The position numbers were made by a program, and so were the translations under genes. This document shows, piece by piece, positions 1 through 64,000 of a stretch of 64,000 nt of DNA. The notes below the pieces were generated by a model. It saw only the letters and a list, made by a program, of their open reading frames with translations. It was not told the origin of the DNA and made no database searches. The DNA is from Hyphomicrobiales bacterium (GTDB taxonomy: Bacteria; Pseudomonadota; Alphaproteobacteria; Rhizobiales; Beijerinckiaceae), in contig JAQGKD010000096.1 of NCBI GenBank assembly GCA_028290285.1, positions 124,001 through 188,000 on the forward strand, in the 5' to 3' direction. Each line of letters begins with the position of its first letter. Position 1 is the first letter of the stretch.

Positions 1-73
1 GCAGGTCTCTCGGGCGCGCGAGGCGGCACCGCCGGCGCCCGCGCTCAGCACCATCAGCCTGATCTACAAATAG
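1..73 (+). CDS. C-terminal end of an unidentified protein (partial)
   Basis: An open frame enters from the left edge and ends at a TAG at 71-73. The visible tail is about 23 residues, rich in Ala and Pro, ending LSTISLIYK. It stops on the base before the dxs stop codon on the other strand. That zero-gap tail-to-tail arrangement recurs between well-supported genes in this window and is the main support for calling it real. No family can be named. Confidence 0.3.
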   Translation, partial: QVSRAREAAPPAPALSTISLIYK

Positions 74-2011
74 TCAGGCTATCAGCGACTTCGCCGCTTC
101 TTCGCTGCGCCCGAGCATTTCCAGAACCTTGGCAACGATTGCCTTGGCGTCGAGCCCCGCCCGCGCATAGAGGCGATCGGGCTTGTCCTGATCCAGGAAT
201 ACATCCGGCAGGACCATCGTGCGCACCTTGAGCGGCACGCGGCCATGGCCATCCAGAGCGCCGTCGTCGCTCAGGGCCTGAAGCACCATGGAACCGAACC
301 CGCCGGTGGATCCCTCTTCGATGGTCACGAGCACTTCATGATGGGCGGCGAGGCGGCGCAGCAGGCCACGGTCGAGCGGTTTCGCAAAGCGCGCATCGGC
401 AACCGTCGTGGAAAGCCCGTAAGACGCGAGGTTTTCCGCAGCCTTCATGGCCTCGGCCAGTCGCGTGCCCAGCGACAGCAGTGCGATCCGCGTGCCTTCG
501 CGCAAGACGCGTCCGCGTCCGATTTCGAGCGGCACACCGTATTCCGGCATCTCGATTCCGACACCTTCGCCGCGCGGATAGCGGAACGCGATCGGGCCCT
601 CGTCATAGGCGACCGCGGTGGCGACCATATGCACGAGTTCGGCCTCGTCCGCAGCGGCCATGATGGTCATGTCAGGCAGGCAGCCGAGGTAGGCAACGTC
701 GAAGGAGCCCGCATGCGTCGAACCATCGGCGCCGACCAGTCCCGCGCGGTCGATCGCGAAGCGCACGGGCAATTTCTGGATGGCGACGTCGTGCACAACC
801 TGATCGTAGGCGCGTTGCAGGAAGGTCGAATAGATCGCGCAGAACGGTTTGTAACCCTCGGTCGCAAGGCCAGCCGCGAAGGTGACCGCATGCTGCTCGG
901 CAATGCCGACATCGAAGGTGCGCGTGGGAAATCTTTCGGCGAAGAGATCGAGTCCCGTACCCGAGGGCATGGCGGCGGTGATCGCGACGATCTTGTCGTC
1001 GCGCTCGGCCTCCTTCATCAGGCTCTCGGCGAAGACGCGGGTATAGGCGGGCGCGTTTGCCTTGGGCTTCGCCTGGGTTCCCGTCACCACGTCGAACGTG
1101 TTGACGCCGTGATATTTGTCGTCGGACGCCTCGGCGGGGGGATAGCCCTTGCCCTTCTGCGTCACGACGTGAATCAGCACGGGGCCGCCGATGTCGGCGT
1201 CACGCACGTTCTTCAGGACGGGCAGCAGGTGGTCGAGATTGTGCCCGTCGATCGGCCCGACATAATAAAAGCCGAGCTCCTCGAACAAAGTGCCGCCCGT
1301 GACATAGCCGCGCGCATGTTCGACGGCGCGCGTGATGGCGCGGTCGAGCCGAGCAGGCATGTGGCGGGTCAGTTGCTTGCCGACGTCGCGCAGTTTCAGG
1401 TAGGTGCGCCCGGAGCCGAGCCGCGCCAGATAGGCCGACATTGCGCCCACGGGCGGTGCGATCGACATGTCGTTGTCGTTGAGGATGACGATGAGCCGGG
1501 AATGCATCGCCCCGGCATTGTTCATGGCCTCGTAGGCCATGCCGGCGGACATGGCCCCGTCCCCTATGACGGCGATCACGTTGTTATGCCCGCCGGACAG
1601 GTCGCGTGCGACCGCCATGCCGAGGCCGGCCGAGATCGAGGTCGAGGAATGTGCCGCGCCGAATGGATCGTATTCGCTCTCGGTCCGCTTGGTGAAGCCC
1701 GACAGGCCGCCAGCCTGGCGCAGCGTCTTGATGCGATCCCGCCGCCCGGTCAGGATCTTGTGCGGGTAGGCCTGATGACCGACGTCCCAGATCAACCGGT
1801 CGCGCGGGGTGTCGAAAACGTGGTGGATGGCGACCGTCAGTTCGACGACGCCGAGGCCCGCGCCCAGATGGCCCCCCGTTACGGAAACAGCCTCGATCGT
1901 TTCGGCACGCAGCTCATCGACCACCTGGCGGAGCGAGGAGTCGGGCAGGAGACGCAGATCCTCCGGAGAGGAAATCTTGTCGAGGAGGGGAGTTTTGGAC
2001 GTGTCTGGCAC
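74..2011 (-). CDS. dxs: 1-deoxy-D-xylulose-5-phosphate synthase
   Basis: Thiamine-diphosphate enzyme that condenses pyruvate and glyceraldehyde 3-phosphate to DXP, the first step of the MEP isoprenoid pathway. The 645 residues match the usual family length. Visible signatures are GGHLGAGLG near residue 46, the thiamine-diphosphate motif beginning GDG at 150-152 and closing with NN at 164-165, and the transketolase-like [15 protein letters not shown] segment in the middle third. The start is a GTG preceded by GAGTGATCA, a modest ribosome-binding site. ispE of the same pathway lies about 10 kb away and a polyprenyl diphosphate synthase at 19.4 kb, but they are not in one operon. The gene is divergent from ppdK. 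Confidence 0.97.
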
Positions 2012-2249
2012 TGATCACTCTGCATGGCAGACCTGCATCGGGCAGCCGGTCTCGACGGGTTGCGTTGGCTTACACCAGAAGACACCTCCCTGCCAACGCG
2101 GGAAGCTGTCACGGGGGGCATCCTGACAGGAGACCGCGGTCGCGGCGACGCACCATATGACGAATTGATCTCGCGGCACGTTTCCGACTAGAGAAGACGG
2201 GGCGCAGTGACAGACTGCGCCAGCACCGCTTGGGTCAAGGATCGAGCAG

Positions 2250-4924
<2,675 letters not shown>

Positions 4925-4928
<4 letters not shown>

Positions 4929-5209
4929 GGACGGCGCGCAACATCTATCTCGGCGTGATGAGCGTCGCGGGCGTCCTTGTCGGGGCGCTCGCGATGGTCG
5001 TGCCCGCGCTCGGCAAGGGCGGCTTCGCGACGCCCTTCACGATACTGCTCGTGATCTCCCTGATCGTCGATGTCGCCCTGATGCGGCTGATGAAGGGAGA
5101 TGCTCTCATCCCCCTCACCATGCCCGCGCGCTTCGGCGGCTTTTTCTCCGGCGTCGTCCTCTACCTGCTGATCACCTTCCTGTTCGGTCAGGTGCAGCCA
5201 ATCGCCTGA
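4925..5209 (+). CDS. small membrane protein of unknown function
   Basis: Encodes 94 residues with three likely membrane segments: about residues 9-29 (LGVMSVAGVLVGALAMVV), 38-55 (FTILLVISLIVDVALM) and 71-88 (GFFSGVVLYLLITFLFG). There is no signal-peptide cleavage site and no motif I recognise. The start codon overlaps the ppdK stop as ATGA, so it is probably cotranslated with ppdK. That arrangement is the only clue to function. Confidence 0.75.
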
Positions 5210-5375
5210 GCCGCGTCCCGTTTTGACACGCGCACCGGCTGCGCTTCGGTAACGCCTCCTCAAGCTTACCCGACGATAAATGGAACCGAGCGGGATTGAG
5301 CGATGGCCTGTGGCAAGTTAGCCGCGGCCCCGCCTGGTCCCAGGGTGTTCCTTCGTGTTCGAGTGTGAGTTGCGT

Positions 5376-6641
5376 ATGAGTCGGTCGCACATCGGATGGG
5401 CTTTGGGCGTCGTCGCTCCCTGGTGCCTGGGCATGGGGCTCGTCGTGTCCTTCACGGCCGTCGCAGGCCAGGATTCCTCGATCGGGGCCAGTGTTGCCCC
5501 GCTTGCCGTCCGGCGCGCCGATGCGCCGATCGATCTCATCCCCTCGATTTCAGGCGTGCGGGCCGCCTTCGGCATGCGCAGTCCCTTGTCCGGGGGCATC
5601 CGGCTTGCGTCATTGACGCTCGGCGACGCCCAGGAATTCCTGACGCGTCCCGACGAAATCGATCCGCAGGTCTCGCTGAAGAAGGGCGTCCGCGAATTCC
5701 CGGCCATCGACCGCAGCCATCGCAGCGACCCGGTCGTCGGCCTTCGCCCGACCTTCGACGCCAGCCTGCGCAAGCGAGGCGGCATCGAGGCCTATCGTGC
5801 GAGCGAGCTGCTGCTCTCGCCGCGCGGCGCGCTGGCCTTTGATGGCTTCGCGCCTGCCGACGGCCCCGTTCCCGGCCCAGATTCGGTCGCAACCTTCGAG
5901 ATGCCGGTGGAAACCGCCGCAGCCACGGGCCCTGCCAGCGCGGAATCCTCGCCGGTGCAGATGCCGTCCGTGCCCACCATGCCGAGCCTGCGCAAGGGGC
6001 TGGGCTCCAGCGAGCGCGTGTTCGATGGCGCGACGCCAGGCGTTCCGCGAGCCGTCGCGCTCGCGTCCGCGACACCGGCACCCAACGAGGTGACGCCGGT
6101 CGACGCCATGGCCCTTGCCGGCGCGCCCCGCGCCCGCCCGGTCGAATCCGCGGCGCTGGCGCCTGCGCCCAACGCGACCATTGTGCCGCGCGGCGACCGC
6201 CCGGACTATGCGGCGTTGATCGCGCAAGGCAAGGCGAGCAGCGAGGAGCATTGCCTCGCGCAGGCGATCTATTTCGAAGCCCGCAGCGAGCCGGAAGAGG
6301 GTCAGGCGGCCGTGGCGCAAGTGGTGCTGAACCGCGTCTCCAGCGGCCTTTATCCCCCGAGCGTCTGCGGCGTCGTGTTCCAGAACCGGCATCGCTACAA
6401 GGCCTGCCAGTTCTCCTTCGCCTGCGAGGGCAAGGCGCTGAAGATCACCGAGCCCGAACCCTGGAGCGTCGCCCAGCGCATCGCCCGCGACGTGCTCGAA
6501 GGCAAGACCTACGTCAGCGACGTCGGCGCATCCACGCATTATCACGCCAACTACGTTCACCCTGGCTGGTCGCGCCGCCTGAAAAAGATGGACAAGATCG
6601 GCACCCACATCTTCTACAAGCTGCGGCCGGGTCAGACGTGA
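5376..6641 (+). CDS. SleB-type cell wall hydrolase
   Basis: Probable exported peptidoglycan hydrolase of the Hydrolase_2/SleB family (lytic transglycosylase-like, related to spore cortex hydrolase SleB). An N-terminal hydrophobic segment (about residues 6-24) acts as signal or anchor. A long Ala/Pro-rich linker follows, then a conserved C-terminal domain starting at HCLAQAIYFEARSEPEEGQ, where the Glu of YFEAR is the expected catalytic residue. The domain continues with VVLNRV, CQFSF and THYHA motifs. The ATG at 5376 was chosen; an in-frame GTG at 5355 would add seven residues. Confidence 0.85.
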   Translation: MSRSHIGWALGVVAPWCLGMGLVVSFTAVAGQDSSIGASVAPLAVRRADAPIDLIPSISGVRAAFGMRSPLSGGIRLASLTLGDAQEFLTRPDEIDPQVSLKKGVREFPAIDRSHRSDPVVGLRPTFDASLRKRGGIEAYRASELLLSPRGALAFDGFAPADGPVPGPDSVATFEMPVETAAATGPASAESSPVQMPSVPTMPSLRKGLGSSERVFDGATPGVPRAVALASATPAPNEVTPVDAMALAGAPRARPVESAALAPAPNATIVPRGDRPDYAALIAQGKASSEEHCLAQAIYFEARSEPEEGQAAVAQVVLNRVSSGLYPPSVCGVVFQNRHRYKACQFSFACEGKALKITEPEPWSVAQRIARDVLEGKTYVSDVGASTHYHANYVHPGWSRRLKKMDKIGTHIFYKLRPGQT

Positions 6642-6774
6642 AAGTGATGCGAGCTGCTGGATGCGGAGTTGCGCGAAGTAAAATTGTGCGCCGCAGGCCG
6701 TTGCCGTCATTGCGGAGCAGCGTCGCCGCGCTCATCGCAGTGGCGCGCCCCGCGTCAGGGGCACCGTAGCCGCC

Positions 6775-7143
6775 CTATACCCGCCGCCGCCGCGTTCCCA
6801 GGATGCCGCCGACCACGCCCGCGAGCACCCAGACTGCGCCATGCAGATCCCTGTCGAAAGCTTCGAAACGCACGCCCGAGGCGACCGTGACAAGCGAAGC
6901 TACCGCTGCGAAGCAGGCGCCGACGAGCAGCCCGACGATGCGCGGACGCAGGGCAGGGGCGAAGATGGCGAGCTTGATCGCCGAGCCGCCCCAGTAGGCA
7001 AGCACGGCCGCACCGAGAAAAGACAGGCCGAGCAGCGTCTCGCCCGCGATGAGCTTGGAGCCACCGACGACGAGCGTCGCGAGGAAATAGGCGATTGTGA
7101 CGAAGAGCATGGGGTATCCCGGCGGGAACGACACCATTGTCAT
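6775..7143 (-). CDS. small integral membrane protein, unknown function
   Basis: About 122 residues with four predicted hydrophobic helices (beginning MLFVTIAYFLATLVVGG, then LLGLSFLGAAVLAYWGG, IVGLLVGACFAAVASLVTVA and AVWVLAGVVGGILG) and a basic tail, RRRRV. No family recognised. Candidate starts are 7143, 7137 and 7110, and none has a strong ribosome-binding site. It is divergent from nadA, leaving about 218 bp for regulation. Confidence 0.6.
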   Translation of the reverse strand: MTMVSFPPGYPMLFVTIAYFLATLVVGGSKLIAGETLLGLSFLGAAVLAYWGGSAIKLAIFAPALRPRIVGLLVGACFAAVASLVTVASGVRFEAFDRDLHGAVWVLAGVVGGILGTRRRRV

Positions 7144-7266
7144 GCGGAATGCCGCCCGTCCGCACAAGGCCCCAGCCTCGTCTTCACCACAAATCCTGGG
7201 CGAAAGGCTGGGTAGCCAAAAGAATTACGCGCCGTCCGATGCAATCCGCCTGATCATCACTACCTT

Positions 7267-7285
7267 TATGCTCGGAAAGAGTATA
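7267..7285. promoter_or_regulatory. distal candidate NadQ operator
   Basis: Near-perfect inverted repeat TATGCTC-GGAAA-GAGTATA, with one mismatch between arms. It repeats the half-site and 5-bp spacer of the perfect palindrome just upstream of nadA. The two centres (7276 and 7339) are 63 bp apart, about six helical turns, so both would face the same side of the DNA. A NadQ-type regulator is encoded at 23843-24838. The pairing of protein and site is inferred. Confidence 0.6.
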
Positions 7286-7329
7286 TCACCACGTCGAACA
7301 CCGGCCCTGACGGCCTTTTTGACCCTAGA

Positions 7330-7348
7330 TATGCTCAACTAGAGCATA
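7330..7348. promoter_or_regulatory. proximal candidate NadQ operator of nadA
   Basis: Perfect palindrome TATGCTC-AACTA-GAGCATA ending 13 bp before the nadA ATG and just upstream of its GGAGG ribosome-binding site. A protein bound here would block the promoter or translation-start region. Repetition of the same half-sites at 7267-7285 makes a chance palindrome unlikely. Confidence 0.7.
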
Positions 7349-7361
7349 ATCGGAGGCGGAT

Positions 7362-8450
7362 ATGTTGGCTCCCCGTTTCGACCAGACGCGCGGCTCGATC
7401 GTCGCCCCGCCCGCCGGCCTTTCGGATGCGGCGCTGCGCTACGGCGTGCTGCCGATGCCCTCGCTGGCCTGGACGCCCGAGGTCGAGCGCGAGACCGCGC
7501 ACCTCTACGAAAAGGTGAAGCGCGTCATGCCGCCGGTCGAATGGCCGTTCCATGCGCCTTACGTGAAGGCTATCAACGACCTCAAGCGCGAACGCAACGC
7601 CGTCATTCTCGCGCACAATTACCAGACGCCGGAAATCTATCACTGCGTCGCCGACGTCGTTGGCGATTCGCTTCAACTCGCGAGGCTCGCGGGCTCGACC
7701 GATGCCGAGATCATCGTGCAGGGCGGCGTCCACTTCATGGCCGAGACGTCGAAGCTGCTCAACCCTGGCAAGACCGTGCTCATCCCCGATTCGAAGGCCG
7801 GCTGCTCGCTCGCTGAATCGATCACGGGCGCGGACGTGCGGGCGCTGCGCGCCAAATATCCGGGCGTGCCGGTGGTTGCCTACGTCAACACCTCGGCGGA
7901 GGTGAAGGCGGAAGTCGATATCTGCTGCACGTCCTCGAATGCGGTCAGGATCGTCGAGAGCCTCGGGGTGGAGCGCGTGATCTTCCTGCCGGATCGTTAT
8001 CTCGCGCAGAATGTCGCCACGCAGACCAAGGTCAAGATCATCGCCTGGACGGGCGCCTGCGAAGTGCACGAGCGTTTCACGGCGAGCGAACTGCAGCGCT
8101 ACCGCGAGGAAGATCCGGGCATCAAGATCATCGCGCATCCCGAATGCCCGCGCGAAGTCGTGGAGGTCGCCGATTTCGCGGGCTCGACGGCGGCCATGAT
8201 CGACTACGTGAAGAAGAACCAGCCGCGCCGCGTGCTTCTCGTGACGGAATGCTCGATGGCCGACAACGTCGCCGCCGAGACCCCGAACGTGGAATTCGTG
8301 CGGCCCTGCAATCTGTGCCCCCACATGAAGCGCATCACGCTGCCGAAGATTCTCGACAGCCTCGTCTATATGCGTGAAGAAGTGACAATCGATCCCTCGC
8401 TGGTGACCCGCGCGCGTGCGAGTGTCCAGCGCATGATCGACATGGGCTGA
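7362..8450 (+). CDS. nadA: quinolinate synthase A
   Basis: Condenses iminoaspartate with dihydroxyacetone phosphate to quinolinate in de novo NAD synthesis, using a [4Fe-4S] cluster. The 362 residues fit the longer NadA class. Candidate cluster ligands are Cys148 in the GCSLAES motif, Cys233 in GACEVHERF and one of Cys316/Cys319 in [20 protein letters not shown] near residue 82 is the usual substrate-binding stretch. GGAGG at 7352-7356 sits well for the ATG. nadB follows 141-165 bp downstream beyond a probable terminator. Two palindromes upstream suggest NadQ control. Confidence 0.97.
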
Positions 8451-8494
8451 TTGGGTTCCGTTGCGTCGGCCCGGTAAATTTGTTCGAAACGGTG

Positions 8495-8520
8495 ATGGCC
8501 GGTCTCGTTCCGGCCATTTT
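8495..8520 (+). terminator. hairpin terminator between nadA and nadB
   Basis: A perfect 8-bp stem (ATGGCCGG at 8495-8502, CCGGCCAT at 8510-8517) with a 7-base loop is followed by TTT. The short T run makes it a moderate intrinsic terminator, so nadB may be transcribed partly by readthrough or from its own promoter. Confidence 0.55.
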
Positions 8521-8615
8521 CCGCCCGCAAATCATTCGCCGAGGACGACTCGACGCTGCAGGGCAAAGAGCCGCCGACGCACCTATTCAATTTGACGGCC
8601 GAAAGTTCGCGCGAA

Positions 8616-10160
8616 ATGCCCACTTCTGACATTCTCATCGTGGGCGGGGGGCTTGCCGGCCTGTTCTGCGCACTCAAGTTTGCGCCGCGCCCCGTCACGA
8701 TCCTTGCGACCGCGCCCCTTGGCTCGGGCGCTTCATCCGCCTGGGCGCAGGGTGGAATTGCCGCCGCCATGTCCGGGGGTGACAGCCCGGAGAAGCATAC
8801 CGCCGACACCCTCGCGGCAGGCGCTGGCCTCGTCGATCGCGAGGCCGCCCTCGGCATGGCGCGCGAGGCGGCCGACCGTATCCACGATCTGCTCTCCTAC
8901 GGCGTCCCCTTCGACAAGGATCTCGAGGGACATCTCGCCCAGTCGCGCGAGGCGGCGCATTCCGAGCGGCGCATCGTGCGGGTGCGGGGCGATATGGCGG
9001 GCAAGGCCATCATGGAAGCGCTCGTCGCCCGTGTCAGGGCGACGCCTTCGATCACCGTGATCGAAAGCCACACGGCCGAGGAACTCATCACCCACAATGG
9101 CCGCGTCATCGGCGTGGTCGCACGCAATTCGGAGGGCCGCCGCGAGAAATTCCCGGCCGGTGCCACGATCCTTGCAACGGGCGGCATCGGGCACCTGTTT
9201 CGGGTCACCACCAATCCTGCGGAAGCGCGCGGCCTCGGCCTCGCCATGGCGGCGCGGGCCGGCGCAATCATCGCCGATGCCGAATTCGTGCAGTTTCATC
9301 CGACCGCGATCGACATCGGCCGCGATCCGGCTCCGCTGGCAACCGAGGCCTTGCGAGGCGAGGGTGCAACGCTGGTCAACAAAGCAGGCGAGCGCTTCAT
9401 GCAGGCGCTTCATCCCGATGCGGAACTCGCCCCGCGCGACATTGTGGCGCGTGGCGTCTTCGCGGAGATCGCAGCGGGGCGGGGCGCTTTTCTCGATGGG
9501 CGCACGTCGCCCGGCGCGCATTTCGCGGAAGCCTTTCCCGGCGTATACGAGATCTGCCGCTCGGCCGGTATTGATCCCGCGCGCGAACTTGTGCCGATCT
9601 GTCCGGCCGAGCACTACCACATGGGCGGCATCTGGACGGACACGCGCGGTCGAACCTCGCTTGGCGGCCTATGGGCAGTGGGGGAGGTCGCGTGTACGGG
9701 CGTACACGGCGCGAATCGCCTGGCGTCCAATTCGCTGCTCGAAGCCGTGGTCTTCTCCAGCCGCATCGCGGAGGATCTCGCGGAGCGGCCGGAGAGCGAA
9801 TTCGATATTGGCCCGGTTGAGAGCTTCCTGCGCAGCCGTGTGTCGATCGCACAATCGGAATCCCAGCCCCACCTCGAGGCAAAATTACGCGATACAATGT
9901 CAACGCATTGCGGCGTCATACGCGATGGCGCGGGATTGAACCGCGCGCTCAGCATCGTCAGTGCGCTGGAGCAGGAAGCGCGCGATCCCGTGCTGCGGCA
10001 AATGTGCGTGGCGGCGCTCCTCGTCATCGCGGCGGCGCTGATGCGGCGGGAGAGCCGGGGCGGTCATTTCCGTACGGATTACCCGGAAAGCCATCCCGAA
10101 CTGGCGCGCCGGTCCCGCATGACATTGCGCGAAGCGCGCCGCCTTGCCGCAGGCCTGTGA
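8616..10160 (+). CDS. nadB: L-aspartate oxidase
   Basis: FAD enzyme oxidising L-aspartate to iminoaspartate, the substrate of NadA. The N-terminal dinucleotide-binding motif [16 protein letters not shown] begins at about residue 6. [14 protein letters not shown] and the [16 protein letters not shown]-like stretch (here [19 protein letters not shown]) are family signatures, and the C-terminal helical domain ends [14 protein letters not shown]. About 514 residues. An in-frame TTG at 8592 would add eight residues; neither start has a strong ribosome-binding site. The usual third gene, nadC, does not follow. Confidence 0.95.
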
Positions 10161-10321
10161 ACACACCCGAAATGTCATGGGCTGAACAGCTTCGCCGCGT
10201 GCTGCTCCCCTTGCCGAGGCGGCCCAAAACGGCCATGTTCGCAGCCGAGGGTCAGGCTGGAAGCCGTGTTGCGTGGGGCGCCTGCATGGCCGTTCAGCGC
10301 TGAGGCCATGGCCCGGCCAGG

Positions 10322-12139
10322 ATGATCAAGAGATCAATCAGAAAGATGTCGCCCGTGTCGCAGAACCTACGCCCGGCCAACTTCGTGTCTCTCGAGAAGG
10401 CCAAGTATTGCGTCGCCGCCGGCCTTGTCGCCGCTGCTTTGTGGGGTCCGACTGCGCAGGCGCGTCAGGTCGCCCCGGCTGCTTCATCCTTCGGCGCGAG
10501 CACGAACCCGGCCGGCACTTATCTTTCAGCGCTCTCGGCGGGCGCACAGCGGGACACCGGGGCAGCGGCGATCTTCTTCCGCGAGGCTTTGCGATTCGAC
10601 CCACGTAACGCCGAATTGATGGAGCGCGCCTTCGTGGCGGCGCTCGCCAACGGCAATATCGACGACGGCTTTACGCTGGCCGAACGCCTGCTTCAGCGGG
10701 ACCCCAAGAACGGCCTGGCCAATCTGGTCACTGGCGTCAAGGCGATGAAGGCGAAGCGTTTCGTTGTCGCGCGCGGATCCTTCGCCAAGGGCGGCGGCGG
10801 ACGTCAGCGCGACATCACGGCAACGCTTCTCACGGGCTGGAGCTACATCGGCTCGGGAGATCAGAAGCGCGCGATCGAGACGCTCGACAAGCTGAAGGAC
10901 CAGCGCTTTGGTCTTTTCCGCGATTATCACGTCGCCCTGATGGCCGATCTCACGAACCAGAAGACCGAAGCCGTCAAGCGTATCAAGGCGGCTTACGAGG
11001 CCGAGAAGACGACGCTGCGCATCGTCGATGCCTATGCGCGCATCATGGCCCGCAGCGGCGATGTCGCCGAGGCCAAGCGCGCCTATGACGCTTTCGACCA
11101 GTTGCTGCCGCGCCATCCCATCATACGCGCTGGCCTCGCGGAGCTGGCGAGCGGCAAGCCCATCGGGCCCGTCGTGAACGACGCGGAGCAGGGGGCTGCG
11201 GAAGTTCTTTACGGGCTGGGCTCCGTCGGCGGTAGCCAGAACGATGAGCTGGCAGCGATGATCTATCTGCGTCTCGCTTTGCACATGGACCCGCAGCACG
11301 CGCTGGCCGTCGTCACACTCGCGGATGTCTACGAGCGCCTGAAGCAGAGCGACCAGGCCATCGATGTCTACAAGATGGTGCCCGCCAACTCGCCGCTGAA
11401 AGACAATTCGGAAATCCAGATCGGCCTGCTCATGGAAACGGCGGGACATGCCGAAGAAGCGCAGAAACATCTCGCCGCGCTCGTTCAGTCCCGCCCGCAG
11501 GATCCCGAAGCCATCCTGGCGCTGGCCAATCTCCAGCGCTCGCGCAAACAGTTCGCCGAAGCGGCTGAGGGCTACACCAAGGCGCTCGCCATATCGGGCG
11601 GCGGCAAGACGGACTGGTCCACGCTCTATTTCCGTGGTGTTTCCTACGAGCGCCAGAAGAAGTGGAGCCTCGCCGAAGCCGATTTCCGCAAGGCTCTCGA
11701 ACTCTACCCCGATCAGCCGATGGTCCTGAACTATCTCGGTTATTCCTGGGTAGACCAGGGACTGAACCTCGACGAGGCCTTCAAGATGCTGCGCCGCGCA
11801 GTGGAGCTGCGCCCGACCGATGGTTACGTGATCGACAGTCTGGCCTGGGCTTATTATCGGCTGGGCCATTTCCCCGAGGCGGTGCGCGAACTCGAAAAGG
11901 CCATCGAGCTGAAGCCTGCCGATCCCGTCATCAACGACCATCTGGGTGACGCTTACTGGCGCGTCGGGCGCAAGCTCGAAGCCCGGTTCCAGTGGAACCA
12001 CGCACGCGACCTGAAGCCGGAGCCGGAGGATCTCGAGAAGATCCTCAAGAAGATCGATGACGGCATCGTCGACGAGACCGTTCCTGCCGCCGCGAGCAAC
12101 GAGGCGCCAAAGGTGGAAGAGCCGAAAAACGGCGGCTGA
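10322..12139 (+). CDS. tetratricopeptide-repeat protein with signal sequence
   Basis: 605 residues. A basic N-terminus and hydrophobic stretch (about residues 25-43, ending AQA) suggest export to the periplasm. The remainder is a chain of TPR helices, clearest towards the C-terminus in segments such as WSLAEADFRKALELYPDQP, EAFKMLRRAVELRPTDG and EAVRELEKAIELKPADP. A charged tail (EAPKVEEPKNGG) follows. TPR proteins of this kind scaffold protein complexes; the partner is unknown. It ends 15 bp before ispE and is probably cotranscribed with it. Start codon choice (10322 or 10346) is uncertain. Confidence 0.85.
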   Translation: MIKRSIRKMSPVSQNLRPANFVSLEKAKYCVAAGLVAAALWGPTAQARQVAPAASSFGASTNPAGTYLSALSAGAQRDTGAAAIFFREALRFDPRNAELMERAFVAALANGNIDDGFTLAERLLQRDPKNGLANLVTGVKAMKAKRFVVARGSFAKGGGGRQRDITATLLTGWSYIGSGDQKRAIETLDKLKDQRFGLFRDYHVALMADLTNQKTEAVKRIKAAYEAEKTTLRIVDAYARIMARSGDVAEAKRAYDAFDQLLPRHPIIRAGLAELASGKPIGPVVNDAEQGAAEVLYGLGSVGGSQNDELAAMIYLRLALHMDPQHALAVVTLADVYERLKQSDQAIDVYKMVPANSPLKDNSEIQIGLLMETAGHAEEAQKHLAALVQSRPQDPEAILALANLQRSRKQFAEAAEGYTKALAISGGGKTDWSTLYFRGVSYERQKKWSLAEADFRKALELYPDQPMVLNYLGYSWVDQGLNLDEAFKMLRRAVELRPTDGYVIDSLAWAYYRLGHFPEAVRELEKAIELKPADPVINDHLGDAYWRVGRKLEARFQWNHARDLKPEPEDLEKILKKIDDGIVDETVPAAASNEAPKVEEPKNGG

Positions 12140-12154
12140 CGGGCCTTTGCGCGC

Positions 12155-13027
12155 ATGTCCATGCTGATCGAACGCGCGCCTGCCAAGGTCAATCTCACGT
12201 TGCACCTGCTGCGTCGGCGCGCCGACGGCTGGCACGATCTCGAAAGTCTCGTCGCCTTCGCAGGCTGCGGTGACACGCTCACGCTCGCACCGGGTGAGGC
12301 GACCTCGCTCGTGGTCGACGGACCAGCCGCGCAGGCGGCGGGCGCGCTCGACGACAATCTCGTGTTGAAGGCCGCGCGCGCATTGCAGGCCCGGGTATCG
12401 GGCCTGCGGGGCGGCGCGTTCCATTTGACCAAGCGGCTGCCCGCAGCAGCCGGCATCGGCGGCGGCTCGTCAGACGCGGCTGCGGCGCTGCGGCTTCTCG
12501 CACGCGCCAACGCAGTCGATATGGACGATCCGCGCCTGCTTGATGCCGCGCAGGAGATCGGTTCGGACGTTCCCGTCTGCCTCGCGCCCCGCGCCCGCAT
12601 GATGTCGGGACGCGGCGAGACGCTAGGGCCGGCGCTTGCACTGCCGCCACTCTTCGCGGTCCTCGTCAATCCGCGCGTGCCGCTGGAAACGAAAGCCGTC
12701 TTCGCCCGCATCGGTCTCGCACCCGGCGACGAGATGGGCTACGGCGCACATCCATCTCTGCCGCAGCAGCTTTCGAGCGATGCTTTGCTTGCTGTGCTCA
12801 GGCGCGGGCGCAATGACATGGAAGACGCCGCGAGCGTTCTTGCGCCGGTCGTGGGGCACGTCATCGCGGTGCTGTCCGCGGCGCGCGGCTGTCGTCTCGC
12901 GCGCATGTCGGGCTCGGGCGCGACCTGTTTCGCGATTTTCGACACCTGCCGCGCAGCCGCGCGCACGGCCGCAGTGATCCGTCGCGATCATCCGGAATGG
13001 TGGGTGAAGGCGACTGTGCTGCGCTAG
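12155..13027 (+). CDS. ispE: 4-diphosphocytidyl-2-C-methyl-D-erythritol kinase
   Basis: GHMP-family kinase phosphorylating CDP-ME in the MEP isoprenoid pathway. 290 residues, usual length. APAKVNLTLHLLRRRADGWH at the N-terminus is the substrate-binding signature, LPAAAGIGGGSSDAAAAL near residue 93 is the glycine-rich ATP loop, and ARMSGSGATCFAIF near residue 249 is the third GHMP motif. An alternative Met lies two codons in. It is the second MEP gene in the window after dxs. Confidence 0.96.
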   Translation: MSMLIERAPAKVNLTLHLLRRRADGWHDLESLVAFAGCGDTLTLAPGEATSLVVDGPAAQAAGALDDNLVLKAARALQARVSGLRGGAFHLTKRLPAAAGIGGGSSDAAAALRLLARANAVDMDDPRLLDAAQEIGSDVPVCLAPRARMMSGRGETLGPALALPPLFAVLVNPRVPLETKAVFARIGLAPGDEMGYGAHPSLPQQLSSDALLAVLRRGRNDMEDAASVLAPVVGHVIAVLSAARGCRLARMSGSGATCFAIFDTCRAAARTAAVIRRDHPEWWVKATVLR

Positions 13028-13055
13028 GATCGACCATCTACAAATGCGGGCACAG

Positions 13056-13138
13056 CCATCGCGAGCGAAGCGAAGCCATCCAGTGTGGTCTTGCGACTCC
13101 TGGATTGCTTCGCAGCTCACGCTCCTTGCAATGACGGG
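13056..13138. repeat. dispersed palindromic intergenic repeat, copy 1
   Basis: Imperfect inverted repeat between ispE and glyS. Inner arms read GCGAAGCCATCCAG and CTGGATTGCTTCGC, and the outer end is TTGCAATGACGGG. The core TGGATTGCTTCG...GCAATGACGG recurs at 22569-22600 and, degenerately, at 55786-55868. It resembles the small palindromic repeats scattered between genes in Rhizobiales. It lies downstream of two converging genes. Confidence 0.7.
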
Positions 13139-13146
13139 CCTTGTTG

Positions 13147-15303
13147 CTACCCGCCGATCTTCGAGAAATCCGCCACGGTGTGAACCGCGCCGCGCAGGGC
13201 AGAGAGCAGGCGCAGGCGGTTGAGACGCTTGGAAGGATCTTCGTCGTTCACAGTCACATCGTCGAAGAATTTGTCCACAGGCGCACGTAATTGCGCGAGT
13301 GCCGTCATGGCGCCTGCGAAGTCTTTCTTGGCAACATTGTCCGCTGCCGTCTGCGCTGCGTTGCGAACCGCGTCAGCGAGAACGCGTTCGGCCTCGGGCG
13401 TATCAGTTGCAGCGACGTAGACCTCGTCGAATTTCGCGGTCTTGTCCTTCTTCTCCTCGGCGCGAAGGATGTTCGCCGCGCGCTTGTAGCCCGCGTGAAG
13501 ATTCTTGCCATCCTCGGTTTCAAGGAAGGCGCCGAGCGCTTCGACACGCTCGATGATCGTGAGTAGGCCCACCGTGGTGCTGCTCAAATGAAGGACCGCT
13601 TGCACTAGGTCGTGTCGATTTCCTTCCTCTCGCAGCTGAACTTCGAGCCTGTCCTCGAAGAAGGACTGGAAATCATCAGCTGCGCTGGCGACTTCAGGGT
13701 GCGTCGCCTCCGGCGCGTAAACCTTCACATGACTGAGATACATTTCTCGCGGAAGAAGATCTAGATTCGCTGCTCGCGCCAATCGGATCACGCCAAGCGA
13801 AGCACGTCGGAGCGCATAAGGATCCTTGGAGCCCGTAGGCTTCTCGTTGATCCACCAAAACCCAACCAGCGTATCGAGCTTATCCGCGAGTGCCACAGCG
13901 ATGCTCACCGGATTGGTAGGCACGCGATCGCCCGGCCCCTGCGGCTTGTAATGCTCCTCAATCGCAATCGCCACATCGGCATCTTCGCCCTGCAACTCGG
14001 CATAGCGACGGCCCATCAGGCCCTGCGTCTCAGGAAACTCGCCAACCACTTCAGTCATCAGATCGGCCTTGGCGAGCTGCGCCGCGCGCGCTGCCTTATC
14101 GGGATCTGCGCCCGCCCGCGGCGCGAGTTCACGCGCCAGCGCCGTGATGCGCTCGACACGTTCACCCTGCGTCCCAAGCTTTTCGTGGAACACGACCTTC
14201 ATTGCCCGCAACTTCGCGAGACGCTGATCCAGCGGCTTGCCCTTACCATCATCGTAATCAGGCAACGGCTTGCGATCCGTCTCCCAGAAATACAGCGCAT
14301 CCGAAAGCCGTGCACGCACCACGCGCCCATTCCCAGCCGCAATCGCCTTGCCGCCGTCGGTCGCTTCGATGTTGGACACGAGGATGAACTTGTTCGACAG
14401 CGCGCCGCCTGCTTCGGCGCGGTGGCGCAGCACGAAGCATTTCTGGTTGGCGCGGATCGTTGCGCGGATCACTTCGGCGGGGATGTCGAGGAAGGCTTCG
14501 TCGAAGCTGCCCATGAGCACGACCGGCCATTCCACGAGTCCTGCGACCTCTGTCAGCAGTGCGTCGTCCTCGACGAGTTCGAGCCCCTGCGCGAAGGCCA
14601 GATCGCGGGCGTCATGGAGGATGATTTCGCGGCGGCGCGCGGGATCGAGAACGACCTTCGCCTTCTCCAGCGCAGGCACGTAATCGTCGAAGCGGCGCAC
14701 CTTGATCGCGCCCGGCGCCATGAAGCGATGGCCATAGGTCGTGTCGCCGGATTCGATGCCGTCGAGCGAGAAGCGCACGATTTCGGGCTCCTCCGTCTCG
14801 GGGCCGAAGGTCGCGACGATGGAATGCAGCGGACGCACCCAGCGCAAGGCATCGCTGCGCGCGGAGGCCGCACCCCAGCGCATGGACTTCGGCCAGGGGA
14901 AACTGCGCATCACGGCGGGCAGCACATCGGCCAGAACGTCCAGCGTCGCGCGGCCCGGACGCTCGATGATGGCGACGTAGAACTCGCCCTTCTTGGGGTC
15001 CTTCTCGATGGTCGCCTGATCGAGCGAGGCGAGGCCCGCGCTTTTCAGAAAGCCCTGCACCGCAGCGTCCGGCGCGCCGACGCGGGGGCCTTTCTTCTCT
15101 TCGCGCAAATCGGGCTGGCGCGCGGGCAGGCCCGCGATATGCAGCGCGAGGCGGCGCGGCGTCGCAAAGGCCGCCGCGCCCTCGTAGGTGAGACCGCGAT
15201 CGACGAGCGCCTGTGTCACAAGCTTCTTCAAATCCTCGGCCGCCTGCCCCTGCATGCGGGCGGGAATTTCCTCGGAGAAGATTTCGAACAAGAGATCGGG
15301 CAT
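13147..15303 (-). CDS. glyS: glycine--tRNA ligase beta subunit
   Basis: Beta subunit of the bacterial alpha2beta2 glycyl-tRNA synthetase, contributing tRNA recognition. 718 residues, as expected. The N-terminus [20 protein letters not shown] is diagnostic, and [13 protein letters not shown] and [22 protein letters not shown] mark the C-terminal anticodon-binding region. The ATG overlaps the fic stop codon by one base (TGATG), so translation is probably coupled to fic. glyQ is further upstream, separated by a CDGSH gene and fic. The middle third of the gene is noticeably lower in GC than the 5' third. Confidence 0.97.
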
Positions 15304-16460
15304 CAGTCTGTGCTTCCGGAGATGATTTTCATGATGTCGGGTGCGAGAAAGAGCTTCGGGTTTGACGTTCCCGCAACCTCGATCAGAATGTTCTCGCGAA
15401 TGAGCACGTCAACATTCGCCTTTGCAGCCGGATAGCTCACGCCGAGGCGGTTCATGACAGCTGTCACGCTGACGGCAGGACGTTCGAAAAGATAATCCAC
15501 GGCAAGCAGAAGGTTGGCGGAATTGCGCGCCTTTTGAAGGCGCTCCCGATAGTCCTTCTGCAACGTGCCGATTCTGTCGGCGAGCACGATGGCCTGCCGC
15601 GCGGAATCTCGCATCACATTCAGGAAGAAAAGGATCCACCCTTCCCAATCGCCGTCGCGCGAAACGGCCATCATGCGATCGATATATTCGTCCTTGCGGG
15701 CTTCGAAGACCGGCGAGAGATAAAGCAGCGGCTGGATGAGCTTCCGGCGCATGTAGAGGTGAAGGATAATCAGCATGCGACCGACTCGTCCGTTGCCGTC
15801 GGCGAACGGATGTATCGTTTCGAATTGGTAATGGATCAGCGCCGCATCTATCAGCGTGTCGAGACCATCGTCATCGCGATGCATATAGCTTTCGAGCGCG
15901 TGGAGGCATTCCAGGGCCTCTCGCGGCGGCGGTGGAATGAACCGCGCCTTTTCGATTTCATATGCACCGATGTAGTTTTGATGCTGTTTGAATTCGCCGG
16001 GGCGGACGGTCGCGCCCCGATCTCTGCGCACCTGACGAAGCAGCGTGGCATGCGCGTCGCGCAAGGTTCGGAGCGAAAGCGGGATGGTTTCAAGACTGGC
16101 GATCGCGACCGAAAGGGCCTCCATGTAGTTGAGCACTTCACGGGTGTCGGGCGTGCTGCTGCCGCCATCCGACGCCTCTGCGAGAACCAGGGCATCCACT
16201 GTCGTGAACGTGCCCTCCATGCTTGAGGACGAGATGACCTCGCGGCGCAGAAGGGGCCGGACCAGCAGATACGGATTTGGAATCGTCCGCCCGATTCCGT
16301 TCAGTTCCCCGACAGCTTCGGCGGCCTCGCTGAGCGCACGGCTCAGCCGCCCGTGGTCAAGCTGTGCAGGAGGAAGCGGAATCGGCACAAACGCCCACTG
16401 GCCCCGCTCCGTGGGGACCAGCGACCCTGTTGCCGACGCCTGAAAATCTTCCCGCTTCAC
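15303..16460 (-). CDS. Fic-family AMPylase-like protein with C-terminal winged helix
   Basis: Fic enzymes usually transfer AMP to hydroxyl groups of target proteins. The catalytic motif [12 protein letters not shown] is complete, at about residues 217-228 from this start. An inhibitory SSSMEG motif ((S/T)xxxE(G/N)) lies N-terminal at about 78-83, marking a class II, self-inhibited Fic. The C-terminus looks like a winged-helix DNA-binding domain ([20 protein letters not shown]). The GTG at 16460 was chosen because it has AAGGAG 10 bp upstream; a TTG at 16496 would place a TATAAT inside the gene. Its stop overlaps the glyS start. No antitoxin gene is adjacent. Confidence 0.9.
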
Positions 16461-16485
16461 GTCAACTTCACTCCTTGCGTCAGGG

Positions 16486-16532
16486 ATTATACCCAAACGC
16501 CGTTTCCTTTAATCTAGAGGGCCGAGATTATA
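16486..16532 (-). promoter_or_regulatory. two candidate -10 elements for fic-glyS
   Basis: Two perfect TATAAT hexamers lie on the minus strand at 16486-16491 and 16527-16532, upstream of the preferred fic start. The distal one has a poor -35 (TTCGCG) at 17-bp spacing; the proximal one has no clear -35. Their presence in GC-rich DNA suggests that fic and glyS can be transcribed separately from glyQ. Confidence 0.4.
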
Positions 16533-16552
16533 GTTCCGTTCAATCGAAACGC

Positions 16553-16567
16553 GAACGCAACCTGAAC
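16553..16567. promoter_or_regulatory. LexA-like direct repeat upstream of fic
   Basis: GAACGCAACCTGAAC matches the alphaproteobacterial LexA box GAAC-N7-GAAC exactly. It would overlap the -35 region of the distal fic promoter candidate. Roughly two exact matches are expected by chance in a window this long on two strands, so position is the main support. Confidence 0.35.
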
Positions 16568-16573
16568 AACGCC

Positions 16574-16813
16574 TCAGATTTTTCCGTGCGTGCCGTCGCA
16601 CATCGGCTTGTTCAGCGCCTGCTTGCAGCCGCAGAAGTGCACCTTGCGCGTCCTCGGCGCGGTCCATTCCATCGGCGTGAAGTCGGTCCCCTTGTGCGAG
16701 CCATCGCAGAAAGGCTGGCTGGCCGAGCGGCCGCAGGAGCACCACCAATAGGTCGTGCCTGCCTCGACATCGAGCGAATAGGGACCCTTCTGGGCCATCA
16801 CCGGATCTGACAT
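16574..16813 (-). CDS. tandem CDGSH iron-sulfur domain protein
   Basis: 79 residues containing two CDGSH-type cluster-binding motifs: CSCGRSASQPFCDGSH at about 25-40 and CGCKQALNKPMCDGTH at about 61-76. Each has the three Cys and one His that bind a [2Fe-2S] cluster. The second motif has Ala where Ser/Thr is usual. Proteins of this class are small redox or cluster-transfer proteins of uncertain role. It starts 12 bp after the glyQ stop and is presumably cotranscribed with it. Confidence 0.9.
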   Translation of the reverse strand: MSDPVMAQKGPYSLDVEAGTTYWWCSCGRSASQPFCDGSHKGTDFTPMEWTAPRTRKVHFCGCKQALNKPMCDGTHGKI

Positions 16814-16825
16814 TCTTCCCCCCGA

Positions 16826-17779
16826 TTATGCGCCACCGGCCTCTGTCTTCAACCAGGCGGCGCCGCAGGCCTTGGCGAGTTCGCGCACGCGCAGAATGTA
16901 GCTTTGCCGCTCCGTAACCGAGATCACGCCGCGTGCGTCCAGCAGGTTGAAGGTGTGGCTCGCCTTGATGCACTGGTCGTAGGCCGGCAGCACCATCAGA
17001 TGGCGCGCGCCTGCTTCCCCCGCATCGAGCAGCTTGCGGCACTCCGTTTCGGCGTCCTTGAAATGGCGGAACAGCCGGTCGGTGTCGGCGTGTTCGAAGT
17101 TGTGACGGGAATATTCCTGCTCGGCCTGCAGGAACACGTCGCCGTAGGTGATCTTGTCCGCGCCTTCGAGCCCGTTGAAGTTCAGGTCGTAGACGTTCTC
17201 GACGCCCTGCACATACATGGCGAGGCGTTCCAGCCCGTAGGTCAGTTCGCCCGAGACAGGCGCGCATTCGATGCCCGCGACCTGCTGGAAATAGGTGAAC
17301 TGCGACACTTCCATGCCGTCGCACCAGCATTCCCAGCCGAGTCCCCAGGCGCCGAGTGTCGGGCTTTCCCAATCGTCCTCGACGAAGCGGATGTCGTGCA
17401 GCCGCGCGTCCACACCGATGGCGGCGAGCGAGCGCAGGTAAAGGTCCTGCAAATCCGGAGGCGAGGGCTTCAGGATCACCTGGAACTGGTAATAGTGCTG
17501 CAGGCGGTTGGGGTTCTCGCCGTAGCGGCCATCCTTGGGGCGGCGCGAGGGCTGCACGTAGGCCGCCTTCCAGGGACGCGTGCCGAGCGAGCGCAGGGTC
17601 GTGGCAGGGTGGAACGTGCCCGCGCCGACTTCCATGTCGTAGGGCTGCAGGATAACGCAGCCCTGTTCCGCCCAAAATTTCTGCAGGGTGAGAATGAGGC
17701 CCTGGAACGAGCGCGCAGGGTCCAGCGGCGATCCGCCCGTGTTGGCCGGCCGCACGGAAGAGGTGGTCTCCGCCTGCAT
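16826..17779 (-). CDS. glyQ: glycine--tRNA ligase alpha subunit
   Basis: Catalytic alpha subunit of the heterotetrameric glycyl-tRNA synthetase. Diagnostic stretches include [18 protein letters not shown] at the N-terminus, [39 protein letters not shown] and the C-terminal [19 protein letters not shown]. About 317 residues from the ATG at 17779; an in-frame ATG at 17821 would add 14 residues unlike the family. A CDGSH gene and fic separate it from glyS, an unusual order. Confidence 0.96.
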
Positions 17780-17985
17780 GATGTCTCTGGTCCCCTGGGG
17801 ATAAATCGCGTTGGGGGGCATTCCCCCGATCGGCGGGCAACCTAAGGGGCGCGTGGGAGACGGTCAATGCGCCTGAACGGCGGATGAACGATGCCCTCAG
17901 ATCCCGTTCAGCTGCACGGGCTTATCAAAGAAGGGACAGGCGGGACCAGCAAGGGGCCGCCCGATGTCTCAAGGAGGACTGCTCG

Positions 17986-18306
17986 ATGTCTCTCTCTCGA
18001 ATCGGCAAGATGAGCCTCGCCGCCGGCGCCATGATGGTCGCGGGCCTTCTGGGCTCGGCTGCGCCCGCATATGCCGCCCATCACGGCCAACATGGTGGCT
18101 ACCATCGTGGGGGCGGGCATTACGCGCCGCGCGCCTTTTCTCGGCCGCGCCCGGTCTACCATCGCGGGTATCGCTATCGCCGTCCCTTCTACAGGGCAGC
18201 CCCGGTCTATGGTTATGGATACGGATACCGCCACTGCTTCATCCGCCGGGCTTGGGTGCAGACATTCTACGGGCCCCAATTGGTGCGCCGCCGCGTCTGC
18301 CGGTGA
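17986..18306 (+). CDS. small secreted His/Tyr/Arg-rich protein
   Basis: 106 residues beginning with a clear signal peptide (MSLSRIGKMSLAAGAMMVAG, cleavage likely after AYA). The mature part is rich in His, Gly, Tyr and Arg, with several YRR and YGYGYG-like runs, and ends FYGPQLVRRRVCR with two Cys in the last 40 residues. AAGGAGGA at 17971-17978 fixes this start over the upstream ATG at 17884. Such short proteins are common in Rhizobiales; the function is unknown, though the composition suggests envelope or metal association. Confidence 0.75.
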   Translation: MSLSRIGKMSLAAGAMMVAGLLGSAAPAYAAHHGQHGGYHRGGGHYAPRAFSRPRPVYHRGYRYRRPFYRAAPVYGYGYGYRHCFIRRAWVQTFYGPQLVRRRVCR

Positions 18307-18316
18307 TTTTTCTAGG

Positions 18317-18339
18317 GAGGCCCGCAACGCGCGGGCCTC
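18317..18339. terminator. hairpin between convergent genes
   Basis: A perfect 9-bp stem (GAGGCCCGC and GCGGGCCTC) with a 5-base loop fills the 34-bp gap between the secreted-protein gene and the converging methyltransferase gene. T runs are lacking on both sides, so it may act weakly or with Rho in either direction. Confidence 0.5.
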
Positions 18340-18340
18340 T

Positions 18341-19114
18341 TCACGTCCAGACGATTTCCGCCTCGCCCCTGTTCAGGGCATCCGCCAGCGGCGTGTAGGC
18401 CCCGTCCGATTCGTGCAGAACGAGCGGCGGGCGCAGGCGGAGGGGAGCGCGGCTGCCCTTGCGCCCGCGCAGGAGCACTCGAATGGCGTCTTCCCCGGGG
18501 CGCGGGTGGACCGGACAGACCGCGATGCCCCCGACGCGGCCTTCCAGGGCGTCCAGCAAGCCCCTCAACTGGTCGGCGCGATGGATGAGCAGCAATTCGC
18601 CATGCGGCGCCACCAGCGCGGCGCAGGCGCGGACCCAGAGTTCGAGGCCGTTCTCGCCCTCCAGCACATGGGCCCGGGCCCGGGCCTCGTCCGGCGAGCG
18701 GCGGACCTTTCCGGCCTCGAGAAACGGCGGGTTGGAGATCACGAAAGCTGCGGAGCCTTCCAGAATGCCGGAGGCACGGCGGCTCTTCGCGTTGACGAGA
18801 TCGGCTTCCAGCGCCCGTCCGCGTGTGTCCAGGCCGTTGCGAATAAGATTTTCGGTGGCAAGCCGGACCGAATCAGGCTCGCGGTCGAAGAGGACGAGAT
18901 CGAGGTGGGGCCGGTCGATTCCCGCTGCGAGCCCCGCCGTCCCGACCCCGCAGCCTGCGTCAATCAGCAATCCCCGCGCGTCGCGCGGCACGCTGGCGGC
19001 CAGCAGCATGGCGTCGGTCCCCGCCCGATGGCCCTTTTCGAGCTGACGAAGGGCGAGGCGGCCACCCAGCACATGGTCGACTCGCGTCCCGGCCTCAGGA
19101 GGCTCAGACCTCAT
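18341..19114 (-). CDS. TrmN6-like tRNA/DNA N6-adenine methyltransferase
   Basis: SAM-dependent methyltransferase resembling YfiC/TrmN6, which methylates A37 of tRNA-Val in enterobacteria. The SAM-binding loop LLIDAGCGVGTAGLAAG and the catalytic NPPF motif (FVISNPPFLEAG) are present, spaced as in this family. Start at 19114 overlaps the DUF2007 stop by 11 bp, indicating coupling; an ATG/GTG at 19141 is possible. About 257 residues. The exact substrate cannot be read from sequence. Confidence 0.82.
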   Translation of the reverse strand: MRSEPPEAGTRVDHVLGGRLALRQLEKGHRAGTDAMLLAASVPRDARGLLIDAGCGVGTAGLAAGIDRPHLDLVLFDREPDSVRLATENLIRNGLDTRGRALEADLVNAKSRRASGILEGSAAFVISNPPFLEAGKVRRSPDEARARAHVLEGENGLELWVRACAALVAPHGELLLIHRADQLRGLLDALEGRVGGIAVCPVHPRPGEDAIRVLLRGRKGSRAPLRLRPPLVLHESDGAYTPLADALNRGEAEIVWT

Positions 19115-19331
19115 CGGCCAGCTCGCAGCCGAAACCCGCATCCGTGACCAGACGCCGTGCCTGCGCCAGCCTGTCGCGCTCGACCAGCACCCGGCGGGGC
19201 AGGAAACCGAGCGACCCTTCGAGCGCGCTCATATGCGTATCCGCCACGAAAGTCGCGATGCCCGCCGAGGTCAGCAGCGCTTCCACGGCCGAGATCAGGA
19301 CGAGGTCGTTGGTCCGGAACAATTCGATCAT
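19104..19331 (-). CDS. DUF2007 domain protein
   Basis: 75 residues, MIELFRTNDLVLISAVEALL at the N-terminus followed by an ADTHMSALEGSLG and PRRVLVERD pattern typical of DUF2007, a ferredoxin-like fold called a putative prokaryotic signal-transducing protein. The start at 19331 was chosen because family homology begins there although the frame is open further upstream. It overlaps the TrmN6-like gene, a pairing often seen in alphaproteobacteria. Confidence 0.85.
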   Translation of the reverse strand: MIELFRTNDLVLISAVEALLTSAGIATFVADTHMSALEGSLGFLPRRVLVERDRLAQARRLVTDAGFGCELADEV

Positions 19332-19413
19332 CAAAATCCGTTTCAAAGCCGCGTGAAGCCGAAAGATTACAACCCGGACTTGCCGAGCCTGCGCTCCGCC
19401 CCTAGTTTGCCGC

Positions 19414-20457
19414 GTGCCGGGACAAAACAGAAGGTCGGGCGTGGTGGGCGTTGTCGTTCCTCTTGAAGAAAAATCACCTAATGCCGGGATCGAGCGCCTG
19501 CTGGCACTCGTGACGCCGGATATGGTCCGCGTCAACCAGATGATCCTGTCACGGACCGGATCGGACGTGACGATGATTCCCGAGGTTGCCAACCATCTGA
19601 TCTCGTCGGGCGGCAAACGACTGCGCCCGATGCTGACGCTGGCGACCGCCGCGCTCTGCGGCTACCAGGGCGACGGCCACATCAAGCTCGCAGCCGCCGT
19701 CGAGTTCATGCACACGGCCACGCTCCTGCACGACGATGTCGTCGACCAGAGCGACATGCGGCGCGGCAAGCTCGCGGCCCGGATGCTCTGGGGCAACGAG
19801 GCGAGCGTGCTCGTCGGTGACTTCCTGCTCGGCCAGGCCTTCAAGATGATGGTCGAGGTCGGCTCCCTCACCTGCCTCGACATCCTGTCGAGCGCGGCGG
19901 CGATCATCGCCGAGGGCGAGGTGATGCAGCTTTCCGCCGCCAAAGACACCGCGACGACCGAAGACGCCTATCTGGCCGTGATCCGCGCCAAGACAGCCGC
20001 CCTGTTCGCGGCAGCCAGCGAAGTGGGGCCGGTGCTTGCCGACCGCCCGCGCGAATATGCAGCGGCCTGCCGGTCCTACGGCACCAATCTCGGCGTCGCC
20101 TTCCAGCTCATCGACGACGCGCTTGATTACGGCGGCACGGCAGCCAAGCTCGGCAAGAATGTCGGCGACGATTTCCGCGAGGGCAAGATTACCCTGCCGG
20201 TTGTGCTCGCTTTCCGGCGCGGCACCGAGGCGGAGCGCGATTTCTGGCGTCGCACGCTGGAGAAGGGCGATATCGGCGAGAACGATCTCGCGCAGGCGCT
20301 CGCCACCATGCGCCGCCACCGCGCGCTGGAGGATACCGTCGAGCGGGCCCGCCACTACGGGGCGATCGCACGCGACGCGCTGGAGATCTTCCCTGCCTCC
20401 GCCTGGAAGCAGGCCCTGCTGGATGTCGTGGACTTCTGCATTTCGCGCGCGCACTGA
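19414..20457 (+). CDS. polyprenyl (octaprenyl/decaprenyl) diphosphate synthase
   Basis: Trans-prenyltransferase elongating an allylic diphosphate with IPP to the long side chain used for ubiquinone. The first Asp-rich motif is LLHDDVVDQSDMRRG and the second is FQLIDDALDYGG; GGKRLRPML is the usual N-terminal signature. 347 residues from the GTG at 19414, or 338 from a GTG at 19441. The product length (C40 or C50) cannot be read reliably. Divergent from DUF2007-trmN6. Confidence 0.93.
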   Translation: MPGQNRRSGVVGVVVPLEEKSPNAGIERLLALVTPDMVRVNQMILSRTGSDVTMIPEVANHLISSGGKRLRPMLTLATAALCGYQGDGHIKLAAAVEFMHTATLLHDDVVDQSDMRRGKLAARMLWGNEASVLVGDFLLGQAFKMMVEVGSLTCLDILSSAAAIIAEGEVMQLSAAKDTATTEDAYLAVIRAKTAALFAAASEVGPVLADRPREYAAACRSYGTNLGVAFQLIDDALDYGGTAAKLGKNVGDDFREGKITLPVVLAFRRGTEAERDFWRRTLEKGDIGENDLAQALATMRRHRALEDTVERARHYGAIARDALEIFPASAWKQALLDVVDFCISRAH

Positions 20458-20558
20458 GGGAGCCTTGGGCGTACCCCCACTTGCTTGCAGCGCAGCATAG
20501 GCCTATATGCCCGCCCGCAGCGTGTTTCCGACGCGGCGTGTTTACGCGGTGATGTCCG

Positions 20559-22532
20559 ATGACGACTGGCTCCCAAGAGCCTGCACGACCTGACGCCCAG
20601 GTCGCGACGGATGCTTCCTCTCCCAAAAATGATCCCGCCGCCGCAGCGCCCTCTTCGGGAGCGCCCGCAGTCGTGCATGCCGGCTTCTGGACCTTGTTCG
20701 TCGGCTGCATCGGCGTCGTCTACGGCGACATCGGCACGAGCCCCCTCTACGCGCTGCGCGAAGCGTTGCTGTCGGCGGGTGCCGCCCATTCCGGCGTGCA
20801 GCGCGAGGACGTCGTCGGCATCCTGTCGCTGATCCTCTGGACGCTGACGATCATCGTCACGCTCAAATACGTCATCATCCTGCTACATGCCGACAACGAC
20901 GGCGAGGGCGGCACGCTCTCGCTCATGGCACTGGCGCAGCGGGCCATCAAGGGCAACAGCCGCGTCGTCTTCCTGCTCGGCGTCACGGGCGCGGCGCTGT
21001 TCTTCGGCGACGCCATGATTACGCCCGCCATTTCCGTGCTGTCGGCCGTCGAGGGGCTGAAACTCGTTACGCCGACCTTCGACCCCTATGTCCTGCCGAT
21101 CACCATCGCGATCATCATCGGCCTGTTCGCGGTGCAGAGCCATGGCACGGCGAAGGTGGCGGCCTTTTTCGGGCCGATCACCGTCGTCTGGTTCGTCGTC
21201 ATGGCGCTCGGCGGGCTGCGCCATATCGCCGACGATCTCGGAATCCTCCAGGCCATCAACCCGCTGCATGCGGTCAACTTCATGCTGTCGAACGGGACGC
21301 TCGGCCTGATCGCGCTTGGCGCGGTTTTCCTCTCGGTCACGGGCGCGGAGGCACTCTATGCGGACCTCGGGCACTTTGGACGCCGCCCGATCCAGGCGGC
21401 CTGGATGGCGCTCGTCTTTCCGTCGCTGGCGCTGAATTACATGGGCCAGGGCGCGCTCGTGCTGGCCAACCCGAAGGCCATCGAGAATCCGTTCTTCCTG
21501 CTCTATCCCGAGTGGGCGCTGCTCCCCATCGTGGTGCTGGCGACGATTGCGACGATCATCGCGAGCCAGGCCGTCATAACCGGCGCCTTCTCTCTCGCGC
21601 GTCAGGCTATCCAGCTGCGGCTGCTGCCGCGCCTCGACGTGCGGCACACATCGGAAGAGCATGCCGGCCAGATCTACATGCCGCAGATCAACGTGCTGCT
21701 GCTGATCGGCGTGCTGTTCCTCGTCGTGCTGTTCGGCTCGTCGAGCCGGCTCGCCACTGCCTATGGCATCGCTGTCACCGGCACCATGGTGGTCACGGCC
21801 TGCCTCGCCTTCATCGTCGTCTGGAGAAAGTGGAACTGGCCGTTCTGGGCTGCCACCCTCCTGATGGCTCCCTTCTTTGTCATCGATACGATCTTCCTCG
21901 GCGCGAACCTCATCAAGGTGGTCGAGGGTGGCTATGTGCCGCTGATGATCGCCGGCTGCTTCATGCTGTCGATGTGGACGTGGGTGCGCGGCACCTCGAT
22001 CCTCTTCGCCAAGACGCGCAAGAACGACATTCCCATGCTGGAACTCGTGCGCATGCTCGAAAAAAAGCCGCCGCAGAAGGTGACGGGCACGGCCGTGTTC
22101 CTGACGAGCGATCCGCAGACGACGCCGTCCGCCCTGCTGCACAGCCTCAAGCACTACAAGGTCCTGCACGAGAAGAACGTGATGCTGACCGTCATCAGCG
22201 CCAACGTGCCGCGCGTTCCCGATTCGGAGCGCATCAAGATCGAGCCGCTGAACGACACGTTCATGCGCGTTTCCATGACGTTCGGCTATATGGAAGAACC
22301 AAACGTGCCGCGCGCGCTCGGCCTGTGCCGCAAGAAGGGCTGGAAATTCGACATCATGTCGACGTCCTTCTTCCTGTCGCGTCGCTCGATCCGGCCTTCT
22401 CGACACGGCGGAATGCCGTTGTGGCAGGATAATCTGTTCATCCTGCTCGCGCATAATGCGGCTGATGCGAGTGGCTATTTCCAGATTCCCACGGGGCGCG
22501 TGGTCGAGATCGGCAGCCAGATCACGGTCTAG
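20559..22532 (+). CDS. kup: KUP/HAK-family low-affinity potassium transporter
   Basis: Inner-membrane K+ uptake protein, presumably proton-coupled. 657 residues with about twelve membrane helices and the family signature [20 protein letters not shown] at about residue 49. A cytoplasmic C-terminal domain begins near residue 460. An unusual Ala/Pro/Ser-rich stretch of about 40 residues precedes the first helix. No kdp or trk genes are nearby. Confidence 0.95.
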
Positions 22533-22568
22533 GACGGTTAGGCGATTGAAGACCTCAGCCTTCGCGTG

Positions 22569-22600
22569 CTGGATTGCTTCGCTGCGCTCGCAATGACGGC
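22569..22600. repeat. dispersed palindromic intergenic repeat, copy 2
   Basis: Half-length copy of the repeat at 13056-13138. It reads CTGGATTGCTTCGCTGCGCT and then CGCAATGACGG, between the converging kup and pirin genes. Only one arm of the larger palindrome is kept. Confidence 0.6.
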
Positions 22601-22625
22601 AATAGGCTCTCGGGCCCGTCGCCCC

Positions 22626-23540
22626 TCAATCGGGCAGCGGGATAAACTCCTCGTCGCCCGGCACGCGCTCGAATTTTCCTGCTTTCCAATCCGCCTTGGC
22701 GCTGTCGATGCGCTCCTTGCGGGACGACACGAAATTCCACCAGATGTGGCGCGGGCCGTCCATCGGCTGGCCTCCCACGAGCATCAGCCGGGCGTTGGAG
22801 AGCGCCAGCACGGAGATGCGATCACCCGGCCTCAGCACCAGCAGCTTTCCCGCCCCGAACGTGTCGCCCGCGATGTCGATCTCTCCCGAGACCACATAGA
22901 TCGCGCGCTCTTCGTAATCGGCGTCGAACGGCAGCACAGCGCCGGGCGCCAGCACGGCCTCGGCATAAATCGTCTCATGCGGCACCGGCACCGACGAGCT
23001 TTCGCCATAGGCGGAGCCCAGAATCAGTCGCACGCGCTTGCCTTCGCCGTCGATGACGGGCAGCGCCTCGCGTTCGACATGCCGGAAGCCGGGCTCACCT
23101 TCTTCCTGCGCGGCTGGCAGGGCGAGCCACGTCTGGATGCCGAAGAGGCGCGTGCCGCCGCCGCGCAGTTCCGGCGGCGTGCGCTCGGAATGCGCGATGC
23201 CGCGGCCTGCCGTCATCAAGTTCACGGCACCCGGACGGATCGGCTGCACCATGCCCATCGAATCGCGATGCATGATCTCGCCGTCGAACAGATAGGTGAC
23301 GGTGGCGAGCCCGATGTGGGGATGCGGGCGCACGTCCAGCCCCGCGCCGAGCAGGAATTCCGAGGGGCCCATCTGGTCGAAGAAGATGAAGGGACCGACC
23401 ATCTGCTTGGCTGCGGAGGGCAGGGCGCGCCGCACCTCGAACCCGCCGAGATCGCGCGCGCGCGGCACGATCACCTGTTCGATGGCGTCGCAGGAATAGC
23501 TGTTTCCGGGGATCGGATCGAGATCGGGCAGGACAGACAT
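22626..23540 (-). CDS. pirin-family protein
   Basis: Bicupin of the pirin family. The N-terminal cupin has the metal-binding [16 protein letters not shown] pattern (HxHxxxxxx(T/V)xxxxG) near residue 58 and the following [21 protein letters not shown] and GIAHSE motifs. Some pirins are quercetinases; others modulate redox signalling. 304 residues from the ATG at 23540, which has GAGGAGG upstream. It begins 11 bp after the xseB stop, at the end of a minus-strand operon. Confidence 0.9.
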
Positions 23541-23551
23541 GCGAAACCTCC

Positions 23552-23800
23552 TCAATCGACGTCGAGCGGCTCCGTCCCCTTGGGCTGGCCGCTGGCCGAG
23601 ACGGTGATCTTTTCGATACGCCCTTCCGCGCCCTTCAGCAGGCTCTCGCAATGAGCGCGCAGATGGTTGCCGGTCTCGTAGATCTCGATCGACTTTTCGA
23701 GCGAGACCTGGCCCGTCTCGAGCTGGCCGACGATCTCTTCGAGACGGCGCAGGGCTTCCTCGAAGGGCAGGGCGGAAATTTCGGGCGGGAGATCGCTCAA
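23552..23800 (-). CDS. xseB: exodeoxyribonuclease VII small subunit
   Basis: 82 residues, typical length. The XseB core is visible as [20 protein letters not shown] followed by [13 protein letters not shown] and a coiled C-terminal part. Together with XseA (not in this window) it degrades single-stranded DNA to oligonucleotides. It follows nadQ by 42 bp and precedes pirin by 11 bp. Confidence 0.94.
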
Positions 23801-23842
23801 GGCAAGAACCTTTCTTTGGCTGTAGCGGCTTTATAGCACGCG

Positions 23843-24838
23843 TCAGACCCGCGCGCCGACCCGTAATCCCGGCGCCGGGCGCTCTTGCAGCACCTCGCGG
23901 CGGAAGCGGAACAGGGCGGCGGGGCGTCCGCCCGTTGCGTGCGACATGTCTCCCGTAGGCTCCACCACGGCGGAGGCTTCGACGAGCCGGCGGAAATTCT
24001 GCTTATGCAGGTGGCGTCCCGAAATTGCCTCGGCGGTGCGCTGAAGCGCGGTGAGGGTGAACGTTTCCGGCATCAGCTCGAAGATGACAGGGCGGTATTT
24101 CATCTTGGCGCGCAGCCGCCCCATGGCCGTCGCCAGAATGCGCCGGTGATCGTTGAGCATGGGCTGGCCGAGAGGCGCATCTTCGGCCGGTGCCGGCGCA
24201 GCCTCGCGGCCGTCGCGCCGCGCTTCGGGCACAAGTCCGGCTTCGTAGATCAGCTCATATCGCTCGAGCACGCTGTCCTCGTCGAACCGCCCGCCCTGCG
24301 TGCCGAACAGGATCCGCAAACGCTCGCGCCGCGAGAGGCGCGCGGCGGGCGCCGCCTTGGTCTCTTCATCGGCCCAGGCCTCAAGCCGGGGCAGCAGCAC
24401 CGCGTCGAGAAGTGCGGGGCGCCCGGCCCGCCAGTCTTCCCAGGGAAAGAAGGCATACCAGGGCCGAAACGCAGCTTCGGGCGTTTTGGTCAGCGTCGTG
24501 TCTGTGCGGGTCAGCGCGAGATAGCCGACGGAGACGACATGCGGATCGAGATCGCCGGCCTGCGCATGGCGGCCGCGGTCGCCGAATGTGTAGAGCTGCT
24601 CGACGTAGCCGAGCGGCACGCCGGTCTGCTCGGCCACCCACGCGCGGAGTCCGATTTCGAAGGTGCGATGCGCGACAGGATCGAAGGGGCCGGACGGCAG
24701 CGCCGCATCGCTGATGGCGGACGCCGGGCGCGCGACGAGAATCGTGGGCTCAGGGCTGTCTCCCGCCGCACCGCTGACCGCGACGATGGCGGCGGTCAGT
24801 CCGATTTCAACGGGCAGGGGATGGGCATGCTGCGTCAC
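23843..24838 (-). CDS. nadQ: NadQ-type transcriptional regulator of NAD biosynthesis
   Basis: 331 residues with NrtR-like architecture. An N-terminal Nudix-like fold (about 1-160, with [11 protein letters not shown] and VVSVGYLAL but no catalytic Nudix box) is joined to a C-terminal winged helix (about 225-320: [38 protein letters not shown]). This is the COG4111 family that controls nadABC in alphaproteobacteria. GTG start with GGAG 5 bp upstream. It begins 10 bp after the phosphatase gene. Paired TATGCTC palindromes upstream of nadA in this window are plausible targets. No such site was seen before nadQ itself. Confidence 0.85.
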
Positions 24839-24848
24839 ACGTTCTCCG

Positions 24849-25361
24849 TTAGGCGACGTCCAGCGCGAACGGCTGGCCCTCGAAACAATCCTGCCCCCGC
24901 CCGATGGCGCGCACGGCGTCGATCATACGCCCTTGCCGTCCCAGCATCCCATCCGCAATCTCGACGAGGCGCGAATTCGGCGTGGCGGTCGGCGAAACCT
25001 CGCGGATCAGGCGGGCCGTCTCATATTCGCAGGCCTCGGGGCGCAGCGCGCAATAGCAAATATAGGCCGCCGCCGTCGAGCGGCTGACACCGGCGTAGCA
25101 ATGCACGACGACAGGCTCCGCCCGGTCCCAGTTGCGCATGAACTTCAGGAGGTGCGCCACATGCATCTGCTCGGGCAGCACATGGCCGCGCTGCGCCTCG
25201 ACGATGTCGGACATGCCCACGAACAGATGACGGTCGGCCGCGATTTCCGCGGGGCGCGGCACCTCCGTGTCGGCATTGATGAGGGTGACGAGCGTGCGCG
25301 CCCCGGTGGCGATCACGGTCTCCTCGACTTTCGAAAGAGCACAGACGTGGATACGCGGCAT
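24849..25361 (-). CDS. tyrosine/dual-specificity protein phosphatase-like protein
   Basis: About 170 residues with the PTP active-site loop VVHCYAGVSRSTAAAY (HCxxGxxR), supplying the nucleophilic Cys and phosphate-binding Arg. The size and single compact domain resemble small DSP-like phosphatases. The start at 25361 follows GAGAGGATC; an upstream in-frame start at 25394 would overlap the HD gene. It sits in an operon between an HD hydrolase and nadQ. Substrate unknown; it may act on a nucleotide or phospholipid rather than protein. Confidence 0.82.
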   Translation of the reverse strand: MPRIHVCALSKVEETVIATGARTLVTLINADTEVPRPAEIAADRHLFVGMSDIVEAQRGHVLPEQMHVAHLLKFMRNWDRAEPVVVHCYAGVSRSTAAAYICYCALRPEACEYETARLIREVSPTATPNSRLVEIADGMLGRQGRMIDAVRAIGRGQDCFEGQPFALDVA

Positions 25362-25377
25362 GCGGAGATCCTCTCTG

Positions 25378-25998
25378 TCAGGTATTCCCGGCAATCATCT
25401 CGCCCTCGATGGCGCGGAACCGCGTGATGAACAGGTCCTCCGCCTTGTCGGACGGCATGGGCGCGATCAGCGTTTCCAGTTCGCGAAGCGAAACTTCGGG
25501 ACGGCCGAAGAATCGTTCTGCTTCGGAGTAAGCAAAGCCAGCAAGATGTGTCGCCTCCATGAAGGCCGCTGCGCGGTCTGCCGCCTTGGTGAGCTTGGCG
25601 AGCGCGGGCGTTGAGCGCGGCGGCAGCGAGAAACGCAGGTGAATGGCGGACAATAGCCGCGCTTCCACCTGCTTGTAAGCGTCCCCTATGACAGTCTTGA
25701 ACGGCGATATGATGTCGCCGATGACGTATTCGGGGGCGTCATGCAGCAGCACCACGAGCCGGGCGGTCGGCGAAACCTCCGCGTCGAGCGCGATGGCCAG
25801 ATGCTCAACCAGCACGGAATGCTGCGCGACAGAGAAGATGTGGGGCCCGCGCGTCTGCCCATTCCAGCGCGCGACGCGGGCGAGGCCGTGTGCGATATCC
25901 TCGATCTCGATGTCAAGCGGCGAGGGGTCGAGAAGGTCGAGACGGCGGCCCGACAGCATGCGCTGCCAGGCGCGGGGCGTCGCGTTACGCGCGGTCAT
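25378..25998 (-). CDS. HD-domain hydrolase (YfbR-like 5'-nucleotidase candidate)
   Basis: About 206 residues. The metal-binding HD pattern is present as RWNGQT, SVAQHSVLVEHL, VVLLHDAPEYVIGD and a distal KAADRAAAFMEATHL with the second Asp. This order resembles YfbR-type deoxynucleoside 5'-monophosphatases. The ATG at 25998 overlaps the tag stop by 14 bp. Substrate is inferred only from family resemblance. Confidence 0.85.
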   Translation of the reverse strand: MTARNATPRAWQRMLSGRRLDLLDPSPLDIEIEDIAHGLARVARWNGQTRGPHIFSVAQHSVLVEHLAIALDAEVSPTARLVVLLHDAPEYVIGDIISPFKTVIGDAYKQVEARLLSAIHLRFSLPPRSTPALAKLTKAADRAAAFMEATHLAGFAYSEAERFFGRPEVSLRELETLIAPMPSDKAEDLFITRFRAIEGEMIAGNT

Positions 25999-26623
25999 CT
26001 GGGCGTATCCTTGCAAGTGCAGCGCATTCGGCATGGCGATGGCAGCCGACGAGGTGATCGTTGATCATGCCCACGGCCTGCGCGAAAGCGTAGATGATGG
26101 TGGGCCCACAGAAATTGAATCCGCGCGCCTTCAGGTCCTTGGACATGCGCACTGAAACGGCGCTCTGCGTCGGCATCTCGCCCATGTGGCGGAGTTTGCT
26201 CTGCTGCGGGGTCCCGTCAAAGAAGTCCCATAGATAGCCCGAGAAGCTGCCGCGTTCCTGGATCGCGAGCCACGACTTCGCGGAGGCGACCGTGCTGACG
26301 ATCTTGGCCCGGTTGCGCACGATGCCTGCGTCCTGCATCAGCGCTTCGATCTTGTTGGCGTCGTAGCGCGCGATGATGTGCGGATCGAATCCGTCGAAGG
26401 CGGCGCGAAAGGCCTCGCGCTTGCGCAGGATCGTGATCCACGAAAGCCCGGCCTGGAAACCGTCGAGAATGAGCTTCTCGAACAACGCCCGATCGTCCCA
26501 TTCGGGCACACCCCATTCCGTGTCGTGATAGGCGACATAGAGCGGGTCCTCCCCGGGCCAGGGGCAACGGTGGCGTCCATCGGGATGAAGCACGGGAGGG
26601 CGAAGCGGCGGAGCGTCTGTCAT
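25985..26623 (-). CDS. tag: DNA-3-methyladenine glycosylase I
   Basis: Removes 3-methyladenine from alkylated DNA. 212 residues. Family signatures are RCPWPGEDPLYVAYHDTEWG at about 19-38, FEKLILDGFQAGLSW, the zinc-ligand Cys/His at both ends (C20 and H33 with GCHRHAEC near 193-200), and GFNFCGPTIIYAFAQA. It begins the tight run tag-HD-phosphatase-nadQ-xseB-pirin. Confidence 0.95.
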   Translation of the reverse strand: MTDAPPLRPPVLHPDGRHRCPWPGEDPLYVAYHDTEWGVPEWDDRALFEKLILDGFQAGLSWITILRKREAFRAAFDGFDPHIIARYDANKIEALMQDAGIVRNRAKIVSTVASAKSWLAIQERGSFSGYLWDFFDGTPQQSKLRHMGEMPTQSAVSVRMSKDLKARGFNFCGPTIIYAFAQAVGMINDHLVGCHRHAECAALARIRPDDRA

Positions 26624-26667
26624 GATGAGAGACTTACGCCCTGCCAGCTGCGGACGAAAGAGCCTCG

Positions 26668-27390
26668 TTACAGAGCCGCGCTGGTCGTCCCCTTCATCAG
26701 CACCGGGCCGGTCGGGCGGCCCGTGGCCGAGCCGCCGGCGGGCTCCAGCGTGATTTCGAAAAGCTGGTTCGGCGTCGTCCTCGGCAGCTTGTCGAGCCGC
26801 AGGCCGATGCTGCGTGCCGCGTCGAGCGTGCCGAGCGAAACGGGCCCCCGCGCGGCGTCCCACAGCGTCCAGATCTCCAGCACGCGGCCCTCCGGCACAT
26901 CGACGGCTTGCAGGGGCAGCAATTCCGCATGTCCGTCGGCGAAGGCGTTGACGAGGCCGGCAGGCTGGTTCGCGCTCGTCAGCAGAACGGCGACAAGCAC
27001 GGGCTTGCGGGCCGCCGTCTGCATCGCGAAGCCGAGGCCGACAGCGAGCGCGATCGCGGCGGCGGCGCTTGCAAGCCCCGTCACGCGCCAGAAACCGAGG
27101 TTTTCCCAAAGCGCGGAAAAAAGGCCGCGCCGCAGCGGTGTAGCGGGCTTCAACTTGGCCGCAGCGGCCTGCGAGCCGACGCTCGTCTCGATTCGATTCC
27201 ACAGCGACGCATCGAGCGGCGCGGGTGGGCATGTCTCGTCGAGTTCGGCAAATCGCGCGCGCCACGCCGACACGAGCTGCGCAAAGCCTGCATCCTGTTC
27301 GAGCAATTGTTCGGCGAGCGCCGCCTCCGCGCCTTCAAGCAGACCCATGACATGTTCGGCGGCAAGCCGGTCGTGATCCTCGCGCCTCAT
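26668..27390 (-). CDS. anti-sigma factor, RskA/anti-sigma-K type
   Basis: About 240 residues. A cytoplasmic N-terminal domain (about 1-100: AAEHVMGLLEGAEAALAEQL, DASLWNRIETSV) would hold the sigma factor. One membrane helix follows (VTGLASAAAAIALAVGLGFA, about 103-123) and then a periplasmic RskA-like domain with DGHAELLPLQAVDVPEGRV and WTLWDAARGPVSLG. The ATG overlaps the sigma-factor stop as ATGA, giving coupled 1:1 synthesis. Confidence 0.9.
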   Translation of the reverse strand: MRREDHDRLAAEHVMGLLEGAEAALAEQLLEQDAGFAQLVSAWRARFAELDETCPPAPLDASLWNRIETSVGSQAAAAKLKPATPLRRGLFSALWENLGFWRVTGLASAAAAIALAVGLGFAMQTAARKPVLVAVLLTSANQPAGLVNAFADGHAELLPLQAVDVPEGRVLEIWTLWDAARGPVSLGTLDAARSIGLRLDKLPRTTPNQLFEITLEPAGGSATGRPTGPVLMKGTTSAAL

Positions 27391-27947
27391 GCCATGCATT
27401 CCTTGAGCGTGAGGAGGCTGCGCCTGATCCAGGATTTGACAGTGCCGAGCGGCACGCCGAGACGCCCCGCCAATTCGCCGTGGGTGAGGCCCTGCACATA
27501 GGCGAGGACGATGGCGTGGCGTCGCGCGGGCTCCAGCTTTTCGAGACAGTGGCGCAGCGCCTTCGTGTCGGAAAGCCTTGCGACGCAGGCCTCCGGGCTC
27601 TCGTCGTCGCTTTCGAGTTCCAGCGTATCGAAGTCGTCGAGCTGGTCGGTGCGCCGCTCGCCCCGCAGGATGTTGAGTGCGCGATGACGCAGCACGGCAT
27701 AGAGCCAGCTGCGTGCCTCGCCGCGCGCCGGATCGAAGCTTGCCGCTTTCTGCCAGATACGGACGAACGTGTCGTGCACGGCTTCCTCCGCCAGCTCGCG
27801 CCGCCGCAGGATGCGCATCGCGACGCCGATCATCGCCGCCGCCTCGCGATCGTAGATGACCCGCAGGTAAGCGCGGTCGCCCGCTGCACAGCGGCGCAGG
27901 GCGTCGTCGAGCGGCGGCGCATCCATCTCCGCGAAGGCTGGTGACAT
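27387..27947 (-). CDS. ECF RNA polymerase sigma factor
   Basis: About 186 residues. Region 2 includes YLRVIYDREAAAMIGVAMRI and AEEAVHDTFVRIWQKAASFD; region 4 includes LEPARRHAIVLAYVQGLTH, ELAGRLGVPLGTVKSWIRR with the recognition helix. The start at 27947 has GGAG nearby and begins where family similarity begins; the frame is open to 28058. Coupled to its anti-sigma factor. The divergent DUF4394 gene 153 bp away is a candidate target. Confidence 0.93.
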   Translation of the reverse strand: MSPAFAEMDAPPLDDALRRCAAGDRAYLRVIYDREAAAMIGVAMRILRRRELAEEAVHDTFVRIWQKAASFDPARGEARSWLYAVLRHRALNILRGERRTDQLDDFDTLELESDDESPEACVARLSDTKALRHCLEKLEPARRHAIVLAYVQGLTHGELAGRLGVPLGTVKSWIRRSLLTLKECMA

Positions 27948-28100
27948 CGTTTGTTTCTCCACACCTGAAGCATACACGCGAGACAGGCTGCCGGATGCCG
28001 CAGCGGAAAAACATTTGCGCCTGCTGCATCCGGCCGGGGGGGTGGCGTGTATCCGCACCGCCAGCCGGGTTCACCGGCCCGCGCTTCAAGGAGAACACCC

Positions 28101-28877
28101 ATGCTGAATCGCACGCTCATCGCAGCCCTTCTCGCCAGCGCAGCCTTTGCAGGCACGGCACAGGCGCAGACCGTCGCTGCTCTCGTCGGCGACGACACGC
28201 TCGCCATGGTCGATGTGAAGGCCGCCAAGGTCGCCAAGTCGATGAAGATCTCAGGTGCGTCCGGCAAGATCGTCGGCATCGATGTGCGTCCGGCCGACGG
28301 GATGCTCTATGCGCTCGCCGTTGACGGCACGCTCTACACGGTCGACGCAGCCGGCAAGGCGACGCAGAAGTCCAAGCTCGAAAAGACCCTCGCCGACGGC
28401 GTCATTGGCACGGTCGATTTCAATCCCGTCGCCGACCGCCTTCGCGTCATCGGCAGCGACGGCACGAATCTGCGCGTCAATGTCGAGGACGGCAAGGTCA
28501 CGACCGACGGCAAGCTGTCCTTCGCGGAAAAGGACATGCACAAGGGCGAAATGCCCAAGATCGTCGCGGGCGCCTATACCAATTCTATGAAGGGCGCGAA
28601 GGAGACGGTGCTGTTCGACGTCGACGCCACCATCGGCGCGCTGATCAAGCAGACCCCGCCGAATGACGGCGTTCTCAACGCGGTCGGAAAGTTCGGCGTC
28701 ACGGCCTCGTCCTATGCCTTCGACATCGCGACGATGGGCGACAAGAACGAGGGCTACCTGATGGCGGGCGACACGCTCTATACGGTGTCGCTCGAAACCG
28801 GCAAGACCACCATGGTAGCCAAGATCGCGGGTGTCACCGGAGCCGTCCGTGACATCGCCGTAATGCCGGCGATGTAA
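28101..28877 (+). CDS. secreted DUF4394 protein
   Basis: 258 residues with a clean signal peptide (MLNRTLIAALLASAAFAGTA, cleavage after AQA). The mature part is a repetitive beta-rich domain with SGKIVGIDVRPADGMLYALA, GTVDFNPVADRLRVIGSDG and NLRVNVEDGKVTTDG, matching DUF4394. AAGGAGA at 28088-28094 fixes the start. Function unknown. It is divergent from an ECF sigma/anti-sigma pair, so its expression may depend on that sigma factor (inference). Confidence 0.88.
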   Translation: MLNRTLIAALLASAAFAGTAQAQTVAALVGDDTLAMVDVKAAKVAKSMKISGASGKIVGIDVRPADGMLYALAVDGTLYTVDAAGKATQKSKLEKTLADGVIGTVDFNPVADRLRVIGSDGTNLRVNVEDGKVTTDGKLSFAEKDMHKGEMPKIVAGAYTNSMKGAKETVLFDVDATIGALIKQTPPNDGVLNAVGKFGVTASSYAFDIATMGDKNEGYLMAGDTLYTVSLETGKTTMVAKIAGVTGAVRDIAVMPAM

Positions 28878-28887
28878 GCTCGCAGCG

Positions 28888-29727
28888 TCACACGATGGCC
28901 GCCGGCATGAGCTCCACGATGCTCGTGCCGGCGACCAGCGCGATGCCGGCCGAAATGGCCTCTTCGGCCCGGTCTGTGCGGATCATGGCGAGGCCGCGTT
29001 CCCCTGCGGACGAGCCCATCGTGCCGACCACCGTGCCCTCGGCGCGGATCTCGGTTCCCACGGGCGGAGCCATACCGCGCAGGCGCACGGGGACGATCCG
29101 CTTGCGGGACGTGCCGCGATGCTCGACGCGGGAGACAACTTCCTGCCCGATATAGCAGCCCTTCTTGAAATCGACGCCGTGGATGAGATCCATGTCGGCA
29201 TCGTGCGGAAACGTCTCGCCGAAGGGGAAATCGACGCCTCCCTTGGGAACGCCGCAGAGGATGCGATGTGCCTCGTAGTCCGCGCTCGTGCCGCTCGCAC
29301 GCGACAGCGCTTCGTTGGCCGGCAGGAAGCTCCGACGCCCGAGGTCCGCATGGCGCGGGTCGTCGAACACGAGTCCCTCGCCGGGCTCCCCGTCCCAGAG
29401 CGCCAGAATCCCCATCGGCTCGGCAGCCGGATCGGCGGGGGTGGACAGGTTCTCAATGGCGATCTTCGCGCGCAGCTTGTAGAGCGACAGCCGCTTGATG
29501 AGATCGGGGACGAGGGCGAGCGGCGTATCCAGCAGGAAGGCGCCCTTTTCCTCGACGATGAGGAAATCGAACAGGATCTTGCCCTGCGGGCTCAGCAACG
29601 CGCCAAAGCCGGCCGCATCAGGGCTGATCGTCTCGACGTTGCAGGTCACGAGCCCCTGAAGGAAGCTCCTGGCATCTTCGCCGCCGACGCGAACCACGCC
29701 GCGATCGTCGAGAAAAGCTGAAGCCAT
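28888..29727 (-). CDS. ygfZ: YgfZ/GcvT-like folate-binding protein
   Basis: Tetrahydrofolate-dependent protein assisting iron-sulfur cluster assembly or repair. 279 residues from the ATG at 29727. The diagnostic YgfZ motif appears as KKGCYIGQEVVSR near residue 200, preceded by HGVDF. The N-terminal ARSFLQGLVTCNVETI and LLSPQGKILFDFLI are typical of GcvT-like domains. An upstream start at 29793 adds residues unlike the family. Confidence 0.92.
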   Translation of the reverse strand: MASAFLDDRGVVRVGGEDARSFLQGLVTCNVETISPDAAGFGALLSPQGKILFDFLIVEEKGAFLLDTPLALVPDLIKRLSLYKLRAKIAIENLSTPADPAAEPMGILALWDGEPGEGLVFDDPRHADLGRRSFLPANEALSRASGTSADYEAHRILCGVPKGGVDFPFGETFPHDADMDLIHGVDFKKGCYIGQEVVSRVEHRGTSRKRIVPVRLRGMAPPVGTEIRAEGTVVGTMGSSAGERGLAMIRTDRAEEAISAGIALVAGTSIVELMPAAIV

Positions 29728-29796
29728 CTGGGGTCTCTCCGCCGGGGGATGTCGTTGGATCAGATTAGGTAAGCACTCGGCCGACGGAGACAAGCC

Positions 29797-30333
29797 TCAG
29801 CTGTCGGGCATAAACGTGTGCCACGTGCCGTCCGGGCCGATTCGCACATTATGGATCAGCGGGCCGCCAGCGGAGTTGGTCAGGCCAAGATCGGCGAAGC
29901 GTATGCAGCGCAGCATGTGCAGCCGCGTTTTCTCGTCGGGGTCCTTCGGAGGCACCACGGCAAAAGCCGGCCAGACATAGGTCTCGAACGGCCCGCGCTT
30001 CACGACGACATAGGGCGCTTCCATCACCGCCTGCAGGATCGCCATCATCTCGCGGCCGTTGCCGTCAAAGGAACGCGTCTTCAGCATGTCCAGCGGATCG
30101 AACCCCGGCCCCTTGCGCGTGCCGCGCTCGAAGATGGGGGGAACCTCGTTCCATTCGATGGGAATGCGCAGATTCTCGAGGTCGCGCGTCGCGACCGCTT
30201 CGAGAATTTTTGTCCGCAGGGCGGCGATGCGCGGGGGCAGGGCACCCACGTCCTCGCGCGGCGCTGACACGACATCGCGTGGCGGCTCGGGCTTCTTGGG
30301 CGCCTTGCGGCTGGGCTGGGTCTGTTCGGCCAT
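29797..30333 (-). CDS. conserved hypothetical protein
   Basis: 178 residues, cytoplasmic, with no recognised domain. A basic, Pro-rich N-terminus (first 30 residues) precedes a globular part with VPPIFERGTRKGPGFDPLDM and YVWPAFAVVPPKDPDEKTR. Its codon use matches neighbours and the reading frame is intact. It lies between ygfZ and a second small hypothetical gene on the same strand. Confidence 0.7.
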   Translation of the reverse strand: MAEQTQPSRKAPKKPEPPRDVVSAPREDVGALPPRIAALRTKILEAVATRDLENLRIPIEWNEVPPIFERGTRKGPGFDPLDMLKTRSFDGNGREMMAILQAVMEAPYVVVKRGPFETYVWPAFAVVPPKDPDEKTRLHMLRCIRFADLGLTNSAGGPLIHNVRIGPDGTWHTFMPDS

Positions 30334-30376
30334 GGTGCGAGACTAGAGGCGCAATATGGCCTAGGGAAGGAGCCGC

Positions 30377-30634
30377 CTAATGCTTGCTGGCGATCGAAAA
30401 CTCGCCGCAGCGGATACGGTCCGGCAATTTCTCCGCGAAGATCGCCACCGGTTCCTCGCCGTAGGTCACGACGAGTTCCTGGAAGGCGGCGAAGAGGGCC
30501 GCATGAGCAAAGCAATCGCCCTCAATCCCGGCCAGGATCGCTTCGGCGAAGGCTTCCGTGACATAGCCCAGAGCAGCGCGACGCTCGTCCGCGGCGCTCG
30601 GGTCTTCGAAGGGGGGAATCGTGTGATCGGTCAT
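30377..30634 (-). CDS. small conserved hypothetical protein
   Basis: 85 residues from the ATG at 30634 (a GTG at 30643 adds three). Mostly helical and acidic: LGYVTEAFAEAILAGIEGDC, then FAAFQELVVTYGEEPVAIFA. No signal peptide or membrane segment. Same strand as the preceding hypothetical gene, 43 bp upstream of it. Function unknown. Confidence 0.6.
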   Translation of the reverse strand: MTDHTIPPFEDPSAADERRAALGYVTEAFAEAILAGIEGDCFAHAALFAAFQELVVTYGEEPVAIFAEKLPDRIRCGEFSIASKH

Positions 30635-30756
30635 GTTGCGCACACTTTAACCGTTGCCGTGGCCGCCTGCGACAATCGTCTTTAAGAAAGGTTAACGCCT
30701 GTGGAAAACGCTCGGCAAACCTCTCTTTGCAGAGATTTGCCACGACGCTAGGCCAA

Positions 30757-31314
30757 TCATCCGCCGTTGTAGCGGCTGGCTATGTCGCGCGCGAGGCGGC
30801 CACCTTCCTCAAGGTAGCGTTTAATCACGAGCTCCGCATTGGAAGTGCAGGTGCGGTAGGTCGTGGCAAAACCTCGGTAGCCCTTGTTATAGGCGCCGGC
30901 CAGTCTTTCCCGCCTCAGCTCTGTCGTGGCTTCCGCCTCGATCAGCGCGGTCATGCGCGCATTCCAGCTGTCGCCATCGCGCGCGCCGCAAAGATCCCGA
31001 AGATAGGCAAGCGACCCCATGATCTCGGAAAGCCGCATCAGCTGCGGCTCGTAGGGTGGCGGCGGCGCTTCGAGCGAGGCCGGCGGGGCCACGGGGGCGG
31101 CGGGCTCGGCGGGAGGAGCGCGGCGAATGACATGCGGTTTGCGCTTCGGCCGGGAGCGATCCGTTGGCGCCCCTTGTATGGATGGCGCGGGCGTAGCTTG
31201 TGGCGTCGGCTGCGCAATCGGCCCACGCGTCATCGCGGGACTCTGCGACGCCGCCGGCGAGGCGGCGAGCAGGAGAATCAAAGCGGTAAGAGGCCAGGCG
31301 AAGCAATTTTTCAT
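30757..31314 (-). CDS. TIGR02301-family periplasmic protein
   Basis: 185 residues. Signal peptide in the first 23 residues (FAWPLTALILLLAASPAASQ), then a Pro-rich linker to about residue 90, then a compact C-terminal domain with MGSLAYLRDLCG, WNARMTALIEAEATTELRR and GYRGFATTYRTCTSNAE carrying two Cys. This is the TIGR02301 pattern known in Rhizobiales; function undetermined. The start overlaps the NUDIX stop as ATGA. Confidence 0.85.
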   Translation of the reverse strand: MKNCFAWPLTALILLLAASPAASQSPAMTRGPIAQPTPQATPAPSIQGAPTDRSRPKRKPHVIRRAPPAEPAAPVAPPASLEAPPPPYEPQLMRLSEIMGSLAYLRDLCGARDGDSWNARMTALIEAEATTELRRERLAGAYNKGYRGFATTYRTCTSNAELVIKRYLEEGGRLARDIASRYNGG

Positions 31315-31748
31315 TCCGCCTTGCCTATCACGAGACAGGCCGCAGCCAGAAGCTTCGGCAGGCCGGGCGTGACCGGCAGATCTCTGAGGTCCGCTGGATC
31401 GACCCAGACAAGCACGGGCGCTTCCTCGGAGGGCACGCCCTCGCCGGACACCCAATGCGCCGCGTAGGACGCGACCACGAAATGGCGGCGCACGCGGCCG
31501 CCCTCGTCGCGATCCAGCACCTGCGTATGCCCGGCGAACGCGACGATGCGCGCACTCACCCCTGTCTCTTCCGCGAGCTCGCGCAGTGCGGCCCCCTCGA
31601 GCGATTCGCCGAGTTCGACGACGCCGCCCGGCAACGAGAAGACATGGGGATGCGGCGCTGCGGCGCGTGCCCCGAGCAGCACCTTGCCGTCCCGAAACAC
31701 GGCAATGCTGGCGGCGAGAAAGGGGCGGTCCGGGTAGAGCCTGCTCAC
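31311..31748 (-). CDS. NUDIX hydrolase
   Basis: 145 residues. The Nudix box [20 protein letters not shown] continuing ETGV (about 41-64) has all the metal-binding residues. The GTG start overlaps the pdxH stop (GTGA), and the stop overlaps the next gene, so pdxH, NUDIX and TIGR02301 form a coupled operon. The substrate, a nucleoside diphosphate derivative, cannot be specified. Confidence 0.9.
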
Positions 31749-32359
31749 GGATACAGACGGTCCTTCTGCCACGGCCCCTCCGGCACATCGCGGCGGAACG
31801 TGACGCGATCGTGCAGGCGGAAGGGCTTGTCCTGCCAGAACTCGATCTGCACCGGCCGGACGCGATAACCGTTCCAATAGGGAGGGCGGGGCACCTCGCC
31901 GAGGCCGAAACGCGCCGCCTCGCGCGCCACCGCCTTTTCAAGCGCGAACCGGCTTTCGAGCGGGCGCGACTGGCGGCTTGCCCAGGCCCCGATCCGGCTG
32001 TCGCGTGGGCGGCTGGCGAAATAGGCGTCCGCCTCGGCTGCGGTCACCAGTTCGACGGGGCCGCGGACACGCACCTGGCGTCTGAGCGACTTCCAGTGAA
32101 ATACGAGCGCCGCCTTGAAGTTTTGCGTGAGCTCGACGCCCTTGGCGCTTTCGCTGTTCGTGTAGAAGACGAAGCCGGTCGGCTCCACGCCCTTCAGGAG
32201 AACCATGCGGGCGTCTGGCAGGCCGGTCTCGTCGACCGTGGCGAGCGTCATGGCGTCGGGGTCGTTGACCTCGCGCTCACGAGCCTCGGCGAACCATTGT
32301 TCGAAAAGAGCAAAGGGCTCGCCAGCTTCGGTAAAGTCACTGGGTGTTAACTGGTTCAA
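31745..32359 (-). CDS. pdxH: pyridoxamine 5'-phosphate oxidase
   Basis: FMN enzyme forming pyridoxal 5'-phosphate from pyridoxine or pyridoxamine phosphate. 204 residues. Typical stretches are [37 protein letters not shown] and the C-terminal [17 protein letters not shown] ending RLYP. The start is a TTG at 32359. It heads a coupled three-gene run and is divergent from a lipoprotein gene. Confidence 0.94.
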
Positions 32360-32465
32360 TGGTTACCTAGCCTCAGTTGTTTTCCGGTCACAGTCTGAAT
32401 GGGCGTGCGTCGTGTATCTCTCCCTTCACCCTAACATATCAGGTGGTGTCATTTCGACGTCGAGC

Positions 32466-32885
32466 ATGGCACTTCTCCGTTTCGGCACAGCTTTCGTCGT
32501 GGCCTCGTGCCTCGCGGGCTGCGCGACGGTCTTCCCGTTGCCCGCCTTCATCGACCGGGAGGACGTGACGGGTTCGATCGCGAAGCCCGTTTCGCCGCTC
32601 TCGAAGAAGCTGGATGCCGAGGATTGGCGCCGCGCCATCGCCGCGCTCGGCGTGGCGCTGGATCCCCAGGGCAACGGCAAGACGGTGGCCTGGGACAATC
32701 CACAATCGGGCCTGAAGGGCTCCTTCGTGCCCGTTGGCGATGCTTATCCGCGCGAAGACCGCATCTGCCGGGCATTCCTGGCCGAGGTCGGCGCCCAGGG
32801 AGTGGACTCGAAACAGGGAACCGGCTGTCGCGACAAAGCTGGCGAATGGTCGGTCAGCAACGTCAAGCCGTGGAAACGAACATGA
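32466..32885 (+). CDS. small lipoprotein of the RT0821/17-kDa surface antigen type
   Basis: 139 residues. A lipoprotein signal with lipobox LAGC (Cys19) precedes a globular domain with WRRAIAALGVALDPQGNGKT, VAWDNPQSGLKGSF, ICRAFLAEV and a second Cys near the end (GTGCRDKAGEW). This resembles small surface-antigen-like lipoproteins common in alphaproteobacteria. The ATG at 32466 has no strong ribosome-binding site; the frame is open further upstream over pdxH, but that part lacks family features. Confidence 0.75.
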   Translation: MALLRFGTAFVVASCLAGCATVFPLPAFIDREDVTGSIAKPVSPLSKKLDAEDWRRAIAALGVALDPQGNGKTVAWDNPQSGLKGSFVPVGDAYPREDRICRAFLAEVGAQGVDSKQGTGCRDKAGEWSVSNVKPWKRT

Positions 32886-32978
32886 CCTGACGCCTTGCGT
32901 CCGGGAAGGCAAAACCCACATAGAGGGTGAGACATAGCGCCCGCGCCAAAGAGGGCGGGCGGCAAACTGGGCTCATTC

Positions 32979-33947
32979 ATGCGCGATCCATATACCATCC
33001 TCGGGGTGAGCAAGTCGGCCAGCGCCGACGAGATCAAGAAGGCGTTCCGCAAGCTCGCCAAGAAATATCACCCCGACCAGAACAAGAACGATCCGAAGGC
33101 CCAGGAGAAGTTCTCCGAGGCGAGCGCGGCCAACGAGATTCTCAGCGACGAGAAGAAGCGCGGCCAGTTCGATCGCGGTGAGATCGACGCCGAAGGCAAG
33201 CCCAAGGGGCCTACCTTCGAAGGCTTCGGCGGCGGCGGTCCCGGCGGCTTCCGCCGTCAGGGCGGTCCCACCGGCTTCGAGCACTTTGAATTCGACCTCG
33301 GCGGCCAGCGCGCAGGCGCGGGCGGCGGTCGGGCAGGGGGCTTCGATGCCGGCGACATCTTCTCCGACCTGTTCGGCGGCGGCGCTCGCGGCGCGAGATC
33401 CCGTGCACCCCAGCGGGGACAGGACGTAGCCGAGACAGTCACCATATCGCTGAACGATGCCGCGCGTGGCGCGAGCGCCCGTGTAGCCTTGCCGACGGGC
33501 AAGACGCTGGACATCGCCATTCCCGCGGGGATGGAAGATGGCAAGCAGATCCGCCTCAAGGGGCAGGGCCAGCCCGGGCAGGGCGGCGGTCCCGCTGGCG
33601 ATGCCATGATCACGGTGAAGATTGCGAAGCACCCGTTCTTCCGGGTGGAAGGTCGCGACGTGAGGCTCGATCTGCCGCTCACGCTTTATGAGGCGGTGCT
33701 CGGCGGCAAGGTCGAGGTCCCCACTCTGTCTGGCAAGGTCGAAATGTCGGTTCCGCCGGGCACCAACGGCGGCAAGACGTTGCGTCTGCGCGGCAAGGGC
33801 CTGCCCGCCGGAGACGGCAAGGCGGCGGGCGATCTGCTGGTGACGCTTCGGGTCATGCTTCCCGACGGACCGGCACCCGACCTCGAAGACCTCATGCGCG
33901 TATGGCAGGCCGAGCGTCCTTACGATCCACGCAAGGATCTGGCCTGA
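32979..33947 (+). CDS. DnaJ/CbpA-type co-chaperone
   Basis: 322 residues. An N-terminal J domain ([20 protein letters not shown], then [11 protein letters not shown] with the HPD motif) is followed by a Gly-rich region (about 75-145) and a DnaJ C-terminal substrate-binding domain ([30 protein letters not shown]). It lacks the zinc-finger Cys repeats, so it is of CbpA rather than canonical DnaJ type. Its stop directly abuts that of the anti-sigma gene on the other strand. Confidence 0.93.
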
Positions 33948-34859
33948 TCACTCGCGCCCTGCGCGGGCGGCTCCAAGCCTCTCGCGCAGCGTGAGGGCAT
34001 GATCCACCAGCCGGTCCCGGCTGGCACCGGTCAGGCCATAGGCCACTCCGCTCGCGACGAACCAGACGGCGACACGCCCCGCGCTCTCGCGTGTCAGAAA
34101 CCCGGTCGTGTCCGCGCCGGCGGTTCGCCCCACGAGCACGCCGGTCCGTCCGCCCGAATCGCCATCGTAAAGCACGAAACCCGCAAGCCCGACCTCGCCA
34201 GGAGTCAACCGCACCCCGGCCGGCTTCAGGGACGGCTCGAAGTCAGGCAGCCTGACACGGGTCTGAAGGCGCTCCGATAGAAAGAGCGAAATCTCCAGCG
34301 CATCATGGCTCGCCAGGTCGAGCTGCGGGGAATTGCCCCGGCCGAAGGCAGCCTCTGCTTCGAGCGCGCGCCGTGCGAAGCTCTGGCTGGACGGGGGCAG
34401 CGCCGTCGCCGCGATCGGGATGGGCGAAGGTACGGCACGATGCATCACGCCGATGGCGGTCGCAGCAGCGAGCGTCGTGAGCCCCCCGCACAGGAAAGCC
34501 AGGACGGTGAAGCCGATTGTGCGACGCTGCTGGTCCGTCCTGCCGAGCCCGATGCGCGACACCTGACTGAGCGGTGCGATGGCGGGCTCCGCCGGTGCGA
34601 GCGGAACGGTGCGCAGAGTTGACTGGGCCTTTGGCCCGGCAATGGCGAGCGCCAGGGCCTGGGGCACGGCCTCGTGCGCGATGCGCGAGAAGGCCGCGCG
34701 AAGAATATCGTTCTGCCGCCGCCAGCTCTCGACCCGCGCCGCCGCCTCCGGCTGGTCCGTGAGCCAGCTTTCGACCTGGGCACGCCTCTCGGGCAGCAAT
34801 TCCCCATCGACCAGCGCGTTGAGCTCGGCATCGTTGATGGTCCGCTCCGGGCTTTTCAT
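33948..34859 (-). CDS. anti-sigma factor (zinc-less, single-pass membrane)
   Basis: 303 residues. N-terminal cytoplasmic part with DAELNALVDGELLPERRAQ and VESWLTDQPEAAARVESWRR, a typical anti-sigma helical region; one membrane helix at about 114-137 (TIGFTVLAFLCGGLTTLAAA); then a periplasmic domain with LVGRTAGADTTGFLTRESAG. The HxxxCxxC zinc motif is absent. It follows a sigma-factor gene by 22 bp and is presumably its regulator. Confidence 0.85.
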   Translation of the reverse strand: MKSPERTINDAELNALVDGELLPERRAQVESWLTDQPEAAARVESWRRQNDILRAAFSRIAHEAVPQALALAIAGPKAQSTLRTVPLAPAEPAIAPLSQVSRIGLGRTDQQRRTIGFTVLAFLCGGLTTLAAATAIGVMHRAVPSPIPIAATALPPSSQSFARRALEAEAAFGRGNSPQLDLASHDALEISLFLSERLQTRVRLPDFEPSLKPAGVRLTPGEVGLAGFVLYDGDSGGRTGVLVGRTAGADTTGFLTRESAGRVAVWFVASGVAYGLTGASRDRLVDHALTLRERLGAARAGRE

Positions 34860-34881
34860 CGCGCGAGCCCTCGCACGGCAC

Positions 34882-35385
34882 TCATTTGACGAGCCGCAGA
34901 TGGGTGGGGTGCCGCAGGTTGCGGCGCGTCTCGAAGGGCAGGGCAACGTCGAGATGCTGCCCCAGCACATGCCGCGCGCGGGCGATCCGACAGACGAGAG
35001 CAGCCCGCGAAATGCCGAGGATTTCCCCCGCCTGCCCATAGGAAAAACCCTCGAGAGCCACGAGCAGCAGCACCTCGCGATCCTCCAGCGAAAGCTCGAG
35101 AAGGGATTGTGTCAGGCCCTGCGAGCGCGCCTGCGGAGCCGGAGCGGCGGAAGCGGGAGCGTGGGTACGCAGCCGGGCGTGGTTCAGGTTGATAAATGTC
35201 GTGTAGAGCCAGAGGCGCAGGCCTTCCGGGGATGGCTGCGGCCCGGCGCGAAGGGCCGCCACAACCGCGCGCTGGACGAGTTCATCCGCAACGTCGCCTG
35301 CACGCGCCTCGTCGCGCAGCACGAGTGCATGAGCGAAGCGGCGCAAAGCCGGGATCAGTCTCGCGATATCCTCTCGATGACCCAC
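34882..35385 (-). CDS. ECF-type RNA polymerase sigma factor
   Basis: 167 residues. Region 2 is recognisable from LIPALRRFAHALVLRDEARA and VADELVQRAVVAAL; region 4 from LELSLEDREVLLLVALEGFS, GQAGEILGISRAALVCRIARA. GTG start. The gene is shorter than many ECF factors and the linker is Pro/Ala-rich. It forms a two-gene unit with the adjacent anti-sigma factor; no obvious auxiliary gene is present. Confidence 0.87.
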   Translation of the reverse strand: MGHREDIARLIPALRRFAHALVLRDEARAGDVADELVQRAVVAALRAGPQPSPEGLRLWLYTTFINLNHARLRTHAPASAAPAPQARSQGLTQSLLELSLEDREVLLLVALEGFSYGQAGEILGISRAALVCRIARARHVLGQHLDVALPFETRRNLRHPTHLRLVK

Positions 35386-35627
35386 GCGCGCGCCCTCGCA
35401 CTGCTTCTTGTTGGCTTGTATCTAATTTAGAGCGTTCCTAGTGGCTTGCCTATGGGCTTGCCGCATCGGCCGGCCGATTTCGACGAACTGCCTGAGGATG
35501 GAGGCTCCCATACCCCGGTCCTTCGCTTGCCTTCCCGCCACGTGTCGCTTAAACGCGGGGAAGGATCGCGGGACGCGGGGCATTGCTCGGTTGCAGCCTG
35601 CTCGCTCTCCAGTTTGTCGGGACCAGC

Positions 35628-36476
35628 ATGACCAAGCCAGTCGAAAAGTCGGACGGTCCGAAGCCCACGGGCATCCTCACGGGCAAGCGCGGCCTCGTCA
35701 TGGGCGTCGCCAACAACAGGTCGATTGCCTGGGGCATTGCAAGGGCGGCCCATCTGGCCGGAGCGGAACTCGCCTTCACCTACCAGGGTGACGCCCTCGA
35801 AAAGCGCGTGCGCCCTCTGGCAGCCGAACTCGGCGCCCATGTGGTCGGCCATTGCGACGTGACCGATGCTGCCTCCATCGACGCCGTCTTCGGCGAGGTC
35901 GAGCGTATCTGGGGCAATATCGACTTCGTCGTCCATTGCATCGCTTTTTCGGATAAGGATGAGCTGACGGGCCGTTATGTCGAGACGAGCGAGGCCAATT
36001 TCACCAAGTCGCTGCTGATCTCCTGCTATTCCTTCACGGCTGTCGCCCAGCGCGCCGAGAAGATGATGAGCAAGGGTGGATCGCTGCTGACGCTGACCTA
36101 TTACGGCGCCGAAAAGTGGATGCCCCATTATAACGTGATGGGCGTCGCCAAGGCCGCGCTGGAGGCGAGTGTCCGCTACCTCGCCGCCGACCTCGGCGAG
36201 AAGAATATCCGCGTCAACGCCATCTCCGCCGGCCCGATCAAGACGCTCGCGGCCTCGGGCATCGGCGACTTCCGCTACATCCTGAAGTGGAACGAATACA
36301 ACGCGCCGCTGCGCCGCACCGTCACGATCGAGGAAGTCGGCGAGACCGCGGCCTTCCTCGTCTCCGACATGGCGCGCGGCATGACCGGCGAGATCCTGCA
36401 TGTCGACGCGGGCTATCATGTCGTGGGCATGAAGAACCCGTCCGCGCCCGATATTACGGTCGCCAGCAAGGAATGA
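35628..36476 (+). CDS. fabI: enoyl-[acyl-carrier-protein] reductase (NADH)
   Basis: Final reductive step in each round of fatty acid elongation. 282 residues from the ATG at 35628; a TTG at 35583 is less likely. FabI signatures are GKRGLVMGVANNRSIAWGIA at the N-terminus, the catalytic YNVMGVAKAALE (Tyr...Lys) near residue 167, and the C-terminal GEILHVDAGYHVVGMKN. It is followed 58 bp later by a histidine phosphatase. Confidence 0.95.
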   Translation: MTKPVEKSDGPKPTGILTGKRGLVMGVANNRSIAWGIARAAHLAGAELAFTYQGDALEKRVRPLAAELGAHVVGHCDVTDAASIDAVFGEVERIWGNIDFVVHCIAFSDKDELTGRYVETSEANFTKSLLISCYSFTAVAQRAEKMMSKGGSLLTLTYYGAEKWMPHYNVMGVAKAALEASVRYLAADLGEKNIRVNAISAGPIKTLAASGIGDFRYILKWNEYNAPLRRTVTIEEVGETAAFLVSDMARGMTGEILHVDAGYHVVGMKNPSAPDITVASKE

Positions 36477-36534
36477 CGCCCCGCGACATGGCCAGTTCCG
36501 TGTGCGAGGCACGTCTGAAACGCGCACTGCCGCC

Positions 36535-37140
36535 ATGATCTTCGAGCTTCGCCACCGCCTGATCTTCCTGCGCCACGGCGAGACCGACTGGAACGCCGAG
36601 GGCCGCCTGCAGGGCGGTCGCGACATTCCCCTGAACGAGAAGGGACTCGCCCAGGCCGAGGCGGCGGGGCGAGTCGTCGGCCGCATACTGGGCCGGGACA
36701 GGGCTCGCCTTGAGGCCTTCGATTACGTCGCTTCGCCGCTCGGCCGCGCGCGCCGCACCATGGAGCTGGCGCGCGGGGCTTTGGGACTGGACCCCTTCGC
36801 CTACCGGCTTGACGAGCGCTTGCGTGAATTGTCCTTCGGACGCTGGGAGGGCATGACCTGGCCAGAGGTGCAGGTCGACGACCCCGGGGCTGCGGCGCGG
36901 CGGGATGCCGACAAATGGTCCCTTGTCCCGCCCGGCGGAGAAAGCTACGCCATGCTCTGCGAGCGCATCCGGCCTTGGCTCGAAACGATCGAATGCGATA
37001 CGGTCGCGGTCGCCCATGGTGGAGTGGCGCGCTGCCTCCTGCACCTGTTGGCGGGTGCGGCTACGGAACGTGCGCCTAAGTCCGACATTTGGCAGGGGCG
37101 CGTTCTCGTCTTCGACGCGGGGCGTTACCGCTGGATATGA
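36535..37140 (+). CDS. histidine phosphatase family protein
   Basis: About 201 residues. The active-site loop LRHGETDWNAEGRLQGG near residue 12 carries the catalytic His; the second His lies in VAVAHGGVARCLL. FDYVASPLGRARRTMELAR is also typical. It resembles phosphoglycerate-mutase-like phosphatases of broad or unknown specificity. The ATG at 36535 matches the family start; an upstream ATG at 36502 is not favoured. Confidence 0.9.
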   Translation: MIFELRHRLIFLRHGETDWNAEGRLQGGRDIPLNEKGLAQAEAAGRVVGRILGRDRARLEAFDYVASPLGRARRTMELARGALGLDPFAYRLDERLRELSFGRWEGMTWPEVQVDDPGAAARRDADKWSLVPPGGESYAMLCERIRPWLETIECDTVAVAHGGVARCLLHLLAGAATERAPKSDIWQGRVLVFDAGRYRWI

Positions 37141-37141
37141 G

Positions 37142-37170
37142 TTGACGCAAAGGAAGGCGGGGGCCCTATT
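37142..37170 (+). promoter_or_regulatory. candidate sigma70 promoter upstream of the Pls-like gene
   Basis: TTGACG at 37142-37147 and CCTATT at 37165-37170 are separated by 17 bp. It would start transcription about 145 bp before the synthetase gene. The -10 is weak, and the assignment rests on the good -35 and ideal spacing. Confidence 0.3.
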
Positions 37171-37322
37171 CACGCCGGGTTCATCGCCCATGCCGGATAA
37201 GATAACGTGCTGAGTCTCGTATCAGAGAATCGGCGAAGAGGCTTGGCGGACGCCGGTCTCCGGGGTGTTTTTGAGAGGGAGGGGGAGTCCGCCTGATCTG
37301 AGTTTCCGAAAAAGGCTGCGTC

Positions 37323-40300
37323 ATGCGCGACGCCTGGCGCGGTGGTTGCTTCACGATCCCTTCAGCAAGGGAACGCGGCATCGGACCGGCCCGGAAAAAT
37401 ACAAAGTCAGGCAGCCGGCCCAATATGATGACCCAGACAGAGACAGACCTTCTCACACGCCATCCCGACGCGCCCCCTGCCGAGGCCGCTCCCGCCGTCC
37501 TGCATGGACTGCTGCGCCCGGACCTGCTGCGCGACGAACTGCTGGCGGAGATCTTCGCCGCGACCGTCGCCGCATTCCCGCAGGCGCCCTGTCACATCGT
37601 GGACGGCCAAACGCAAACTTACGCCGACGTCGACAGGCAGGCGCTCGATCTCGCGCGCGGTCTTCTGCGTCGCGGCATCCGGCCCGGCGATGTCGTGGGA
37701 CTGTGGATGCCGCGCGGCGGCGACCTTTTGGTCGCGCAGATCGCCATCGCCAAGACAGGCGCCGCCTGGCTCCCCTTCGATGCGGATGCGCCGCCCGAGC
37801 GCATCGCCGTGTGCCTTGAAGACGCGAGCGCAAAGGGCTTGTTCGCGTCACCGGCAAAGGTCGGCGATGTCGCGCAGGACATGCCCTGTCCGGTCTTTAC
37901 GACCGCCGATCTCACCGATCGCGGCGACGCGAGCCCGGTCGACGCGCGCGCGCTGGGCGCGCGGCCCGACCAGCCGGCCTATATGATCTACACGTCGGGC
38001 TCGACGGGCACGCCCAAGGGCATTGTCATCACCGGCCGCAACATCTGCCACTACCTGCGCTCGGCCAACGTGGTCTATGGCCTTGTCGCATCGGACGTCG
38101 TGTTCCAGGGCGCTTCCGTCGCCTTCGACCTGTCGATGGAAGAGATCTGGGTTCCCTATCTCGTCGGCGCCAGCCTCTTCGTCGCCACGCCCAAGATCAT
38201 GGGCGAGACGGACAACCTGCCCGAGGTGATGGACACGGCCGGCATCACGGTGCTCGACACCGTGCCGACCCTGCTCGCCATGCTGCCGCGCGACATCGCC
38301 TCGCTTCGTATCATCATCCTGGGCGGCGAAGCCTGTCCGCCGAGTGTCGCGGCGCGCTGGTGCCGCCCCGGACGCACGATCTTCAACAGCTATGGCCCGA
38401 CAGAGGCGACGGTGGTTGCGACCATCAGCGAAGTGAAGCCCGGTGAGCCGGTCACCATCGGCGGCCCCATCCCCAACTACACCTGCTATGTTGCCGATGA
38501 CGCGCTCAACCTGCTCGGGCGGGGCATCGAGGGGGAGCTGCTGATCGGCGGCCCCGGCGTGGCGCGCGGCTACCTCAACCGCGCCAGCATGACGTCCGAG
38601 AAATTCATCGCCAATCCCTTCGACGCCAATGGTGTCGATCCGATTCTCTATCGCTCGGGCGACGCCGTCGTGATCGACGCGCACGGCGATATCCTGTTTC
38701 GCGGACGCATCGACGATCAGGTGAAGATCCGTGGCTTCCGCGTCGAGCTCGGCGAGATCGAGGCCAAGCTCACGGAAATTCCGGGCATTGCCCACGCCGC
38801 GGTCGTGTTGCGCACCGATGCGGGAATCGACCAGCTGGTAGCTTTTCTTGTCGCAGACAAGGCGGCGGAAACGGCCATCGACGCCCGCACGCTCCGCGCC
38901 CTGCTGCGCGAGCGGCTGCCCGCCTATATGGTGCCGGCGCGCTACGAGGCCATCGACGAGTTGCCCCGCCTGTCGTCGGGCAAGATCAACCGCAACCAGC
39001 TGAAGCGCGCCGAGCTGACCGAGCAGGTCGGCGCCGCCGAGGAACAGGAAGAGCCGCGCACCCGGACGGAGGCTCTGCTCCTGGAAGCCGCGAAGAGCGT
39101 GCTGCCGCCCCAGGCCATCCCCTTCGACGCCGACTTCTTCACCGACCTCGGCGGTCATTCGCTGCTCGCCGCGCGCTTCGTCTCCATCGTGCGCCAGACG
39201 CACGGGCTTGCGGGCATCACGCTGCAGGACGTCTATGCGACGCGCAATCTGCGCGCCATGGGCGAGATGCTGGACACCAAATTCGCGCATGTCGCGGCAC
39301 AGCGCGATCTGTCCTTCGAGCCGCCGCCGTGGCGTCGCCGCTTCCTGTGCGGACTGGCGCAGGGCATCGTCATGCCCTTCATCCTCGCGTTGATGACGGC
39401 CCAATGGCTCGGTGTTTTCGTCAGCTACATGCTGCTGACGAGCGCGGAAGCGGGCTTGCTGAATGAGATTTTCTCGCTGCTGGGCGTCTATGTCTGCATC
39501 AACCTCGCCACGCTGGCTGTCGCCATCGGCGGCAAATGGGCGCTCATCGGGCGCACCAAGCCGGGGCGCTATCCTCTGTGGGGCGTCTACTATTTCCGCT
39601 GGTGGCTCGCCCAGCGCCTGATCGGCCTGACGCATCTGAAGTGGTTTCAGGGCTCGCCCGTGATGCGCGTCTTCCTGCGCGCGCTCGGCGCCAAGGTGGG
39701 TGACGATGCGATCATCGGCGAAATCGAATCCGGCGCCATCGATCTCATTTCCTTCGGCACGGCTTGCTGCATCGGCGGCAAGGTCGAGCTGGGCAATGCG
39801 CGCGTCGTCGGCAACGAGTTGATCATCGACCACATCTTCATCGGCGACGACGCTTATATCGGTACGTCCTGCATCATCGAGGGCGATACGATCATCGGCA
39901 ATAACGCCGAGCTGAAGGATCTGACGTCGCTGCCCGAAGGCTCGCGCGTCGGTGATGGCGAGATCTGGGACGGCTCGCCCGGCCGCAAGGTCGGCATGAT
40001 CGATCTCGCGGAGCAGGACGCATTTCCCCAGGCATCCGCCATACATCGTGCTTTCCAGACTTTCTGCTACACGGTCATGCTGCTGGCCATCCCGCCTATC
40101 GGCCTGCTACCGATTTTCCCGGCCTTCTGGGTGTTCGACCTGGTCGACGAGTGGATCGGCGTGGCCGATCTCGACCGCACGCTCTACATGCTGTCGATCC
40201 CGATCCTTGCCTGGCCGACGGCCTTCGCCATGGTTCTGGTGACGGTCGGCTTTATCGTCGTCATCCGCTGGGCAATCCTGCCGCGCGTGCGGGAGGGGTC

Positions 40301-41498
40301 GTACTCCGTCCATTCCTGGTTCTACTTCCGCAAGTGGACGGTGGCGCTGGCGACCGAGATCACGCTGGAGACGCTGAGTTCGCTTTTCGCCACGATCTAC
40401 ATGCGCGCCTGGTATCGCATGATGGGAGCGAAGATCGGCAAGGGCGCCGAAATCTCCACCAATCTGGCGGGCCGCTACGATCTCGTCGACATCGGCGAGA
40501 AGAACTTCATCGCCGACGAAGTGGTGCTCGGTGACGAAGACATTCGTCGCGGCTGGATGCACCTGAAGATGGTTCGGACCGGCGCCCATGTGTTCGTGGG
40601 CAACGATGCCGTCGTCCCGCCCGGCAGCGACATCCCGCGCGGCGCGCTGATAGGCATCAAGTCGAAGCCGCCGGCCAATTCCGAAATGAGCGAGAACGAT
40701 ACCTGGTTCGGCTCGCCCCCGATCAAGCTGCCGGTGCGCCAGAAATTCGACGCGCTCGGCGCCAACTGGACCTACGAACCGCCGTGGTGGAAGACGTTTG
40801 CACGCGCCATCTTCGAGGCCGTGCATATTTCGCTGCCGACCATGCTCTTCATCACCTTCGGCACCTGGGCGGTCGAGATCTTCGGCCCGTCGTTGCTGGC
40901 GGGACAGTGGACCAAGCTGTTCTTCCTCTTCGTGGCAGCATCAGTCACGATCTCGGTCGGCGTGATGCTGGTCGTGGTCGTGATCAAGTGGCTCACGATG
41001 GGGCGTTATGAGCCCATCGTGAAACCCATGTGGTCGTGGTGGGCGATGCGCACCGAGGCCGTGGCCGTGATGTACTGGGGCCTTGCCGGCAAGGTGCTGC
41101 TCGAGCATCTGCGCGGCACGCCGTTCCTGCCCTGGACGCTGCGCCTGTTCGGCACGCACATCGGCAAGGGCGTGTACATGAACATGACGGACATCACGGA
41201 ATTCGATTGCGTGACGATCGGGGATTTCGTGTCGCTCAACGGTCTCTCGGCGCTTCAGACGCATCTTTATGAAGACCGCGTGATGAAGGTCGGGCGCGTT
41301 CATGTCGCCAATGGCGTGACGGTGGGATCGGGCTCTACCGTGCTCTACGACACGCATATCGGCGCCTTCGCACGCCTCGGGCCGCTTACCGTGGTCATGA
41401 AGGGTGAGCATATCCCCGCCCACACCGAATGGATCGGCGCGCCCGCCGAACCGGCCATGGCCTCGGCCGAGACGATCAAGGGGGCGGCGGCGGCCTGA
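37323..41498 (+). CDS. Pls/PosA-type membrane nonribosomal peptide synthetase
   Basis: 1391 residues. An adenylation domain (about 60-580) shows MIYTSGSTGTPKGI, FNSYGPTEATV, YRSGDAVVIDAHGD, then IDDQVKIRGFRVELGEIE and the catalytic Lys554 in SSGKINRN. A carrier domain follows with phosphopantetheine Ser613 in DLGGHSLLAARF. The remaining 700 residues hold about six membrane helices alternating with soluble parts containing hexapeptide-like repeats (IGDDAYIGTSCIIEGDTIIG), the layout of the TIGR02353 terminal domain in epsilon-poly-lysine synthetase. There is no condensation or thioesterase domain. An AAGG lies 7 bp before the ATG at 37323; ATGs at 37425 and 37428 are alternatives. The product is unknown. 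Confidence 0.88.
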   Translation: MRDAWRGGCFTIPSARERGIGPARKNTKSGSRPNMMTQTETDLLTRHPDAPPAEAAPAVLHGLLRPDLLRDELLAEIFAATVAAFPQAPCHIVDGQTQTYADVDRQALDLARGLLRRGIRPGDVVGLWMPRGGDLLVAQIAIAKTGAAWLPFDADAPPERIAVCLEDASAKGLFASPAKVGDVAQDMPCPVFTTADLTDRGDASPVDARALGARPDQPAYMIYTSGSTGTPKGIVITGRNICHYLRSANVVYGLVASDVVFQGASVAFDLSMEEIWVPYLVGASLFVATPKIMGETDNLPEVMDTAGITVLDTVPTLLAMLPRDIASLRIIILGGEACPPSVAARWCRPGRTIFNSYGPTEATVVATISEVKPGEPVTIGGPIPNYTCYVADDALNLLGRGIEGELLIGGPGVARGYLNRASMTSEKFIANPFDANGVDPILYRSGDAVVIDAHGDILFRGRIDDQVKIRGFRVELGEIEAKLTEIPGIAHAAVVLRTDAGIDQLVAFLVADKAAETAIDARTLRALLRERLPAYMVPARYEAIDELPRLSSGKINRNQLKRAELTEQVGAAEEQEEPRTRTEALLLEAAKSVLPPQAIPFDADFFTDLGGHSLLAARFVSIVRQTHGLAGITLQDVYATRNLRAMGEMLDTKFAHVAAQRDLSFEPPPWRRRFLCGLAQGIVMPFILALMTAQWLGVFVSYMLLTSAEAGLLNEIFSLLGVYVCINLATLAVAIGGKWALIGRTKPGRYPLWGVYYFRWWLAQRLIGLTHLKWFQGSPVMRVFLRALGAKVGDDAIIGEIESGAIDLISFGTACCIGGKVELGNARVVGNELIIDHIFIGDDAYIGTSCIIEGDTIIGNNAELKDLTSLPEGSRVGDGEIWDGSPGRKVGMIDLAEQDAFPQASAIHRAFQTFCYTVMLLAIPPIGLLPIFPAFWVFDLVDEWIGVADLDRTLYMLSIPILAWPTAFAMVLVTVGFIVVIRWAILPRVREGSYSVHSWFYFRKWTVALATEITLETLSSLFATIYMRAWYRMMGAKIGKGAEISTNLAGRYDLVDIGEKNFIADEVVLGDEDIRRGWMHLKMVRTGAHVFVGNDAVVPPGSDIPRGALIGIKSKPPANSEMSENDTWFGSPPIKLPVRQKFDALGANWTYEPPWWKTFARAIFEAVHISLPTMLFITFGTWAVEIFGPSLLAGQWTKLFFLFVAASVTISVGVMLVVVVIKWLTMGRYEPIVKPMWSWWAMRTEAVAVMYWGLAGKVLLEHLRGTPFLPWTLRLFGTHIGKGVYMNMTDITEFDCVTIGDFVSLNGLSALQTHLYEDRVMKVGRVHVANGVTVGSGSTVLYDTHIGAFARLGPLTVVMKGEHIPAHTEWIGAPAEPAMASAETIKGAAAA

Positions 41499-41585
41499 CG
41501 TCGCAGCTGCCATTTGACCGCACGTGGCGGGGCTCCTAGAAAACGGATCGCATCCCGCGCCCGCGAGCCCCGAGTTCCGTAGACC

Positions 41586-42698
<1,113 letters not shown>

Positions 42699-43451
42699 TC
42701 AGTGCGCCTTTGCCGCCACCCCGACAATGGGTCCCATCGGCCGCCACCCATCGGAACGGCCGAGTTCGGGCGCCAGCAGCGCTGAAATCGACCCGTCGAG
42801 ATAAAGCGCGTTCGGGCAGCCGAGCCGGTCGCGGAACAGCGTCGCGAAATCGTGGAACGTCACGGGCGTGTTCGAGATGACGAAGCGCGTCCGGCCATCG
42901 CGGCAGACGCCCACGCCGTTGCGGATCTTGCGTGAATCCGCCCCCGCCCGGAAGCGCGGATGCAGCCGCCCGTCGATCACCAGCATCGGCCCCGATTGCG
43001 TGGCGTAGGCAGGGCTCGCATGCAGTTGCAGGAATCTGGTCGTCTCCGTCACCGCCGCGCCCTGCGGGCCGATCCAGAACACGCCATTGGGCTTCATATG
43101 AAAATTGCCGAAACCGCCGCGCGTGTTGATGGCCTTCACCTGCCGTCCAGCCTCCACATAGAGTCCGGCCGGCTGCAGGTCGCGCTGGTACATGCCTGCA
43201 TTCATCGCGAAGACGAGACGTTCCCCCTTGGCGGCCAGCGCGCTCGACACCGCTGAGAAGGAGCCGAAGACGCGACCCTTCCCGTCTTCTAGAAACAGTC
43301 GCAGGCCGGGATCGCCCGTCTTGACGGTGCATACCGTGTAGGTCTTGTCCGCAAGATCCGTACAGGTCTTTTCGTCGGCGGCCCACGCCGGCAGGGCGGG
43401 ACAGAGCAGGGCTGCGAGCAGGCCGATTCGCGCGAGACGCAACAAGGTCAT
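42699..43451 (-). CDS. exported phosphodiester glycosidase family protein (NAGPA/DUF2233)
   Basis: 250 residues with a signal peptide (LARIGLLAALLCPALPAWAA). The mature domain has the NAGPA-type motifs FAMNAGMYQRDLQPAGLY, MKPNGVFWIGPQG, QSGPMLVIDGRLHP and ALYLDGSISALLAPEL. Relatives cleave phosphodiester-linked sugars in the envelope or matrix. Its start overlaps the HDAC-like stop as ATGA. Confidence 0.87.
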   Translation of the reverse strand: MTLLRLARIGLLAALLCPALPAWAADEKTCTDLADKTYTVCTVKTGDPGLRLFLEDGKGRVFGSFSAVSSALAAKGERLVFAMNAGMYQRDLQPAGLYVEAGRQVKAINTRGGFGNFHMKPNGVFWIGPQGAAVTETTRFLQLHASPAYATQSGPMLVIDGRLHPRFRAGADSRKIRNGVGVCRDGRTRFVISNTPVTFHDFATLFRDRLGCPNALYLDGSISALLAPELGRSDGWRPMGPIVGVAAKAH

Positions 43452-44380
43452 GCGCTGCCCATCAGCATCATCACATGCGCGGCGGCGGAGCGCGCCAAGG
43501 CTTCGAGGTCGTATCCACCTTCGAGCACGGACACGACGCGCCCGTTTGCGCAGCGTCCCGCGACCTCCATCAGCTTGCCGGTGGCCCAGCCGAAATCCGC
43601 TTCGACCAGATTGAGATTGGCGAGGGGATCGCGCCTGTGCGCGTCGAAACCGGCGGAAATGATCACGAGATCGGGCGAGAACGCCTCCATGGCCGGAAGG
43701 ATGCGCGTGCTCATGGCCTCGCGAAAGGCCACCCCGTCGTCGCCCGCGCGCAGGGGGGCGTTGACGATTGTTCCGTAGGCGCCGGTTTCGCTGAGTGCGC
43801 CTGTGCCGGGATAGAGCGGCATTTCATGCGTGGAGGCATAGAGCACGCTCTTGTCGGCCCAGAAGATGTCCTGTGTGCCGTTGCCGTGATGCACGTCGAA
43901 ATCCATGATCGCGACGCGCTCCGCGCCGTAGACCGCCTGGGCGTGGCGAGCCGCAATGGCGGCATTGTTGAAGAAGCAGAAGCCCATGGCTGTTGCATGT
44001 TCGGCATGATGGCCGGGTGGGCGCGTGACCACGAAGGCGTTTGTGACGCGGCCCGTCATCACCTCGTCGACGGCGTGGCAAGCGCCCCCGACCGAGCGCA
44101 ACGCGGCCTGAAATGTGCCCGGAGACATGGACGTATCGCCGTCGAGGCGCGTAATGCCCTGATGCGGGGACGCTTCCTCGATGGCCCGATAATACGTCTC
44201 CGGGTGCGCGCGCAGGATCGCTTCGCGCGTTCCAATCGGGGCTGACTCGCGCAGGAGCGTTTGAAAACGTTCATGTTCCAGAATGCGCTCCACCACCCGC
44301 ACGCGATCGGCCCGTTCGGGATGGCCCGGTCCGTTGTCATGGGCCAGGCAATCCGGGTGGGTGAGAACGAGGGTATTCAC
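43448..44380 (-). CDS. histone deacetylase superfamily amidohydrolase
   Basis: 310 residues from the GTG at 44380. Zinc-dependent deacetylase fold: RPPGHHAEHATAMGFCFFNN supplies the His pair and IMDFDVHHGNGTQD the Asp/His zinc ligands. In bacteria such proteins deacetylate polyamines, acetoin-related compounds or unknown substrates. Translationally coupled to the phosphodiester glycosidase gene. In many alphaproteobacteria this family sits beside xseB; here xseB is 20 kb away. Confidence 0.9.
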   Translation of the reverse strand: MNTLVLTHPDCLAHDNGPGHPERADRVRVVERILEHERFQTLLRESAPIGTREAILRAHPETYYRAIEEASPHQGITRLDGDTSMSPGTFQAALRSVGGACHAVDEVMTGRVTNAFVVTRPPGHHAEHATAMGFCFFNNAAIAARHAQAVYGAERVAIMDFDVHHGNGTQDIFWADKSVLYASTHEMPLYPGTGALSETGAYGTIVNAPLRAGDDGVAFREAMSTRILPAMEAFSPDLVIISAGFDAHRRDPLANLNLVEADFGWATGKLMEVAGRCANGRVVSVLEGGYDLEALARSAAAHVMMLMGSA

Positions 44381-44612
44381 AGGGGCCTGTCTCCGATCTT
44401 CGGGGCGATAGTGTCGCCTTGCATTCAGATTCTGTCCAACGGATCCGTGGACGTTTCCCTCAGCAAACAGTTCAGGCCTCCGCGGCGCATTGCGCTGTGT
44501 CACTTTCGCGTCACGTTGGGGGAATTCGTACCGCAGCGAACAGCGTGGTTAAGTTTGTGATAACAACTGCCGACATAGTGCTGGATGAGCTTGTCGACGG
44601 GGACCGATTTCA

Positions 44613-45218
44613 ATGAAGATCAAATCTTGGGCTAGCCTGGCCGCTGCGTCGGTCCTGCTGGCAGGCTGTAATTTCAAGGGCGTGCCGGATCCCTCGCTCT
44701 CGGGCCGCGACACCGATTACATGGCGATGGTCCCCGCCTTCGACATGGACCTCAATTACCAGCGCTACGAAATCGACGATCCGACCGGCGAGACGCCCGG
44801 CACGATCATCGTCGATACCAAGCAGAAATTTCTCTACTTCGTTTTGCCCAACAAGCGCGCCATTCGCTACGGCGTCGCCACGGGCTCGGAGGCCTTCGGC
44901 TGGACCGGCACGGCGACCGTCGCGCGCAAGGCTGAGTGGCCGAGCTGGATGCCGCCAGCGGAGATGCTGGTGCGCTGGCCCCACCTGAAGCCGGTGGTCG
45001 CCGCCGGCGGGTTGAAGGGCGGCCCCGACAACCCCCTCGGCGCGCGGGCTCTCTACCTCTACGATCACGGCCGCGACACGCTCTATCGCATCCACGGCAC
45101 CAACGAGCCGGAGACCATCGGTCACAGCGCGTCTTCGGGTTGCATCCGCATGCGCAACATCGATGCGATCGACCTGTTCAATCGCGTTCCGGTCGGCACC
45201 AAGGTCGTGGTGAAATAG
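44613..45218 (+). CDS. L,D-transpeptidase lipoprotein
   Basis: 201 residues. Lipobox LLAGC (Cys20) after a short signal. A YkuD domain follows with TIIVDTKQKFLYFVLPNKRA and the catalytic HGTNEPETIGHSASSGCIRM (nucleophilic Cys near residue 175). Such enzymes form 3-3 peptidoglycan crosslinks or attach lipoproteins. Its stop abuts that of the converging metallophosphoesterase. Confidence 0.94.
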   Translation: MKIKSWASLAAASVLLAGCNFKGVPDPSLSGRDTDYMAMVPAFDMDLNYQRYEIDDPTGETPGTIIVDTKQKFLYFVLPNKRAIRYGVATGSEAFGWTGTATVARKAEWPSWMPPAEMLVRWPHLKPVVAAGGLKGGPDNPLGARALYLYDHGRDTLYRIHGTNEPETIGHSASSGCIRMRNIDAIDLFNRVPVGTKVVVK

Positions 45219-46148
45219 TCAGCTCGCGATCGCGACACCCGGCGCCCGCGCAGGGCCGCCGAGCGTGATTTGCACGATTTCCGGTGGGCGCATGAAGCGT
45301 ACCGGAAACAGCGACGTGCCGAGCCCACCCGAGATGATCAGGTGGCGCTCGTTCTCGACGACATGCCCATAGACGAACCGCGACTGACGCCGCGCGAGGG
45401 GCGAGCCGACGATCGGCAGGTTCACCTGTCCGCCATGCGTATGGCCGCTGAGCGTCAGGCTGATGCGTTGCGGCACGCGGGGAAAAATATAGGGCTCATG
45501 GGCGAGCAGGATCGCGGGCGCGTCGTCCGTCACCTGCCGCAAAGTGCCAGGCAGATCGTCGGCCCCGTGGAAATCGTGGCGGCCGACGCGGTGCGCGAGT
45601 TGGTCGGCCAGCCCGAGCAGCCAGAAAGTCTGCCCGTCCTTGCTGACGCGCACGGCCTGATTGTCGAGCACGTTCACATGTGCGGCCCGGAGCGCAGCCC
45701 GCACGCTGTCGCCATGGTCACCGCGCAGATTGGGCAGGGCGCCGTGCCAGACGTCGTGATTGCCGAGAATACCGTAGAGGCCGAGCGGCGCGCGCAACGT
45801 GGCCAGTGCCTCGCCCCATTGATCGGGCATGACGGGACCGGTTACGAAATTGTGCCCGCCATTATAGTCGCCGAGCAGCACGATGAGGTCGGGCTTCAGG
45901 CTGTTGGTGACAGAGCAGATGTGGCGGACATGGTCGGCGGTCATCCACGGCTCGCAGGCGTGAATGTCGGCAAGGACCGCGATCTTCAGCGGCAGGTTGG
46001 CGGGCCAGCCGGGCGGCGTCAGCGCGTAGGACGTGACATCGAGCATCATGACGGGCTCTACGCCGACGGCATAGGCACTCAATCCGCTTGTAACCAGGGG
46101 CAGCCCGGCCGCACCCAGAAGGAACGACCGGCGATTCAGGAGCATCAT
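45219..46148 (-). CDS. Tat-exported metallophosphoesterase
   Basis: 309 residues. A twin-arginine signal (LNRRSFLLGAAGLPLVTSG) precedes a calcineurin-like fold with DIHACEPW, GDYNGGHNF, GNHDVWHG and LSGHTHGGQVNLP supplying the two-metal site. Related periplasmic enzymes act on UDP-sugars or phospholipids; the substrate here is unknown. It converges on the L,D-transpeptidase gene. Confidence 0.9.
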   Translation of the reverse strand: MMLLNRRSFLLGAAGLPLVTSGLSAYAVGVEPVMMLDVTSYALTPPGWPANLPLKIAVLADIHACEPWMTADHVRHICSVTNSLKPDLIVLLGDYNGGHNFVTGPVMPDQWGEALATLRAPLGLYGILGNHDVWHGALPNLRGDHGDSVRAALRAAHVNVLDNQAVRVSKDGQTFWLLGLADQLAHRVGRHDFHGADDLPGTLRQVTDDAPAILLAHEPYIFPRVPQRISLTLSGHTHGGQVNLPIVGSPLARRQSRFVYGHVVENERHLIISGGLGTSLFPVRFMRPPEIVQITLGGPARAPGVAIAS

Positions 46149-46210
46149 GTCTCTTCGCTCTGGAAGGACACATGCCCGAAGGACGACGCCCGCCGGACAT
46201 GTGCAAGGAT

Positions 46211-46411
46211 TTACGCAGCCAGATCGTGGCCGCGCAATATGGCAGGAATATCCTCGATCGACTGCGGCTTATTCTCCACCGTCGGCATCTCGCGGATCTC
46301 CAGGGCAGCCCTGATCGCCGAAATGCCGATTTCGCGGTAGAGGCGGGCCTGAAGCGCGCGGGCGTCTTCCACTTGCGGGGGCAGCGGGCGTTTGATTTCG
46401 TATTCGGACAT
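46211..46411 (-). CDS. small conserved hypothetical protein
   Basis: 66 residues, hydrophilic and helical, with LQARLYREIGISAIRAALEI as the central segment. No signal or membrane helix. It lies 62 bp upstream of the metallophosphoesterase gene on the same strand. The codon pattern is consistent with coding. Function unknown. Confidence 0.6.
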   Translation of the reverse strand: MSEYEIKRPLPPQVEDARALQARLYREIGISAIRAALEIREMPTVENKPQSIEDIPAILRGHDLAA

Positions 46412-46721
46412 GGCGGTCTCGTTGCGGAAGGTGCGAGGGCAATGGAGATCAATTTCGAACGCCGCGGTTAAAGCGCGCTTAATTCGAGCCGACGCTTTTC
46501 AACAGCGCCGACGGGTGTGTCGTTTAGGTTTTTGGACTTCATGAAGCGGGGCAGGGGCTTGCTCCACCGTGACGGCCGCGGCACCCAACGCGCGTAATTT
46601 AGGTCTGTACCAAAATGGGGCGCTTTGTTGCGTGAGCTTCCACGAAGGCGCTTGGCGTGTGTAGGTTTCAGCCATGAAGACCCTCATCTCTGGCGCCACC
46701 GGCGGCCCCTAGGTCGGCTCC
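46412..46721. other. 310-bp intergenic region, no confident gene
   Basis: More AT-rich than its surroundings. It holds a 24-codon minus-strand frame at 46468-46542 and, at its right end, a 13-codon plus-strand remnant of a Rossmann-type protein (46674-46712). A 66-codon minus-strand frame at 46499-46699 shows no conserved features. Promoters for the left-hand minus-strand genes should be in it, but no clear elements were recognised. Confidence 0.5.
46674..46712 (+). pseudogene. remnant of an NAD(P)-binding epimerase/SDR gene
   Basis: ATG followed by MKTLISGATGGP, then TAG, with VGS continuing in the same frame. MKTLxxGATGxxxVGS is the classic N-terminal Rossmann motif of NAD-dependent epimerases. 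A stop interrupts it after 12 residues, and the extensin-like gene on the other strand ends 10 bp later, so the rest of the gene is gone. Confidence 0.4.
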
Positions 46722-47531
46722 TCATTTCAGCGTCCACTGGCAGAACGGCTTCGGATTGCGCCGCTCGCGCATGTCGAGATGCACGTGGTCTTCGTGATAG
46801 CCGTCGGAGCCCGGGCCGAGGATGGTGCGAAAGCGATTGCAGACGCTGCCCTTCATGTCCTCCATGAACGGGTGCGCCGCCTCGCTTTTGGCGATGGACA
46901 ATTGTCGTCCGTCGGACAATGTCACGCCGCGTAGATCGAAGGCATTGCCGAGGCCGTGCTCGCTCATCATCGCGCCCACGACCCGGTTGCGGCCACGGCA
47001 GCTATAGGCGTCGGCATCTTGAATCTTCGCCAGCTTGGCGCCGTTCTTCTGGGCGATGGGGGCGAGATCGTCGCGCACCCAAGTCGCCAGCGTATCTGCC
47101 ATCTCGCAGCGCATGAGGGCCGCGGGTTCGAGCGGAACACGGGTGCCGTCCACGAGGATGATCGCCGAGAGTTTGACGGGGGTTTCGATCCCGCAGCCGC
47201 CTTCTCCGATCACCTGCGGCACGGAGACCGCCTCGAAACGTCCGCTCGCCAGCACCCCGGCGCAGAAGGATATCGCCTGGGCGCTCACGGACGGCCGTGG
47301 AGGCGCAACTTCTGCGGGCGGAGGCAGTGACGCCATCTGTTCGAGATCGGGCGGCCGGGGCGCGGGTACCGGCACTTCGGCGACATCAGGCGCCGCAGGT
47401 GGGATTGGGTCCAGCTCGGCGGGCCGCGACGGGGGAACCGGCCCCACGCCGGGCCAGGTCCGCGCCGACGCTTCCGGTGCGATGAATGTCGCGACCAGCA
47501 TGAGAAGGGCAAGCGTGCAGCGTGAAACCAT
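46722..47531 (-). CDS. extensin-like C-terminal domain protein
   Basis: 269 residues. Signal peptide in the first 23 residues, then a Pro-rich linker (about 25-80), then the conserved extensin-like domain with VGAMMSEHGLGNAFDLRG near residue 188 and GYHEDHVHLDMRERR near the C-terminus, whose His/Asp residues resemble those of zinc peptidases. Cys residues at both ends of the domain may form disulfides. Probably a cell-wall associated periplasmic protein. Confidence 0.87.
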   Translation of the reverse strand: MVSRCTLALLMLVATFIAPEASARTWPGVGPVPPSRPAELDPIPPAAPDVAEVPVPAPRPPDLEQMASLPPPAEVAPPRPSVSAQAISFCAGVLASGRFEAVSVPQVIGEGGCGIETPVKLSAIILVDGTRVPLEPAALMRCEMADTLATWVRDDLAPIAQKNGAKLAKIQDADAYSCRGRNRVVGAMMSEHGLGNAFDLRGVTLSDGRQLSIAKSEAAHPFMEDMKGSVCNRFRTILGPGSDGYHEDHVHLDMRERRNPKPFCQWTLK

Positions 47532-47587
47532 GACCTCGACCGGCAGGAGCGTTCCTAGGGCAACGTCTTGGGTCGAGTCTGGTTCGA

Positions 47588-48067
47588 TTATTCTGCGACC
47601 GGTTTGCGGATGCGGCGCGGCGCGGCGGATGCGCTCTGCTCGCGCACGAGATCGCGGGTCGCCACCAGCAGTTGTTCCAGCGCTGTAAGCTGTTCCGCGG
47701 GCAGGCGGCCCAGTGTCTCATTGACGAAACGGCGTTGCACGGCGATGCCATCCTCGGCGATGCGGCGTCCCGCGTCCGTCAGGTAGATCGCATGGGAGCG
47801 CCGGTCGCCGGGAATCGAGCGGCGCTCGACGAAGCCCGCCGCTGCCAGCCGGTCGATGAGCCCGGAAATGTTGCCCTTGGTCACATAGAGGCGCTCGGCA
47901 AGTTCCTGCTGGCTGACGCCCTCCCGCTCGGTCAGCGTCGTGAGCACGTCGCATTGGGGCACCGACAGGCCGAGGCTGCGGACCCGCTCGGATATGGCCG
48001 TGTTGATTCGCGTCTGCAATCGCAACAGTCGGAACCAGACGCGTGCGGCATCAGCCTCTTTGTTCAT
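47588..48067 (-). CDS. MarR-family transcriptional regulator
   Basis: 159 residues. Dimerisation helices at the ends flank a winged helix (VLTTLTEREGVSQQELAERL, YVTKGNISGLIDRLAAAGFV, RRSIPGDRRSHAIYLTDAG). The start at 48067 begins family similarity; the frame is open well upstream but noncoding. It is divergent from the DUF1499 gene with about 100 bp between, a likely target. The ligand is unknown. Confidence 0.92.
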   Translation of the reverse strand: MNKEADAARVWFRLLRLQTRINTAISERVRSLGLSVPQCDVLTTLTEREGVSQQELAERLYVTKGNISGLIDRLAAAGFVERRSIPGDRRSHAIYLTDAGRRIAEDGIAVQRRFVNETLGRLPAEQLTALEQLLVATRDLVREQSASAAPRRIRKPVAE

Positions 48068-48169
48068 TCGTGTCCTCGTACTCGCCTGATCGAAACTAGA
48101 GGCGCGTGAGCGCGCCAGCAAGTCGTTGGACGCTGGCGCGGGGCGCGCTGGGGCTGTATCACGACAGAC

Positions 48170-48946
48170 ATGCGACGTCTTATCATCGAAGAGCCATATT
48201 CCGCCGCGGCGACCTGGAGCCGCCGCCTCGCCATCTTCGCGCTGGCGGTCGCCGCCATCGGCGTGACCCTTGCTCGCGTCCATGCGATCGACGCGCCGGC
48301 GGGTCTCGCGGTCTTCGCCGCCGCGATGCTGGTGGCCTGCGTCGCTGTCCTGCTCGCCATCACGGCCCTCGTCGTCATCTGGCGCACGGGGCGGCGCGGC
48401 ACGGGTGTCGCACTGGCCACGATGTTTCTCGCGGCGCTTCTGCTTGGGTTCCCCGCCTATCTCGCCGCACAAGCCGTGCGACTGCCGTTGTTGAACGATG
48501 TCTCGACGGACCTCATCGACCCGCCCGACTTTTCGCGCTCGTCGGTCGCTCTGGCGGCGCGTAATGGTCACGCCAGCGGCGAATTGCCGACCGAGTGGCG
48601 CGAGGCGCAGCGCCGCGCCTATCCCGACCTCCAGCCCATCGTGCTCGATCTCGAGATACAGGATGCCTGGGGATTGGTGCTGAATGCGGTCGGCGCCATG
48701 CGCTGGAAGATCGTCGACAGGGCGGCCCCCGGCGGCCGGCTCGGACTCGGCCGCATCGATGCTGTGGACGTTTCCATGATCCTCGGCTTTCCCGACGACA
48801 TCGCCATTCGCCTGCGCCCGCTGGCGGGACAGACGCGCATCGACATCCGCTCGGCTTCCCGCTACGGCCGCCACGATTTCGGCGTCAATGCGCGCCGCGT
48901 GCGGAAATTCTCCGACGAATTGCAGGCCCAGCTCGACGCCCGGTGA
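48170..48946 (+). CDS. DUF1499 membrane protein
   Basis: 258 residues. Two or three hydrophobic helices in the first 115 residues (LAIFALAVAAIGVTLARV, VFAAAMLVACVAVLLAITAL, GVALATMFLAALLLGFPAYL), then a soluble DUF1499 domain with WKIVDRA, IDAVDVSMILGFPDDIAIRL and DIRSASRYGRHDFGVNARRV. Function unknown. Divergent from a MarR regulator. Confidence 0.85.
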   Translation: MRRLIIEEPYSAAATWSRRLAIFALAVAAIGVTLARVHAIDAPAGLAVFAAAMLVACVAVLLAITALVVIWRTGRRGTGVALATMFLAALLLGFPAYLAAQAVRLPLLNDVSTDLIDPPDFSRSSVALAARNGHASGELPTEWREAQRRAYPDLQPIVLDLEIQDAWGLVLNAVGAMRWKIVDRAAPGGRLGLGRIDAVDVSMILGFPDDIAIRLRPLAGQTRIDIRSASRYGRHDFGVNARRVRKFSDELQAQLDAR

Positions 48947-48955
48947 GAGCGGCGC

Positions 48956-49864
48956 TCAGAGCGTGTAATGCGCGTCCAGCGTCGCCGCCCCGCGATCGGA
49001 GTTGACGAGCCCGCGCGCCACCATGTCTTCGAGGTGCGCAAGCACCGACAGCGCGGCGGCGCCCTGCAGGCGCGGGTCGAGCGATTCGTAGATGGCCGCC
49101 ACGATCTGCGGAATCTGCGTGTCGCCCGCCGCCAGCCGACCCAGGATCGAGGTCTCGCGCTGGCGGCGATGCACGGCGAGCCCGCGCACGAACCGCTGCG
49201 GATCGCTCAAAGGGCCGCCGTGGCCTGGCCAGTAGACGACGTCGTCGCGCGCGCGCAGCTTGTCGAGCGAGGCCATGTAGTCGCTCATCTTGCCGTCGGG
49301 CGGGGCGACGATGGTCGTCGACCAGGCCATCACATGGTCGCCTGAGAAGAGCCCGTTCTCCTGCGCCAGAGCGAAGGCGAGATGGTTCGAGGCATGGCCC
49401 GGCGTCTCGATGGCCTCCAGCGTGAACCCATCGCCGGTGAAGACATCTCCTTCGCGCATCACGAGACTGGGGCGATGGTCGAGATCGTGGGACGCATCCA
49501 GCCGTCCGGAGGGCGGATCGAGGTTGGGGATATGCGTGGCGCATCCGATGATCGGTGCGCCGGTCGCTTCCCGTAGCAGGCGTGCGGCCGGGGAATGATC
49601 GCGATGCGTATGCGTGACGAGAATGGCCTCGACCGTCTCGCCCGCGAGCGCCGCGACCAGGGCGGCGACATGCGCCTCGTCGTCCGGGCCCGGATCGATC
49701 ACGGCGACGCGCCCGTGGCCGACGATATAGCTGCACGTGCCGGTGAAGGTGAAGGGCCCCCTGTTGGGGGCGATCACCCGGCGCACCAGCGGCGACAATG
49801 TGGTGACCTCACCGGCGGGGCCTGCGGGCGAACGGTCGAAGGGGATCTCGTCGGGCGTGCTCAT
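48956..49864 (-). CDS. metallo-beta-lactamase fold hydrolase
   Basis: 302 residues. The zinc motif ILVTHTHRDHSPAARLL (HxHxDH) is near residue 84, with ETPGHASNHLAFAL, SGDHVMAWSTTIV and YWPGHGGPLSD supplying further ligands. A C-terminal winged-helix-like part (ALSVLAHLEDMVARGLV) follows, as in LACTB2-like proteins. Substrate unknown; relatives include ribonucleases and glyoxalase-like enzymes. Confidence 0.92.
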   Translation of the reverse strand: MSTPDEIPFDRSPAGPAGEVTTLSPLVRRVIAPNRGPFTFTGTCSYIVGHGRVAVIDPGPDDEAHVAALVAALAGETVEAILVTHTHRDHSPAARLLREATGAPIIGCATHIPNLDPPSGRLDASHDLDHRPSLVMREGDVFTGDGFTLEAIETPGHASNHLAFALAQENGLFSGDHVMAWSTTIVAPPDGKMSDYMASLDKLRARDDVVYWPGHGGPLSDPQRFVRGLAVHRRQRETSILGRLAAGDTQIPQIVAAIYESLDPRLQGAAALSVLAHLEDMVARGLVNSDRGAATLDAHYTL

Positions 49865-49890
49865 GGTACCTTGTATAAGGCGAGCCGGGC

Positions 49891-52800
49891 CTAATGAAAA
49901 TTGCGCCCCCTCGGCATCACGCGCCGCGTCTCTTCCTCGGCCAGCAGCGAGGGCTCGGCTAAAGGCGCGTCGGCATGGGCCAGCCGCCGCATGATGTCGG
50001 GAACGGGCTTCTTCTCGCGCACCTGCGGCCGCTTCACCTCGTCCGCCCGCGCCAGCCCCGAAACATCGCCGCCCTGCAGGGAGAGCAAGCCCAGCATGGG
50101 CGTCAGATCCTCGAACTCTTCGGCCACCACGTGGATGACGTCGGCCTCGTTCTGAAGGCGGCCCGTGATCGCCACGAACCGCGCGCCGATGACGATGGCG
50201 CGCTGCGTCTCGAAAACCTTCGGCCAGACGATGGCATTGGCGACGCCGGTCTCGTCCTCGATCGTCATGAACAGCACGCCCTTCGCCGACCCCGGCCTCT
50301 GCCGCACGAGAACGAGCCCCGCGACGGTGACGCGCGGCAGCTTCCACGAGGGCGAGCGCACCTGCAGACGAGGTGTCGGTACGCGGGCGAGATCGGCGCT
50401 GCGCAGGATGCGGCGGGAGTCGAGACGCTCGCGCAGGAAGGAGACCGGATGTGCCTTCAGCGAAAGCGAAAGGTGGCGGTAATCCTCCACGACATGTTCG
50501 CCCGGCGGCATCGGCGGCAGGCGTGCTTCTGGCTCCTGCTCGCTGTCGCAGGCCGCGCGAAACAGCGGCAGGTCGTCCTTGTCGCCGGAGCGATTGAGCC
50601 CGCGCACGGCCCACAGCGCATCGCGCCGGTCGAGGCCGAGCGAGCGGAAGGCATCGGCCTCCGCGAGCGATTCCAGCACGGAGGGTGAGAGGCCCGTGCG
50701 CAGCCAGAGATCACGCACGGAATCGTAGCCACGCGCGCGCCGCCCCACGAGCAGTTGCATGTCGCTCTCGCGCACGCCCTTGATCTGGCGAAAGCCGATG
50801 CGCACCGCATGGGTCGCGTGAATATGCGAGCGCTGGCTCTCGTGCCGTACTTGCAAGGCGCGGTCGCGCATCGCGCCGCGTTCCAGGGAATTGTCCCAGG
50901 TGGAATGATTCACATCCACCTCGCGCGCCTCCACGCCATGCTCGCGCGCATCGCGCAGGATCTGCGCCGGTGCGTAGAAACCCATCGGCTGTGAGTTCAA
51001 AAGCGCGCAGGCGAAGACATCCGGGTAGCGGCATTTCATCCAGGCCGAGGCATAGACGAGCAGCGCGAAGGAGGCCGCGTGACTTTCGGGAAAGCCGTAG
51101 GTTCCAAAACCCTCGATCTGCCGGAAACAGGCTTCCGCGAAGACGGGATCGTAGCCGCGCGCCGTCATGCCATCGACCATCTTGCGATGGAAAGTGCTGA
51201 TGGTGCCGACCTTCTTGAACGTCGCCATGGCGCGCCGGAGCCTGTCGGCTTCAGACGGCGTGAAGCCCGCGCCCACGATGGCGATCCTCATCGCCTGTTC
51301 CTGAAACAGCGGCACGCCGAGCGTCTTGCCTAGCACGGCTTCGAGTTCCGCCGATGGATAGGTGACCTTTTCCAATCCCTGCCGCCGCCGCAGATAGGGG
51401 TGCACCATGTCGCCCTGGATGGGGCCGGGACGCACGATGGCGACCTCGATGACGAGATCGTAGAACTTTGCAGGCTTCAGACGCGGCAGCATCGACATTT
51501 GCGCGCGGCTCTCGATCTGGAACACGCCGATCGTATCGGCTCGCGAGATCATCTCGTAGACGCATCGCTCTTCCGAGGGCAAAGTCGCCAGCGTCAGGTC
51601 GCGTCCGTAATGCGCGCGCAAGAGATCGAAACCCTTGCGAAGGCAACTCAACATGCCCAGTGCGAGAACGTCGATCTTCAGAATGCCGAGCGAGTCGAGA
51701 TCGTCCTTGTCCCATTCGATGGTCGTGCGATCCACCATGGCCGCATTGGCGACGGGCACCACCTCGTCGAGACGCGCGCGCGTGATGACGAAGCCGCCGG
51801 TGTGCTGCGAGAGGTGACGCGGGAAGCCCGTCAGCTCGTCGGCGATGGCGACCGTCTGTGCAAGACGCGGTTCGCTGGGGTCGAAGCCGATGCGGCGGAT
51901 CTCGGCATCGTCCACCGCGCCCGACCACCAGCCCCAGACCGTGCTTGAAAGAGCAGCCACGCTATCCTCCGAAAAGCCGAAGGCCTTGCCGACATCGCGA
52001 ATGGCGGAACGCGCGCGATAGGAGATGACGGTGGCGGTGAGTCCCGCGCGCAAACGCCCGTAGCGCGCATAGATATATTGCATCACCTCCTCGCGCCGCT
52101 CATGCTCGAAATCGACGTCGATATCGGGCGGCTCCTTGCGCTCGGGCGAGATGAAGCGCTCGAACAGCAGATCGTGCTTGGTCGGGTCGACCTCGGTAAT
52201 GCCAAGGCAAAAACACACGGCGGAATTGGCCGCCGAGCCGCGCCCCTGGCAGAGAATGCCGCGCTGCCGCGCAAAGCGCACGATGTCATGCACGGTCAGG
52301 AAATAGGCGGCATATTTCATCTCCGCCACGAGTTGCAATTCATGCCTGATAATGGCGCTGATCTTCTCGGGCACGCCCTCGGGATAGCGCATCGCCGCGC
52401 CCTGCCAGGTGAAGGCGATCAGCGCCTCCTGCTCGCTGGCAAAGCCCTCGCGCAATTCATCCGGGTATTCATAGGCGAGCTGATCGAGCGAGAAAGAAAT
52501 GCCCTTCAGGAAGGCCTGCGTCTCGCCGATGGCCTCGGGCGCCTCACGAAAAAGCCGGGCCATTTCGCGCGGGCTCTTCAGGTGCCGCTCCGCGTTGGCG
52601 GCGAGACGCGTGCCTGCGCTGTCGATGGTCACGCCCTCGCGCACGCAGGTCAGCACATCGGCGAGCGGACGCCTCGCGGCCGTGTGCATATGCACATCGT
52701 TGGTCGCAAGCAGCGGCAGGCGATGTACCTGCGCCAGCGCGTGCCGCTCCATCAGGCTGCGCCGCATCTGGCGGCCATAGCTCATGCAGGCGGCGATCCA

Positions 52801-53277
52801 CACGCGATCACGCGCCAGAGCCGCGATCTCGGCGATGCGCTGCGAGTGGTCGGCTCCAGGTGCCGCCGCCTCGCCCGAACAGCTCGGCAGGATGGCGAGC
52901 TGCAAGCCCTCCGCATGATCGCCGAGATCCTCGAACATCAGGCGGCAATCGCCCTTTTCCGCGCGCAGATTGCCGCGCGTGAGAAGGCGCGAGAGGCGGC
53001 CATAGGCGGCGCGGTCGCGCGGATAGGCGAGAATGTCGGGCGTGCCGTCGCAGAACACGAGCCGCGCGCCGGTGACGACACGCAGGCCCTTCGCCAGCGC
53101 CTCGTTCTCGCGCGCATAGACATGGGCGCGCACGACGCCCGCCAGCGAATTGCGATCCGCGATGCCGATGCCCGTGAGCCCAAGCTCCATCGCCTGCGCC
53201 ACCATCTCCTCGGGATGCGACGCGCCGCGCAGGAAGGTGAAATTGCTGGTCACCGCGAATTCGGCGTAGGCACTCAC
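49891..53277 (-). CDS. dnaE2: error-prone DNA polymerase (DnaE2/ImuC)
   Basis: Translesion polymerase of the C family, the catalytic member of the ImuABC mutasome. 1128 residues from the GTG at 53277, which overlaps the imuB stop as GTGA. N-terminal PHP domain ([20 protein letters not shown]), polymerase core with [20 protein letters not shown] and [15 protein letters not shown] (catalytic Asp pair), and a C-terminal OB fold. Part of an operon with imuA and imuB under a LexA box. Confidence 0.96.
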   Translation of the reverse strand: [1128 protein letters not shown]

Positions 53278-54887
53278 GCAAACAACCCATGCACATACCA
53301 GCGCGGACGCGGCGTCTCGCTGCCATAGAGCCCTTCGCGAAACAGCCAGAAGCGATGTCCCTGCACATCCTCGACGCGGAAATAATCGCGGGTGAGCGCG
53401 GAGGCCTCCTGCCGCCACCATTCGGGTGCGATCCGCTCTGGTCCTTCGATGGCCGCGACCTCATGCGTCAGCCGCCGCCAGCGAAAGCGCAAGGGCGGAC
53501 CATCGGGCACCGAGGCGATGGCCTCCACGGGTTCGGGCCGTTCGAACAGGCGAATGGGACGGTCCGGCGTCTCGCTTGCCGGGGATTCGAAGCTCGCTTT
53601 CGCGGCAGCGCGCGTGCGCAGTTCGGCGGCTGGCACGGCCAGCACGGCATGTTCGGGCAGATGCGTATCCTGCGCGATCAGCCGCAACACCCGCCGCGTG
53701 CCGAGCCGCGCGCCCAGACGGTCGACGAGATCGGCGAGATATTCGGCGCGCTCGCCATCCGAAAAGTCAAAATCGTTCTGTGAGGGGGAGATGGCGCGCC
53801 GCTGCGCCAGCACGTTCTGCGTGGGATCGAGCAACTCGACTTCGGTCGCCGCCAGGCGGATCAGGTCGAAGCCATAGCCGATGTCGAGCGGGTCCTCGTC
53901 GCGCGTCTTGCCGGCGGCCTCCAGCCTTTCGCGAAACAGCCGCGCGAGCGCCTTCGGGTCGCGCGTCGGCCTGCTGGTGCCCGCATGAATGTGGCGTACC
54001 GCGCCATCGACGCGAAACAGGGTGGCGCAGAGCCGCCGCGCCCCCTCGCCATGGCGCTCGAGCATCAGGCAAAGCTCCTGCGCCAGCGAGCCGATGGTCA
54101 GCTCGATCTGTTCGCGCGTGCCGACACCTTCAGCGAAACGTCGCTCGATCATATAGGCGGGCGCCTCGAAGCGCGGCGAGATGGCGCTGCGCGACAGGCC
54201 CAGCATGGCGTCGAGCGTCGCGAAGACTTTTGGCCCGAATCGCGCCGCGATGGGCGCGCGCGGGCGCATGTGGATATCGCCGATCTGCTTCAGCCCCGCG
54301 CGCCCGAGCGCTGCCACCGTCTCAGGATCGAGCCGCAGGGCCGCGACGGGCAGGTGCGAGATGAGTCGCAACAGGCGCTTGTCTTCCTGTGCGGGAGGCG
54401 CGATGCGCGTCGTGTCGAACCGCGCCAGAGCCCAGGCGGCCTCGGGCGAGGAGGCGATGGCGCAAAGGCCGGTGATGCCCTGTCGCGCCAGCTTCTGTTC
54501 GATCTCGCGGGCGAGCGCGGCCTCGCCGCCGAACAGATGCGTGACGCCGGTGATGTCGAGCATGGCGCCGTCGGGCGCGTCGAGCGCCGCAAGCGGGGTG
54601 AAGCGGCGGCACCAGTCGGCGACAGCCGCCAGCCGAGCGTCATATACAGCGGGATCGTGTTCGACAGCATCGAGATCGGGCGCGATGGCGCGGGCATCCG
54701 CCAGCGACTGGCCGGGCGCTAGCCCCAGCCGCCGCGCCGCGCCGTCGACGGCCACCAGCCTGTGTGCGCCCTTGGCCTTGGCGAAAGCTGCGCGCGGGGC
54801 TGCGAGATCAGGCGCTTTGCGCGGGCCGGTCTCTAAAGCCAGATGTGGCAGGAAGAGCGAGAGATAGCGCGTCCCGGAAGAAACCAT
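53274..54887 (-). CDS. imuB: ImuB, catalytically degenerate Y-family polymerase
   Basis: 537 residues. Y-family polymerase fold (RYLSLFLPHLALETG start; DGAMLDITGVTHLFGGE) lacking the acidic triad: the expected Asp in the first motif and the DE pair of SxDE are absent, as is known for ImuB. It bridges DnaE2 with ImuA and the beta clamp. The start at 54887 overlaps imuA by 80 bp, unusually long but in keeping with the family N-terminus. Confidence 0.9.
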   Translation of the reverse strand: MVSSGTRYLSLFLPHLALETGPRKAPDLAAPRAAFAKAKGAHRLVAVDGAARRLGLAPGQSLADARAIAPDLDAVEHDPAVYDARLAAVADWCRRFTPLAALDAPDGAMLDITGVTHLFGGEAALAREIEQKLARQGITGLCAIASSPEAAWALARFDTTRIAPPAQEDKRLLRLISHLPVAALRLDPETVAALGRAGLKQIGDIHMRPRAPIAARFGPKVFATLDAMLGLSRSAISPRFEAPAYMIERRFAEGVGTREQIELTIGSLAQELCLMLERHGEGARRLCATLFRVDGAVRHIHAGTSRPTRDPKALARLFRERLEAAGKTRDEDPLDIGYGFDLIRLAATEVELLDPTQNVLAQRRAISPSQNDFDFSDGERAEYLADLVDRLGARLGTRRVLRLIAQDTHLPEHAVLAVPAAELRTRAAAKASFESPASETPDRPIRLFERPEPVEAIASVPDGPPLRFRWRRLTHEVAAIEGPERIAPEWWRQEASALTRDYFRVEDVQGHRFWLFREGLYGSETPRPRWYVHGLFA

Positions 54888-55668
54888 TCTCGTGTTCCCA
54901 GATGATCGTTCGAACCAGTTCCGTATCGAGGCCACGCAGGCGGCCTGCCTCCACCCCGGGTTTGGCGAAACGCACGCCCCAATGCGCAGGGCCCGGCACC
55001 GCGCGGGTCGTTGGAACCGCGCGGGGTATCTGCGCTGGCATGACGGACGGGCGGCTCTGCACTTCGAAGCGCATGCGCGCGCCGTTCTGCGCCATCCCGC
55101 CGTGAAAGCTCGCGGGTGGATGGATGAGGATGACCGGCGTGCCGCTGGTGCGCGCCGCCTGCGTGATGCGCCGCGCCGCCACCAGGTCGAACAGTTTTCC
55201 TGCGCCCCGGATATCGGCTACCACGGCGGCGTTGCCCTTGCAGCGCGCGGCCTCCTCCAGCGCCCAGAGGAGATCGGGGCCGGTCGAGGTGCGCACGAAA
55301 ACGAGCCGCCCGGGATCGAGCCCATGGCGCGCCAGCCCCGGCCCATAAGGCGAGCCGTTCTCATGGGCCGAAAACTCGTCGCTCACCCACACGATGGCGC
55401 CGGGAGCCTCGGCGGCGAACCGTGTGACAAGCCCCAGCGCAAAGCCGCAGGCGGCTGCCAGATCGCTCATGCGCGAGGGCGCGACCTCATAGAGCGCGCC
55501 CGTGGCGAGCCCGCCGAGAGCCCGGTCGAAGGAGAAGGCGCTGTGGCCGGCCCTCCCCATGGCAATGCTGCGCACGCCCGCCGCCGCGACCCCACCGCCG
55601 GCCTGTTCGATGCCGGCAATGGCTTCGCGCAAAAAGCGAACCCGCTCCGAACTGTCGTGTGCCGACAT
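54808..55668 (-). CDS. imuA: ImuA, RecA-like mutasome component
   Basis: 286 residues. SulA/RecA-like fold with GALYEVAPSRMSDLAAACGF, IVWVSDEFSAHENGSPYGPG and LLWALEEAARCKGNAAVVAD. In the cassette it helps RecA-dependent activation of mutagenesis. ATG at 55668 with an AGAGGGGACC ribosome-binding site. First gene of imuA-imuB-dnaE2; a LexA box lies 16 bp upstream. Confidence 0.9.
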   Translation of the reverse strand: MSAHDSSERVRFLREAIAGIEQAGGGVAAAGVRSIAMGRAGHSAFSFDRALGGLATGALYEVAPSRMSDLAAACGFALGLVTRFAAEAPGAIVWVSDEFSAHENGSPYGPGLARHGLDPGRLVFVRTSTGPDLLWALEEAARCKGNAAVVADIRGAGKLFDLVAARRITQAARTSGTPVILIHPPASFHGGMAQNGARMRFEVQSRPSVMPAQIPRAVPTTRAVPGPAHWGVRFAKPGVEAGRLRGLDTELVRTIIWEHENGFFRDALSLALPATSGFRDRPAQSA

Positions 55669-55683
55669 CGGTCCCCTCTTTCT

Positions 55684-55698
55684 GTTCCTGTTATGTTC
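55684..55698. promoter_or_regulatory. LexA box of the imuA-imuB-dnaE2 operon
   Basis: GTTCCTGTTATGTTC on the plus strand, GAAC-N7-GAAC on the coding strand, exactly the alphaproteobacterial LexA consensus. TATAGA at 55699-55704 (minus strand) lies directly upstream and would serve as the -10, so LexA would cover the transcription start. The operon is a known SOS target in alphaproteobacteria, which raises confidence. Confidence 0.88.
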
Positions 55699-55785
55699 TC
55701 TATAGATTCCCGGGCCGGGGCGGAGAGTCAAGCGCTGAGTCGGGGGAGGGGGGAGGATGGGCAAGGTGGTAAACGCCGCCGTTGC

Positions 55786-55868
55786 CGTCCTTGCAAGCGA
55801 AGCCAAGCAATCCAGAGCGGTCTCGCGGCTTCTGGATCGCCGCGTCGCTGCGCTCCTCGCAATGACGA
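55786..55868. repeat. dispersed palindromic intergenic repeat, copy 3 (degenerate)
   Basis: Shares AAGCGAAGCCAAGCAATCCAG and CTGGATCGCCGCGTCGCTGC with copies 1 and 2 and ends CTCGCAATGACG. As in copy 1, the two arms form an imperfect inverted repeat of about 83 bp. It lies next to a RIME-like element. Confidence 0.6.
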
Positions 55869-55901
55869 TGCACTATTTTGCAAACAGACCAACGCGGCCC
55901 G

Positions 55902-56021
55902 CTTCTCCCGGTGGGAGAAGCTGTCGGCGGAGCCGGCGGATGAGGGGTTACGCTCCCTGTTCGGAGAGTCCGAAACCCCTCATCCGGCCGTTCCACGGCC
56001 ACCTTCTCCCACTGGGAGAAG
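55902..56021 (+). repeat. RIME-like 120-bp repeat, copy A
   Basis: Each end is a 19-bp near-palindrome built from CTTCTCCC and GGGAGAAG. Inside, GATGAGGGGTTACG and CGAAACCCCTCATC form a second inverted pair. Length and layout match copy B at 62826-62945, which is in the opposite orientation. Two nested palindromes are the hallmark of rhizobial intergenic mosaic elements (RIME1, about 106 bp). Confidence 0.85.
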
Positions 56022-56037
56022 GGCTTCGCGCCCCAGC

Positions 56038-57357
56038 CTACAAAAACTGCAATGCACGCGGCTCCTTGCCGCGCAAAGCCTGTGCGAATTCCACGGCGGC
56101 GAACAGTCCGCCCGCCACGAAGATGCGCAATCCGCGCTCGCGGGCAATATCGACCGAGCGCTGCGCGGCGGCGGCGATGTCGGGCTCAACATCAATCTCG
56201 GCCTCGCCGGGCAGATCGCGCAGCAGCCCAGCAACTTCTTGCGCATCACGTCCCTTGTGATGCGCCTGCGTGCACAAGATGAATGGGAAACGCGCTTTCA
56301 GAATGGCCAGCATATACGTGGCATTCTTGTCGGCGGACACGCCTGCAACAAGCAGCCAGTTCTCGTGCCCGAAGGCCTCGAACAGGCCATTCGCAGCTTG
56401 CTCGATCGCATCGGGTGAATGCCCCACGTCGATGACGACGAGCGGATCATGCGCGATCGTCTCCAGCCGTCCCGGCCATTGTGTCGCTGCAAGCCCGTCC
56501 CGCAGGGCTTTCTCGAACATGGCCGGTGTTACCGCGTGATGCGACCTGGAGAGCCAGGCGCCAAGGGCGAGCGCGGCGCAGGCCGCGTTTCCAGCCTGAA
56601 AGCGCCCCTGCAACGGCGTGACGAGATCGGTGAAATCCATGAAGGACGTGTGAAGCGAAAAGCGCATGTGCAGTGGGCCGATTTGCACATCCGACACCTC
56701 CGCATCACGCCCGATGAACAATGGCCTGATGTCGCGCAAGCGTACGTAGGTAGAAAGAAGCTCCTGCAGCGGAAGCAGGTTCTCGCCATGCACGATGGTG
56801 CCTCCCGCAGCGCAGGCGTCCGACTTGTCGAGCGCGATCAGGTCGAGCTGCGATCCCAGCAACGCCGTATGTTCGAGATCGATGGAGGCAAGCACCGTGA
56901 CGGACGCGCGCACGAGCCGCGTCGCATCGAGCCGCCCGCCGATGCCGGCCTCGAAGACGCAGAGGTCCGCATCCCGCCGCTGGAACCACAGCGCGGCAGC
57001 GACGAATTGCGCCTCGAAAGCGCCGAACGTGCCGTGGCAGAAGCGGCCTTCCAGCGCCCGCACCTCCGCGGAGACATCGCGCGCCAGCGCCTGCATTGCG
57101 TCATCGCCGATCTCGCACCAGTCCAGGCGGAAGCGTTCGTTGATCCGCAGCAGATGCGGCGAGGTGAACGTGCCCACCCGCAAGCCCGCGCGCATCGCGA
57201 TATGGCTGAGGAAAGCACAGGTGCTGCCCTTGCCGTTCGAGCCCGTGACGACGATGGAGCGTGCGGCGAGACGTGCGCGATCCACGCCGCAGGCGTCGAG
57301 CAAGGCATCGACGCGGGCTAGGCTGATGCCACGTCCGAATTTGGGCAGGTCAAACAT
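56038..57357 (-). CDS. FolC-like Mur ligase paired with an ATP-grasp ligase
   Basis: 439 residues. P-loop GSNGKGST at 39-46, SPHLLRINERFRLD near 66-79, and EAGIGGRLDATR at 136-147 are Mur ligase/FolC motifs. Two normally conserved folate-enzyme features differ: the EKAGI stretch is LDKSDA near 176-181, and the C-terminal DGAHN is DVGHS at 310-314. The start overlaps the ATP-grasp stop by 8 bp, implying coupled synthesis. It may be a divergent folylpolyglutamate synthase, but the partner suggests a peptide or cyanophycin-like ligase. Substrate unknown. Confidence 0.85.
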   Translation of the reverse strand: MFDLPKFGRGISLARVDALLDACGVDRARLAARSIVVTGSNGKGSTCAFLSHIAMRAGLRVGTFTSPHLLRINERFRLDWCEIGDDAMQALARDVSAEVRALEGRFCHGTFGAFEAQFVAAALWFQRRDADLCVFEAGIGGRLDATRLVRASVTVLASIDLEHTALLGSQLDLIALDKSDACAAGGTIVHGENLLPLQELLSTYVRLRDIRPLFIGRDAEVSDVQIGPLHMRFSLHTSFMDFTDLVTPLQGRFQAGNAACAALALGAWLSRSHHAVTPAMFEKALRDGLAATQWPGRLETIAHDPLVVIDVGHSPDAIEQAANGLFEAFGHENWLLVAGVSADKNATYMLAILKARFPFILCTQAHHKGRDAQEVAGLLRDLPGEAEIDVEPDIAAAAQRSVDIARERGLRIFVAGGLFAAVEFAQALRGKEPRALQFL

Positions 57358-58345
57358 GGTCGATCAGCCCCATGCGCGTGAAAACTTCGCCCCAGAGCCG
57401 TAGGATCACATCCTCACGGCCCAGCGCTTCCAGACTGAAGATCGCAGGATTGCCATTGATCTCGATGATGCGCGTGGCGTCGCTCGTTACCATCACATCC
57501 ACGCCCGCGACGCGCAGGCCGACGGCCTCGCGCGCGGCACGGGCGAGACGAAGCACGTCAGGCGGCGCATCGTCGACGAGCCGCACGGATGCGCCCGCGC
57601 TCGCATTGCGGCGGTCGTCCAGCGTCACCGTTTCGCCCGAAGACAGAACGGTGGACGCGTCTCGCGATGCCGGCAGTGCGGACGGCGAAAGTCCGGCAGC
57701 GATCTGCCGGGCCGCAAGCACCTCATGCAAGGCGCCCAAGCTCCGCACCCCATCGCCGCGCAGCACGGCAGCGAAGCGCTGCATGACGAAAATGACCTCG
57801 CCATCGACGAGAAACACGCGATATTCCTCGCCCTCGAACACGTCCTGGATGAGGATCGCGTCATGCATGCGACCCACGCGGGCGAGCCAATCCTCGAAAC
57901 CCTCGTTACTGGAGATGCGCTCCGCAAAATCGCCGCGCGATCCCGCCAGCGGCTTGCAGAACGCCGTGTAGCCACGCGCCTGCATGAGTGTCCGCGCGTC
58001 CTCGATTTCGTGACCCGGCCGGCGCAGGTTCTTCATGCGCGCATTGAGGAAGAAAGCCTCGCCGCCGAGATTGGCGACGCCCTGCGCATCCAGCGCGAGT
58101 CCTGTAAAATGCTTGTCGGTTGCGATGGCCATGGCCGACGCGCTGTTGGGCGGGTAGACGCAGGTGCGCCCCGTCGTCGCAATGACGCAGCCCCGGGGCC
58201 CCTCGCCGATTCGCACGAGCGTCCCGCCATCGCCGTCGAGCGCGGCGAAGGGAACGCCATGATGTGCGCAGGCGCTCTCCAGATAGAGCGCCTGGTCGGG
58301 GTAGGGCATCGGCTTGCCGGCGCGCAGGTCGCGGATCGACGTCAC
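57350..58345 (-). CDS. CphA/GshAB-like ATP-grasp ligase
   Basis: 331 residues. ATP-grasp features in order: SAMAIATDKHFTG near 70-82, FCKPLAGSRG at 129-138, FEGEEYRVFLVDGEVIF at 170-186, NASAGASVRL at 247-256 (compare NLSTGG in cyanophycin synthetase and GshAB), GVDVMV at 281-286 and IEINGNPAIF at 294-303, with metal ligands in the last. GTG start. Such enzymes form amide bonds through an acyl phosphate. The gene precedes and overlaps the FolC-like gene. Upstream, the SDR gene is divergent. Confidence 0.85.
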   Translation of the reverse strand: MTSIRDLRAGKPMPYPDQALYLESACAHHGVPFAALDGDGGTLVRIGEGPRGCVIATTGRTCVYPPNSASAMAIATDKHFTGLALDAQGVANLGGEAFFLNARMKNLRRPGHEIEDARTLMQARGYTAFCKPLAGSRGDFAERISSNEGFEDWLARVGRMHDAILIQDVFEGEEYRVFLVDGEVIFVMQRFAAVLRGDGVRSLGALHEVLAARQIAAGLSPSALPASRDASTVLSSGETVTLDDRRNASAGASVRLVDDAPPDVLRLARAAREAVGLRVAGVDVMVTSDATRIIEINGNPAIFSLEALGREDVILRLWGEVFTRMGLIDHV

Positions 58346-58485
58346 GTTCTCATCCTCGAGGGTCCGCCCGCTTATAGCGGAGCCAGGCGGCGCGGGGAAA
58401 GGGATTGGCCGAGCCGCCTGCCATCGGTTAGAGTTTGGCCGATAACAGCCGCCCGGAGAGGCGTGGATTTGAGGGAGGGTTCGCC

Positions 58486-59340
58486 TTGGCGAGCGAAGAC
58501 GGCGCCATACGTAAGATCAGGCTCGAGGGCCGCGTCGCCATCGTCACGGGCGCGGCTCGGGGAATCGGGCGCACCATCGCCCATGCACTGTCCCGCGCCG
58601 GCGCGGATGTCCTCTATGCCGATATCGATGGCGGCGCGACGGGCCTCGCCACTTGCGATGTCGCGGGACAGCGCGGCTGCGGCCGCGTGCTCGGCGTCAC
58701 CTGCGACATCACCCGCCGCGACGATTGCAAGCGCACCGTGGACGAGGCCGTGCGCCTGTTCGGGCGGCTCGACATTCTCGTCAACAATGCGGGCAAAGGG
58801 CCGGTGCATCTTGAAAATGCACCCGGCACGAAGTCGCTGAAATTCTGGGAGGCAGACCCGGACGCGTGGCGCGACGTCATCACCACCAACGTGGTCGGCA
58901 CCTTCTTCATGTCGCATCACGCGGCCCCACATCTCATCGAGGCGGGTGCGAGCGGACGCATTATCAACGTGACGACGAGCCTCGCCACCATGCAGCGCAA
59001 GACCAACTCGCCCTACGGCGTCAGCAAGGTCGCCATCGAGGCGGAAACGCTGATCTGGTCGAAGGATCTGGAAGGCACCGGCGTCACCGTCAATACGGTC
59101 CTGCCGGGTGGCGCGACCGATACCGATTTCGTCAGCGCGCCGACGCGGCACGAAATGCGGGCCACCGGCCGCATGATCCTGCAGCCCGACATCATCGTGC
59201 CGCCGGTGCTCTGGCTTGCATCGGCGCACTCGGACGGTGTGACGGGCCAGCGCTTTGTCGGCAAGAACTGGGACGAGAGCCTCGGTTTCCGCGAGGCCGC
59301 GCAGGGTGCGCTTGAGAGGCCCGTGCTGCGCGAAGCCTGA
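58486..59340 (+). CDS. short-chain dehydrogenase/reductase
   Basis: About 284 residues. Rossmann motif VAIVTGAARGIGRTIAHAL, NNAG motif in ILVNNAGKGPV, and catalytic Tyr/Lys in YGVSKVAIEAE with the preceding Ser in NVTTSLATM. The TTG at 58486 has GGGAGGG at ideal spacing, better than the TTG at 58435. It is followed 31 bp later by a TTT-type binding protein, suggesting a catabolic unit. Substrate unknown. Confidence 0.87.
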   Translation: MASEDGAIRKIRLEGRVAIVTGAARGIGRTIAHALSRAGADVLYADIDGGATGLATCDVAGQRGCGRVLGVTCDITRRDDCKRTVDEAVRLFGRLDILVNNAGKGPVHLENAPGTKSLKFWEADPDAWRDVITTNVVGTFFMSHHAAPHLIEAGASGRIINVTTSLATMQRKTNSPYGVSKVAIEAETLIWSKDLEGTGVTVNTVLPGGATDTDFVSAPTRHEMRATGRMILQPDIIVPPVLWLASAHSDGVTGQRFVGKNWDESLGFREAAQGALERPVLREA

Positions 59341-59371
59341 ATCAAAATCGAAACCGCAACACGGAGGAAAC

Positions 59372-60406
59372 ATGTCTTATCGGATTTGGGCGGCGGGTTT
59401 GATGTCCGCATGCGTGTCGCTGGCCGCGATGCCCGTTCATGCGCAGCAATCGGTCGCGGATTTCTACGCCGGCAAGCGCATCACGGTGGTCGTCGGCTCC
59501 GAGACGGGCGGGGGTTACGACACCAATGCGCGTCTTCTCTCCCGGCACCTTGGCAAATATCTGCCCGGCAACCCGCAGATCATCGTGCAGAACATGCCCG
59601 GCGCCGGCTCCATCGTCGCCACCAATTATCTCTGCAATGTCGCGCCGAAGGACGGCACCTTTCTCGGCATGGTCCAGCGCGGCATGCTGATGGCCAAGCT
59701 CACCCAGCAGAATGGCGTGCAGTTCGATCCGGAGAAAATCAACTGGCTCGGCAATATGTCTTCGGAAGCCTCGCTCGTCGTCGCCTGGCACACCGCGCCC
59801 CAGAAGAAGACGCAGGATCTCTTCACGAGCGAAATGGTCGTGGGTGGCGCGGGTGCCACGGCGGACACGGAATCGACCCCGCGTCTGCTCAACGCGACCA
59901 TAGGCACGAAATTCAAGATCATCCCCGGCTACAAGGGCTCTTCGAGCCTGCTGCTGTCGATCGAGAACGGTGAATTGCAGGGCATCGCCGATTGGGCCTG
60001 GCCCAACATCAAGTCACGCCGCCCCGATTTCCTGCGCGACAAGAAGATCACGCTGCTGCTCCAGAACGGTCTTCAGAAAGAGGCAGACCTGCCCGACGTG
60101 CCGCTGGCGCTCGACTATGCGAAGACGCCCGAGGATCGCAAGGTTCTCGAACTCTATTACGCGCAGAAGAACGTCGCGCGCCCGCTCATGGCCCCGCCAG
60201 GCGTGCCCGCCGACCGTGTGGCCGCTCTGCGGACGGCATTTGAAAAGATGTCGGTCGATCCGGAATTTCTCGACGATGCGAAAAAGTCCGGCCTCGATGT
60301 CGATCCGATGAACGGCGCAGCGGTCGACAAGATCATGGCGCTCATCGCCTCGACCCCGCCAGCCATCGCCAAGCGGCTGGCTGATGCGATCACGCCGCCC
60401 CAGTAA
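59372..60406 (+). CDS. tripartite tricarboxylate transporter-type substrate-binding protein
   Basis: 344 residues. Signal peptide (GLMSACVSLAAMPVHAQ), then a TctC/Bug-like fold: YAGKRITVVVGSETGGGYDT, NPQIIVQNMPGAGSIVATNY, and MAPPGVPADRVAALRTAFEK. GGAGGAAA at 59363-59370 fixes the start. Such proteins bind carboxylates for TctAB permeases, yet no tctA or tctB is adjacent, so it may work with a distant permease or as a sensor. Cotranscribed with the SDR. Confidence 0.9.
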   Translation: MSYRIWAAGLMSACVSLAAMPVHAQQSVADFYAGKRITVVVGSETGGGYDTNARLLSRHLGKYLPGNPQIIVQNMPGAGSIVATNYLCNVAPKDGTFLGMVQRGMLMAKLTQQNGVQFDPEKINWLGNMSSEASLVVAWHTAPQKKTQDLFTSEMVVGGAGATADTESTPRLLNATIGTKFKIIPGYKGSSSLLLSIENGELQGIADWAWPNIKSRRPDFLRDKKITLLLQNGLQKEADLPDVPLALDYAKTPEDRKVLELYYAQKNVARPLMAPPGVPADRVAALRTAFEKMSVDPEFLDDAKKSGLDVDPMNGAAVDKIMALIASTPPAIAKRLADAITPPQ

Positions 60407-60412
60407 GGCCGC

Positions 60413-61198
60413 TCACATCAGGGCGGGGCGAACGCTCGCGGCCGCTGCGACGAGAACGGGGAGGATGTCGCGTATGAGATCCTCCCGCGAGACACGGCCC
60501 GCCTGCGCGCTGACGTTCATGGCCGCGACGACATGGCCGGCTGCGTTGCGCACGGGCACGGCGATCGAGCGCAGGCCGATTTCGAGTTCTTCGTCCACAA
60601 GCGAAAAGCCCTGTGTGCGCACCTCGTCCAGAATCGCGAGCAGCTTTTCCGGGTCGGTCACAGTGTGCGGCGTGAGCTGCTGCGGGCGGATCTCTGCCAG
60701 CAGGGCGCGGGCGCGCTCGGGCGGCTCGTTGGCCAGCAGAACGCGGCCGAGCGACGAGCAATAGGCGGGAAGCCGGCTCCCGGTCGAGAGACCGACCGAC
60801 ATGATGCGCCGCGTCGCCGCCCGGGCCACATAAACGATCTCCGCCCCATCGAGGATGGCGGCGGAGGAGGATTCGTTCGTCTTCTCGCTGACCATCTCCA
60901 GCGTCGGCTGGATGGCCCGGGGCAGGGGCGTCGAGGAGAGATAGGCATAGCCCAGCGACAGCACGCTCGGCGTCAGCATGAAATGCTTGCCGTCGCTTGC
61001 GACATAGCCGAGCGACTGGAGGGTGAGCAGCGAGCGCCGCACGGTGGCACGCGGCAGGTCCGTCACCTTGGCGATGTCGGCCAGCGTCAGCCGCTCCCGG
61101 TTTTGCCCGAAGGCGCGAATGACCGCTAGCCCGCGGGCCAGCGCGGAGATGAAGGAGGGGTCTTGCGGCGAGATGGGCGCGGGCGCCTGGATGTTCAT
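60413..61198 (-). CDS. IclR-family transcriptional regulator
   Basis: 261 residues. N-terminal winged helix (FISALARGLAVIRAFGQNRE, LTLADIAKVTDLPRATVRRS, LLTLQSLGYVASDGK) and the C-terminal effector domain with VGLSTGSRLPAYCSSLGRVL and GLRSIAVPVRNAAGHVVAAM. It resembles PcaR/PobR-type activators of aromatic acid catabolism. It converges on the SDR-binding protein unit and diverges from the ABC transporter genes; either may be its target. Confidence 0.92.
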   Translation of the reverse strand: MNIQAPAPISPQDPSFISALARGLAVIRAFGQNRERLTLADIAKVTDLPRATVRRSLLTLQSLGYVASDGKHFMLTPSVLSLGYAYLSSTPLPRAIQPTLEMVSEKTNESSSAAILDGAEIVYVARAATRRIMSVGLSTGSRLPAYCSSLGRVLLANEPPERARALLAEIRPQQLTPHTVTDPEKLLAILDEVRTQGFSLVDEELEIGLRSIAVPVRNAAGHVVAAMNVSAQAGRVSREDLIRDILPVLVAAAASVRPALM

Positions 61199-61602
61199 TG
61201 CGGAACGGCACGAGGCTCCGGGGCAATACGGGACGGGCGCCGGCCCCCAGCCGTCGCCCGCCAAATGTTCGCACAGAGGCGTGCCGTTCGCAATACGCAC
61301 AATTCATAGGGGCGGGCGAAGGTTGGCGCCTTGCTCTTGCAGAGCAGGCAGGGTTAGCTCCCATGCTCTGGGTCTCTGCCCATTGGGTGGCGACGCAGCG
61401 GGGCCTGCATGAAACCCATGCATGCACCCGATGAAATGAATCAGTTGGCGTGATCTCAGGCTTGGGGTTGTGTATCCCACGCCCTATCTATCGGTCAGCT
61501 TGACCGCCCGGAGACCGGCGACCTAGGTTGCTGCGGACTGGCTAGAACTATGACGAGAGACCCGTTCCCGATTGGGAGCAAGTGGTTTTCAGGGAGGACA
61601 TT
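61199..61602. other. 404-bp regulatory region between iclR-type gene and ABC operon
   Basis: No gene of note. It holds a direct repeat of GTTCGCA at 61267-61273 and 61286-61292 near the regulator start, and the palindrome TGCATG-AAACC-CATGCA at 61406-61422. Divergent promoters should lie here. The strongest ribosome-binding site, AGGGAGGA at 61591-61598, serves the ABC binding protein. Confidence 0.6.
61406..61422. promoter_or_regulatory. candidate operator palindrome upstream of the ABC operon
   Basis: Perfect 6-bp arms TGCATG and CATGCA with a 5-bp centre. Size and symmetry suit an IclR-type or other dimeric regulator. It is about 180 bp before the binding-protein gene. No second copy was noticed. 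Confidence 0.4.
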
Positions 61603-62799
61603 ATGCTTCGCAGACAAATCCTGAACGGGATGGCTGGCGTCGGTGCCGGTCTTGCCCTGGCCGCGCTTCCGGGCGTCGTGGCGCCCGCCTTGGCGCAGGA
61701 GACCGTCAAGGTCGGCCTCATTCTGCCCATGACCGGAGCCTCGGCCTCCACCGGCCGCCAGATTGAAGCGGCTGCCCGCCTCTACATGGCGCAGAACGGC
61801 AACAAGGTCGCCGGCAAGACCATTGAGCTCATTGTCAAGGACGACACGGGCGCGGCCGACCAGACCAAGCGCCTCGCCACCGAACTCGTGGTCAACGACA
61901 AGGTCGCTGTCATCGCCGGCTTTGGCCTTACGCCGCTGGCGCTCGCCGTCGGCCCCGTGGCGACGCAGGCCAAGATACCTGCCGTCATCATGGCCGCTGG
62001 CACCTCGATGATCGTCGAGAAGTCGCCTTATTACGTGCGCACCAGCTTCACGCTGCCGCAGAACACGACGCCCATGGCCGAGTGGAGCGCCAAGAACGGC
62101 ATCAAGAAGGTCGTCACGCTCGTCGCCGATTACGGCCCGGGCCTCGATGCCGAGAAGGCATTCAAGGCGAAATTCGAGGCGGACGGCGGCAAGGTTCTCG
62201 ATCAGCTGCGCTCGCCCCTCATGAACCCGGAATTCGCGGCCTTCCTGCAGAAGGCCAAGGACCTCAAGCCCGACGCCCTCTTCCTTTTCGTGCCCTCGGG
62301 CCAGGGCGCGAGCCTGATGAAGCAGGTCAACGAGCGCGAGCTGACCAAGGCCGGCGTCAAGATCATCGCCACCGGCGACGTGACCGATGACGACCAGCTC
62401 AACGGCATGGGCGATGCGGTGATCGGCATGACCACCTCGCACAATTACTCCGCCGCGCACGATTCGCCCGAGAACAAGGCTTTTGTCGCCGCCTTCCTGA
62501 AGGCGAACAACAACATGCGCCCGAACTTCATGGCCGTTGGCGGCTATGACGGCATGGCCTTGATCTACAAGGCGCTGGAAAAGACCAAGGGCGACACGGA
62601 CGGCACCAAGCTGGTCGATGCCATGAAGGGCATGGCCTGGGTGAGTCCGCGCGGACCGATCTCCATCGATCCGCAGACCCGCGACATCGTGCAGAATGTC
62701 TACATCCGCGAAGTGAAGAAGGTCGACGGCCAGCTCTGGAACGTCGAATTCGCCACGATCCCGAACGTGAAGGACAATACGCACGAGGCCGCCAAGTAA
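61603..62799 (+). CDS. branched-chain amino acid-type ABC transporter substrate-binding protein
   Basis: 398 residues. Tat-like or Sec signal (LRRQILNGMAGVGAGLALAA, cleavage after ALAQ). LivJ-type periplasmic fold with VGLILPMTGASASTGRQIEA, GKTIELIVKDDTGAADQTKR and NFMAVGGYDGMALIYKALEK. AGGGAGGA at 61591-61598 fixes the start. Ligands of this family include branched-chain amino acids, amides and aromatic acids; the ligand here is unknown. First gene of a liv-type operon. Confidence 0.92.
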   Translation: MLRRQILNGMAGVGAGLALAALPGVVAPALAQETVKVGLILPMTGASASTGRQIEAAARLYMAQNGNKVAGKTIELIVKDDTGAADQTKRLATELVVNDKVAVIAGFGLTPLALAVGPVATQAKIPAVIMAAGTSMIVEKSPYYVRTSFTLPQNTTPMAEWSAKNGIKKVVTLVADYGPGLDAEKAFKAKFEADGGKVLDQLRSPLMNPEFAAFLQKAKDLKPDALFLFVPSGQGASLMKQVNERELTKAGVKIIATGDVTDDDQLNGMGDAVIGMTTSHNYSAAHDSPENKAFVAAFLKANNNMRPNFMAVGGYDGMALIYKALEKTKGDTDGTKLVDAMKGMAWVSPRGPISIDPQTRDIVQNVYIREVKKVDGQLWNVEFATIPNVKDNTHEAAK

Positions 62800-62825
62800 G
62801 GCGATTCATCCGCTCCGCTGCTGTC

Positions 62826-62945
62826 CTTCTCCCGGTGGGAGAAGGTGGCTGTGGAGCAGCCGGATGAGGGGTTTCGTTCTCGCTCGAAATAGCGCGTAAC
62901 CCCTCATCAGTCGGCTCTGCCGACAGCTTCTCCCACCGGGAGAAG
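62826..62945 (-). repeat. RIME-like 120-bp repeat, copy B
   Basis: Same length and nested palindromes as copy A, in reverse orientation, between the binding-protein and permease genes of one operon. Ends are CTTCTCCCGGTGGGAGAAG and CTTCTCCCACCGGGAGAAG. Its transcript would fold strongly and may attenuate or stabilise mRNA between the two genes. Confidence 0.85.
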
Positions 62946-63003
62946 CAAGACGTGCCCGGCATCAGCGCATGTCCGTTTTGCCGCCGAATTTCCGGAGACC
63001 TGC

Positions 63004-63864
63004 GTGCTCACCATCCTCTTCGACGGCGTCGCCTACGGCATGCTCCTGTTTGTGCTGGCCGTCGGTCTTTGCGTCACGCTGGGGCTGATGAATTTCATTA
63101 ACCTGGCGCATGGCGCCTTCGCCATGGCGGGCGGCTATCTCACCATCGTCCTGATGAACCAGGCCGGCGTCTCCTTCTATCTCTGCCTGCCCGCGGCCTT
63201 CATCTTCAGTGCCGCCATCGGTCTCGTGCTCGAGCGCACGCTCTATCGTCATCTCTACGACAAGACCCATCTCGATCAGGTGCTGTTTTCGATCGGCCTC
63301 GTCTTCATGTCGATGGCGATGGTCGATTACGCAATGGGTGCCAACCAGCAGATCGTGAACCTGCCTGAAAGCCTCAGCGGCCGCGTGAATTTTCTCGGCG
63401 CGAGCATCGGTGTCTACCGCATCTTCGTCATCGTGATCTGCGGTTTCCTCGCAGCGGGCCTGCAACTCGTCCTCACCCACACGCGCTTCGGCAGCCGCCT
63501 GCGCGCGGCGGTGGACGACGGGCGTGTCGCGCGCGGCATGGGGATCGACGTAACCTCGATTTTCGCCATCACCTTTGCCTTCGGTTCGGGCCTCGCAGGG
63601 CTCGGCGGGGCGCTCGGCACCGGCATCATCAGCTTCGATCCGACCTTTCCTCTGAAATACATGATCTACTTCCTGATCGTGATTTCGGTTGGGGGCACGA
63701 CGACGATCACCGGCCCCTTCCTGGCCGCGATCCTGCTGGGCGTGGCCGATGTGCTCGGCAAATATTACGTGCCCTCCGTGGGTGGCTTCATCATCTATAC
63801 GATCATGGTTCTCGTGCTGATCGTCAGGCCGCAGGGCCTGTTCTCGCGCAGCCCGGCCCGTTGA
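63004..63864 (+). CDS. LivH-type ABC transporter permease
   Basis: 286 residues with about eight membrane helices. Family stretches: GLCVTLGLMNFINLAHGAFA near residue 20, RFGSRLRAAVDDGRVARGMG near 165 (the EAA-like loop), and FGSGLAGLGGALGTGI. GTG start. Follows the binding protein across a RIME-like repeat; livM follows 7 bp downstream. Confidence 0.93.
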   Translation: MLTILFDGVAYGMLLFVLAVGLCVTLGLMNFINLAHGAFAMAGGYLTIVLMNQAGVSFYLCLPAAFIFSAAIGLVLERTLYRHLYDKTHLDQVLFSIGLVFMSMAMVDYAMGANQQIVNLPESLSGRVNFLGASIGVYRIFVIVICGFLAAGLQLVLTHTRFGSRLRAAVDDGRVARGMGIDVTSIFAITFAFGSGLAGLGGALGTGIISFDPTFPLKYMIYFLIVISVGGTTTITGPFLAAILLGVADVLGKYYVPSVGGFIIYTIMVLVLIVRPQGLFSRSPAR

Positions 63865-63871
63865 GGCGCTC

Positions 63872-64000
63872 ATGACCGACCAGACGCTCTCGACAAAGCC
63901 ATCGCCCGAAGCGGTCGCCGCACGCGGTATCCTGCTGGGACGCGCACGCTGGGGCATCGCCGAATACGCCTTCTGGGCCATCGCCATTGCGCTCTATTTC
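63872..64000 (+). CDS. LivM-type ABC transporter permease (5' partial)
   Basis: First 43 codons of a gene continuing past the window. A basic, Ser/Ala-rich N-terminus is followed by the first membrane helix (EYAFWAIAIALYF). Position 7 bp after livH makes the second liv permease the natural call. The ATPase genes are expected beyond the edge. Confidence 0.75.
   Translation, partial: MTDQTLSTKPSPEAVAARGILLGRARWGIAEYAFWAIAIALYF

Follow-up and report, generated by a model that had tools for sequence, protein, structure and literature searches.

The window analysed here, a stretch of 64,000 nucleotides from a Hyphomicrobiales bacterium, carries two slightly overlapping ligase genes, the first encoding an ATP-grasp protein and the second a FolC-like Mur ligase (Table 1). 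The preliminary description read them as a possible split cyanophycin-synthetase-like system, and the locus raises the question of whether the two genes form a working unit and, if they do, how that unit relates to cyanophycin synthetase (CphA) and what it might make. No description of this gene pair was found in open-licence full texts.

Table 1. Positions of the gene pair and its signals in the window.
Feature	Position	Strand	Details and basis
ATP-grasp carboxylate-amine ligase, CphA/GshF G-domain type (pair gene 1)	57350..58345	-	331 aa, GTG start; ORF, NCBIfam, family alignment, model
FolC-like Mur ligase (pair gene 2)	56038..57357	-	439 aa, ATG start; own clade, on the FolC side
8-bp overlap ATGTTTGA, gene-1 stop and gene-2 start	57350..57357	-	read from sequence
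GAGGA, Shine-Dalgarno-like stretch 5' of the ATP-grasp GTG (candidate)	58353..58357	-	read from sequence

The overlap, coordinates and strand first given for the two open reading frames were borne out, with the shared ATGTTTGA accounting for the 8 bp, and the motifs NASAGAS, EINGNP and KPLAGSRG are all present in the ATP-grasp translation. The start codons of both genes are backed by family alignments in which most aligned relatives start at about the same residue, and the candidate GAGGA stretch lies 7 nt 5' of the GTG start of the ATP-grasp gene. The GC content of the pair (0.64-0.68) resembles that of its surroundings. Eight window neighbours were scanned, comprising an imuB-like Y-family polymerase, a DnaE-type polymerase, an SDR, a TctC-type receptor, an IclR regulator, an amino-acid-type binding protein and a permease, and one protein without a match; no obvious partner of the pair and no folate gene was found among them. 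A role in anti-phage defence was dropped, as PADLOC gave no match at E<=0.01. Directly 3' of the FolC-like gene lies one copy of a dispersed imperfect-palindrome repeat of approximately 120 nt with the ends CTTCTCCC and GGGAGAAG, present in the window at 55901-56022 and 62825-62946.

The genome_contigs scan (84,980 species), run with an alignment of seven ATP-grasps and one peptide pattern, returned 120 stretches that fitted the pattern, at least 79 of which were confirmed as loci; with a single-protein query no relative was confirmed. The FolC-like gene adjoins the ATP-grasp gene recognised by profile, in the same order and on the same strand, in 67 of the 79 loci, many of which are close Bradyrhizobium kin such that the 67 do not represent 67 independent events. 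Both a Tardiphaga robiniae LMG 26467 locus (L075) and a Bradyrhizobium locus (L088) carry the pair, and the paired loci include two Pseudoalteromonas species. Measured by aligned start, the junction is -8 in 29 of the paired loci, -1 in 26, 0 in five and 8 to 100 nt in seven, so that 60 of the 67 have a junction of -8, -1 or 0. Among the 12 remaining loci, one has a run of N between the genes with a FolC-like ORF on the same strand (L111), one lies at a contig end (L121, on the same contig as L051), five are stand-alone ATP-grasps of 24-28% identity (L122, L123, L127, L129 and L131) and five are long or unlike proteins (L134-L138).

Within the family of Tardiphaga and Bradyrhizobium the ATP-grasp profile matches 38 of 248 genomes (E<=1e-40) and the FolC-like profile 37 (E<=1e-90), cut-offs that were chosen by the authors, with three of the 37 (G783, G699, G715) having supplied profile rows. 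All 37 lie within the 38, with the two genes adjacent and on one strand in every case, and the thirty-eighth ATP-grasp genome (G969) gave a partial match of 172 bits. The pair is patchy, the FolC-like protein occurring in five of 47 genera of this family, with 211 of the 248 genomes giving no match at the cut-off. Because the arrangement recurs in most of the loci and in 37 genomes of a single family it goes beyond chance, and the pair is a conserved module. The joint search across genomes thus confirmed a real, co-occurring pair rather than two genes that rarely meet, although close kin of the window genome do not carry the pair. When the window ATP-grasp was used as query, five of 150 relatives' genomes matched at E<=1e-10, its own included, with the other four belonging only to the same order and none besides its own found in its genus and family. 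At E<=1e-12 the query matched 10 of 385 genomes of the class and six of 398 of the phylum, again counting its own and including some long CphA-like proteins.

Regions around 14 of the ATP-grasp matches were inspected, and a FolC-like gene is directly adjacent in six. In seven the ATP-grasps are more distant (26-32% identity) and no FolC-like match appears at E<=1e-4, while in the region of L051 the contig ends 184 bp after the ATP-grasp gene and no FolC-like start falls in those 184 bp. The FolC-like profile was also run on 13 genomes, giving best scores of 446-559 bits in the six genomes with the pair, five of which had supplied profile rows. In the genomes with stand-alone ATP-grasps the best scores were 130-219 bits in G153, G254, G1117, G1118 and G1120 and 42 in G216, with no match in G1119. 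Two FolC-type genes were detected both in G1118, with nearly equal scores (219 and 217 bits), and in G153 (175 and 154 bits), and an unlinked, diverged FolC-like partner may be present in these two genomes. A Methylococcaceae MAG (GLR68) has two ATP-grasps without an adjoining FolC-like gene (L123 and L127) and two FolC-type genes elsewhere in the genome. A lone 349-aa ATP-grasp annotated as 'cyanophycin synthetase' is carried on the pTi plasmid of Rhizobium rhododendri (L148:2842-3891), and the annotation of the 6.4 kb retrieved around it shows no Mur ligase.

The window is assigned to a bin that is 93.85% complete with 7.08% contamination, in which the pair lies on contig C97. A second FolC on contig C87 outscores the window protein, at 341 bits, and groups in trees with the FolCs of relatives, ruling out the window protein as the only FolC of the genome bin. 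The preliminary description had allowed that the FolC-like protein might prove to be the sole folylpolyglutamate synthase, and this did not turn out to be the case. At E<=1e-20, 59 of 60 relatives have one FolC match each and one, 82% complete, has none, with the window genome having two. The window protein shares 32% identity with the FolC on contig C87 and 28-37% with the FolC matches of the 59 other genomes. That it might be an ordinary folC duplicate, functionally independent of the ATP-grasp gene that happens to lie beside it, is suggested by the NCBIfam subfamily model, which names the protein FolC, and a chance neighbour is conceivable in a single genome. This is contradicted already by the co-occurrence and adjacency in 37 of 37 genomes of one family, by the 67 paired loci and by the separate clade and uniform residue changes of the pair proteins described below, and it is scarcely credible.

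The ATP-grasp protein gave partial ATP-grasp matches in Pfam, and its best NCBIfam match was cyanophycin synthetase (TIGR02068) at 70 bits, this being a full-length model with a cut-off of 850. Weak matches to MptN (41 bits) and RimK (44.5 bits) were recorded, and none of the 20 NCBIfam models matched at E<=1 was that of PgsB/CapB, a result of profile comparison only. In a Foldseek search with its AlphaFold model (mean pLDDT 92.7, pTM 0.90) ranks 1-16 were all CphA1, GshF or CphA2 chains with TM-scores by query of 0.52-0.69, the GshF chains 3ln6 and 3ln7 being among the top matches, followed by LysX, Ddl and RimK. Judged by profile and predicted fold, the protein is nearest to the ATP-grasp domains found in cyanophycin synthetase and in GshF, which upholds the earlier assignment as a stand-alone ATP-grasp of CphA/GshAB type. 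In a tree, the paired and some stand-alone ATP-grasps form a 20-row group (99/99) apart from CphA and GshF (96/90), within which the paired ones were not recovered as a single clade (four changes, weakly settled). The ATP-grasp can apparently be passed on without its FolC-like partner, because five of the 79 loci have it standing alone and the paired forms are not one clade.

The residues expected for catalysis can be followed in the alignments. K131, R176 and D283 of the ATP-grasp align with K261, R309 and D431 of CphA1, and in the tree alignment E295 aligns with E450 of the CphA EVN motif, HMMER picking a glutamate a few residues earlier; in the sections available of one report the four CphA1 residues are described for ATP, acyl-phosphate and Mg (PMC9427784). 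The P-loop site of TeCphA1 His267 is occupied by Arg in all 12 paired rows and in three of 12 stand-alone rows. Of the three CphA rows two have Gln and just one has His, so this site does not define the CphA family. The CphA1 R458 site, an Arg holding the alpha-carboxylate of aspartate, is Arg in five of 12 paired rows (L047, L048, L087, L104 and L078) and Phe in the window protein.

The FolC-like gene gave a Mur_ligase_C match and a short Mur_ligase_M match in Pfam, and scored 241 bits with TIGR01499 (cut-off 162.65), a model matched at E<=1e-5 by all 26 FolC-like members scanned. With the window protein alone as query, the FolC equivalog models gave 168.5 bits (NF047860, cut-off 700) and 148.8 bits (NF008101, cut-off 360), shortfalls that may mean little. 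TIGR02068 gave 34 bits against its 850. In two trees built with different FolC samples the pair Mur ligases form one clade (96/95 with 14 rows, 100/98 with 13 rows) and join FolC in branches of 26 rows (99/96) and 30 rows (100/99), leaving the three CphA Mur halves outside. FolC itself does not come out as a single clade when sampled more widely, so that the pair Mur ligases may branch next to FolC or inside it. The CphA Mur halves group only tentatively with MurC, MurE and MurF in the tree with the 14-row clade (94/93), MurE being the single other Mur ligase in the tree with the 13-row clade, and closeness of the CphA Mur half to MurE and MurF is described in the part of a published study that was available (PMC11915815). 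A split CphA by descent is accordingly rejected for the Mur half. Because that half belongs to the FolC side, the likeness of the pair to cyanophycin synthetase is, as judged from these trees, parallel and not by descent; of the split cyanophycin-synthetase-like system first proposed, the CphA/GshF-type ATP-grasp and the reality of the pair stand, and the common origin does not.

A convergent split polymerase, in which an unrecognised two-amino-acid polymer would receive its backbone from the ATP-grasp and its side chains from the Mur ligase, would account for the closeness of the ATP-grasp half to CphA and GshF and for a gene order, ATP-grasp then Mur, that repeats the order within the CphA chain. 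N247 and the basic residue 190 also align with N394 and R323 of CphA1, residues that bind the aspartate to be added according to the available text of the CphA1 report (PMC9427784), but the GshF row has both, so that CphA is not singled out, and the two were no longer taken to indicate that the amino acid added is acidic. The placement of the Mur half also counts against a polymerase, as does the want of a CphA-type N domain, the window ATP-grasp aligning from CphA position 166 onwards, and no gene of the cyanophycinase family (Peptidase_S51) was found in the 94%-complete genome by a search whose control matched in 10 of 14 genomes. We consider such a polymerase improbable.

The residues of the Mur half were compared between 73 pair rows and 17 FolC rows, five of the latter from other phyla. 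From the 75 pair rows found, sequences shorter than 400 aa or containing stretches of undefined residues were left out, and among the 73 are four duplicates of loci reached by two routes (L047/L075, L049/L088, L050/L128 and L052/L118). The Mur core is kept in all 73 rows (G39, the P-loop N41-S45, E136, K178, N257, R297, D310 and H313), and because of this the ligase chemistry is expected to be intact. Five near-invariant FolC positions, numbered as in E. coli, are changed throughout the 73: T122 to G112 (T in 16 of 17 FolC rows), N157 to R147 (N in 15), D172 to E162 (D in 16), G190 to D180 (G in 15) and S403 to G417 (S in 15). T122 presumably contacts the pterin, and we take S403 to be the counterpart of M. 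tuberculosis S473. The latter is a modelled glutamate contact in the accessible sections of one report (PMC10861534). Both the acceptor and the incoming amino acid of the FolC-like enzyme probably differ from those of FolC, and the enzyme has probably left folate work.

Were the enzyme still to bind a folate-type cofactor, the ATP-grasp might add residues, for example alpha-linked, to a folate or pterin tail in the manner of MptN/RimK-type enzymes. The FolC-side placement (the TIGR01499 score and both trees) and the retention of R15 and D144, conserved in FolC, are in keeping with such tail modification, as are the weak MptN and RimK matches and a lineage (L052) in which the pair is immediately preceded by another FolC-type gene. 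Against it stand the five altered positions, the 211 family genomes without a FolC-like match, which make the pair dispensable for folate, and the lack of a folate gene among the eight neighbours scanned; we regard it as unlikely.

We prefer to read the pair as a two-enzyme ATP-dependent amide-ligase module, with a probability of roughly 0.65. From the chemistry of its family, the ATP-grasp would convert a carboxylate to an acyl-phosphate and join an amino acid to it, and the FolC-type Mur ligase would then activate a carboxylate on the same growing molecule and join another; this order of action, the amino acids, the acceptor and the shared product are putative, and it is from the two families together that we infer the forming of one amide bond after another on a single product. 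The overlap of stop and start codons would couple translation, such that both enzymes would be produced together. The product would most likely be a small isopeptide-type metabolite or a short oligomer, a short isopeptide metabolite being the first choice with a polymer and a modified cofactor tail as its rivals. A more speculative and doubtful extension is that a cyanophycin-synthetase-like machine has arisen twice, here by combining an ATP-grasp of CphA/GshF type with a Mur ligase of FolC and not CphA type in two coupled chains. In Bradyrhizobium, Tardiphaga, Rhodopseudomonas, Pseudoalteromonas and their relatives it would then make a novel isopeptide oligomer or polymer.

The amide-ligase module shares features with several known systems and is identical to none of those compared. 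As in CphA1 (TIGR02068), an ATP-grasp half of the same type and fold comes first and is combined with a Mur ligase, but CphA1 is a single chain with N, G and M domains (856-915 aa in three rows) whereas the pair is two ORFs. FolC is not known to need an ATP-grasp partner, and its homology to the Mur half extends over the whole length with the same catalytic core. In GshF (GshAB) an ATP-grasp of the same type is partnered by glutamate-cysteine ligase, whereas the window ATP-grasp stands alone, with no such fused domain and with a Mur ligase as its neighbour. Archaeal pseudomurein clusters likewise bring together Mur ligases and an ATP-grasp protein, but as far as the available portion of the study goes they hold several Mur ligases, serve the wall peptide of methanogens and include no FolC-type member (PMC11915815). 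Should the two enzymes share a product, several groups of bacteria from soil and sea, photosynthetic ones included, would make an amide-linked metabolite missing from pathway maps, whose second enzyme the standard family model (TIGR01499) would name FolC. The pair would then be a case of a FolC-type Mur ligase quitting folate work and teaming with an ATP-grasp, a combination that parallels cyanophycin synthetase in composition, and it could be tested in culturable strains.

The genes around the pair vary between lineages, with none seen recurring across them, and because the neighbours differ the context does not name the pathway. The commonest neighbours in the 79 loci are a zinc-type oxidoreductase family (44) and a glutamate-synthase-domain family, PF01645 (43), neither of which is among the eight window neighbours scanned; a conserved third gene from these families was given little weight, their recurrence resembling species synteny. 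In two Pseudoalteromonas species a gene of 346-347 aa and no known family lies 5' of the pair, and a 221-aa gene of no recognised family follows it by 14 nt (L126:9320-9985 and L120:9320-9985). To us the Cys/His/Asp spacing of the 221-aa protein seemed to recall phytochelatin-synthase-like peptidases; Pfam, NCBIfam and PDB gave chance-level matches only, its model was poor (pLDDT 47.2) and a fold search was empty at E<=0.001, and this assignment was dropped. In the single alphaproteobacterial genome carrying L052 (7882-12541), the additional FolC-type gene places three ligase genes in a row, and what we take to be an accD-like gene also lies directly upstream of the pair.
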